A stretch of 43,239 nt of DNA from Alphaproteobacteria bacterium (GTDB lineage: Bacteria; Pseudomonadota; Alphaproteobacteria; Micropepsales; Micropepsaceae). A program made the position numbers and the translations under genes. The number at the start of each line of letters is the position of its first letter. The stretch's first letter is position 1. Below the pieces are notes generated by a model. That model was not told where the DNA came from, made no database searches, and saw only the letters and a list, made by a program, of their open reading frames with translations. Shown piece by piece: positions 1 to 43,239 of the stretch. The stretch lies in assembly GCA_947473475.1 (NCBI GenBank), contig CANJBZ010000033.1, positions 1 to 43,239 of the forward strand, read 5' to 3'.

Positions 1-39
1 CTGTGACCCGCGCTTCGCTCCGCTACGCGCGCCTCACAG
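1..39. repeat. Palindromic intergenic element (edge of window)
   Basis: CTGTGA at 1-6 pairs with TCACAG at 34-39, and CGCGC at 9-13 pairs with GCGCG at 27-31. This makes a stem of 11 pairs with one two-base mismatch around a GC-rich loop. The 5' limit is cut by the window edge. It looks like the small dispersed intergenic palindromes common in alphaproteobacteria. No coding role is seen. Confidence 0.4.
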
Positions 40-63
40 CCCGCGATGACACAACACCAACCC

Positions 64-82
64 GGGGCTTCAAAGCCCTTTT
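64..82 (+). terminator. Possible rho-independent terminator, plus strand
   Basis: GGGCT at 65-69 and AGCCC at 74-78 form a short GC stem with a four-base loop, followed directly by TTTT at 79-82 and further T/C-rich sequence. It would serve a plus-strand gene lying to the left of the window. The stem is short, so this is tentative. Apart from this and the palindrome at 1-39, nothing recognisable lies in 1-267. Confidence 0.35.
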
Positions 83-267
83 CTCTTAACCAGACTGGTA
101 CACAATCACGCCGCCATCCGGCACATTTTGTCTCCGCCATTTACACCACAACAAGCGTAACCAAATGCTGACCCATGCCCCTCAAATTTTCCAAGAATGG
201 AAATGAGTCCGTCCGCCGGGTTTGCAAAGCGGAAAACCCATTCCCAAACTTGAGGAAAATCCGGGGC

Positions 268-2091
268 CTAATTGGGATAGCGGTAATCCACCATGAAGTG
301 CGCTTTGTTCGAGGACCCATTTCCCCAATTGGGCTCCGACATCGGCTCCGGATTCTGGATGTAAATGTCATAGCGTCCCGGCCGCTTGAGCAGATCGGCA
401 TTCAGCGTCACTTCCAGCTCGGTCGGGCTGACCCATTTGTAGGGAACCGGCACGCCGTCGAAGAACACCCGCGACCGGCGCACGAAATTAAACCCGGTCA
501 GCTTCATGGCGACCGCGGCATCGCCTTCCTTTGCCCAGACCGGCGAAATGGTCTGGATCGCCGGTTGCGGGCTTTCGACCGGATCGGTCACGCGCTGCGC
601 GTTGGCGATGCCGCCGCGGAATGTCGCCTTCTTCATCTCGACCGTGAAGGGCAATGCTTCCACGACGCGAATGTCATCGACGCTGCCGCCGAACGGCGTG
701 CTGTAATAGGCGTGGAAGGAACGGTCCTGAACTTTGCCGTCCATGATGACGGTGTCGATGTTGCGCAGGTTTCCGATGTCGGCCAGCGGATCGGCATTGA
801 CGATCAGGATATCGGCAAGCTTGCCGCGTTCGATGCTGCCGACGTCGGCTTGCTTCGCCACGGATTCAGCCGCCCACTTTGTCGCCGCCTGAATCACGTG
901 CATGCGCGGTATGCCGGCTTCTTCGAAAATTTCCATTTCATCATGCACGACGAAGCCAGGCACCTTCTGTGCATTGGTGTCGCCGCCGATGACAAACTTC
1001 CCGCCGGCCGCATCCAGCATCCGATAGAAGCGCAGCGCATTCTGATAACCCACCATCCGCCGCTGGCGCACCTCACCGGCGTCGATGGCATCGTGCGTGC
1101 GCGTCGTCTCTTTGTAAAAGGAGTCGGGGTAGTAGGCCCGCAGGTCCGGATCGGTGAACACTTTACGGACGGCAGCGGCCATCCGCTCCCAGTTCTTCGG
1201 ATAGCCCGGCGATTCATGGATCAACGCCGGCACCGGCTTGGTGTTTGCTTTCACCAGCGCATCGATCAGCGTTTTGGCGCGGGCATCGTCCATCTGTGCA
1301 AAGCGTTCGAGGACGCTGTTGGTGCGCGTGCCTTCCTTCATCACATCGAGATCGACGCCACGGGCATGCGGAAGCTGGTCGATACCAACAGCGGCCGCGT
1401 CCTTCGCCGTCATCTTGGGGCCGTCCGCGCGCATGGTGCAGACCTTGCCGCGCGCATGCGCTTCGCGGCAGGCGGCCGCCACCATCTCCGGCGTGAAGTT
1501 ACGGCCGTCATGGAACATCACCATGTCGGTGCCGGCATCCAGCATCTTCTTGGCGATAGCGACGGCTTCTTCCGTCGTCTTCGGAATCTGCCGCGTGCTG
1601 AGATTGCTTTCCAAACCTGTCAGATCGGCGGGGTTGGCGCCACCCATATGGCCGATGCCGATGAAGGTGCGCGGCCCCCGGATTTTGCCATGCAAGGTGG
1701 CCTCGCGGTGGAGGATCGACCATTCCTCACCGTTGCCGATATCGACAATCGAGGTCACACCTTGATTGAGGTTCAGCTCGCCGTTGAACCAGGAATAGTT
1801 CGTTTGCGCGTCCCAAAGGCCGGGCAGCACATATTTGCCGTTCGCATTGACGACCTGCGCTCCGGCGGGAATTTGGACCTGCCCTGCCGGCCCGGCAGCG
1901 GTGATCCGGTTTCCCTGGATGACGATAACCGAATTGGCGATTGGGGCTCCGCCATTGCCGTCGATCAGCGTACCACCCTGAATGACCAGAGCAGGCGCCG
2001 CAGCGTTCTGAGCGGCAACCCGAACCGGGCCCACTCCGGCCATGAGCGCCAGACAGGCGGCCACCGAAATTCCCGAAATCCACCGTTTCAT
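268..2091 (-). CDS. Exported amidohydrolase-like protein with C-terminal TIG domain, metal ligands altered
   Basis: 607 residues. The ATG at 2091 is chosen because GGGGAGGA stands just before it and a signal peptide follows (MKRWISGISVAACLALMAG, Ala-rich cleavage region near residue 27), so it should be exported. Residues 35-455 follow the imidazolonepropionase/prolidase-like amidohydrolase layout: N-terminal beta strands, LPGLWD at 89-94, a late GGDT at 369-372, and the SIERGKLADILI hinge near 419-430. Residues about 511-581 look like an IPT/TIG immunoglobulin-like domain (FDGVPV, VSPTELEVTL, PGRYDIYIQNPEP). The oddity is the metal site. The usual HxH after LPGLxD is Q96-T-N98, the usual lysine position reads DMVMF, and the first later histidine is replaced near R221, while H242 and D371 remain. 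It may be catalytically altered or a binding protein. No operon partner is evident: vapC lies 123 bases upstream. Confidence 0.8.
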   Translation of the reverse strand: MKRWISGISVAACLALMAGVGPVRVAAQNAAAPALVIQGGTLIDGNGGAPIANSVIVIQGNRITAAGPAGQVQIPAGAQVVNANGKYVLPGLWDAQTNYSWFNGELNLNQGVTSIVDIGNGEEWSILHREATLHGKIRGPRTFIGIGHMGGANPADLTGLESNLSTRQIPKTTEEAVAIAKKMLDAGTDMVMFHDGRNFTPEMVAAACREAHARGKVCTMRADGPKMTAKDAAAVGIDQLPHARGVDLDVMKEGTRTNSVLERFAQMDDARAKTLIDALVKANTKPVPALIHESPGYPKNWERMAAAVRKVFTDPDLRAYYPDSFYKETTRTHDAIDAGEVRQRRMVGYQNALRFYRMLDAAGGKFVIGGDTNAQKVPGFVVHDEMEIFEEAGIPRMHVIQAATKWAAESVAKQADVGSIERGKLADILIVNADPLADIGNLRNIDTVIMDGKVQDRSFHAYYSTPFGGSVDDIRVVEALPFTVEMKKATFRGGIANAQRVTDPVESPQPAIQTISPVWAKEGDAAVAMKLTGFNFVRRSRVFFDGVPVPYKWVSPTELEVTLNADLLKRPGRYDIYIQNPEPMSEPNWGNGSSNKAHFMVDYRYPN

Positions 2092-2214
2092 GTCTTTCCT
2101 CCCCGGCTCGTGCCGGTGATGCCGATTTGAGTGGCGGGAACTTATGCCAGGAACCTCGCCGTTAGAAGCCGCAAGCGCACCAAACGGACGTATTTCGGAC
2201 CGGTTTGTCACAAT

Positions 2215-2607
2215 CTAACGGGGCGCAACAACCGTTTTCAAATCCGTTCGCGCAAAGTCATCGCCAACATACAACAAACCGCAATTGTTCTGCTTTGCGA
2301 CATCGTAAGCAAAGCAATCGCCGAAGTTGAGACCCGCGGGATGAAAGCCCTTGCCCCACTTCGCGTAGATCTGGGCAACACGCATTGCAGCCGCGCCTGT
2401 CACCGGCACGATCTCAAATCCAAGCTGCGAAATGAGGGCTTCCATTTCCGGTCCGACGTTTCGGCTTGTGGCAACGATCATGGCTTCTGCAACAGTGCCG
2501 GCGGAGATGAACACCTCCTGCTCGCCTTCCAACACCGCGACACAGTCGGGCGCTTGAGACTCATCCAGCAAGACCGCCATCAACGCGGACGTATCGACCG
2601 CGATCAT
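2215..2607 (-). CDS. vapC: VapC-type PIN-domain toxin (ribonuclease)
   Basis: 130 residues, the normal length for a PIN-domain toxin. These act as Mg-dependent RNases in the cytoplasm and are inhibited by the partner antitoxin. The acidic residues expected for the site are visible: D5 in MIAVDTSAL, E in the TVAEAMI segment, D in FGDCFAYDVAK, and D in VGDDFARTDL. The start ATG overlaps the stop of the upstream antitoxin gene by four bases (ATGA), so the two are translationally coupled. The specific RNA target cannot be deduced. The name follows family resemblance. Confidence 0.88.
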   Translation of the reverse strand: MIAVDTSALMAVLLDESQAPDCVAVLEGEQEVFISAGTVAEAMIVATSRNVGPEMEALISQLGFEIVPVTGAAAMRVAQIYAKWGKGFHPAGLNFGDCFAYDVAKQNNCGLLYVGDDFARTDLKTVVAPR

Positions 2608-2861
2608 TTCGGCAGGCCGCTTCCGTCGTACAGAAAGTCCTGGCTTCTGGCGGCGTCAAACCCTGGAGCAGCCTTTTGCCTGCCGGCCACTCTCAGATTC
2701 TCCAGAATGCGCCGCCGGTCCGCCGCGGATGGCTTTTGTTCCATCGACACCAAGCGGACCGCAGGCTGGCCGTGGCGCGTGAGAATCACCTCGTCTCCGG
2801 CTTCGGCACGGCGGACAAGGTCGGTCAGTTGGCCTTTGGCGTCACTTACGGAAATTCGCAT
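2604..2861 (-). CDS. vapB: VapB/Phd-family antitoxin
   Basis: 85 residues. The N-terminus MRISVSDAKGQLTDLVRRAEAGDEVILTR-type pattern is the Phd/YefM DNA-binding fold, ending at RHGQPAVRLV near residue 38. The remaining tail (residues about 45-85, with FLYDGSGLPK at the end) would wrap the toxin. It is the first gene of a two-gene operon with vapC. Antitoxins of this kind usually repress their own promoter. The upstream 171 bases (2862-3032) are shared with the divergently placed trpG and contain a CACGTG core at about 2876-2881, but I could not define an operator with confidence. Confidence 0.87.
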   Translation of the reverse strand: MRISVSDAKGQLTDLVRRAEAGDEVILTRHGQPAVRLVSMEQKPSAADRRRILENLRVAGRQKAAPGFDAARSQDFLYDGSGLPK

Positions 2862-3032
2862 AGGTAATATTGGACCACGTGTTAGTCTAAATCAAGGTGG
2901 AGGCTTTTTTAGGAAGGGACTTCCGCGACGCAATGCGCTAAGTAAAAAGCGTGACTTAAAGGCAACGGGCGGCTGCGCAACCGGCGGATAACAGTGCGAG
3001 CAAGTTGCTGAAATACTTGGGTTAAACGAAGC

Positions 3033-3626
3033 ATGCTTCTTCTTATCGATAACTACGACAGCTTCACCTACAACCTCTTCCACTATCTGGGAGAGCTGGG
3101 CGAAGAAGTTCTGGTTAAGCGCAATGACCAGCTCACCGTGCAGGATGCGCTGGCGCTGAATCCCCAATCTATCGTCCTCTCCCCTGGCCCTTGCGATCCG
3201 GACAGGGCTGGAATTTGCCTGCCGCTCATCAACGCCGCCGCCGGCCGCGTACCCCTTTTGGGCGTGTGCCTCGGGCATCAGGCCATCGGTCAGGCCTATG
3301 GCGGCAAGGTCGTGCGTGCGCCGCAGCCCATGCATGGCAAGCTGTCGGCCATCCACCACACCGGCAAGAGCGTCTTTCGCGGGTTGGAAGACGGCTTTCC
3401 CGCAACGCGCTATCATTCGCTGGTGATCGACCGCGCCACCCTGCCCTCCTGCCTGGAAATCACCGCCGAGACGGATGACGGAGTTATCATGGGCGTGATG
3501 CACAAGACCCAGCCCGTGCATGGCGTACAATTCCATCCTGAGAGCATTGCCTCGGCGCATGGCCACGCGCTGCTGCAGAACTTTCTGAGGCTTGCCCGGA
3601 CGGCCACGCGCGTCAGCATGGCATGA
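3033..3626 (+). CDS. trpG: Anthranilate synthase component II (glutamine amidotransferase)
   Basis: 197 residues, full length for the small subunit. It supplies ammonia from glutamine to TrpE for anthranilate synthesis in tryptophan biosynthesis, and in some bacteria also serves aminodeoxychorismate synthase. The N-terminus [15 protein letters not shown] is diagnostic. The class I glutaminase triad is present: C79 in GVCLGHQ, H168 and E170 in VQFHPES. LSPGP at 49-53 forms the oxyanion region. The gene ends in an ATGA overlap with trpD. No trpE lies in the window, so the large subunit is encoded elsewhere. The Shine-Dalgarno is weak. Confidence 0.96.
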
Positions 3627-4654
3627 GCGAATCGTCCGGAGAATTTGCCGCGCTGCTGAAGCGTCTGGCGAGTGGTGAACGCCTAACTGCCAGCGAATCC
3701 GCCGCCGCTTTCGGCGCCATGATGGCCGGCGCGGTGAGTGAAATGCGCATGGCCGCGTTCCTGACCGCACTTGCGGTTCGTGGGCCTGCCGTGCCGGAGA
3801 TCACCGGCGCGGCGCGCGCCATGCGCGAAGCCATGACCACCGTCGAAGCGCCGCCGGGTGCGATCGATGTGTGCGGCACCGGCGGCGACGGCATGGGAAC
3901 CCTGAATGTTTCGACGGCCACAGCGTTTGTGCTGGCTGGGAGCGGCGTGCCTGTCGCCAAGCATGGCAACAGGGCGATGTCATCGCGCACCGGGGCAGCT
4001 GATGTGCTGGAAGTGCTGGGCGTGCCGATCGATAACGACGCGGCGACGGCGAAAAAAAGCCTTCAAACGTCCGGCTTCACGTTCCTGTTTGCGCCCGCTT
4101 ATCATCCGGCCATGAAGCACGTCGCCCCCGTGCGTAAGGAGCTTGGCTTCCGCACGATCTTCAATCTGCTCGGCCCCATCTGCAATCCCGCGCGCGTGCG
4201 CCGCCAACTGCTCGGTATCTTCGCGCCGGAATGGCTTGAGCCGGTGGCGCATGTGCTTGCCGATCTTGGCAGCGAAAAGGCCTGGGTCGTGCATGGCGCC
4301 GACGGGCTGGACGAGATGACGACGACAGGCACCACACGCATTGCGGTCCTCGACCGTGGGGATGTGTCATTGCGGGAAATCGCGCCTGAAGATGCAGGAC
4401 TGAAACGCACCACGCTTGCCGCTCTAAGAGGCGGCTCGGCTGAAGAAAACGCGCGGGCGATACAGGACATTCTAAACGGCGCAAAGAATGCCTTCCGCGA
4501 TATTGTTCTGTTCAACGCGGGCGCTGCGCTTGTGGTGGCGGACAAGGCGAAAGACATCGCCGAAGGTGTCGCGCTTGCGGCGGAAACAATAGACAACGGC
4601 CATGCGGCAACTGCCTTCGAGCAGTCCCGCGCGCCGGAACGGGCCAAGGCCTAA
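3623..4654 (+). CDS. trpD: Anthranilate phosphoribosyltransferase
   Basis: 343 residues, the usual size. It transfers phosphoribosyl from PRPP to anthranilate, the second dedicated step of tryptophan synthesis. The PRPP loop reads [16 protein letters not shown] (about residues 83-98), followed by [21 protein letters not shown], both hallmarks of the family. The later segment [15 protein letters not shown] matches the metal/PRPP-binding DE pair. It starts inside the trpG stop codon (ATGA), and trpC follows after eight bases, so the three are one operon. Confidence 0.96.
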
Positions 4655-4662
4655 AAAGGAAA

Positions 4663-5460
4663 ATGAGCGTTCTCGAACGAATTGCCGCCTATAAGCGCAA
4701 AGAAGTCGCCGCCGCCAAGCAGGCGCGCCCGTTGAAGGTTCTTGAAGCGGCCGCCGAAGAGGCCTCCGCGCCACGCGGCTTTCGCGCCGCACTCGATGCC
4801 GCGCGCGCCGCAAAGCGCCCCGGCTTGATCGCGGAAATCAAGAAGGCCAGCCCCAGCAAAGGTGTCATCCGCGCCCACTTCGATCCGGAATTGCACGCTC
4901 GCGATTATGAGCAGGGCGGCGCGACATGCCTGTCGGTGTTGACAGACACGCCGTCGTTCCAAGGGGCGACCGATGATCTGATGGTCGCGCGGCAAGCAAC
5001 CAAGCTTCCCGTGTTGCGGAAGGATTTCATGCTCGATCCGTATCAGATCGTGCAATCACGCGCGCTGGGCGCCGATTGCATACTGGTAATCATGGCGATG
5101 GTCGACGATACGCTCGCCGAAGAACTGCTCGATACGGCACGGGAATGGGAGATGGACGCGCTTGTGGAAATTCACAACGAAGCGGAACTTGCGCGCGCCC
5201 TCAGTCTGGACGCTGGGCTGATCGGCATCAACAACCGCAATCTCACCACGTTTGTGACCGACATCGGCACCGCAATCCGGCTGAAACCCCTGGTCCCCGC
5301 CGGCAAACATGTCGTCGCGGAAAGCGGCCTTTCAACGAGCGATGATCTGAACCGGCTCGCCGCTGTTGGCATAACGTCCTACCTGATTGGTGAAAGTCTG
5401 ATGCGCGCGGACGATGTCGAAGCGGCAACGCACGCGCTGCTCTCCGGCGTAAAATTATGA
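4663..5460 (+). CDS. trpC: Indole-3-glycerol-phosphate synthase
   Basis: 265 residues, a monofunctional TIM-barrel TrpC. It closes the indole ring from CdRP. Catalytic motifs are seen in order: [11 protein letters not shown] (lysine near residue 57), [14 protein letters not shown] (second lysine), [28 protein letters not shown] and [12 protein letters not shown] at the phosphate site. AAGGAAA precedes the ATG. The stop overlaps the next start (ATGA), which couples tryptophan synthesis to the molybdenum cofactor genes. This adjacency is common in alphaproteobacteria. Confidence 0.96.
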
Positions 5461-6251
5461 GCAGACTTTCCCACCTCGACGAGCAAGGCCGCGCGTCCAT
5501 GGTGGACGTCTCCGAGAAGTCCGCGACGGAACGCATCGCCACCGCCGAAGCCATCATTGTGATTTCGCAGGAAGCCTTCGATCTGGTCTGCGCCGGTGAA
5601 ATCAAAAAAGGCGATGTGCTGGCAACCGCCCGCATCGCCGGAATCATGGGGGCAAAAAAGACCTCCGAGCTGATCCCGCTTTGCCATCCGCTTGCGCTCA
5701 CGCATGCCGGCGTCGAATTCACGCCGATCGCTGAGCGTCATGCTTTCCGCATCATCGCGAGCGCCAAGACGATGGGCCAAACCGGCGTTGAGATGGAAGC
5801 CCTCACGGCGGCTTCCGTGGCCGCGCTTACCGTCTACGACATGGTCAAGGCAGTCGATAAGGGCGCCGTAATTGAATCCATCCGTTTGCTGACGAAATCG
5901 GGCGGCAAGAGCGGCTCCTACGACGCGTCCAACCCTACGTTGGCGGAAGAACCCGAAACCAAACCGTCCCGATCCACAAAAGTCACACCCCGGGTTTTGT
6001 TGAGTGAAGCAGGCTCAGTCCGTCCTGCGGCGCAAAACCCGTCCTCGGACCGCGAGGCTTTGCGAAAATTCATGGTGGCCCGGCATCTGCGCGCTACAGA
6101 ATGGGCCAAATCGGCGGGCATGCCGATCAACGAGCTTTACGGCTATCTGTCGGGGCGCTCGCGTGCATTGTCAGTGGATGGCTTGGAGCGTCTGGCTAAA
6201 GCCGCCCGGACCACGACGGAAGAAATGTTCGGCCGCGGGAAACCGCGATGA
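5457..6251 (+). CDS. moaC: Cyclic pyranopterin monophosphate synthase MoaC with C-terminal HTH-like extension
   Basis: 264 residues, about 100 longer than normal MoaC (near 160). Residues 1-157 are a complete Moa[30 protein letters not shown] (58-79), [20 protein letters not shown] (110-129) and KAVDKGA, with the active-site lysine/histidine/aspartate positions in place. It converts the 3',8-cyclo-GTP product of MoaA to cyclic pyranopterin monophosphate. After a low-complexity linker (158-198), residues about 199-258 read like a Cro/XRE-type helix-turn-helix ([20 protein letters not shown], then [20 protein letters not shown] and [17 protein letters not shown]). The extension is in frame and ends where moeA begins (ATGA). 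Its function is unknown: possibly DNA-binding or a docking domain. Confidence 0.92.
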
Positions 6252-7441
6252 TTTCCGTCGACGAAGCTGTCGCGCGGATCACGCGCGCATTTGCGCTGCT
6301 TGGCACGGAAGTTGTGCCCATCGGCGAGGCCGCGGGCCGTGTGCTGGCACAAGACACCATCGCCTCCTTCGATCAGCCTCCCGCGCCGATGTCCGCCATG
6401 GACGGCTATGCGGTTCGCCACACGGATGCCGGCATCGGCGCCGAACTGTCACTGATTGGTGAAGCACCCGCGGGCCGCCCCTATGCCGGGCGCGTGGACG
6501 CCGGCCAAACCGTCCGCATCTTCACGGGCGGCGTGGTGACCGATGGAGCAGACGCGGTCGTCATTCAGGAAGACACCGAAAGATGGGGCGACAAAATACG
6601 CATCAAGGAAGCGCCGCGCCTCCATGAAAATGTTCGTCCCCGCGGCCTTGATTTTCGTTCCGGCGACATGCTGCGTCCCAAAGGACGGCGGCTGTCGGCG
6701 CGCGATGTGGCGCTGCTGGCCGCAGGCGATCTTGCCAACGTCACTGTCGCCCGCAAGCCGCGCGTCGCCATTGTGGCGACAGGCGATGAGCTGTCGCGCC
6801 CCGGCGAGCCACGGCGGGAAGGCGGCATTGTCGCTTCATCCACCTATGCGCTGCAGGCGATGGTGCGCGCGTGGGGGGGGGAGGCACTGGACATTGGCAT
6901 TCTACCCGACCGCCCTGAAGCGTTTGCACGGCTGCCCGAAGCGACGAAGAATGCGGACCTCATCGTCACCCAAGGCGGCGCCTCGGTCGGCGATCACGAT
7001 CTGGTTCAGAGCGCGCTGAAGCCGCATGGCTTTGCGATCGATTTCTGGAAAATCGCGATGCGCCCCGGAAAGCCGCTGATTTTCGGCCGCTTACGCGAAA
7101 CGCCATTCTTGGGCCTTCCCGGCAATCCCGTGTCGGCAATGGTGTGCTCGATCCTGTTTATGCAACCGGCGATCTCCGCGATGCTCGGACTCGAATATCG
7201 CGCGCCCATCGTGAAGGCGCGGCTCGCATCCGCGCTGCGCGCCAATGGGCGGCGTCAGGACTACATCCGCGCACAGCTATCCCGCGATAGTGGCGTTCTC
7301 GTAGCCGAGCCTTTCGAGCTGCAAGACTCCTCCATGCAGAAAGTCTTTGCACAGAGCGATGGGCTGATCATCCGCAAGGTTGATGCGCCGCCGGCCAAAG
7401 CCGGCGACGAAGTCGAGGTGTTTCTGCTGGAGCAGTGCTGA
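6248..7441 (+). CDS. moeA: Molybdopterin molybdenumtransferase
   Basis: 397 residues, typical length. It inserts molybdate into adenylylated molybdopterin to give Mo-molybdopterin. Motifs in order: [11 protein letters not shown] near residues 47-57, [35 protein letters not shown], the MoCF-biosynthesis signature [21 protein letters not shown] and [12 protein letters not shown], then the C-terminal domain IV (about 325-397). It starts within the moaC stop codon, so synthesis is coupled. A run of eight G at about 6876 lies inside the gene but the frame stays open. Confidence 0.95.
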
Positions 7442-7519
7442 CTCCTTGTGACCTTAGATGTTCGCTCTTCTTGTTCGACACATCTTCGCCCGGCGCGGCA
7501 AGTTGCATGCGGCAGCGCG

Positions 7520-7548
7520 TTGACCGTCCCAAGGAACTAAAGTAGAAC
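7520..7548 (+). promoter_or_regulatory. lexA promoter with SOS (LexA) box
   Basis: A direct repeat GAAC-TAAAGTA-GAAC occupies 7534-7548. This is exactly the reverse complement of the alphaproteobacterial LexA box GTTC-N7-GTTC. It overlaps a plausible sigma-70 promoter: TTGACC at 7520-7525, a 17-base spacer, and TAGAAC at 7543-7548. LexA bound here would cover the -10 region, so lexA should repress itself and be induced by DNA damage. The box is 57 bases before the lexA ATG. Confidence 0.85.
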
Positions 7549-7605
7549 GATTCGCGCGTTGCGGATTTGTTCGCATACGGAAAACGGCGCCGGGGTGGGG
7601 ATGTC

Positions 7606-8373
7606 ATGCTGACCAAGAAACAGTACGAGCTTCTGATGTTCATCCATCAGCGCGTTCGCGAAACGGGCGTTCCTCCGTCCTTCGATGAGATGAAGGACGC
7701 CCTCGATCTGCGCTCCAAATCCGGCATTCACCGGCTGATCACGGCCCTGGAAGAACGCGGTTACATTCGCCGTCTCGAAAAGCGCGCCCGCGCGCTGGAA
7801 ATCATACGTTTGCCGGAAAATGCGTCGGAGGGCGTGCGCCCGGCCGCGACGCGCAATCAAGCGCAGCGGCTCACGCGAGTCGAACCCGCCGCACGGGGCG
7901 CGCGTGGCGACGTGCGGGAGCACCGGAACGATAACCGCATTTCCGCCGATTCGCGCCAAGCCGCCGGCTTGCTGCGGCGCCACGAAGATTCCGTCACCAG
8001 TGTACCGGTGTTGGGCCGCATCGCGGCAGGCACGCCCATCGAGGCGCTACAAAACCGGGGCGCCGAAATGTCCATTCCGGGGACGATGATCGGCAGCGGC
8101 GAGCATTATGCACTCGAAGTGACCGGCGACTCCATGATCAACGCCGGCATCCTCGACGGGGACACCGTGATCATTCGCCGCGCCGACGCCGCCAACACGG
8201 GCGACATTGTGGTGGCGCTCGTCGATGATAGCGAAGCCACGCTGAAACGGCTGCGCCGCCGTGGAGATTCAATTGCTCTTGAGGCCGCGAACCCCGCCTA
8301 TGAAACGCGGCTGTATGGTTCGGACCGCGTTCGTATTCAGGGCACGTTGGTCGGCCTCATACGCCGCTACTGA
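7606..8373 (+). CDS. lexA: LexA repressor (SOS regulator, self-cleaving)
   Basis: 255 residues from the ATG at 7606. GGGGTGGGGATGTC stands before it, and [16 protein letters not shown] is the normal LexA N-terminus, whereas an earlier in-frame start adds a basic stretch unlike the family. The winged-helix DNA-binding domain covers 1-68 ([20 protein letters not shown] is the recognition region). The A141-G142 cleavage site is in GRIAAGTP. The catalytic dyad is S176 (GDSM) and K214 (ATLKRL). The linker between the domains, about 65 residues rich in Arg/Ala, is longer than in E. coli LexA (202 residues in total). A LexA box lies upstream, showing autoregulation. The stop overlaps the convergent comEC gene by seven bases. 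Confidence 0.95.
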
Positions 8374-10616
8374 GAGCCGCCTCTACGCGACCAGGGACGT
8401 TTGCCGCGTTCCGCAGCGACCGTCTCAATACGGATTTCCTTACCAAGCGTAACCGCCGACGCGCCGTTGCGCAGCGCATCGAAGCGATCAAGGACCAAGT
8501 CCGGTCCTTTGCAGGTGCGCCGTATCGGAACGGCGCTGATCACAATGCCCGCGCGCCCGCAATCTTCGACCAATGCTGCGGCGCGCATGGAAAACGCTAC
8601 CAGCCGACCATCCCTCGCCTTTGCGACGCAGCCATACTCGTCACATTGCGCGCCGGCCTGAGCGGCGGCCAAATCGCGGCGGTCGCCATCGCGAAGCATC
8701 CACTGTTCGGCCGTGTACTCGTCGGGATGCGCTCCCAGGATCGTCAATTTGCCGTCGGCGCCGCGCACTGCGAGCGATTGTCCGTCGCGCGGAATGAAAA
8801 TGTCCGGCGGGGCGCTGGCCGCGATGAGAGCAAACCCGATGCCGATGGGAGCAAATCCAAGCCAGCGCCAGCGCCGTTGCCACAGCGCAATCCACAACCC
8901 GCCGAATGCGATCGCCATCAGCGCCGAAACCGGCCACGCCCGCACGAGCGTGGTCGCGCCAGGAAGTTCCGCGACCCAATGCGCGATGGTTGTCATAACG
9001 TGCACGCCCCAACCCATCAGATGCAGCGGCGCAGCTTCCAGTCCGGCCGGCATTGCCAGCACGGCAAAGGCCGCTGAAGGCATGATGACAAACGCCACCA
9101 CGGGCTCAGCCAGCAAATTGGCCAGCACCGAATACGCCGCCGCGCGATCGAAATGGTAGATGGCGAACGGCGTCGTCGCGAGTGTCGCAACGAGGCTCGT
9201 GAGCATCATAGCGAGCACGTAACGGCGGCCCTTTCGCCACCACCGGCCAAACCGGCCGGCCGTTGCGGCCTCATCCCGCGCACGCGACGCATTCCATTCG
9301 GCCAGGGCGATCAATCCGATCACCGCGGCAAAGGACATCTGAAAACCCGGATCGACCAGATCCTCCGGTTCGAATATCAGGAGCACAAGCGCCGCCAGCG
9401 CAACGGCGCGCATCGATAGCGCCGGACGATCCGCCAGCACGCCAAGCAGCATCATCGACAGCATGAGATAGGACCGCACGGCCGGAGAGCCGCCGCCGCT
9501 GATGGCCAGATAAAAACTCGCGCTCAGGAAAGCAGCCACAGCCGCCCATTTCTTGATGGGCTGCGTCAACGCGATGGAGGGAAATAACGCCAGCAGCGCC
9601 CGCAACACCCAGAACACGCCAAGACCCGCGAGCGCCAGATGCAGGCCAGAAATAGAAAGCACATGCGCCAAGCCGGAATCGCGATAGGCCTGCACCTCCT
9701 CCTCATCGATTTTTCCCCGCTCGCCCGTAATCAGCGCAGCGGCGATGCTTCCATCCGCGCCCGGAATGGCGGCCTCCACACGTCCGCTCATGGACAGGCG
9801 CAAAGCTTCGATCCGCATGCTCACGCGGTCCAGGAGACCGGGGGGCGGCGCTGCTTCCACCGGCACCGGCGCGCCATAGGTGAAGCCCACACCGCCCAGT
9901 TCTTGAAAGTAAGCCCAGCGGGCGAAGTCGTAGCCACGGGGAAGCGCCGGTTCGGGCGGCGGGCGCAGCACCGCCAACGCCGAGACGACAACGCCCGGCT
10001 GGGCCGTGGCAACCGACTTGGCGCCGATCAGAGTCAGGCGCAGCTTGCGCGGCAACGGAGTGGCGCCGTCACCCAGCCTTTCCGGCGCAATGACGATGCG
10101 GGCGCGATTGGGCGCGCGAATGTCCACGCTTTCGATACGTCCGGTCAGCCGGACCGGTCCCATATCCCGCGTGATGACGGGCGCGTCAACGCGCAGGGTG
10201 CGGACTTTTGCCGCGGCAAAGCCAAGCGCCGCCGCAGCCATCAGTACACAGATGAAGCGCAAAACGGCGCCGCTGCTCCTTGGTGCAGCGACCGCGCACA
10301 ACAGCCCAGCGAAACCTATGCCGATCGCCAATGCAGCCGGCGGTTCGGTAAGAAGCGCGAAATAGGCAGCGATGCCCGCGCCGAAGGCGACCACACACCA
10401 GGGAAGCCAACGTTCCTGCTCGGCTGCGAGATTTCGGGCGATCCGCGTGAAAGCCCCGGCCAAGAGGCCCGGACGGGTTTGCGTTGCAATAGCAGAGCCG
10501 CCGGGAACGCCCACCCTGCCCGCCGCTTCCGTTTCCGGCCGCAGGCGGCTTGCCAATCCTCGCAGTCGCGTGCCGAGGCCTGTTCGCACCGCCCCCCCTT
10601 TGCTAGAAGCGTGCAT
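8367..10616 (-). CDS. comEC: ComEC/Rec2-family inner-membrane DNA uptake channel
   Basis: About 750 residues, strongly hydrophobic. ComEC carries transforming DNA across the inner membrane. Near residues 65-130 there are transmembrane helices, then a DUF4131/OB-like section ([18 protein letters not shown]). The Competence domain follows, with [40 protein letters not shown] in pieces and a series of helices. The C-terminus ([20 protein letters not shown] onward) resembles the metallo-beta-lactamase-like tail but without HxHxDH metal ligands, which is usual for this class. The start is uncertain: ATG at 10616 lacks a Shine-Dalgarno, while a GTG at 10589 is preceded by AAAGGGGGG. It is divergent from gltX and its end overlaps lexA. 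Confidence 0.9.
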
Positions 10617-10633
10617 CCAAAAGACGAGACATA

Positions 10634-12046
10634 ATGACCGAAAATCCCAAGCCCGTCCTGCGCTTCGCACCCTCTCCCACTGGTTTTCTGCACATTGGCG
10701 GCGCCCGCACGGCCCTGTTTAACTGGCTGTATGCCCGCCATACCGGCGGCAAATTCCTGCTGCGGATCGAAGACACTGACCGCGAGCGTTCGACGCCCGA
10801 AGCCGTGGCCGCCATCTTCAACGGCATGACCTGGATGGGGCTCGACTGGGACGGCGAGCCGACATTTCAGTTCGCCCGCGCTGAGCGGCATCGCGAGGTT
10901 GCGGAACAATTGCTGGCCCAGGGTCGCGCTTATCGCTGCTACGCGACGCCGCAGGAACTGGAGCAAATGCGGACCGAGCAAAAAGCCAAAGGGCTGTCGG
11001 TCCGCTATGACGGCCGTTGGCGCGACCGTTCGCCCGGCCCGGAGCAGGCTAACATGCCTTTTGTGGTCCGGATCAAAGGGCCGCAAACCGGCGAGACGGT
11101 GGTCCATGACGTCGTGCAAGGCACCGTGCGGTGGTCGAACGACCAGCTCGACGACATGGTGCTGTTACGGAGCGACGGCAACCCGACTTACATGCTGGCG
11201 GTTGTGGTCGACGATTTCGACATGAGCGTCACCCATGTAATCCGGGGCGCCGACCATCTGAACAATGCCGCGCGGCAATTGCAGATCATCCAAGCCATGG
11301 GATGGTCCATTCCAGTTTACGGGCACGTTCCCCTGATCCATGGGGCGGATGGCGCCAAGCTGTCGAAGCGGCATGGCGCGCTGGCGGTGGAGGCCTATCG
11401 TGACATGGGTTATTTGCCCGAAGCGATGCGGAACTATCTTCTGCGCCTGGGGTGGAGCCATGGCGACGAAGAAATCATTCCGACCGAAAAGGCAATCGAC
11501 TGGTTCAACCTCGATGGCATCGGCCGCTCGGCCGCCCGGTTCGACCTGAAAAAGCTCGACAGTCTCAACGCACATTACATGCGTGACATGTATGACGGCG
11601 CACTGGCCGACGAGGCTGTGGCCCTGGCGAACCGCGTGCATCCAGGCCGTACCTTCGATGAGGTCAGACGCGCCCGCCTGACGGCGGCCATGCCGCTGTT
11701 GAAGCCACGTGCAAAGACCTTGGTCGAACTTTTGGAAAAGGCTGATTTTCTCTTTACGGACGGCGCCCCGCCCGCGGACAAAGCGGCGCAAGCGGCTCTC
11801 ACCGGCGAGGCAAAGCTTCTGCTTCCCAAGCTGGCAGCCGCGCTGGATGGCTCGGACTGGGATACGGCATCGCTCGAAGCACGGGCGCGCGCTTTCGCTG
11901 AGGCTGAAGGCGTAAAGCTCGGCGATATCGCGCAACCTTTGCGAGCAGCTCTCACCGGACGGACGGCCTCGCCGCCGGTGTTCGACGTCATGGCCGTTTT
12001 GGGCCGCGAAGAATCCTTGACTCGTATTCGGGCTCAAGGCGAATAA
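10634..12046 (+). CDS. gltX: Glutamyl-tRNA synthetase
   Basis: 470 residues, normal length for a bacterial class I GluRS, which charges tRNA-Glu in the cytoplasm. The ATP-binding HIGH motif appears as [15 protein letters not shown] (near residue 16), with IEDTDRERS after it. The second ATP motif KMSKS appears as KLSKRHGAL. The discriminating and anticodon-binding C-terminal helices fill about 310-470. The start lies 17-44 bases from the divergent comEC start, depending on which comEC start is used. gltA follows after 113 bases. Alphaproteobacteria often have a second gltX, and this window shows only one. Confidence 0.96.
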
Positions 12047-12159
12047 AGTCTTAATCCGCGTTCATGGGGCACTCGCGGAGCATTCGTTAAGGCGCTAGGT
12101 ATTAAAATAAAAATACGGACCTTTGGGGAGGGCCGCTCCATAACTTACGGAGTCCTGAA

Positions 12160-13476
<1,317 letters not shown>

Positions 13477-13494
13477 ACGAAAGGTCTTACGGCC

Positions 13495-13701
13495 ATGCAT
13501 CCAGGCGAAGCGGAACCCTATCCTCTGTCGCCGATCGATGCAGCCGGCGACAACCACCGCCGGCGCCCAGCGTGGCGCCGCGTGGTGGCCGCCGCTGTCA
13601 TGGGTGCTTTTACGCTGATGCTTGTTACGCTCGGTTTCACCCGCTACGCGCATCACCCCGCGTACGGCATCCGTCATCTTGTGCCCACAACCCTCAACTG
13701 A
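13495..13701 (+). CDS. Small predicted single-pass membrane protein
   Basis: 68 residues. I do not recognise a family. The N-terminal 27 residues are polar and end in a basic cluster (HRRRPAWRR), followed by one hydrophobic helix (VVAAAVMGAFTLMLVTLGFT, about 30-49) and a short polar tail. The positive-inside rule predicts a cytoplasmic N-terminus. AAAGG lies about ten bases before the ATG. It sits 18 bases after gltA and 13 before the next gene, so it could be cotranscribed with either. It could be a chance ORF, but spacing and the clean transmembrane helix favour a real gene. Confidence 0.5.
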   Translation: MHPGEAEPYPLSPIDAAGDNHRRRPAWRRVVAAAVMGAFTLMLVTLGFTRYAHHPAYGIRHLVPTTLN

Positions 13702-13714
13702 AAGCGGATCGGCC

Positions 13715-14488
13715 ATGAAGGTTTTGCTGCGGAGTCTGCTCGCGCCATTGGCGCTCATTGCCAGCGTAAGTCTTGCTCCCTTGGCGAGCGCCGCCGGCAT
13801 TCCGGGAAAACAGATGACGCTGCCGGCGAGCGAACATGCGGTGAAGGTTGAATATTTCCGCGCACCCGGAAACGGCAAGCGCCCAACGGTGCTGATGCTG
13901 CATGGCGGCGCGGGTTGGGGCGGCGCGGAAGGCCGCACGGAAAATTTCGAGCACTACGGCAGCGAACTGGCGAACCACGGCTTCGACGCCTACATGGTTT
14001 CGTATTACAGCGACCAGGACATCGTCGACCGTAAGGCCAACGCACCCGGCGTCAGCATCAAGCGTTTCCCGGCTTGGGCGCAACTCGTCAGTGAACTGAC
14101 GGCCGATGTGAAGAAGATGCCGGACTCCAATGGCAAGGTTGGACTTGTAGGCTTCTCCAATGGCGGCAATCTCTCGGCCCATGCCACACCGCTGGATAAG
14201 AATATCGACGCCGCAGTGGTCTATTACGGCGGCGTGTCGCGCGTGCCCGGCTATGAGGCCAAGCGATTTCCGCCGATGATGATTTTTCACGGCGAGGCCG
14301 ATACGCGCGAGCCGATCGAACGCGGCAAGCGTTTGTTTGAGGCGGCCAAGGCGGTTCACACCGATGTCGAATTTCATTCCTATCCCGGCATCAATCATGG
14401 CTTTGGGCAGAGCCTGGGCACACCCGCCGCCGACGATGCCTTTCAGCGTGCGCTGGCGTTCCTGAACAAGCAGCTCAAAGAGGAATAA
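13715..14488 (+). CDS. Exported dienelactone-hydrolase-like alpha/beta hydrolase (copy 1)
   Basis: 257 residues from the ATG at 13715. The earlier in-frame start would bury the signal peptide MKVLLRSLLAPLALIASVSLA (cleavage near ASA-AG, residue 27). The fold is alpha/beta hydrolase of the dienelactone hydrolase type: TVLMLHGGAGWGG (oxyanion region), nucleophile elbow GFSNG with S148, D196 in FHGEADTREP, and H228 in NHGFG. Classical dienelactone hydrolase uses cysteine, whereas here the nucleophile is serine, so an esterase or peptidase-like activity is more likely. The substrate is unknown and the location is periplasmic by inference. The next gene is a close paralogue starting five bases later. 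Confidence 0.82.
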   Translation: MKVLLRSLLAPLALIASVSLAPLASAAGIPGKQMTLPASEHAVKVEYFRAPGNGKRPTVLMLHGGAGWGGAEGRTENFEHYGSELANHGFDAYMVSYYSDQDIVDRKANAPGVSIKRFPAWAQLVSELTADVKKMPDSNGKVGLVGFSNGGNLSAHATPLDKNIDAAVVYYGGVSRVPGYEAKRFPPMMIFHGEADTREPIERGKRLFEAAKAVHTDVEFHSYPGINHGFGQSLGTPAADDAFQRALAFLNKQLKEE

Positions 14489-14493
14489 CGGCG

Positions 14494-15240
14494 ATGCTCC
14501 GCTCGTTGCGCGCCGCAGCTGCGGCGCTTGTTCTTGCCGCGTTTGTGACTCCAGCAGGCGCAGCCGGCATTCAAGGCAAGAAAATCACGCTGCCGTCGAG
14601 CGAGCGTGCCGTACATGTGACGCAATTCAAAGCGCCCGGAACCTCCCCGCGTCCTTCGGTGCTTTTGCTTCATGGCGCCGGCGGATTCGACCGGCAAATC
14701 GCGAACAATGAACGCTATGCCGCGCAGCTCGCCGAACAAGGCTTCGATGCCTATCTCGTTTACTACTACAGCGACCGCGACGATCAGATGATGTCCAACG
14801 GCATCAACGTCTTCGAGCAACGCTATCCCGCCTGGGCCAAAATGGTTGGCGAACTCGCGGAATATCTGGAAAAGCAAAAGGACTCGAACGGCAAGGCCGG
14901 GCTGGTCGGATTTTCCAATGGCGGCATTCTCGCGACCGGCGCGTCCACGCTCGATCCGAAAATCAACGCTGCTGTTATCTATTACGGCACCGATCCCTGG
15001 CCGCTGGGCACGCCCGCGAAACGGTTTCCGCCGCTCCTGATCCTGCACGGCGATGCCGATCAGATCATTCCGGTCGACGCCGGCAAGGAGTTGGCCGCCG
15101 AAGCGAAATCCCTGGGTGGACCGGCTGACCTCGTGATCTATCCGGGCGAAAGCCACGGCTTCGGTGCGCGCTGGGACGACAAGAATGCAACCGATGCCTT
15201 CAACCGGGCGGTTGCGTTCCTCACGAAACAGCTGAAATAG
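14494..15240 (+). CDS. Exported dienelactone-hydrolase-like alpha/beta hydrolase (copy 2)
   Basis: 248 residues and a tandem duplicate of the gene before it: both share AAGI-GK, a KAPG/RAPG segment, the YYSD segment, GLVGFSNGG and a KRFPP segment. The signal peptide is MLRSLRAAAAALVLAAFVTPAGA. The triad is S141, D189 and H221 (GESHGFG). The start is supported by GAGGA at the 3' end of the upstream gene, so translation is probably coupled. The two copies have diverged in the loop after the first strand and in the lid region (residues 94-110), suggesting different substrates. Periplasmic location is inferred. The natural substrate cannot be told from sequence. Confidence 0.82.
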   Translation: MLRSLRAAAAALVLAAFVTPAGAAGIQGKKITLPSSERAVHVTQFKAPGTSPRPSVLLLHGAGGFDRQIANNERYAAQLAEQGFDAYLVYYYSDRDDQMMSNGINVFEQRYPAWAKMVGELAEYLEKQKDSNGKAGLVGFSNGGILATGASTLDPKINAAVIYYGTDPWPLGTPAKRFPPLLILHGDADQIIPVDAGKELAAEAKSLGGPADLVIYPGESHGFGARWDDKNATDAFNRAVAFLTKQLK

Positions 15241-15306
15241 CCGCCTTCCCCTGCCCGCCCCGCTCCCATACAAGGGCGCCCTGAGTTTCGATGGGAAAGC
15301 ACCATC

Positions 15307-16644
15307 ATGGCTGGCGGCAAGACGATGGACTTGAATCCGATTTATCTGGCCGTCGATCACTTCCGGGCGGGCCGCCTGGAGCCCGCGGCCGAACTGTGCC
15401 GTGCCATCCTCAATCACACGCCCGACGATACGGCCACCAATCACCTCCTGGGCGTGATCTATTTCAAGCAGGGCAAAACCCACGCGGCGCGCGAACTGCT
15501 CATGTTTGCCAGCACGTGCGCGGACGCAACGCCGGAAATTCACAACAATCTCGGCGCGGTGTTGAACGCCCTAGGCGACCAGGAAGGCGCGCTTGCCTCC
15601 TTCAAACGCGCGGCCGGTTACCAGCCGGGCTTTGCCGCCGCGCACAATAACATCGCCGTCATCCAGCGCGCCCGGGGTGAAACCAAGGAAGCCATCGACA
15701 CGCTGCGCCGTGCTGTTGCGCTCAATCCGGACCTCGCCGAAGCCAAGACCAACTTGCGCAACGTCTATGTCGACGTGGTGCCGCCCTGGCATTTCGCCAT
15801 GATGGGCGACAAACCGCGCAACGACGCCTATGAGGCGGCAATCACCCGCGCCGTCGCCGGAAAGCGCGTGCTCGATATCGGCACGGGTTCTGGTCTGCTG
15901 TCCATGATCGCTGCCCGCGCCGGCGCCAAGAGCGTCATCACCTGCGAGGCGGTGCCAATGATCGCCAGCCGTGCGCAGGATATTATTGCCGCGAACGGAT
16001 TGTCGGACCGGATTACCGTTGTGGGCAGACGCTCGACCGAGCTTGCCGTCGGCGTGGGCATTTCCGAACGCGCGCAAGTTCTGGTGACGGAGGTTTTCTC
16101 CGGCGAGCTCATCAATGAAGGCGTTCTCGGAACTATCGAGCATGCGCATCAGCAATTGCTGACTCCCGACGCCATTGTCATTCCCGCCGCGGCATCCGCG
16201 ATGGGTTATCTGATCGGTGGCCCGGCCATCGAAAAGATGTTGTTTGCAGGTGAGAACAACGGTTTCGATCTATCGATGTTCAACGACTTCGCGCCGCCGG
16301 CTTTGCCGGTCACGCTCGAAGCGTTTCCGCATGAGGTGTTATCCGCCGATATCGAGCTGTTGCGGTTCGACCTCAACGCGAAGATGTTTTCCATGGGAAG
16401 CCGGCCTCTTAACATCATGGCAACGCAGCACGGCGTTTGCGCCGGTATCGCGCAATGGATCAAGCTCGATCTGGATTCGTCAACGCGCTACGAAAACCGC
16501 CCCGCGCCGGGCGGTCATGGCAGCGGCCACTGGCCGCAATTGCTCTATCGCTTTCCGCGGCTGATCCGCGTCAAACCCGGCGATATCCTCAAGGTACACG
16601 TGCGCCACGACCGCAAACAGATCTCCGTGGATTTGATGCAGTAG
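15307..16644 (+). CDS. TPR-PRMT fusion: putative protein arginine methyltransferase
   Basis: 445 residues. Residues about 10-155 form three to four tetratricopeptide repeats (for example IHNNLGAVLNALGDQEGALA and the following AHNNIAVIQRARGETKEAID). From about 160 there is a SAM-dependent methyltransferase: motif I VLDIGTGSGL (188-197), the acidic E214 after strand 2, and TEVFSGELINEG (261-272), which matches the double-E loop of PRMT7/PRMT9-type arginine methyltransferases. GHWPQ at 407-411 corresponds to the THW loop. The beta-barrel domain follows to the end. TPR plus PRMT is the arrangement known in animal PRMT9. The substrate is unknown. GGGA lies about 12 bases before the ATG, and a second ATG six codons on is possible. 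The neighbours are exported hydrolases, with no obvious functional link. Confidence 0.83.
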   Translation: MAGGKTMDLNPIYLAVDHFRAGRLEPAAELCRAILNHTPDDTATNHLLGVIYFKQGKTHAARELLMFASTCADATPEIHNNLGAVLNALGDQEGALASFKRAAGYQPGFAAAHNNIAVIQRARGETKEAIDTLRRAVALNPDLAEAKTNLRNVYVDVVPPWHFAMMGDKPRNDAYEAAITRAVAGKRVLDIGTGSGLLSMIAARAGAKSVITCEAVPMIASRAQDIIAANGLSDRITVVGRRSTELAVGVGISERAQVLVTEVFSGELINEGVLGTIEHAHQQLLTPDAIVIPAAASAMGYLIGGPAIEKMLFAGENNGFDLSMFNDFAPPALPVTLEAFPHEVLSADIELLRFDLNAKMFSMGSRPLNIMATQHGVCAGIAQWIKLDLDSSTRYENRPAPGGHGSGHWPQLLYRFPRLIRVKPGDILKVHVRHDRKQISVDLMQ

Positions 16645-16654
16645 CCGCTGAATA

Positions 16655-16770
16655 CCCTCCCCTTGAGGGAGGGTCGAAATTGCGACAGCAATTTCGGGGA
16701 GGGGAGCGGGTTCGCAAATGTCCCCTCCCCGAAGCGGCTGCGCCGCTTCGACCCTCCCTCAAGGGGAGGG
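16655..16770. repeat. Nested palindromic intergenic repeat, possible bidirectional terminator
   Basis: A perfect 24-base inverted repeat (16655-16678 with 16747-16770, core CCCTCCCCTTGAGGGAGGG) encloses a second perfect 13-base pair (16693-16705 TTCGGGGAGGGGA with 16721-16733). The arms are themselves partly self-complementary. It sits between two convergent genes, and its right arm supplies the last codons and stop (16759-16761) of lpxB. It looks like a dispersed REP/BIME-type element of alphaproteobacteria that landed at the end of lpxB. Confidence 0.85.
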
Positions 16771-17946
16771 TTGGAATCCCGCCAATTCCAGCACGGTGCG
16801 GGCGGCGCGTAGCGAGGGTGGTTCTTGCCCCAGGCCGAACGCGCGCACTGCTTCTTCGAGATCGCGCACTTGGCGTGCGCAGGCCGTTTCATCGGTGAGC
16901 AGCGATTTGAGGGCCGCGGCCAGCGGTTCCGGCGCGCAGGCATTCTGTTCAAATTCGGGCACTGCGGCGCGGTCGAGCACAATGTTGGTGAGCGTCATGT
17001 ACTTCACGTGCATCAGGTGCCGCGCCAACGCATAGGTGACCCCCCCTACCCGATACCCCACAACCATGGGCGTTCGGCTCAGCGCGACTTCGCTCGTGAC
17101 TGTGCCGGATGCAGCCAGCGCCACATCGGCGGCATCGAGGGCGGCGAATTTCTCGTCGTCCGTTTCCACGACATGAATGGGCGTCGGCCAGTTCGCCGCC
17201 GCCTCACGCACGAGATGAGCCACGTGGCCGACCGTCGGCGTAACACAGACGAGGCCGGGAATGTCGCGCGCCAATATCTCCACCGCGCCCTTAAACTGCG
17301 GCAGGATGAAACGGATTTCGCTGCGACGGCTTCCGGGCAGCACCGCAAGCAGCGGCGCCTCCGGTGCAATGCCGTGCCGGCGCCGGAATTCGTCGCCGCC
17401 TTTGATACGGCTCGCGCGCTCGATCACCGGATAGCCTACGGTGTAGGAAGCAATGCCGTAGCGTTCGAAGAACACGGTTTCGAACGGGAAAAAGGTGAGC
17501 ACCGCATCCATGTAGCGCGCCATTTTTCGCGCGCGATACGAGCGGGACGCCCACACTTGCGGCGGCGGATAATTGGCCGTGCGGATAGACGGGTCTATGC
17601 GCTTAAGCCGTTGCGCGATGCGGTGCGTGAAGTCGGGACTGTCGATCAGCAGAACAAGATCGGGGCGCGTCTTCAGCGCGAAGTCCGCCGCCTCACGCAC
17701 GCGGCGCAAAATCGCGGGGATGCGCGGGACCACCTCACGCAGGCCCATGACCGATGTCGCATCCAACGGATACAGGCTCTGTAACCCTTGTGCGGTCATT
17801 GCGGGGCCGCCGACGCCGACGATATGCACGCTATCTCCGGCCATCTCTTTCAGGCTCGCCATCAATTGCGCACCCAACTGATCGCCGGACGGCTCGCCCA
17901 CGACCAGCATGATGGTCAGCGGCCGCCCCCTCGCGTCTTCAGTCAC
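16759..17946 (-). CDS. lpxB: Lipid-A-disaccharide synthase
   Basis: 395 residues from GTG at 17946. This start is chosen because GGAGG lies at proper distance inside the end of lpxI and gives an eight-base overlap. An ATG at 17910, giving MLVVGEPSGDQLG, is the alternative. LpxB joins UDP-2,3-diacylglucosamine and lipid X to the lipid A disaccharide at the inner face of the inner membrane. Visible family features are LVVGEPSGDQLGAQLM, IDSPDFTHRIAQRLK, the Y-PPQVWAS segment, LAVLPGSRRSEI, and the C-terminal glycosyltransferase site ALAASGTVTSEVAL with RTPMVVGYR. The last codons (FQPSP) come from the intergenic repeat, so the original C-terminus may have been different. Confidence 0.94.
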   Translation of the reverse strand: MTEDARGRPLTIMLVVGEPSGDQLGAQLMASLKEMAGDSVHIVGVGGPAMTAQGLQSLYPLDATSVMGLREVVPRIPAILRRVREAADFALKTRPDLVLLIDSPDFTHRIAQRLKRIDPSIRTANYPPPQVWASRSYRARKMARYMDAVLTFFPFETVFFERYGIASYTVGYPVIERASRIKGGDEFRRRHGIAPEAPLLAVLPGSRRSEIRFILPQFKGAVEILARDIPGLVCVTPTVGHVAHLVREAAANWPTPIHVVETDDEKFAALDAADVALAASGTVTSEVALSRTPMVVGYRVGGVTYALARHLMHVKYMTLTNIVLDRAAVPEFEQNACAPEPLAAALKSLLTDETACARQVRDLEEAVRAFGLGQEPPSLRAARTVLELAGFQPSP

Positions 17947-18802
17947 CCCGGTAATCCTCCAGCGCGAAGCCGAAGACAAACACGCCGCGGCGGTCCGCTT
18001 CTTCGGTGACGCGGGTGCGGTCGACGATCAATCCGGCGCCGCCTTCAACGGCAATTCCGGCGAGCCCGGCCGCTGCCGCCAGCTCGACCGTCCGTACACC
18101 GACGACCGGCAAATCCACGCGCCGCTCCTGGTTGGGTTTGGCGGCTTTCACCACCACGCCTTTGCGGCTTTCCGCCGTGCCGCGCAGCGCGGCGGGCAAA
18201 CCTGCCACCCGCTGGAGCATGGCGTCGGTGCCTTCAGCGGCTTCGACGGCCAAGACCAAACCTTCGCAAACGACCGCGGCCTGGCCGATATCGAGCGCGC
18301 CCATGGCCAAGGCAACTTTGACCGCTTGCCTGATGTCGGCCTCGTGCTCCGCGGTTGGCTTTCGTGCCCCTAACGGTCCGAAAGGAGCTACCAGCCCAGC
18401 CGCCGCGTCCTTCGATCCAACAACGCGCAAACCTTCTTTTTCGAAAATGCCGACAAGCGAACGAAGCAGCGCATCGTCGCCTTTGAGAGCCGCCGCTACG
18501 ATTTTCGGCAGCGCCCACGCGCCCTTCACGTCCACCTTGAGCTTGGAAAATTCCGGCCGCGCGACCTTGCCCGCGAGTGTCACTTCCGAGCAGCCCGCTT
18601 CCTTCAGCAGCTTGAGCGCCTTGCCCAACTCACCCAGAGACGCAAAAGCGTGCGGGAACACCGCCACATCCGCCGCAACAGCCATTCCGTCGAGCGCCAC
18701 AAGAAACACCGAGCGCCCGCCGGCTTCCGCCGCGCGCGCGATAGCAAGCGGCAGTTCGCCTCCACCTGCGATAATTCCAAGCGTGTCGGCCGGCCCCGCC
18801 AT
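17939..18802 (-). CDS. lpxI: UDP-2,3-diacylglucosamine pyrophosphatase LpxI
   Basis: 287 residues, the DUF1009/LpxI family first defined in Caulobacter. It hydrolyses UDP-2,3-diacylglucosamine to lipid X and UMP, replacing the unrelated LpxH of E. coli. The N-terminal domain begins LGIIAGGGELPLAIARAA. The C-terminal domain has KAAKPNQERRVDLPVVGVRTV, in which the aspartate of VDLP is the expected catalytic metal ligand, then GLAGIAVEGGAGLIVDR. It lies between lpxA (six bases upstream) and lpxB (overlap), so the lipid A steps are co-translated. Confidence 0.95.
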   Translation of the reverse strand: MAGPADTLGIIAGGGELPLAIARAAEAGGRSVFLVALDGMAVAADVAVFPHAFASLGELGKALKLLKEAGCSEVTLAGKVARPEFSKLKVDVKGAWALPKIVAAALKGDDALLRSLVGIFEKEGLRVVGSKDAAAGLVAPFGPLGARKPTAEHEADIRQAVKVALAMGALDIGQAAVVCEGLVLAVEAAEGTDAMLQRVAGLPAALRGTAESRKGVVVKAAKPNQERRVDLPVVGVRTVELAAAAGLAGIAVEGGAGLIVDRTRVTEEADRRGVFVFGFALEDYRGD

Positions 18803-18808
18803 GAGGCG

Positions 18809-19627
18809 CTAATCGGCTTCGGCGGTATCGGGCTGACGGGCGCGAGAGGGCATACAGATCGGCCGTTTGCTGTCCGCCAGCACGAAGGACACAACCTCTT
18901 CGACTTCGGCAAAGCCCTTCCAGCGCTCGCCGGCCTCGCGTGCCCGATCCATCAAGCGCCCTTTTCCGAAGAACATCGCGCGATAGGCGGCGCGGAGCGC
19001 ATGGATGCGCTCACGCGGAACACCACGCCGTTTCAGGCCGATGAGGTTCAATCCTTCCAGACGCGCATGGTCGCCCCACGCCATGCCATAGGGAATCACA
19101 TCGTCGGGCACGCCGGTGAGGCCGCCAATGAAGGCATTGCGCCCAATGCGGCTGAATTGCTGAACTGCGGAAACGCCGCCGATATTGACGCCATCGGCGA
19201 TCATGACGTGACCGCCAAGCGCAACGCTGTTCGCAAAGGTAACGCCGTTTCCGACGTGGCAATCGTGCGCGACATGGCTGTAGGCCATGAAATAACCGCG
19301 ATCGCCGACGGCGGTCAGGCCACCGCCTTTGACCGACCCGCCATTCATGGTGACGTGTTCACGAATGACGTTGTCTTCTCCGATCGCGAGCCGGGCATCC
19401 AGGCCTGCGTCGCCGCGGAATTGGGGGCCGCCTCCGAGAACGGCGTGCGGATGAACAATCGTCCGTGCACCGATGGTCGTCTGACCGGCAAGCACCACAT
19501 GAGAGAGAATACGCACGCCCTCGGCCAGAACGGAGCGGCTGCCGATAACGCAAAACGGTCCGATCTCGACGCCATCACCAAGAGTGGCGCCATCCTCGAC
19601 AATCGCCGTCGGATGAACTTTGGCCAT
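18809..19627 (-). CDS. lpxA: UDP-N-acetylglucosamine acyltransferase
   Basis: 272 residues from ATG at 19627. A TTG one codon earlier is possible. The ATG shares its A with the fabZ stop (TGATG). LpxA adds the first 3-hydroxyacyl chain of lipid A. The N-terminal two-thirds is a left-handed beta helix of hexapeptide repeats (VHPTAIVEDGATLGDGVEIG, SVALGGHVMIADGVNIGG), with the catalytic histidine in the segment MAYSHVAHDCHVGN. The C-terminal helical domain (about 195-272) binds acyl carrier protein. The tail (PSRARQPDTAEAD) is a little longer than in E. coli LpxA (262 residues). Confidence 0.95.
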   Translation of the reverse strand: MAKVHPTAIVEDGATLGDGVEIGPFCVIGSRSVLAEGVRILSHVVLAGQTTIGARTIVHPHAVLGGGPQFRGDAGLDARLAIGEDNVIREHVTMNGGSVKGGGLTAVGDRGYFMAYSHVAHDCHVGNGVTFANSVALGGHVMIADGVNIGGVSAVQQFSRIGRNAFIGGLTGVPDDVIPYGMAWGDHARLEGLNLIGLKRRGVPRERIHALRAAYRAMFFGKGRLMDRAREAGERWKGFAEVEEVVSFVLADSKRPICMPSRARQPDTAEAD

Positions 19628-20139
19628 CAACCCGCGTCACCGGACGAAACCGGCCGTCCGCCGGCCAGCGTGGTATCCGTCAGCATCGCGGAATATTCGG
19701 CCTCGGCGCACAATTCATCGCCCACATAGGCCTTGCCTCCGAAACGCCACACGGGACCGCGATGGCGCAGCACCTGCACCGGCAGACGCAGCAGCGCACC
19801 GGGATGGACCGGGCGGCGGAAGCGCGCCTTGTCGATCGTCATGAAGTAGACCATCCGCTGTTTGCCGGCGAGCCCCAGCGAATGGACGACCAGTGCGCCG
19901 GCGGTTTGGGCCATGGCTTCCACGATCAGAACGCCGGGCATGACGGCATATTGCGGAAAGTGACCGGCAAAATGCGGTTCGGTAATCGTCACGGCCTTCC
20001 AGCCGATGGCCGACTCGCCCGGCGTTACCACCGTAAGCCTGTCGATCATCAGGAACGGCGCCCGGTGCGGCAAGAGCTTCTTGATGTGCTCCACGTCGAA
20101 CTCAAGCGGCAAAGAACTTAGTTTCGTATTTTTATCCAT
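19627..20139 (-). CDS. fabZ: 3-hydroxyacyl-ACP dehydratase FabZ
   Basis: 170 residues. It dehydrates 3-hydroxyacyl-ACP in fatty acid elongation and competes with LpxA/LpxD for the same acyl-ACP pool, which explains its place in the lipid A operon. The hot-dog fold signature is intact: [37 protein letters not shown] (catalytic histidine in GHFP and glutamate in VEAMAQ), then [18 protein letters not shown]. It is a little longer than E. coli FabZ (151) through a C-terminal extension from about residue 155. It overlaps the lpxD stop by eight bases. Confidence 0.95.
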
Positions 20140-21163
20140 CGCTCGATCGTCCGCTCTTTTTCGCCAACCCGGCGAGGAGAGCGTTCTGCCTGTGCCATTC
20201 CCTTACCGGACGCGCCGGTATGCCGCCGTAGTCCCGCCCGCCTTCAAGATCGTGAGCCGCTCCGGCAAGACCGGCGAAACGCGCCCGATCTCCGACCGTC
20301 ACGTGATCGGCGATGCCCGTCATGCCGCCGACAATCACAAAATCGCCCAACACAGCACTCCCGGAGAGGCCGGACTGACCGGCCATTATGCAGTGACGTC
20401 CGATTCGTGAGTTGTGCCCGATCTGCACCAGATTATCAATTTTCGTTCCCTCGCCGATGACGGTGTCACCGAGGGCGCCACGATCCACGGTTGCGTTGGC
20501 TCCAATCTCCACGTGATCCTGGATGATGACACGGCCAAGCTGGGGAATTTTTTGATGCCCGTCGGCAGCCGATGAGAAACCAAACCCGGAACCGCCAATC
20601 CTGGCGCCGGCTTGGATGAGCACGTCGTCGCCCACATGCGCGAAGGCAATCGTCGCATGCGGCCCGATCTGCGCACGCCGCCCGATGGTAACGCCGCGCC
20701 CAATAATGGCGTACGCTCCTATGCGAACCTCATCGCCGATCTCCGCGGCGGGGCCGACAATCACGCCCGGCCCAAGCACAACACCTTGTCCCAGACGCGC
20801 GCTTGGATGCACAGCGCGGTCTTGCTCCCGAATATCACCCTCGTGCTCGGGGTAAAACCGGCGGGCGATGGCGGAAAAGCTGCGAACGATGGCTGCGGAA
20901 GGAAGAAGCACCGAGGCTTTGGGCGCAACGGGGTAGGATTGCTGTCCGGTCAAACACCATCCGGCCTTGGTGGCGAGAAATTCTGCCTTCGCGCGGCTGC
21001 TCTCAAAAAAGCTTAGGTGAGGCGGCCCCGCCTGCGCCAATCCCGCGACGTCATAGACAAGTGCGCCGCTATCGGCGCCAGCGGGCGGCACGATGCCGGC
21101 GGTTACGCAAATTTCGGATAGGCGGATAGGTCCGCGATTGTCGTAAAATCGCGGATCCGCCAT
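20132..21163 (-). CDS. lpxD: UDP-3-O-acylglucosamine N-acyltransferase
   Basis: 343 residues, normal length. It adds the second, N-linked hydroxyacyl chain to UDP-3-O-acylglucosamine. The N-terminal uridine-binding domain covers about 1-110 ([19 protein letters not shown]), then comes a hexapeptide left-handed helix ([20 protein letters not shown] onward). [24 protein letters not shown] and [15 protein letters not shown] contain the conserved catalytic histidine. The C-terminal helix ends [19 protein letters not shown] stands before the ATG. It is expressed with ompH upstream (37-base gap) and fabZ downstream. Confidence 0.95.
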
Positions 21164-21200
21164 CCGGTTCTCCCTTACCTTGCGCGCGACGGATGCGCGC

Positions 21201-21971
21201 TTATCTCCGGGCCACCGGCGCTGCGGGCGGCGTGATGGATGGGGTCGTGGTAGGACGCGGCGCCGCTGCTGCTGTGGCGACGGGCGTCAAATCCACTTTC
21301 ACATGCGGAAGCGCTTTGTCGAGCCGCTGCACCGCGACTGGCGTCACATCGACATCCGCGGCGGAAAGAATCACGGCGGAGCGATCGAGCACCATATTGG
21401 CGCTGCGTTCGATCATGATGGCTTTCAGAATCGGTTCCAGGGCGACTTCGACCTGACGCGCCGCCTTGTTAAAGCCTGCTTGGATTTCCTGCTGGCGTGC
21501 CTGGACGCGTCCCTGAAACGCCTGCTGCTTGTTGGTGAATTCCTTTTCCTTCTGATCGCGGACATCCGGCGCCAGAATGGCAAGTTGCTGCTGGAGTTGA
21601 CCTGCCTCGGTTGCGAGCGCCTGTTCCTGTGTCTTGAAGTCCGTTTCTGCGGCCTTCGAAAGCGTCTGCACCTGGGCCAACATATCCTGCCCGGCGGAAG
21701 ACCGCTGCAAGATGAAATTCCGGTCGATAACGATGATCCGGGGAACGCCACCAGGCCCCGCGGCCACGCCCGGCGCAACCGCCGCAGCTGGGGCGGCGGG
21801 AGCCACGGCAACCGTACCGGCTGCCGGCGGCCTTGCAACCACGATATTCGAAGCAGCGGGCGCCGGCGCGGCAAACGCGCTCTGCGTGCCCCGCTCCGAA
21901 CCGTTGACGACAAGCATGAGTGAAAATGCAGTCAGCGCAGCGGCCGCGCGCAATTTATTTGTCTTGCTCAT
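21201..21971 (-). CDS. OmpH/Skp-family periplasmic chaperone with Ala/Pro-rich extensions
   Basis: 256 residues from ATG at 21971, preceded by GGGAGG. The earlier in-frame start lacks this and precedes the signal peptide ([18 protein letters not shown]). The OmpH domain is about 85-215: [20 protein letters not shown], then a long charged helical stretch ([36 protein letters not shown]) expected to form the Skp coiled-coil arms, and [21 protein letters not shown]. Such proteins hold unfolded outer-membrane proteins on the way to BamA, encoded just upstream. Unlike E. coli Skp (161 residues), there is an alanine/proline-rich linker of about 45 residues before the domain and an A/P/T-rich tail after it. 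Confidence 0.87.
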
Positions 21972-21993
21972 ATTCCCTCCCGGGTCTCTCGCA

Positions 21994-24432
21994 TCAGAAG
22001 CTCGTACCCGCACTTAGGCGGATGGCTTGGGGTTTGTCGTAACTCTCTTTTAGGATTGGATATCCGACGTCGATTTCGACGGGTCCAAACGGCGATCTCC
22101 AGTTGATCGCAATACCGGCTGAAGCCCGCAGCGCCAAATCATCTTTGCAAGCGGTCGCTATACTACAGCCGGAAATCGACGACTGCAGATTCTTGCTGCG
22201 CACCAAGCCCAACGTACCGAAGTCGCTGAAGGCGGCGAGCTTAATCCCATAATCGGCCGGGAAAATGTCCGGCAGACGAACCTGATATGTGCCGATCAGA
22301 TAAAGCTGTCCACCAACGGCCGCATCGCGGAAGGTATCGCGCGGACCGATACCGGCAATTTCAAAGCCACGGAATGAAGGGCCGCCTTTGAAGAAACGCT
22401 CGTTGATCGGGACGTTGTTGTTGGGATTATCCGATCCGCCATAGCCGCTGATGTAGCCGCCATTGAACGAGATTTCGCCGGTCAACCCAAAGAAGAATGG
22501 ATGGAAATATTCGACGCCCGCGACGGAGCGCAAATATTTCAAATCGCCGCCAAGACCCGACAAATCCTGACTGACGGCAAAATTCCATCCCTTGGTCGGC
22601 AGCATGGGATCGTCGCGCGTGTCATAGGTGTAGGTGTAGCCGATCGACGATGCCGAATAGGGCGCATAACCAACCGATGAAATGGTCGATATCTGCGTAT
22701 AGGCGTAATTGTAGTGCGGTGAGATGCGTCCGAATTCCGACACCGGGAAGCCGAATTGCAGGCCGGTTGCCGTGACGTCGGAAATGTAGCCTATCTGGTC
22801 TGTAAAGTCGGTGATGACCTTGTAGACCAGAAAGCCTGCGGCCAGCTGACGACCCAGGAAATAGGGTTCCGTAAAGCGGAAATCGTAATCCTTCTGGTAC
22901 GTGCCGATAGACACGCTGGCGCGCAGGAATTGGCCGCGGCCGAAGAGATTGCGTTCCGTGTAGCTGAAATCCAGCAGCAATCCCTGTTGCGAAGAGTAAC
23001 CCGCGCCGAGCGCAAGTTCGCCCGTGGGCTGCTCGGTGACGGTCACGGTCAGCACCGTACGATCGGGCGCCGAACCTGGGTCTTCCTGAATCGTGACGTC
23101 GCGGAAGAACCCCAGCGCGCGGATACGGGTGCGCGAGCGGTCGGCCAGAACCCGGTTGAATGCATCGCCTTCGCTGAGCCGGAACTCGCGGCGGATGACT
23201 TCGTCGCGTGTGCGCGTGTTGCCGACGATATTAATGCGGTCGATATAGACGCGCGGCGCGTCATCGATTTCGAAGAACAAATCGATGGTCTTCGTTTCGG
23301 GATTGCGCTGAACCCGCGGACGAATGTCGACGAAGACAAATCCGCGCGTGCCTGCCGCGAATGTCAGCGCTTCGACAGTCTTGTCGATCTGCGTTGCATC
23401 ATACACATCGCCTTCATTGGTCAGCACCAAAGGCTTCAGATCGTCCGGATTGAGATCGTGAATGCGCGAATTGATCTGGATTTTTCCGAAGTGATAAAGC
23501 TCGCCTTCGTCGACCGTGAAGGTGACGTAGAAATTCCGCCGGTCGGGCGCGAGTTCCGCCACCCCCGAAATGACACGGAAATCGGCATAGCCGCGCGCCA
23601 GATAAAAGCGCCGCAATTGCTCGCGGTCGAATGTCAGACGGTCGGGATCGTAGTTGTCGTTTGTGGTGAGAAATTTCCACCACGCGCTGGTGGTGGTCGC
23701 GATCTGCTCGCGCAGATCCGTATCGCCGAAGATTCGGTTGCCGATGAAATTGACGGCGGCGACGCCTGTCGTCGGACCTTCGTTGATTTCGAAAACAAGA
23801 TCGACGCGGTTTTGCGGACGCTGGATAATTTTCGGCTCTACAGTCGCGGCAAACCGGCCGGAGCGGCGATAGAGTTCGATGATGCGCTGGACGTCGGCTT
23901 GCACACGGGCGCGGGTAAACACCATACGCGGGCGCACCTGTACTTCCTTGTTCAGGTCCGTATCCGACAGGTTTCCGTTACCCTCATACACCACCTGGTT
24001 GAGGATGGGATTTTCGACGACACGCACCGTCAGCGTCGATCCGTCGAAATCCATGCGCACGTCGGAGAAAAGCCCGGTGTCGAACAGCACCTTCAGCGAG
24101 CGGTCGGCTACGGCGGGATCGTAGGCCTGCCCCTGACGCAGCAGCATGTAAGACAGCACGCTATCGGGTTCGATGCGCTGCGTGCCTTCCACGGCGATTC
24201 GCTGGACAGTGCCCTGCCCCGGCGGCGCAGGCATCGGTGTGGTCACGGGCGCAGCCTGGTCGAGCGTCATCGCCGGACCGGGCGGTAATGGCGCCTGGAC
24301 AGGCGCCTGCGCCGGCGCAGGCATTTGCGCCAATGCGGCCTGGGGCGCCAGCGCGGCCACCGAGCACGACGTCATCAAGACGAACGCAACAGACCGGGCA
24401 CGCCGGGCGAAAGGGTGGCCAGTTAAGGTCAT
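21994..24432 (-). CDS. bamA: Outer-membrane protein assembly factor BamA
   Basis: 812 residues. The signal peptide covers about 1-35, and a Pro/Ala-rich spacer (about 35-75) follows. Five POTRA domains (VQRIAVEGTQRIEPDSVLSY first, RVYIDRINIVGNTRTRDEVI last) reach to about residue 430. The 16-stranded Omp85 barrel follows and ends in phenylalanine (SAGTSF). The barrel loop motif usually read as VRGF is SFRGFE here. BamA folds and inserts outer-membrane barrels. The two cysteines in CSIATAC near residue 750 could form a disulfide in an extracellular loop. AAAGGCGAG precedes the ATG. rseP is 52 bases upstream and ompH 22 bases downstream. Confidence 0.96.
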   Translation of the reverse strand: MTLTGHPFARRARSVAFVLMTSCSVAALAPQAALAQMPAPAQAPVQAPLPPGPAMTLDQAAPVTTPMPAPPGQGTVQRIAVEGTQRIEPDSVLSYMLLRQGQAYDPAVADRSLKVLFDTGLFSDVRMDFDGSTLTVRVVENPILNQVVYEGNGNLSDTDLNKEVQVRPRMVFTRARVQADVQRIIELYRRSGRFAATVEPKIIQRPQNRVDLVFEINEGPTTGVAAVNFIGNRIFGDTDLREQIATTTSAWWKFLTTNDNYDPDRLTFDREQLRRFYLARGYADFRVISGVAELAPDRRNFYVTFTVDEGELYHFGKIQINSRIHDLNPDDLKPLVLTNEGDVYDATQIDKTVEALTFAAGTRGFVFVDIRPRVQRNPETKTIDLFFEIDDAPRVYIDRINIVGNTRTRDEVIRREFRLSEGDAFNRVLADRSRTRIRALGFFRDVTIQEDPGSAPDRTVLTVTVTEQPTGELALGAGYSSQQGLLLDFSYTERNLFGRGQFLRASVSIGTYQKDYDFRFTEPYFLGRQLAAGFLVYKVITDFTDQIGYISDVTATGLQFGFPVSEFGRISPHYNYAYTQISTISSVGYAPYSASSIGYTYTYDTRDDPMLPTKGWNFAVSQDLSGLGGDLKYLRSVAGVEYFHPFFFGLTGEISFNGGYISGYGGSDNPNNNVPINERFFKGGPSFRGFEIAGIGPRDTFRDAAVGGQLYLIGTYQVRLPDIFPADYGIKLAAFSDFGTLGLVRSKNLQSSISGCSIATACKDDLALRASAGIAINWRSPFGPVEIDVGYPILKESYDKPQAIRLSAGTSF

Positions 24433-24484
24433 CGACTCGCCTTTGATTTTCGTGGCTCCGCTTTTAGCGGGGCGGGAATGCGAT

Positions 24485-25606
24485 TCAAAAGAGGTTTAGG
24501 CGGACGAGGTCGTTAAATGTCGCAAGCAACATGAGGCATAGCACAAACGCTAACCCCAGCCTGAAACCGACCTCCTGCGCGCGTTCCCCTAGCGGCCTTC
24601 CTAAGACCGCTTCGCATGCATAGTACAGAAGGTGCCCGCCGTCGAGCACCGGAATGGGCAAAAGATTCACCAGACCAATGCTTACGGACATCAGCCCCGC
24701 AAGCCCGATCAGCGCGCCGAAACCGATACGGGCAGCCTGATCGGAAACCGCTCCGATGCCCAAAATGCCGTGCAACTGATCGGGGCTCTCGCGGCCCGTC
24801 AGCATTCCTCCGAAATAGGAGCCGGTCTGCGCGACAATGAACCACGTCTGCTCCGCACCACCCTTGACGGCTTCGGCGAACCCGACCGGAACGGTTGCGT
24901 CCCGAATTCCAAGGCGGCCGATAATGCGTTTTGCGCCCGAACCATCAGTAACTTCGGTAGCCATCGGCACGATGGAAAGCGTCATGTCGCGGCCGCCGCG
25001 ATTGATCACAATGCTTAGAGGCTTGCCCGCATTCCCGCCGACGATACGCTGCAGGTCGGCGAAAACATGGATGGTTTCTCCGCCCACGGATTTAATCTTG
25101 TCGCCGGCGGTCAGGCCCGCGGCTTCCGCCGCAGAACCCATTGTGACCGCCTCGACAATCGGCGGCTCGGCAGGCTTACCGACAGTCAGATTAACACCGG
25201 CAAAAATCACGATGGCCAAAATGAAATTTGCGACAGGTCCGGCCGCCGCAACCGCCGCGCGCTGATACAGAGGCTTGAAGTGCAACATGCCCTTTCGGGC
25301 CGCATCCGATCCTGCATCCGCCATCGTCTGGCGATCCGGACGGCTTGAAGCATCGGCATCACCGAGAAATTTGACATAGCCGCCAAGAGGTATCCAGGAA
25401 AGCTTCCAGCGTGTTCCCCGGCGGTCGGTGAACCCGACGACTTCGCGCCCGAAGCCGATGGAGAAAGTTTCCACCGCCACGCCGCACCAGCGCGCGACGA
25501 GAAAGTGACCCAGCTCGTGCACGAACACGACCAGCGTGATCACAAACAGAAACGCAGGCAGACCCACACCCATCCACGAAAAGAAATCGGCAGCGACGGC
25601 TGGCAT
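24485..25606 (-). CDS. rseP: Site-2 membrane metalloprotease RseP
   Basis: 373 residues, the single-PDZ length usual in alphaproteobacteria. It cleaves anti-sigma factors or signal-peptide remnants inside the inner membrane. The zinc motif HELGH is at 30-34 in the first transmembrane helix. The second ligand region NLLPIPVLDGGHLLYY is near residue 310. A PDZ domain lies between (about 120-205; AAEAAGLTAGDKIKSVGGET). GAGGAG precedes the ATG by about twelve bases. It is next to dxr, cdsA and bamA as in many Gram-negative genomes, which ties envelope stress response to outer-membrane assembly. Confidence 0.95.
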   Translation of the reverse strand: MPAVAADFFSWMGVGLPAFLFVITLVVFVHELGHFLVARWCGVAVETFSIGFGREVVGFTDRRGTRWKLSWIPLGGYVKFLGDADASSRPDRQTMADAGSDAARKGMLHFKPLYQRAAVAAAGPVANFILAIVIFAGVNLTVGKPAEPPIVEAVTMGSAAEAAGLTAGDKIKSVGGETIHVFADLQRIVGGNAGKPLSIVINRGGRDMTLSIVPMATEVTDGSGAKRIIGRLGIRDATVPVGFAEAVKGGAEQTWFIVAQTGSYFGGMLTGRESPDQLHGILGIGAVSDQAARIGFGALIGLAGLMSVSIGLVNLLPIPVLDGGHLLYYACEAVLGRPLGERAQEVGFRLGLAFVLCLMLLATFNDLVRLNLF

Positions 25607-25642
25607 GCTTATTCGAACTCCTCAGTCAGACGCGTGGCGGGT

Positions 25643-26881
25643 TCATGCGGCTGCCACTCCGCACATTTCGCGGGCCCTCGCGCGCGCGGCGCCATCAAGG
25701 GCCAGAACATCGTCCAGACTGCTCGGGGCCGGACCGTTCATCTCCGAAGCGAGCCCGCTCAGCGTCCGCTCCACGGTCCGCGCAATCCCGAGAAAGCCGA
25801 TCCGGCGTCCCAGAAACTGCTCCACGGCAACCTCATTCGCCGCATTCAGAATGGTAGGAGCCGCGCCCCCCATCTGCAAGCAAACTCTCGCAAGTTGAAG
25901 ACAAGGAAAGCGTGACAAATCAGGCTTTTCGAAGGTCATCTGGGTAAATTCTGTGAAATCCAGCCGGCGCGAAGGCGAGGCGACGCGGCGGGGCCAACCC
26001 AGAGCGTGGGCGATGGGCGTGCGCATGTCGGGCGCCGAAAGATGCGCCAGCACCGAGCCGTCCGCATAGGCCACCAGGCAATGGATCACCGACTGCGCGT
26101 GAATCACGACGTCCAGCTTTTCCGGCGGAAGACCGAAAAGAATATGCGCCTCTATCAGCTCCAAGCCCTTGTTCATCAAGCTTGCACTGTCGACGGAAAT
26201 CTTGGCGCCCATGGACCAATTGGGATGGCTGACGGCCTGCTCGGGCGTTGCCGTTGCCATGCGATCAAGTGTCCATGTGCGGAACGGGCCGCCGGATGCC
26301 GTCAGCGTGACCTTTTCAATTGCATGCGCCTGCGCGAAGTCCAGCAGTTGGAAGGCTGCATTGTGCTCGGAATCCACGGGCAAAAGGACACCGCGCGAAT
26401 CTTGCGCTGCCCGGCGAAACACCTCGCCGGCCGCGACGATGCATTCCTTGTTGGCAATCGCCACGATGGCGCCGCGTTGGACGGCGGCCAGTGTTGGAGC
26501 GAGCCCGGCAGCGCCCACGATTGCAGCCATAACCATCTCAGAGGGCTCGCGTCCCGCATCCAAAATGGCTTCCGCTCCCGCTGCGACACGGATGCCTGTA
26601 CCCGCCAGGGCTGCGGTCAGGGCCGCCTTCAGGCTGCGATCGCCGATCACCGCCAGCGCCGGGCGCAATTCCAAGGCTTGCGCCGCAAGCAGTTCGACAT
26701 TGCGTTGCGCTGTCAAAGCCTGGAGCGGATATGACTCCGGCCCGTAGTGACCGCGTGCGAAACGGACGACGTCAAGCGTGGCCGTTCCGACCGAGCCGGT
26801 GCTGCCGAGCACGGTGAGTCGCCGCCCCAACACGGGTGCTAAATCAAGATCATGGAACGGCTGCACCAAAGGCTCGGTCAT
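25643..26881 (-). CDS. dxr: 1-deoxy-D-xylulose-5-phosphate reductoisomerase
   Basis: 412 residues, slightly longer than E. coli Dxr (398). It makes 2-C-methylerythritol 4-phosphate, the committed step of the MEP isoprenoid route that feeds UppS nearby. The NADPH loop is VLGSTGSVGTATLDVV (about 24-39). The active-site pieces are IANKECIVAAGE, LPVDSEHNAAFQ (metal-binding D and E), TASGGPFR and LNAANEVAVEQFL. The start overlaps the cdsA stop (ATGA). Confidence 0.96.
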   Translation of the reverse strand: MTEPLVQPFHDLDLAPVLGRRLTVLGSTGSVGTATLDVVRFARGHYGPESYPLQALTAQRNVELLAAQALELRPALAVIGDRSLKAALTAALAGTGIRVAAGAEAILDAGREPSEMVMAAIVGAAGLAPTLAAVQRGAIVAIANKECIVAAGEVFRRAAQDSRGVLLPVDSEHNAAFQLLDFAQAHAIEKVTLTASGGPFRTWTLDRMATATPEQAVSHPNWSMGAKISVDSASLMNKGLELIEAHILFGLPPEKLDVVIHAQSVIHCLVAYADGSVLAHLSAPDMRTPIAHALGWPRRVASPSRRLDFTEFTQMTFEKPDLSRFPCLQLARVCLQMGGAAPTILNAANEVAVEQFLGRRIGFLGIARTVERTLSGLASEMNGPAPSSLDDVLALDGAARARAREMCGVAAA

Positions 26882-27720
26882 GAGCTCACGACGAACGGAT
26901 TCAGTTGCGAGAAGAACATCAAACCTGTGCAGGCGGGCGCCGCAAAGAGAACGCTGTCAATCCGATCGAGCATCCCACCATGACCCGGAATCAAGCTGCC
27001 GGTGTTCTTGGCGCGGAATTGCCGCTTCACCCAAGACTCAAAGAGATCGCCGCAATGGCTTGCAAGAGCGAGAATAAGTCCCAATACAATGGCCCGCATG
27101 AGGCTTCCGCCGACGATGCCAGCGTAAATCGCCTCGGCAACCGCCGCCGCAATCGCACCGCCGAGAAAGCCGGCCCATGTTTTATTGGGCGAAAGAATCG
27201 GCGCCAATTTCGGTCCGCCGATCAGCCGGCCAACGAACAGCGCCCCCGTATCCGTGGTCCAGACCGCCACGAACAGACCGCCCACAATGGCCGCGCCGCG
27301 CGGTGCATCCCGGAGCAGCACAAGCGCGAGCACCGGTAAGCCGATGTAGACGGCGCCAAAGGCATGCCAGGGGATTGGCCAACGCTTTGCGTCCGCGCGA
27401 AGGGCTGAAAGCAACGCTGCGCCTCCCGCGCCCAGCAGAATGGCGGCGACTGCTATTCCGGGTGACGCGCCAAGACGGATAAGCGACACGGCGGCGATCA
27501 CCGCGACACCCGTGGCCAGCATCTCACGGGCGAGTCTTCCGCCATTAATAAGCCGGTGCCATTCCCGCAAAGCGGCGACCGCAAAAATAGCGGCAAACGC
27601 AGCGAACAAAATACCGCCGGCAGCGAGGGCCGCCACCGCTGCGGCTGCCAGCACAACGCCCGATGCCGTCCGCGCCGGTAATTCGAACCGGGCCGGCATG
27701 GAGGGTTGAGAGTCTGTCAC
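26878..27720 (-). CDS. cdsA: Phosphatidate cytidylyltransferase
   Basis: 280 residues, starting with GTG at 27720. An ATG at 27699 has no Shine-Dalgarno and is less likely. CdsA makes CDP-diacylglycerol for phospholipid synthesis in the inner membrane. About seven hydrophobic helices are seen. The family signature is at about 229-254: ESWVKRQFRAKNTGSLIPGH, then GGMLDRID. In the consensus K-D-x-G, the aspartate is replaced by N239 (AAC codon, read clearly). The rest of the signature is intact, so activity is likely but this position deserves notice. The gene lies between uppS (18 bases upstream) and dxr (overlap). Confidence 0.93.
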   Translation of the reverse strand: MTDSQPSMPARFELPARTASGVVLAAAAVAALAAGGILFAAFAAIFAVAALREWHRLINGGRLAREMLATGVAVIAAVSLIRLGASPGIAVAAILLGAGGAALLSALRADAKRWPIPWHAFGAVYIGLPVLALVLLRDAPRGAAIVGGLFVAVWTTDTGALFVGRLIGGPKLAPILSPNKTWAGFLGGAIAAAVAEAIYAGIVGGSLMRAIVLGLILALASHCGDLFESWVKRQFRAKNTGSLIPGHGGMLDRIDSVLFAAPACTGLMFFSQLNPFVVSS

Positions 27721-27738
27721 GTGGGGAATTCCGGCGTT

Positions 27739-28542
27739 TCAATCAGACCCGAAAACTTCGGAGGCAAGCGTGCGCAAAGCGGTCTCGGCCAGGGATGTCC
27801 GTCCTTGAGGCTTCTCCGCGGAAACACCGCCGAAGCGGCGCTCACGCCCCGCATATTCGGCAAGCGCGGCCTCCAAATCTGCTTCCCCGAAGTCCGGCCA
27901 TAGTTTGTCCGTGAAGACAAATTCGGCATAGGCGGCCTGCCAGAGAAGGAAGTTGGAAAGCCTGCGCTCTCCGCCGCTTCGTATCACCAGATCCGCGTCC
28001 GGAATGCCGGCGCTCTGCAAGCTGCCGCCCACCATTTCCGGCGTGATGCTCTCGGGATCAAGCTGGCCCGCCGCAGCTTTACGGGCGAGCGCGCGCATAC
28101 CCTCCGCCAGTTCTTCACGGGAGCCGTAATTGAAGGCGAAGGCCAAATTCAGCGCGGTGTTGTTCGCCGTCAGCGTTTCGGCATGTTCGATCAACTCGGC
28201 GATGTCGGGGGCGATACCCGAACGGGCCCCGATGAACCGCACACGGACATTATGCCCATGCAGCTTCTGCACGTCTGCGCGGCAATAGCGCCGGAACAAC
28301 CCCATTAAATGGCGCACTTCGGATTCCGGCCGCCGCCAATTCTCGGTGGAAAAGGTATAGAGCGTCAGATATTGCACGCCAAGTTCGCGCGCGGCCCGCA
28401 CCACTTTTCGGACCGCCGATATCCCTTTGACATGCCCAGCCTCGCGGGGCAGCAACCGGTTCTTCGCCCAGCGGCCATTGCCATCCATGATGATGGCGAC
28501 ATGCTTTGGCAGCCGCCCCTTGGGGGGCGTTTCAGGCGACAT
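27739..28542 (-). CDS. uppS: Undecaprenyl diphosphate synthase
   Basis: 267 residues from ATG at 28542 (GGAAACT before it). Longer in-frame versions would run into the end of frr. It makes the C55 lipid carrier for peptidoglycan and O-antigen. The cis-prenyltransferase motifs are complete: HVAIIMDGNGRWAKNR (catalytic aspartate), AGHVKGISAVRKVVRAA, LTLYTFSTENWRRP, and ADLVIRSGGERRLSNFLLWQ with YAEFVFTDKLWPDF. The tail after residue 235 is an extra 25-30 residues beyond the E. coli length (253). Confidence 0.95.
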   Translation of the reverse strand: MSPETPPKGRLPKHVAIIMDGNGRWAKNRLLPREAGHVKGISAVRKVVRAARELGVQYLTLYTFSTENWRRPESEVRHLMGLFRRYCRADVQKLHGHNVRVRFIGARSGIAPDIAELIEHAETLTANNTALNLAFAFNYGSREELAEGMRALARKAAAGQLDPESITPEMVGGSLQSAGIPDADLVIRSGGERRLSNFLLWQAAYAEFVFTDKLWPDFGEADLEAALAEYAGRERRFGGVSAEKPQGRTSLAETALRTLASEVFGSD

Positions 28543-28621
28543 AGTTTCCAGCACCGGTTTGGTCAAACGCAGCCCTTTCTTAGACGTCCTCGAGAATGCC
28601 CCGCACCGAAAAAACATTGCC

Positions 28622-29188
28622 CTAAACGTGCATAATCTCCTGTTCCTTCGCGGTAAGGGCCGCGTCGATTTCATGCACGCTATCGTCCGTCATCTTTTGC
28701 AGCTCCTCGGCCAGCTTGCGGTGCTGGTCTTCGCCGATCGCATGATCTTTCTCCAGCCGCTTCAGATGATCCATCCCGTCCCGCCGCACGTTGCGCACGG
28801 CGACACGCGCCTGCTCCGCATATTTGTGTGCGAGTTTGGCCAATTCACGGCGGCGCTCTTCGTTGAGTTCGGGAATCGGAATGCGGATGAGCTGGCCGTC
28901 GAGTTGCGGATTAAGGCCCAGGCCGGCATCGCGAATGGCTTTGTCGGCGGGTTTGGCCAGTGTCTTGTCCCAGACCTGAACCGTCAAAAGACGCGGCTCC
29001 GGCGCGTTCACGGTGCCCACCTGCGAAAGCGGCATGGTGCTGCCATAGGCCTCGACCATGACCGGGTCGAGAATCGTCGTATTGGCGCGCCCTGTCCTCA
29101 GCCCTGAGAACTCGTGCTTGACCGTGGCGACAGCGCCCTTCATTCGGCGCCGCATGTCTTCTTTATCGAATGGTGGCAATTGAGCCAT
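28622..29188 (-). CDS. frr: Ribosome recycling factor
   Basis: 188 residues, standard size (E. coli 185). It splits the post-termination ribosome together with EF-G. The long three-helix bundle is visible from the repeated charged helices ([20 protein letters not shown] at the start, [20 protein letters not shown] near 140-160), and the small domain II lies at about 31-105 ([40 protein letters not shown]). GGGAGATT precedes the ATG. It is in the usual order between pyrH and uppS. Confidence 0.96.
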
Positions 29189-29239
29189 TTCTGAATCTCC
29201 CTCGAAGCGGTTAAACCAGCCGCCGCGCCCGCAATCTCA

Positions 29240-29962
29240 TTACCGGTCGGCGATAACCGTACAACGTCCCTCGCCCTTCAAAACCGCCGCCAAATTTCCC
29301 TTTTCGTGAATGGAGAAGACGACGATCGGAATTGCGTTCTCGCGCGAGAGCGAAATGGCCGAGGCGTCCATCACCTTCAAATCACGCGATAATACCTCAT
29401 GATAGGTAAGAAAATCATAGCGTTCGGCGTTTTTCACCCGCTTGGGGTCATCGCTATAGACCCCATCCACCTGTGTCGCCTTAAGCATCGCGTCGCAGCT
29501 CATTTCGGCAGCCCTCAGCGCCGCAGCTGTATCCGTGGTGAAGAAAGGATTACCGGTACCGGCGGCGAAGATGACCACGCGGCCTTTCTCCATATGCCGG
29601 ATCGCCTTGCGCCGGATGTATGGCTCACTCACGGACATCATGGGTATAGCGGACTGCACGCGCGTGGGCAGCCCTGCCCGCTCCAGCGCAGCCTGCATGG
29701 CGAGCGCGTTCATGACCGTCGCCAGCATGCCCATGTAATCGGCTGTCGCGCGATCGATACCAGCCGCAGCGCCAGAGAGGCCCCGGAAAATGTTGCCCCC
29801 GCCGATCACGACGCAGACCTGACAACCCGATTCGGCCGCCGCTTTGATATCGGAGGCGATGCGCTCCACCGTGGAGACGTCGATACCATATTGCTGGGAC
29901 CCCATCAGCGCCTCGCCGGAGAGCTTCAGAAGAACCCGGCGGTATTTCGGGGCGGCGGCCAT
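29240..29962 (-). CDS. pyrH: UMP kinase
   Basis: 240 residues, normal length. The bacterial hexameric UMP kinase phosphorylates UMP to UDP, and UDP feeds nucleotide and UDP-sugar pools used by the lipid A genes. Motifs are [13 protein letters not shown] (phosphate loop), [47 protein letters not shown], and [26 protein letters not shown] before the ATG is a strong ribosome site. The tsf terminator lies upstream, so pyrH probably has its own promoter within 29963-30087, though I could not define it. Confidence 0.96.
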
Positions 29963-30087
29963 GAAAACTCCTTACGGGCAGGCAGATGGGTAAACGAAGG
30001 TAACCTATCCTTCGGTGAACAAAAGGCCGAAGGCTATTAATACTTTGCCTTGGGGAGAGGCCCCCGGTCAAAGCAAGCGTCAGACAC

Positions 30088-30119
30088 GCAAAAGCCGGCC
30101 TTGAGAGGCCGGCTTTTGC
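30088..30119 (-). terminator. Rho-independent terminator after tsf
   Basis: GCAAAAGCCGGCC (30088-30100) and its perfect complement GGCCGGCTTTTGC (30107-30119) enclose a six-base loop. On the minus strand this is a GC-rich stem ending in TTTT within the stem foot, 16 bases after the tsf stop. It separates rpsB-tsf from pyrH. Confidence 0.85.
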
Positions 30120-30134
30120 ACAATCCAAGACAAA

Positions 30135-31058
30135 TCAGATGCCCGCGGTCGCTTTGACTTCGGCGGCGAAGTCCGTCACCGGCTTGTCGATGCCCTCGCC
30201 CACGGCGAACCGCACGAAACCCGCGACCGCCACCGGTGCGCCCATATCTTTGGCAGCATTCTCAACCACTTTGCCGACCTGAGTCTCGCCATCGACGACG
30301 AACACCTGCTGCAGCAGAACCGATTCTTCGTAGAACTTCCGCAGCCGGCCTTCGATCATCTTTTCGATGACGTTTTCGGGTTTGCCCGACTCGCGCGCCT
30401 GATCGGCGTAGATCGCCCGCTCACGCGCGACCACATCGGACGGAATCGATTCGACATTCAGCGCAATCGGATTGGCCGCCGCGACATGCATCGCGATCTG
30501 CTTGCCCAGCGCCGCCAGCTTGCCGGCATCGCCGGTGGATTGCAGCGCCACCAGCACACCGATCTTGCCCAAATCAGGCGCAACCGCATTGTGTACGTAA
30601 GAGACGACCACGCCCGGCTCCACCGACAGAGCCGCGGAGCGGCGAACCGACATATTCTCGCCGATCTTGCCGACGAGCGCCGACAGCACTTCAGCCGTCG
30701 TCCCGCCGCCCTCGAAGGCCGATTCAAGCAGACGCTCGAGGTCGCCTTCGGTGGCCCAAGCCCGCTGCGCCGCTTTGCGGACGAAATTCTGGAATTCATC
30801 GCCGCGGGCGACGAAATCGGTTTCGGAATTCACCTCCACGACCGCGCCACGGCCGCCTTGGGTGGAAATGCCGATCAAGCCGTCAGCCGCAATGCGGCCG
30901 GCCTTCTTGGCGGCTTTCGCAAGGCCTTTCTTGCGCAGCCAATCGACCGCCGCTTCCACATCGCCCCCCGTCTCGGCGAGCGCGCCTTTGCAATCCATCA
31001 TGCCTGCGCCCGTTTTGTCGCGCAGGTCTTTCACCATACCGGCAGTAATGTTCGTCAT
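30135..31058 (-). CDS. tsf: Elongation factor Ts
   Basis: 307 residues from ATG at 31058, with GAAAGGAA before it. An in-frame upstream start adds seven residues not found in the family. EF-Ts recycles EF-Tu-GDP to GTP. The N-terminal UBA-like domain (MVKDLRDKTGAGMMDCKGAL) and the diagnostic AVDWLRKKGLAKAAKKAGR are present. SETDFVARGDEF is the EF-Tu contact motif (TDFV), followed by the dimer and C-terminal modules. It lies 48 bases after rpsB and ends at a strong terminator, the classic two-gene unit. Confidence 0.97.
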   Translation of the reverse strand: MTNITAGMVKDLRDKTGAGMMDCKGALAETGGDVEAAVDWLRKKGLAKAAKKAGRIAADGLIGISTQGGRGAVVEVNSETDFVARGDEFQNFVRKAAQRAWATEGDLERLLESAFEGGGTTAEVLSALVGKIGENMSVRRSAALSVEPGVVVSYVHNAVAPDLGKIGVLVALQSTGDAGKLAALGKQIAMHVAAANPIALNVESIPSDVVARERAIYADQARESGKPENVIEKMIEGRLRKFYEESVLLQQVFVVDGETQVGKVVENAAKDMGAPVAVAGFVRFAVGEGIDKPVTDFAAEVKATAGI

Positions 31059-31106
31059 CGGAGTTTCCTTTCGCCCCAAATACCAAGCTTCAAAAGGCGC
31101 GAAAAT

Positions 31107-31889
31107 TCAGCCCAGCGGGCTGGCTTCCACGACTTCCGGAGCGGCGGGCGCGATAGCGATGTTTTCCGCCTCGCCAATGTCAATGCCGGAAGCGGCCTGG
31201 CCTTGGGAGAGCCCGTCGATGACCGCGCGTGCAACCAGATCACAGTAGAGTGCAATGGCGCGAGCAGCGTCGTCATTGCCGGGGATCGGATAGGCGATGC
31301 CGTCGGGATCGGAATTCGAATCCAGAATTGCCGCGACCGGAATATCAAGCTTGCGTGCTTCCGCCACCGCGATGGATTCCTTGTTCGTGTCGATCACGAA
31401 CAGCATGCTGGGCAAGCCGCCCATATCCTTAATGCCGCCGAGCGAGCGTTCGAGCTTGTCGCGCTCGCGCATCATCTGCAGCAATTCTTTTTTGGTCAGA
31501 CCCGAGGTATGCGCGGCGCCGAGCGTTTCTTCCAAGCTCCGAAGCCGCCGGATCGAGTTGGAAATCGTCTGCCAGTTGGTGAGCGTGCCGCCCAGCCAGC
31601 GATGGTTGACGAAATATTGGGCGCAGCGTTTGGCCGCTGCGGCAACCGGGTCGGACGCCTGGCGCTTGGTGCCGACGAACAGAACACGTCCGCCGCCCGC
31701 CACGACATCGCGCATCGTAACCAGCGCCTGGTGCAGCAGCGGAACGGTCTGCGTAAGGTCCATGATATGGATGTCGTTACGCGCGCCAAAGATATAGCGC
31801 CCCATCTTGGGGTTCCAACGTTGCGTGCGGTGACCGAAGTGGGCGCCCGACTCTAAAAGCTGGCGCAAATTTAAATCCGGCAATGCCAT
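31107..31889 (-). CDS. rpsB: 30S ribosomal protein S2
   Basis: 260 residues from ATG at 31889 (TAGGAGCATAAGA before it). The longer in-frame version adds 29 unrelated residues. S2 binds the 30S head late in assembly. Signature stretches are [61 protein letters not shown], and [20 protein letters not shown]. The tail ([18 protein letters not shown]) is acidic and Ala/Pro-rich, as often in alphaproteobacteria. In E. coli, S2 controls its own and tsf expression through the leader. A leader of about 115 bases exists here too. Confidence 0.97.
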
Positions 31890-32009
31890 TCTTATGCTCC
31901 TATTTTCCGGTTCAGCCTGGCGCGGGGGTGATCCGAAAGGATTTCTCCTGACGAACACCGGAAGGGCTCCAACCATGGAAGGCCCGGCCCCGCGTGCGGG
32001 ATGGCGCGG

Positions 32010-32038
32010 CTTATAGGTACTTCGGGCAGCTTGCGCAA
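32010..32038 (-). promoter_or_regulatory. Probable sigma-70 promoter for rpsB-tsf
   Basis: On the minus strand TTGCGC (32033-32038), a 17-base spacer and TATAAG (32010-32015) form a promoter of standard geometry. Transcription would start near 32003 and give a leader of about 114 bases before rpsB, long enough for ribosomal-protein feedback. The -35 is a weak match, the -10 a good one. Confidence 0.6.
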
Positions 32039-32087
32039 GCGGGCCCGCTTGCGGCCCATGCGCCGCAGGCGATCACTCTATTTTCAG

Positions 32088-32093
32088 TATAAT
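32088..32093 (+). promoter_or_regulatory. Possible -10 element for the first DUF5916 gene
   Basis: A perfect TATAAT stands at 32088-32093 in an A/T-rich stretch of an otherwise GC-rich region, 90 bases before the ATG at 32184. No good -35 is seen 16-18 bases upstream, so the promoter may rely on an activator. A 12-base palindrome AGGGCATGCCCT (32144-32155) lies between it and the gene. Confidence 0.35.
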
Positions 32094-32170
32094 TTTCGTA
32101 AGGTTCACCCTATATCCCGTGCCAGCGAAATTCTGTGGTGCGGAGGGCATGCCCTTCGCATTTGGGGGCG

Positions 32171-32223
32171 TTAGCCGAACGAAATGCTGCGATTTGTGTC
32201 CGCGCTGTCCGGCGTTCGGCTAA
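32171..32223 (+). promoter_or_regulatory. Inverted repeat enclosing the start codon (possible translational hairpin)
   Basis: TTAGCCGAACG (32171-32181) is perfectly complementary to CGTTCGGCTAA (32213-32223). The 31-base loop holds the ATG at 32184-32186. In mRNA the stem would tie up the region where a ribosome binds, and no strong Shine-Dalgarno is seen outside it. It could equally be a DNA-binding site. Confidence 0.5.
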
Positions 32224-34442
32224 GGGGTATTCTGTGTGCCGCACTCGCCGGGGCCGCAGCCCTTGCCATGGCCGCACCTGCCATGGCGGCGGAAGTTCCC
32301 CAGCCACAACCCCATCCACAGCGCGATTTCTCGACGTACCAGCCCTCTGCCAAGGCGACGCGTATCCAGGCCGGCGAAGCCCCAAGCATTGACGGGGACC
32401 TGAGCGATCCGGTCTGGCAGAAGGCCCAAGCGATCGACGAGTTCTACCAACTCGATCCCGGCACCGGCGAGCCAGGCACAGAACCGACCGTTGTTCGCTT
32501 CCTCTATGACGAGAACAATCTCTACGTATCTATCTACGCCTATGACAGCCAGCCGGACCTTCTGGTCGCGCGCAACAAAAGTCGCGACGGCAATCTCGGT
32601 GTCGACGACACGGTGCGCATCTATCTCGATCCGCAGAACACGCGGCGCAATTCCTATTATTTCGAAATGAACGCGCTGGGCGCGCGTGTCGATGCGCTGA
32701 TCCAGAACAACAGCGACTACATCAAGGAATGGAACACGATCTGGAGCGGTCGCGCCATGAAGACCGAGAACGGTTTCTCGGTCGAGATGGCCATTCCGTT
32801 CCGCGATCTTGCGTTCGACCCGGCAAAACCCGACTGGGTACTGGAGATTTCGCGCAATATCCGCCGCAAGGGCGAGCGTCTGCGCTGGACGTCTATCGCC
32901 GCGGCAACAACCTTTTTCGACATCAGCAATTCCGGCACGCTGATGGGCATTGAGGGCGTGAACACCGGTCTTGGGCTTGATGTTCAGCTTTTCGGTTCGG
33001 CACGGTATCGCTTCGATTGGCAGCAGCCCAAGCGCGAAATCACCAGTCTGCGCGCCAGCGGCAACGCGTTTTATAAGATTACGCCGCTTCTGACCGGCAC
33101 GCTGACGGTCAATCCGGATTTCTCCGACGCCCCGCTCGACCTGCTGCAGGTCAACACCACACGCTTCAACCTGTTCCAACCGGAAACGCGCAACTTCTTT
33201 CTGCAGGATGTTTCGACGTTTGAATTCGGCGGCCGCGGCTATTCGTCGACTTTCAACTATTATTATCCGCAAGATAATGCGCGGCCGTTCTTTTCACGCA
33301 ATATCGGCTTGGCCAATGGGCTTCCCGTCAGCATCGTATCGGGCGGAAAATTGTCCGGCGAATATGGCGGCTTCGGCGTCGGCGCACTGTCCGTCCTCAC
33401 CAACGGCACAGGGCTGACCAAACATAACCAAGTGCTCTCGGTCATGCGTGTGACGCGCCCCATGGGAGAATCGAAAGCCGGATTCATTTTTACCAACGGC
33501 GATCCAACCGGTATCAGCAAGAACAGCGTTGCCGGCGTGGATTACCAGTTCCGCAACTCCGATTTCTTTCCCGGAAAAATTCTGCAGTCGGATTATTTCT
33601 ATCAGCGCAGTTTCTCCGACAAGCGTGGCGATGACGACACGTTTGGCTGGGCCCTTACCTATCCGAACGAACCCTGGAGTCTGGAATCCCACAATAAACA
33701 GGTGGGAACGAATTTTTACCCGGCGTTGGGTTTCGTCAATCGCACGGGCATCCGGCAATATGACGGCAAGTGGATGTATCGCCGTCGCGACCTCGGGTAT
33801 CGCTGGGTCGATCTCAACACGACCTGGTACGTGGTCACCGGCCTCGACAACCGGATTCAATCGCGTGAAAACGGCATCCTCGCCGGTTTAAGCCTGCGCT
33901 CGACCGACGAAATGTATATGCGGATCGTCAACAGCTTCGAGGCGGTCCCAGCCACGTTCAAGATAGCGGGGCGTGTGCCGGTGCTCCCAGGCCGCTACAC
34001 CTGGACGAATATCAATCCGACATTCAAGACCAACGAGGCGTTTCCGATCTCGTTCAAGGGCGATATCCAGTGCTGCAGCTTCTACAACGGTGACTTCTTC
34101 CGTTTCGATTTGCAGACGGACTGGCGCGTCAGCACGTTTCTGCAAATCCTGCCGAAATATACATTCACGCACGTCTATCTGCCAACGGGGCGCATCAACA
34201 TTCATCAGCTCTCGACCGATTTCCGGATCAACTTCACGCCTGACATGCAGGTCTTTGCGCAAATTCAATTCGACAATATCAGCCAGAGGCTGGCCCTGTC
34301 GTTCCGGTACAGTTGGGAATATGAGCCCGGCCAGGAATTGTTCGCCTCCATCGGCCAATCCGCCGTGATCCCGGGCGAGCCCACGTTCCAACCGCAATCG
34401 ACCCAGGCCACCGTCCGGCTTGGTCACACCTTCCGGTTTTAA
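32184..34442 (+). CDS. DUF5916 outer-membrane barrel protein with N-terminal CBM9-like domain (copy 1)
   Basis: 752 residues. A signal peptide ends near AMAAE (about residue 36). Residues about 60-230 match the CBM9-like fold that opens DUF5916 proteins (EAPSIDGDLSDPVWQKA, LYDENNLYVSIYAYDS, DDTVRIYLDPQNTRRNSYYF, GFSVEMAIPFRDLAF). The DUF5916 region follows, with TLTVNPDFSDAPLDLLQVNT and FQPETRNFFLQDVSTFEFGG, then alternating strands to a terminal RLGHTFRF. The final phenylalanine is the sign of an outer-membrane barrel assembled by BamA. A CCSFYNG motif near residue 632 is shared with the next gene. Members are often annotated as carbohydrate-binding, but the ligand is not known. The start sits in a hairpin loop with a weak Shine-Dalgarno. 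Confidence 0.85.
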   Translation: MLRFVSALSGVRLRGILCAALAGAAALAMAAPAMAAEVPQPQPHPQRDFSTYQPSAKATRIQAGEAPSIDGDLSDPVWQKAQAIDEFYQLDPGTGEPGTEPTVVRFLYDENNLYVSIYAYDSQPDLLVARNKSRDGNLGVDDTVRIYLDPQNTRRNSYYFEMNALGARVDALIQNNSDYIKEWNTIWSGRAMKTENGFSVEMAIPFRDLAFDPAKPDWVLEISRNIRRKGERLRWTSIAAATTFFDISNSGTLMGIEGVNTGLGLDVQLFGSARYRFDWQQPKREITSLRASGNAFYKITPLLTGTLTVNPDFSDAPLDLLQVNTTRFNLFQPETRNFFLQDVSTFEFGGRGYSSTFNYYYPQDNARPFFSRNIGLANGLPVSIVSGGKLSGEYGGFGVGALSVLTNGTGLTKHNQVLSVMRVTRPMGESKAGFIFTNGDPTGISKNSVAGVDYQFRNSDFFPGKILQSDYFYQRSFSDKRGDDDTFGWALTYPNEPWSLESHNKQVGTNFYPALGFVNRTGIRQYDGKWMYRRRDLGYRWVDLNTTWYVVTGLDNRIQSRENGILAGLSLRSTDEMYMRIVNSFEAVPATFKIAGRVPVLPGRYTWTNINPTFKTNEAFPISFKGDIQCCSFYNGDFFRFDLQTDWRVSTFLQILPKYTFTHVYLPTGRINIHQLSTDFRINFTPDMQVFAQIQFDNISQRLALSFRYSWEYEPGQELFASIGQSAVIPGEPTFQPQSTQATVRLGHTFRF

Positions 34443-34531
34443 TTCGCGCCCCGGTTGAGAAGTCCGCGCCTATACGCAATTGAGCGATTTGCTGCTGCCT
34501 AACAATCAGGCATAGTAGATCTACAAAAAAA

Positions 34532-34549
34532 GGACGGGTTATTCCGTCC
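34532..34549 (+). promoter_or_regulatory. Hairpin just before the ribosome site of the second DUF5916 gene
   Basis: GGACGG (34532-34537) and CCGTCC (34544-34549) pair with a six-base loop after a run of seven A (34524-34530 region). It ends directly before GGGGGAAACG and the TTG start at 34561. It may tune translation, or be a remnant of a weak attenuator between the two paralogues. The rest of 34443-34531 shows nothing recognisable. Confidence 0.35.
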
Positions 34550-34560
34550 CGGGGGAAACG

Positions 34561-36795
34561 TTGTTTTTTCGCTTGGCCGCAAGAGACGCCTGCGCGGCGT
34601 CGCTTTTCGTTTTGTGTACCTATGCGACCTCGGTCGCCGCCGCCCAGCAACCAGCGCCGGGCGCGGCGCCACCTTTTGTGCGCCCGTCTCTCGCCGTCGC
34701 CCGCATCACCCCATCGGAAGCGCCAGCGATCGACGGCGATATATCGGACCCCGCCTGGGCCAAAGCCGCCATCATCGACAAATTCATCCAGAAATCGCCG
34801 ATTCCCTACAGTGAGCCGACTGAGAAAACCGTCGTCAAGATCATGTACGACGAGGATAATCTCTATATCGGCTTCTACGCTTATGACAGCAATCCCGACG
34901 CCATCATCGCCCGTTCCATGCAGCGCGATGGCCCTTTATACACGGCGGACTCTTTCGTCATTTTTCTCGATCCGAGCCTCAGCCGGCGTAATGCCTATTC
35001 CTTCGAACTCGGCGCATCAGGCGGCCGGCGCGATCAGCTTGAACTGAACAACACAACCGAGGCCACCGAATGGAACGCCATTTGGGCCGGCAAGGTTAAA
35101 CGCGTTGCCGATGGTTACACCGGCGAAATGGCGATCCCCTTCCGCAGCCTGTCCTACGATTCAAATCAAACGACCTGGGGTTTTGAACTTCGGCGCCGCA
35201 TTCGGCACAAGAATGAAAATGTCTTTTGGTCCAGCACCAATCCGGCGCTCGACTTCACGGACGTCAGCCAATCGGGCGATCTGACGGGCATTTCGGGTAT
35301 CAATCGCGGCATCGGACTCGACGTTCAGGTCTACGGCGCGCTTCGCTCCAAACATGATTGGCAGGTCAAAGGCGACGGGGCGGGAGTCAACTTCACGGCC
35401 GGTGGGAACGCCTTTTACAAGGTGACGCCCGCGCTCACCGACACGCTGACGGTCAATCCCGATTTTTCCGATGCGCCGCTCGACATAAGGCAAGTGAACA
35501 CGACGCGATTTTCGCTGTTCACGCCTGAAACGCGCGCTTTCTTTCTGCAGGATGTTTCGGCGTTTGAATTCGGCGGACGCAATTTCGGCCGCAATAATCA
35601 AGACCGCGTCTCCAATAACGGGCGGCCGTTTTTCTCACGCAATATTGGGCTGTCGCGCGGAACGCCTGTCAGCTTGATCGTCGGCGACAAACTGTCGGGT
35701 CAGTTCGCGGGGTTCGACGTAGGCGCGCTCAGCGTGCTCACCGACCGCACCCCGACCTCACCTGGACAAGTGCTATCGGTGCTCCGCATGACGCATCCCG
35801 TGCTGGAGGAATCCAAGCTCGGATTTATCGTCACCAATGGCGATCCCACGGGACTGACGCGCAACACGGTAGCGGGCGTCGATTTCCAGTACCGCGATTC
35901 CAATTTTCTGGGACGCTACATTCTTCAGTCGGACGCGCTTTACCAAAAGAGCTTCTCGAATACCGCCGGCGATGACGATTCGGCGGCGCTCTCCCTGAAC
36001 TTTCCCAACGAGCCTTGGGGGGGAGATTTCATCTTCAAGCAGATCGGAAAGAATTTCACGCCCGCCCTCGGTTTCGTCAACCGTACCGATATCCGGATCT
36101 ATGACGGAACGGTGTTCAATCTGAAACGCTATCGCAACAGCTTTCTGAACCAGCTCGACTACGGCACCGATTTCGATTTTGTCACCGGCCTGAACAACGC
36201 GTTGGAGTCGCGGTCGAACGATGTCTACGTTCATGCCCAGGCATTCAGCGGCGACGAAATCACCGCCAAGGTGGTGAACCTATACGAAAGCGTCCCAACG
36301 AAATTCTTCCTGCCCCGCAATGTGCCAGTCCAATCTGGCCGGTATAATTGGACCAATCTCGATGTGCGGTTTCGTTCCTTCGATGGGCGGCCTGTGCGCC
36401 TTGATTGGGAGGTTATGTGCTGCAGCTTTTACAACGGCCGGCAGATCTACAGCAAAATGCAGATCGCCTTCCGCCCGAACCGCTTTTTCGAATTCGTGCC
36501 GACCTGGGAAGCGACATTCATCCACACGCCAACCGGTAGCGTCGACATCCACATCCTATCGGTGGATTCCGTGGTGAATTTCATTCCCGACATGCAACTC
36601 GCGCTGCAAGCGCAGTTCGACAACATCAGCCGCGGCTTTGGTTTTTCAGCGCGCTATAGCTGGGAATACGAACCCGGCAATGAACTCTTCTTCGCTATCG
36701 GACACGCCGCCATCATTCCCGGCACGCGATTTGAGAGATTCCTGAACAAGACCACCCAGGCGACGCTACGGGCCGGCCACACCTTCCGGTTTTGA
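34561..36795 (+). CDS. DUF5916 outer-membrane barrel protein with N-terminal CBM9-like domain (copy 2)
   Basis: 744 residues from a TTG start at 34561. GGGGGAAA lies in front, and the signal peptide (LAARDACAASLFVLCTYATS) begins at once, while the next ATG is far inside the mature protein. Domain order is as in the preceding paralogue: CBM9-like at about 50-220 (EAPAIDGDISDPAWAKA, MYDEDNLYIGFYAYDS), the DUF5916 region (TLTVNPDFSDAPLDIRQVNT, FTPETRAFFLQDVSAFEFGG), a CCSFYNG motif near 620, and a barrel ending AGHTFRF. Tandem duplication is clear. The copies differ most in the extracellular-loop regions, which hints at different ligands. The 3' end faces the type I secretion genes across a 57-base gap. 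Confidence 0.83.
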   Translation: MFFRLAARDACAASLFVLCTYATSVAAAQQPAPGAAPPFVRPSLAVARITPSEAPAIDGDISDPAWAKAAIIDKFIQKSPIPYSEPTEKTVVKIMYDEDNLYIGFYAYDSNPDAIIARSMQRDGPLYTADSFVIFLDPSLSRRNAYSFELGASGGRRDQLELNNTTEATEWNAIWAGKVKRVADGYTGEMAIPFRSLSYDSNQTTWGFELRRRIRHKNENVFWSSTNPALDFTDVSQSGDLTGISGINRGIGLDVQVYGALRSKHDWQVKGDGAGVNFTAGGNAFYKVTPALTDTLTVNPDFSDAPLDIRQVNTTRFSLFTPETRAFFLQDVSAFEFGGRNFGRNNQDRVSNNGRPFFSRNIGLSRGTPVSLIVGDKLSGQFAGFDVGALSVLTDRTPTSPGQVLSVLRMTHPVLEESKLGFIVTNGDPTGLTRNTVAGVDFQYRDSNFLGRYILQSDALYQKSFSNTAGDDDSAALSLNFPNEPWGGDFIFKQIGKNFTPALGFVNRTDIRIYDGTVFNLKRYRNSFLNQLDYGTDFDFVTGLNNALESRSNDVYVHAQAFSGDEITAKVVNLYESVPTKFFLPRNVPVQSGRYNWTNLDVRFRSFDGRPVRLDWEVMCCSFYNGRQIYSKMQIAFRPNRFFEFVPTWEATFIHTPTGSVDIHILSVDSVVNFIPDMQLALQAQFDNISRGFGFSARYSWEYEPGNELFFAIGHAAIIPGTRFERFLNKTTQATLRAGHTFRF

Positions 36796-36852
36796 AGCCG
36801 TTCGGAATGAGCGGAATGATGTGTCTTACGTTGGCCGGTCTCCCTGCCCGGT

Positions 36853-38217
36853 CTAGGGTTCCCTTAGTGCGGTTTCCCAAGTGCGTGCTACCGGCTTCAA
36901 GAGGTAGTTCAGGACGGTGCGGGCACCGGTCTTAACATCGACCTCCGCATCCATGCCCGGCATGATGCGGTTGGCTTTGGGATCCAAGCCCAGATAGTCA
37001 CGATCGAGAAGAACCCTGATTTTATAGAACTGGTGACCGTCGCGGTCTGAGAACGTCGCCGCCGAAATTCGCTCGACCTTTCCCTGGAGTGTGCCGAACT
37101 GCGAATATTCGAATGCCGACACGCGTATGTCCGCCTGCTGCCCCACCGAAAGCCGCGCAATGTCCTGGGGTTGCACGTCGGCCATAACAACCAGCGGATC
37201 GCCGGTGGGCACAAGCTGCATCAAGGTGTCACCCGGCCGCACGACCGCGTTGACCGCCCTGATAGTAAGTCCCGTAACGACCCCTGACACCGGAGCGGTG
37301 ATATTAAGGCGGTTCGCCCTGCCCCGTTCATTGGCGAGCGAAGCGTCGACCTCCGCAAGTTCCGCCATTTGCTTGGAGATCGCCTCCTGCGCTTCGGCGC
37401 GGACCTTCGCATCGGCATCTGCCAGACGGCGCTCATATTCGGTGAGTTCACTTTGTGCCCGTGTAAGTTCGTCACGGGTGCTTAGGAGTTGCTTGCGATG
37501 ATCGGCTACATCGCGCTGCAAACTGTAATAACGGTCGCGGGTGGTCAGTTGACGTTCAAGCAATTGACCGCTCACCGCCAGCTCGCCCTCGGCCAATTGC
37601 GCGTCATGCTCAAGAATGGGAAGCTGGGTCTGCAGCCGTTCAACGGATGCGCGGCGTTGCGCTATCTGAGCGGAAATGACCTTTTTCTCTGACGCATGCG
37701 CCTCAATCCTCTTCAGATACAGAGCTTGCTGCTCAGCCGTTTGTTGTTCAAATCCCTTACCAATGCTGCCGAACGCGGGCGCGCGGTCTTCAATGATAGC
37801 GCGCTCACCCTCAATGGCTAAAAGGTGAGAAACCCGCTTTGCGGCAAACTGATCGACACCGCCTTGGGAATCCAAGGGAACCAGACGCAGAAGTGTCTGG
37901 CCCTTCTCCACATGGCCGCCTTCGGAGACGAGGATATCCGATACAATTCCCCCCTCAAGATATTGCACAGCGACAAGCTCTCCCGCCGGCGTCACCTGCC
38001 CATGGGCATTCGTCACGATATCGACATGCGCGAAAGCAGCCCAGGTAAGACCGGCAGCCACCAAAGCACAGACCGCAAACACAAGCTGCGACACGCTTCT
38101 GGCGGGCGGACGCTCCTCCAACTCGATCGCTTGGTTGAGCGCCATCACACCAGGATCGAACAGGAGTCTTACCTTAAGCGCCGTCTCTTTGAGTTTGTAG
38201 GCGAAAGCGTCACTCAT
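36853..38217 (-). CDS. HlyD-family type I secretion membrane fusion protein
   Basis: 454 residues. A cytoplasmic N-terminal stretch (1-42) is followed by one transmembrane helix (about 43-63, LVFAVCALVAAGLTWAAFAH). A lipoyl half (GQVTPAGELVAVQYLEGGIV) comes next, then a long coiled coil (about 150-300, KKVISAQIAQRRASVERLQ, ELTEYERRLADADAKVRAEA). The second lipoyl half is LNITAPVSGVVTGLTIRAVN, and a beta-barrel domain (about 330-430) includes the HlyD-family RIMPGMDAEVDVKTGARTVL. It bridges the inner-membrane ABC pump to a TolC-like outer channel, which is not encoded here. Its start overlaps the stop of the ABC gene upstream (ATGA). Confidence 0.93.
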   Translation of the reverse strand: MSDAFAYKLKETALKVRLLFDPGVMALNQAIELEERPPARSVSQLVFAVCALVAAGLTWAAFAHVDIVTNAHGQVTPAGELVAVQYLEGGIVSDILVSEGGHVEKGQTLLRLVPLDSQGGVDQFAAKRVSHLLAIEGERAIIEDRAPAFGSIGKGFEQQTAEQQALYLKRIEAHASEKKVISAQIAQRRASVERLQTQLPILEHDAQLAEGELAVSGQLLERQLTTRDRYYSLQRDVADHRKQLLSTRDELTRAQSELTEYERRLADADAKVRAEAQEAISKQMAELAEVDASLANERGRANRLNITAPVSGVVTGLTIRAVNAVVRPGDTLMQLVPTGDPLVVMADVQPQDIARLSVGQQADIRVSAFEYSQFGTLQGKVERISAATFSDRDGHQFYKIRVLLDRDYLGLDPKANRIMPGMDAEVDVKTGARTVLNYLLKPVARTWETALREP

Positions 38218-40445
38218 GCCGCAATACCGCTTTTTTCAATTCCCAACATTTTTTCGATGGCGCCGTCGGGGTTACCGCCATACTCGATTCCCGACCTGCG
38301 CATAAAAATCGCAAAATCGGCCAGCCGGATATAACTTGGACGGTGGCTTACGAAGGCGACCGTGCGTGAACCACGCAGACGCTCTAGAGCTCTGCCGACC
38401 AAGAAAGCGCCCTGATCGTCGAGCATGGACTCCGGTTCGTCGAGCAAGAGAATCGGCGTTTCGCGTACGAGCGCGCGGGCGATAATCAACTGGCGCTGAA
38501 AGCCCGGTGGCACGTTAGATGTCGAAATGTCACCGAGGCGCGTTTCAAAGCCACGCGGTAACGCAAGGATTTCATCGAGAATACCGGCAATATCCGCAGC
38601 TCTATGCAACGCAGAATCGTCAGCGAGAGGATCTGAAAATCTTAAGTTTTGAGCGATAGTGCCATAGAAGAAATGCATCTTCTGAGGCGCGCAGGCGATG
38701 GATCTGCGGAGCACATGAGGCGGAATTTGCCTGATGTCCGATCCCTCGATTGTCACCGTTCCGCTCTGGGGCTGGTAGAGACCCTGTATCAAACGGAGGA
38801 TTGAAGATTTTCCCGCACCGTTCGGCCCGGCAATGGCGATCATTTTTCCAGGGGGGATTGTCAAATTGATATTCGAGATCGCCGGCTCACCGTCCTTCGT
38901 GTAGCGCAAACTTACACGGTTGAACGCAATCCGGCCTTGCTTAGGCTGGCGCGCCAGATTGGTCGCGGACGTATCGCTTTCATCCGCAAGGCTCAACATC
39001 TGATCCATGGTTCGGATCGAAGAGCGAAGGCGGCCAATTCGCGCAAGCGTTTGGAACAATTGTTGCGCCGGACTTAAGATCCGCCATGTCAACGCCATGG
39101 TGGCGATCAAAGCGCCGACCGTAATTGCTCCATTCATGACCATCACGGCGCCGGAAACAAGAACGCCCAGAGCCGCAGCGCTGCCCAGAAACTGACTGAG
39201 CGCCTCCACGAAGGCCGAACGCGTTTGCAGCCGCATCATCCTGGTTGCAGACGCCGCGGATTTCAGCCGGAACCGGTGCAGCCAAACCTTTTCGCCACCC
39301 TCACGCTTGATCGATTCCTGATGCAGCGTGGTGTCGGTGATATGATTGAACAATTCCGTCGATGCGACACTCTGAGACCGCTCGTATCTATGAAGCCACT
39401 TTGAGCCCAGGAAACCTATGAGCGCGAAAATTGCGCAGGCGATGATCGGCGCAAGCACCAGCCAGCCGGCAACCATGGCAATAACGGCAAGAGCAATAAT
39501 CGAGAAGGGAAAATCGATCATGGCTGTTGCGGCAGGCCCGGCAAAAAGATCCCGTACCGATTGAAATTCGCGCAGCCGCGCCATCTGAGAGCTGATCGAG
39601 GGCCCGTCCGTGAAGCTGAGAGGCAAGCGAATGAGTTTCGCAAAGGTGGCGGTAGCGATGAGGTAATCCACGCGCATAGCCAGCGCGCCCAAGAGATTTG
39701 CGCGCAAGGCTTTCAGATAGATATCCGTCGTCATAACGATCAAGATACCGATGAGAAGCATGGGCAGCGCGTCGAGCGAGCGGTAGGCGATAACTCTGTC
39801 GTAAATGGTCATCACCAACAGCGGAATGGCGATGGAAAGAAGGTTCGTCAGCGCAGAAATCGCAAGCAGCTGCGTGACCACACCCTTAAAGCGATGCAGC
39901 AGGCGCTTAGACCACGAAAGGCCAGCAGCAGCCGGATCGCTCAAATATGGTTTGAGAAAATAGGCGTTGCCTCTCCGCTCCGCCTCGGCCTGCGACAATT
40001 CACGTGTCACGCCCGACGTGTAAGCCTCGATCGTATCGCCAGAACGGCCGAGTAGTACAATGACCTCACCGGTTTTCGTGCATTCGTGCAGACAAGGCAG
40101 AAGATGATTATCTATATCGCAGGGACGTGTACGGCGAGGTTCGGTCGCATAGCCAAGATTGACAAGCGCCGCGCGTAAATCGGCAACGTCCATCGCATCG
40201 CGGAAATGCGGCAGCGCCTCAAACTTCCTAAATTCTCCGCCACGGTACCCACGCGCTTTCAGCAAGGGCGCGAGGCAGGCAGCCGCTTCATGCGTGCGCT
40301 CCCGGCCATCAGGAGGACTTTCGATTTCCGCTTCAGCGTAATTAAACAAAGCGTTCCAGAACCCCGAAAACCTGCCATGGGCAGGCTCGGCTTGCGCATC
40401 GGAACCGGGACCGGGCGTGCTGGGCGGGACTAATTGTGAGGCCAT
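38214..40445 (-). CDS. Type I secretion ABC half-transporter with C39-like domain; non-canonical signature motif
   Basis: 743 residues. Residues about 80-170 resemble the C39-peptidase-like domain of LapB/RtxB-type exporters (VADLRAALVNLGYATEPRR, GEVIVLLGRSGDTIEAYTSG), without a recognisable catalytic cysteine. Transmembrane helices fill about 190-450. The nucleotide-binding domain (about 510-735) has an intact Walker A (GPNGAGKSS, K546), Q-loop Q588, Walker B and catalytic glutamate (ILLLDEP, E670) and H-loop H701. The ABC signature, normally LSGGQ, reads VPPGF (645-649). It therefore has the ATP-hydrolysing residues but an altered signature. It pairs with the degenerate half-transporter four bases upstream, and HlyD follows with an overlap. 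The probable cargo is the divergent cadherin-repeat protein. Confidence 0.9.
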   Translation of the reverse strand: MASQLVPPSTPGPGSDAQAEPAHGRFSGFWNALFNYAEAEIESPPDGRERTHEAAACLAPLLKARGYRGGEFRKFEALPHFRDAMDVADLRAALVNLGYATEPRRTRPCDIDNHLLPCLHECTKTGEVIVLLGRSGDTIEAYTSGVTRELSQAEAERRGNAYFLKPYLSDPAAAGLSWSKRLLHRFKGVVTQLLAISALTNLLSIAIPLLVMTIYDRVIAYRSLDALPMLLIGILIVMTTDIYLKALRANLLGALAMRVDYLIATATFAKLIRLPLSFTDGPSISSQMARLREFQSVRDLFAGPAATAMIDFPFSIIALAVIAMVAGWLVLAPIIACAIFALIGFLGSKWLHRYERSQSVASTELFNHITDTTLHQESIKREGGEKVWLHRFRLKSAASATRMMRLQTRSAFVEALSQFLGSAAALGVLVSGAVMVMNGAITVGALIATMALTWRILSPAQQLFQTLARIGRLRSSIRTMDQMLSLADESDTSATNLARQPKQGRIAFNRVSLRYTKDGEPAISNINLTIPPGKMIAIAGPNGAGKSSILRLIQGLYQPQSGTVTIEGSDIRQIPPHVLRRSIACAPQKMHFFYGTIAQNLRFSDPLADDSALHRAADIAGILDEILALPRGFETRLGDISTSNVPPGFQRQLIIARALVRETPILLLDEPESMLDDQGAFLVGRALERLRGSRTVAFVSHRPSYIRLADFAIFMRRSGIEYGGNPDGAIEKMLGIEKSGIAA

Positions 40446-40449
40446 TATC

Positions 40450-42147
40450 TTATCCCGCCGATTTCATAAGCGCTGCACGATCGCCGCTACGCTCGCACAG
40501 TTTTCCGTCGGCGATCTCGTAAACAACGTCGCAAAGTTTTAGATAGGAGGGGCGGTCGGTAACAAAAATGGCCGCACGTTTCCCTTTTTGACCCTTGAAA
40601 AACTGGAGCAGTCTGAGATCGGCGTCGTGATCCAGTGCGGCATTGGCCGTATCGAATAAGATTACGCGCGGGTTTTGCGCGAGCGCCCTAACGATGCTCA
40701 CGCGTTGCGCAATGCCGATTGGAATGTCGCCAGAGCCCGTGACAAATGTTTCCAAACCGCGACTGAGATTGGCCACATAGTCCGCCAAACCCAGCACACG
40801 GCAAAGCGCAAGCGCACGCCGCTTGACCGGACCATCTTCGAATGAGGTGATGTTTTCCAGAAGAGTGCCGACATAAATCGTTGGAGCGGTCGGCATCAAG
40901 GCGATATGCCGCCGCAATTCACCACTGTCATAGAGGCAGACCGGCACGCCATCATACCTTACGCTTCCCTCGCACGGGGTAAGCAACCCGTTCATGAGTT
41001 TTAAAAGCGTCGAGCGGCCGGACGATGTCTCGCCGGTAATCCCGATGTATCGCCCTGGCGGCACTTCCAAGGTAAGACGGTCAAAGATGTCTCTGTTGCC
41101 GTTCGGATAACGGAAGGTCACCCCATCGATCTTCAAACCCGCTCGCGGGCGTTTGGGAATCGGTGTGTCCCCTTCAATTTGCAATGTCAGTTTTGACATG
41201 CGTTGGATTTTTTCTTCAGCCAGCCTGATAAGCGGGTAACGTGACAAGAGGCCGAGCCCTTTAAGCACCGGTTGCAGCAGGCGCCCGGTCAATATTGTGG
41301 TCGCGGCAAGCCCGCCGATGGTGAGCGCACCTTCCACCACTGCCGCAGCGCCAATCATCACGGTTGCGATTGAAGCGGCTTGCGCAAGTGTGCCCGCAAC
41401 CGCCTGCGTCAGCGCGTTCACACGCGCCATAGCGCCAAATGCTTCCGCGGCATCCTCCGCCAGCCTCTCGTGGCGGCGTTGCAGAAGCCCTTCGGCGGCG
41501 AGCGATTTCACCGTTGAAATGCCGCCCAGACACTCGACGAGAAAGTTATGACGTTTGATATCGGCACGATCGCGACGATCGGTCTGCACGGCGATGTGAC
41601 GTGTTACCGCTAAGCCAAACACGGAGAACAGGACCAGCAGCGCGACCGGAACGGCGGCCATCCAGTTGGCTATGACCGCAATCAAACCAATGAAGATCAA
41701 AATGAATGGGATGTCGGCAAGAAGGCTCGCGGCCTGGCAATAGTACGATCGCACGGATTGAATGGCGTGGAAGAGATCTGCATGGACGCCGGGAGAGTCT
41801 TTTCTGAAGCTATCGATATCGGCGGCGAGAAGGGTGGCAATGGTTCGGCAATTCTCCCGATGGTCATAACGCGCACCTTCTTCTGCCAAGATGCGTGCGC
41901 GTAGACTGCGCAAAGCAACTTCCAGGATGAAAGCCGATAGCGTCAGCCCTGTCAGAACCGCAAGGGTGCTGAGAGAATGGTGCCGGATCACCCGGTCATA
42001 CATTTGCAAGATCGTAAGGGGCAGTGCGAGCGCAAGCACATTGATGCCGAGCGATGCGGCCATTACGTCCCACCGCATCCAAATGCGATGGAGCGATCTC
42101 GTGTGATCTTCCGAAACCATGTTGGGTGTGCGTGTGCTGCGATTCAT
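40450..42147 (-). CDS. Type I secretion ABC half-transporter with degenerate ATPase site
   Basis: 565 residues from ATG at 42147. A GTG three codons earlier and an ATG at 42120 are alternatives, and none has a clear Shine-Dalgarno. Transmembrane helices lie at about 30-300 and there is no N-terminal C39-like domain. The nucleotide-binding domain (about 330-555) is recognisable but every catalytic position is changed: Walker A GETSSGRST has R378 for lysine, the Q-loop glutamine is T420 (MPTAP), the signature is IPIGI (475-479), the residue after the Walker B aspartate is T500 (ILFDTAN) instead of glutamate, and the H-loop histidine is D531 (VTDRPSY). The frame is intact over its full length, so it is a conserved pseudo-ATPase rather than a decayed gene. 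It likely forms a heterodimer with the next ABC protein. Confidence 0.9.
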   Translation of the reverse strand: MNRSTRTPNMVSEDHTRSLHRIWMRWDVMAASLGINVLALALPLTILQMYDRVIRHHSLSTLAVLTGLTLSAFILEVALRSLRARILAEEGARYDHRENCRTIATLLAADIDSFRKDSPGVHADLFHAIQSVRSYYCQAASLLADIPFILIFIGLIAVIANWMAAVPVALLVLFSVFGLAVTRHIAVQTDRRDRADIKRHNFLVECLGGISTVKSLAAEGLLQRRHERLAEDAAEAFGAMARVNALTQAVAGTLAQAASIATVMIGAAAVVEGALTIGGLAATTILTGRLLQPVLKGLGLLSRYPLIRLAEEKIQRMSKLTLQIEGDTPIPKRPRAGLKIDGVTFRYPNGNRDIFDRLTLEVPPGRYIGITGETSSGRSTLLKLMNGLLTPCEGSVRYDGVPVCLYDSGELRRHIALMPTAPTIYVGTLLENITSFEDGPVKRRALALCRVLGLADYVANLSRGLETFVTGSGDIPIGIAQRVSIVRALAQNPRVILFDTANAALDHDADLRLLQFFKGQKGKRAAIFVTDRPSYLKLCDVVYEIADGKLCERSGDRAALMKSAG

Positions 42148-42244
42148 CCGCAGCACGTTTACCCATCTTCGCTTACCAAACGCTTAAATGGCGACCCACC
42201 TTTCCTTGCAATTCTGTTCGAATTCACCGGGAATTGTTTCCAGA

Positions 42245-42274
42245 TTGTTCACCTTCATAAGGAACGCTTTTAAT
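42245..42274 (+). promoter_or_regulatory. Possible promoter for the cadherin-repeat gene
   Basis: TTGTTC (42245-42250), an 18-base spacer and TTTAAT (42269-42274) lie in the 208-base space between the divergent ABC and cadherin-repeat genes. The -10 overlaps the palindrome TTAATTAA (42270-42277). A start near 42281 would give a leader of about 75 bases. The -35 is weak. Confidence 0.35.
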
Positions 42275-42355
42275 TAAGGAATTCGCTTAGGGATCAGCTT
42301 ACTTCTCCACGGCATTGTCGCACCCTACAAAACCTCATCCCGGTGCAGATGTCTC

Positions 42356-43239
42356 ATGTCCGACACTAAGAATTCAGAAGAGCCGTCCGCGTTTTCCTCG
42401 CCCGATGCCGGCAACACGGTCGAAAGAACACAACCCGATTCCGATGTTTTGCAGCCGCCGTCTCCGCCCTCGTCCGGCCCAGCGGGATCGTCTGGCGATG
42501 GCTCACTTTATCTGCAGAATGCCCATTACGGGACACGCACCGATGCCGGACAGACTGTTGAGCCAACGGATGACCCTGGCACCGAGACGGGTGTACTGGG
42601 CATTAGCCAGAGCATCGATGTCGCTGGCGCCAATGAAGCGCCTACCGGCATTGCCCTCTCTAATGCATCGGTGGCGGAAAACGCTAAAGGCGCCGTCGTC
42701 GGCACGCTGAGTGTCAGCGATCCGGATGCCGGCGACAGTCACAGTTTCGTGGTCTCGGACGACCGCTTCGAGATTGCCGATGGACAATTGAAGCTCAAGT
42801 ACGGCGTGTCACTCGATCACGATGCCGGGCCGGATGTCAGCGTCACCGTCACTGCCACCGACGCGGGCGGCCTTTCCACCAGCCAGACCTTCTCCATCGT
42901 TGTCGCCCCCATCAACCATGCAGCCACAGGCATCGCGCTTACCGGTACATCCGTCACCGAGAACACACCGGGCACTGTCATTGGGACACTGACGGTCACA
43001 GATCCCGATGTGGGAGACAGCCACACTCTCAATGTCTCGGACAATCGCTTCGAAGTCGCCGGCGGTCAGCTGAAGCTGAAGGACGGCGTGTCGCTCGATC
43101 ACGAGGCCGAGCCTCATGTCAGCGTTACGGTCACCGCGACAGATGCCGGAGGCCTCTCCACCAGCCAGACCTTCTCCATCGATGTCGCTAACATCAATGA
43201 AGGTCCCACCAGCATCGCGCTCTCCAACGCATCGGTTGC
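42356..43239 (+). CDS. Large cadherin-repeat surface/secreted protein, 5' part only
   Basis: An open frame of 294 complete codons from ATG at 42356 to the window edge, with no stop, so the gene continues. There is no Sec signal peptide. The first 92 residues are polar and disordered-looking (Ser/Pro/Asp-rich, with SLYLQNAHYG in the middle). From residue 93 (Asn of NEAPTGIALSNASV) come cadherin-like repeats of exactly 94 residues: ASVAEN, GTLSVSDPDAGDSH, SDDRFEIADGQLKLK, GVSLDHDAG, VSVTVTATDAGGLSTSQTF. Acidic motifs such as DPDAGDS suit calcium binding. Lack of a Sec signal, the repeats and the divergent type I exporter point to a type I secreted adhesin, whose secretion signal would be at the C-terminus outside the window. 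The Shine-Dalgarno is weak. The role, adhesion or biofilm, is inferred. Confidence 0.87.
   Translation, partial: MSDTKNSEEPSAFSSPDAGNTVERTQPDSDVLQPPSPPSSGPAGSSGDGSLYLQNAHYGTRTDAGQTVEPTDDPGTETGVLGISQSIDVAGANEAPTGIALSNASVAENAKGAVVGTLSVSDPDAGDSHSFVVSDDRFEIADGQLKLKYGVSLDHDAGPDVSVTVTATDAGGLSTSQTFSIVVAPINHAATGIALTGTSVTENTPGTVIGTLTVTDPDVGDSHTLNVSDNRFEVAGGQLKLKDGVSLDHEAEPHVSVTVTATDAGGLSTSQTFSIDVANINEGPTSIALSNASV
42632..43239 (+). repeat. Tandem 282-base coding repeats (cadherin-like modules)
   Basis: Repeat 1 is 42632-42913, repeat 2 is 42914-43195, and repeat 3 starts at 43196 and is cut by the window edge. Each encodes 94 residues beginning Asn and ending just before the next linker Asn. The ends (such as CTCTCCACCAGCCAGACC) are nearly identical at DNA level while the middles differ, as expected from recombination within an array. 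Confidence 0.92.

What the first reader, a model, noticed from the sequence alone, without database searches (positions are those of the whole stretch)
38214..42147. Type I secretion pump built from two complementary, non-canonical ABC half-transporters
Two different ABC proteins lie four bases apart, followed by an overlapping hlyD. The 743-residue subunit keeps the Walker A lysine (K546), Q588, E670 and H701. The 565-residue subunit has changed all the equivalents: R378, T420, T500 and D531. Both replace LSGGQ with a shared pattern [VI]-P-x-G-[FI]. Known type I exporters such as HlyB and PrtD are homodimers with canonical sites. Known heterodimeric exporters (for example TM287/288, TAP1/2) have one degenerate site but keep a canonical signature on the partner. 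Here neither subunit has it. I infer an obligate heterodimer with one hydrolysing site and a remodelled signature, possibly a distinct exporter class for very large surface proteins.
Basis: partly seen in the sequence, partly recalled or inferred. Interest (0 to 1): 0.75.

Follow-up and report, generated by a model that had tools for sequence, protein, structure and literature searches.

The report
Widespread two-subunit type I secretion pump
Two neighbouring, unlike half-transporters form one protein-export pump: they are always found together, sometimes fused into one protein, and have rewritten the ATP-binding signature that nearly all ABC transporters share, so this looks like a widespread, undescribed variant of type I secretion.

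Summary
The heterodimer idea holds up comparatively. In 45 of 45 assessable places in 385 genomes of the class, A has B next door; B-A-hlyD order recurs elsewhere in the phylum. At least 16 relatives encode B and A as one fused protein (e.g. Azospirillum sp. B510). A and B are two well-supported clades whose distances mirror each other (r = 0.94), and B is under purifying selection. The signature change is a family trait: B is conserved as L-P-x-G-[VI]-x-Q-R, A's varies. The R/T/T/D pattern is not: it is confined to the window's own family, and 13 of 81 B proteins keep all four catalytic residues. Best reading: an obligate heterodimeric T1SS exporter with one conserved composite ATP site (A's Walker A/B, Q and H loops plus B's signature) and one variably decayed site. 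Two-ABC T1SSs have precedents (RtxB/RtxE; NHLM ABC1/ABC2), so I call it a new variant of a known kind. Cadherin/Ig/RTX giant proteins flank several loci and are the likely cargo. No biochemistry or dimer modelling was possible.

The parts
40450..42147 (-). Subunit B: 565-aa ABC half-exporter without N-terminal C39-like domain
38214..40445 (-). Subunit A: 743-aa ABC half-exporter with an N-terminal extension that aligns with the N-terminus of LssB (C39-like domain region)
   Evidence: (TIGR03375 positions 6-690)
36853..38217 (-). HlyD/LapC-type periplasmic adaptor, start overlaps the end of A by 4 bases
   Evidence: TIGR01843, 354.7 bits, cut-off 208.65
42356..43237 (+). Probable substrate, 5' part only: divergent ORF with cadherin repeats, runs off the contig end
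   Evidence: the same layout with 1107 aa visible in L068
38802..38828 (-). A Walker A GPNGAGKSS (K546), composite site 1
   Evidence: K in 83 of 84 A proteins
38682..38684 (-). A Q588 (Q-loop), composite site 1
   Evidence: Q in 78 of 84
38427..38453 (-). A Walker B ILLLDEPES (E670), composite site 1
   Evidence: E in 79 of 81
38343..38345 (-). A H701 (H-loop), composite site 1
   Evidence: H in 70 of 81
40702..40725 (-). B signature IPIGIAQR (replaces LSGGQRQR), composite site 1
   Evidence: P in 77 of 84, G in 80 of 84, Q in 83 of 84
41008..41034 (-). B Walker A GETSSGRST (R378 for K), composite site 2
   Evidence: K in 71 of 85 B proteins
40888..40890 (-). B T420 at the Q-loop position, composite site 2
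   Evidence: Q in 51 of 84
40639..40665 (-). B Walker B VILFDTANA (T500 for catalytic E), composite site 2
   Evidence: E in 58 of 84
40555..40557 (-). B D531 at the H-loop position, composite site 2
   Evidence: H in 28 of 84
38490..38513 (-). A signature VPPGFQRQ, composite site 2
   Evidence: second position P 35, S 29, A 13 of 84; fourth-position G in 52

Best explanation
A and B are the two obligate halves of one heterodimeric type I secretion exporter; with the adjacent HlyD-type adaptor and a TolC-like channel encoded elsewhere they export a large repeat protein, probably the divergently encoded cadherin-repeat protein. Each half contributes one transmembrane domain and one nucleotide-binding domain; only A carries the N-terminal C39-like docking region. 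In the head-to-tail NBD dimer, A's Walker A/Q-loop/Walker B/H-loop pair with B's conserved L-P-x-G-[VI]-x-Q-R signature to form the principal hydrolysing site. B's Walker motifs pair with A's less conserved signature to form a second site that is variably decayed across the family and probably catalytically dead in the window's lineage (no Walker A Lys, no catalytic Glu, no His), where it may still bind ATP and act structurally. Shown here by sequence: constant pairing, gene order, fusions, co-divergence, purifying selection, and the conservation asymmetry. Inferred: the dimer itself, which site hydrolyses, and the cargo.
For: Pairing: of 46 A-type places in 43 of 385 class genomes (647-1001 bits; the next match scores 559), 45 have B adjacent and the 46th ends at a contig edge. 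Fusions: B-A in one ORF in L099 (1317 aa), Azospirillum sp. B510 (1363 aa), A. lipoferum 4B and 13 phylum-level loci. Trees: A and B are separate clades, 100/99 and 100/100 with all motif columns masked. Mirror-tree r = 0.94 over 78 loci, permuted maximum 0.11. dN/dS in the window's family: A 0.12-0.24, B 0.10-0.19. Asymmetry: all four catalytic residues intact in 64 of 81 A but 13 of 81 B; 10 of 81 B keep none. B signature P/G/Q nearly fixed, A signature variable. T1SS context: hlyD follows in all 43 of the first 46 loci whose contig extends far enough; TIGR01843 over cut-off. Neighbours with cadherin/Ig/RTX repeats. Besides A and B, no ABC exporter of the window's own genome matches B at E <= 1e-30, and the other five read score only 176-303 bits on the A/B profiles.
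Against: No direct evidence of a heterodimer, ATPase activity or export; the structure tool models single chains only. The A-conserved/B-decayed rule has exceptions: in sister loci L189/L190 A has lost its catalytic Glu (A, S) while B keeps its own, and several A proteins lack the H-loop His. In many relatives both Walker sets are intact, so single-site hydrolysis cannot be claimed for the family. The site-2 co-decay correlation (rho 0.44) is not corrected for phylogeny. In about half of the loci no giant ORF is visible next door.
Confidence: 0.78

Rival explanations
1. A is the exporter as a homodimer, and B is a decayed duplicate that survives as a regulator or accessory protein of the same operon.
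For: B has lost catalytic residues in the window's lineage; A keeps a full catalytic set in 64 of 81 loci.
Against: Many B proteins keep a full catalytic set; B's signature is more conserved than A's, expected only if it completes A's site; B-A fusions; no A without B in assessable loci; A-A sites would use A's own signature, which is degenerate in many loci.
Confidence: 0.1
2. Two parallel homodimeric exporters, A-A and B-B, share one adaptor.
For: In some loci both subunits keep K, Q, E and H.
Against: In the window lineage a B-B dimer would have no catalytic residue at either site; the fused forms have one B half and one A half per chain.
Confidence: 0.04
3. Heterodimer as proposed, but both sites are used in most members and site-2 loss is a late lineage-specific relaxation without mechanistic meaning; the proline signature is the only real family novelty. 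(A sub-variant of the best explanation, so the confidences overlap.)
For: Q in 51, E in 58 and K in 71 of about 85 B proteins; R/T/T/D only in the window's family.
Against: The B H-loop His is already absent in about two thirds of loci and A's signature is weakened in many; 10 of 81 B proteins keep none of the four.
Confidence: 0.35

Closest known systems
LssB/LapB-type T1SS exporter (TIGR03375)
   Same: Best model for both subunits; overall fold, N-terminal region of A, HlyD partner, giant repeat-protein neighbours
   Different: Scores far below the curated cut-off (447 and 344 against 693; other family members 407-515), whereas canonical LssB proteins from the same class score 736-843; homodimer with LSGGQ against heterodimer with LPxG
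RtxB/RtxE exporter pair of MARTX type I secretion
   Same: Two ABC proteins needed for one very large substrate; heterodimer proposed (PMC4316617, PMC3034196)
   Different: Assigned to the HlyB-like Group 2 clade in PMC4316617; gene order B-D-E with the adaptor gene between. Sequences not compared here
NHLM bacteriocin exporters ABC1/ABC2 (TIGR03796/TIGR03797)
   Same: Two unlike ABC exporter genes with a HlyD-type protein
   Different: Low scores (259/213 for A, 159/163 for B; cut-offs 853/709), no C39 peptidase match, different cargo
Heterodimeric exporters with a degenerate site (TM287/288, TmrAB, TAP1/2, BmrCD, Pdr5, ABCG5/G8)
   Same: One conserved and one degenerate composite ATP site; K-to-R in Walker A also occurs in ABCG5/G8 (PMC7756269)
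   Different: Not type I secretion exporters of giant proteins; the consensus site there keeps a canonical signature (own knowledge), here the conserved signature is L-P-x-G-[VI]

Membership tests
Type I secretion exporter (inner-membrane ABC component) | ABC_membrane + ABC_tran architecture | tested here: met
   Both Pfam models over cut-off in A and B
Type I secretion exporter (inner-membrane ABC component) | Encoded with a HlyD-family adaptor | tested here: met
   TIGR01843 354.7 bits; hlyD next to the pair wherever the contig extends far enough in the first 46 loci
Type I secretion exporter (inner-membrane ABC component) | TolC-type outer-membrane partner available | tested here: inconclusive
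   Three TolC-like proteins in the genome, none over the TIGR01844 cut-off, none on the same contig
Type I secretion exporter (inner-membrane ABC component) | Exports an unprocessed protein with a C-terminal signal | not testable with these tools
   Needs an experiment; in the window the substrate's C-terminus lies beyond the contig end
LssB subfamily TIGR03375 | Score over the curated cut-off 693.1 | tested here: not met
   A 447.1, B 343.7; controls from the same class 736-843
LssB subfamily TIGR03375 | Canonical LSGGQ signature | tested here: not met
   VPPGF / IPIGI; comparison exporters carry S at position 2 in 13 of 15, one of the two others being itself an A-type protein
LapA/LapG retention system | LapG-type protease (PF06035) in the genome | tested here: not met
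   No PF06035 match in the own genome; the control Caulobacter is found
Heterodimeric ABC exporter with degenerate site | Two unlike half-transporters always together | tested here: met
   fusions
Heterodimeric ABC exporter with degenerate site | One composite site conserved, the other lacking catalytic Glu or other key residues | tested here: met
   Window: met. Family-wide: variable, with exceptions L189/L190
Heterodimeric ABC exporter with degenerate site | Physical heterodimer | not testable with these tools
   No multimer prediction or biochemistry available
RtxB/RtxE type | Member of the RtxB and RtxE clades (HlyB-like Group 2) | not tested
   RtxB/RtxE sequences were not fetched; A and B score higher on the LssB than on the HlyB model
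NHLM ABC1/ABC2 | Score over TIGR03796/TIGR03797 cut-offs | tested here: not met

The most novel reading that the evidence does not exclude
A separate, widespread class of type I secretion exporters whose only conserved ATP site is closed by a proline-containing signature (L-P-x-G-[VI]-x-Q-R) in place of LSGGQ, so that giant proteins are exported by an asymmetric engine with a re-engineered gamma-phosphate contact.
Probability: 0.5. Interest if true: 0.72.

Novelty: new variant of a known kind. Interest (0 to 1): 0.6.

Why it matters
Type I secretion is modelled on homodimers such as HlyB and PrtD. A conserved heterodimeric branch, with natural fusions and members grading from two full catalytic sets to one, gives a natural series for asking whether one ATP site is enough to move multi-thousand-residue proteins, and what the signature serine really does. 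It also corrects annotation: the fused forms appear as generic ATP-binding cassette proteins and the subunits tested fail the curated T1SS models, so the systems and their giant adhesin-like cargo are easily missed.

Tried and rejected
Recent decay or pseudogene of B: rejected (four relatives share it, dN/dS 0.10-0.19). R/T/T/D as family hallmark: rejected. Canonical LssB membership: rejected on curated score with controls. NHLM bacteriocin exporter: rejected. LapG-type retention: no PF06035 in the genome. A+B as one clade apart from all canonical T1SS exporters: unresolved (49/45 with motifs masked; 90 in the quick tree), so a single duplication origin is not claimed. The search for related loci in genome contigs gave only three distant ABC proteins, none of this family. 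P. denitrificans BapBCD was checked as a possible described member; it has a single ABC gene. Legionella T1SS survey: its two-ABC locus is NHLM-type. Literature searches for a described heterodimeric or LPxG T1SS of this kind found none; only open-licence PMC papers are held. No structure was predicted: only single chains of the window's own or certain fetched proteins are allowed, and the fused relatives exceed 1200 aa.

Full report
OBSERVATION. B is 40450-42147, A 38214-40445 (4 bases apart), and hlyD 36853-38217 overlaps A by 4 bases. An alignment with relatives confirms all eight residues and both altered signatures. Both proteins are standard exporters by Pfam, and TIGR03375 (LssB) is the best NCBIfam model for each, but both fall far below its curated cut-off of 693 (A 447, B 344). 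Canonical LssB proteins from the same class pass it at 736-843 even as fragments, whereas other members of the A/B family score 407-515.

PAIRING. A search of 385 genomes of the same class with a profile of A shows a clean gap: 46 places at 647-1001 bits, in 43 genomes, then the next match at 559. All but one have a B gene directly adjacent; the exception ends at a contig edge. Two B genes are broken by a stop or frame change (L098, L155). In the first 46 loci read, the order is B, A, hlyD wherever the contig extends far enough to show it. The pairs also occur in 'same phylum' genomes outside the class. The search scores only the top two or three candidates of each genome, so these counts are lower bounds.

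FUSION. In at least 16 loci B and A are one open reading frame of 1295-1427 aa, B first. Named examples are Azospirillum sp. B510 AZL_RS33650 (1363 aa) and A. lipoferum 4B AZOLI_RS22950, each followed by hlyD and preceded by a divergent giant gene annotated as Ig-like (16.6 kb in B510). A natural B-A full transporter is strong evidence that the unfused halves work as a heterodimer.

CO-EVOLUTION. A and B form separate clades (100/99 and 100/100) with all motif columns masked. Whether A+B together exclude the canonical exporters is unresolved (49/45). Pairwise distances in A and B across 78 loci correlate at r = 0.94; permuted pairings never exceed 0.11. Shared species history contributes to this value, so it supports constant partnership rather than proving contact. 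Within the window's family dN/dS is 0.12-0.24 for A and 0.10-0.19 for B, although dS is near saturation.

SIGNATURE AND ATP SITES. Across 84 A, 85 B and 15 comparison exporters (one of the 15, L048, is itself an A-type protein), B's signature is nearly fixed: P at position 2 in 77 of 84, G at position 4 in 80, Q at position 7 in 83, against S at position 2 in 13 of 15 comparison exporters. A's signature varies (P 35, S 29, A 13; G in 52). A's Walker A Lys is present in 83 of 84, its catalytic Glu in 79 of 81 and its H-loop His in 70 of 81; in B the figures are 71 of 85, 58 of 84 and 28 of 84. Because each ATP site combines the Walker motifs of one subunit with the signature of the other (established for ABC transporters; summarised in PMC7756269), the conserved elements all belong to one site, A-Walker plus B-signature, and the variable elements to the other. 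All four catalytic residues are intact in 64 of 81 A and 13 of 81 B; ten B keep none. In the window the second site has lost Lys, Gln, Glu and His at once; Pdr5 shows comparably deep decay of one site. The serine-to-proline change removes a hydroxyl that normally contacts the gamma-phosphate (established knowledge, not tested here).

EXCEPTIONS. In sister loci L189 and L190 A has lost the catalytic Glu while B keeps its own, so the roles may have swapped. Several A proteins in the L102-L112 group lack the H-loop His. The R/T/T/D pattern belongs to the window's family only; the next relatives (L072-L076) show intermediate states such as E-to-N with K or L at the Walker Lys.

CARGO. The window's divergent ORF has cadherin repeats but is cut by the contig end. 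The same divergent gene in relative L068 shows 1107 aa with cadherin repeats; other loci have cadherin, Ig, PA14 and RTX repeats, one of 2834 aa with 46 RTX stretches. About half of the loci show no giant ORF within the fetched stretch, so cargo size is not a proven rule. The own genome has no LapG homologue and three TolC-like proteins below the T1SS cut-off.

KNOWN SYSTEMS. Two-ABC type I systems exist: MARTX RtxB/RtxE, both needed, suggested to be a heterodimer (PMC3034196, PMC4316617), and NHLM exporters. I did not compare RtxB/RtxE sequences. Literature searches found no description of this LssB-related pair, its fusions or its proline signature, within the limits of the held library.

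VERDICT. The sequence observation is right, the heterodimer inference is well supported by comparison though untested in the laboratory, the residue pattern is lineage-specific, and the class is a new variant of a known kind.

Noticed in passing
L189:1547-5472 and L190:1299-5563: Sister loci in which the A subunit has lost the catalytic glutamate (A or S) while B keeps it: the active site may have switched sides.
   Followed up: partly
L157:7121-11097: A much more divergent B-A pair (B 395 bits, A 647 bits) in a genome that also holds a normal pair: an early-branching or fast-evolving second system.
   Followed up: no
L098:6325-8019 and L155:3649-4848: B genes broken by a stop or frame change next to intact A genes; decay or assembly error not distinguished.
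   Followed up: no
window:32184-36795: Two tandem, related 744-752 aa proteins with a CBM9-like domain, convergent with hlyD.
   Followed up: no
window:42356-43239: The contig ends inside the repeat region of the putative substrate gene, probably an assembly break caused by the repeats.
   Followed up: no
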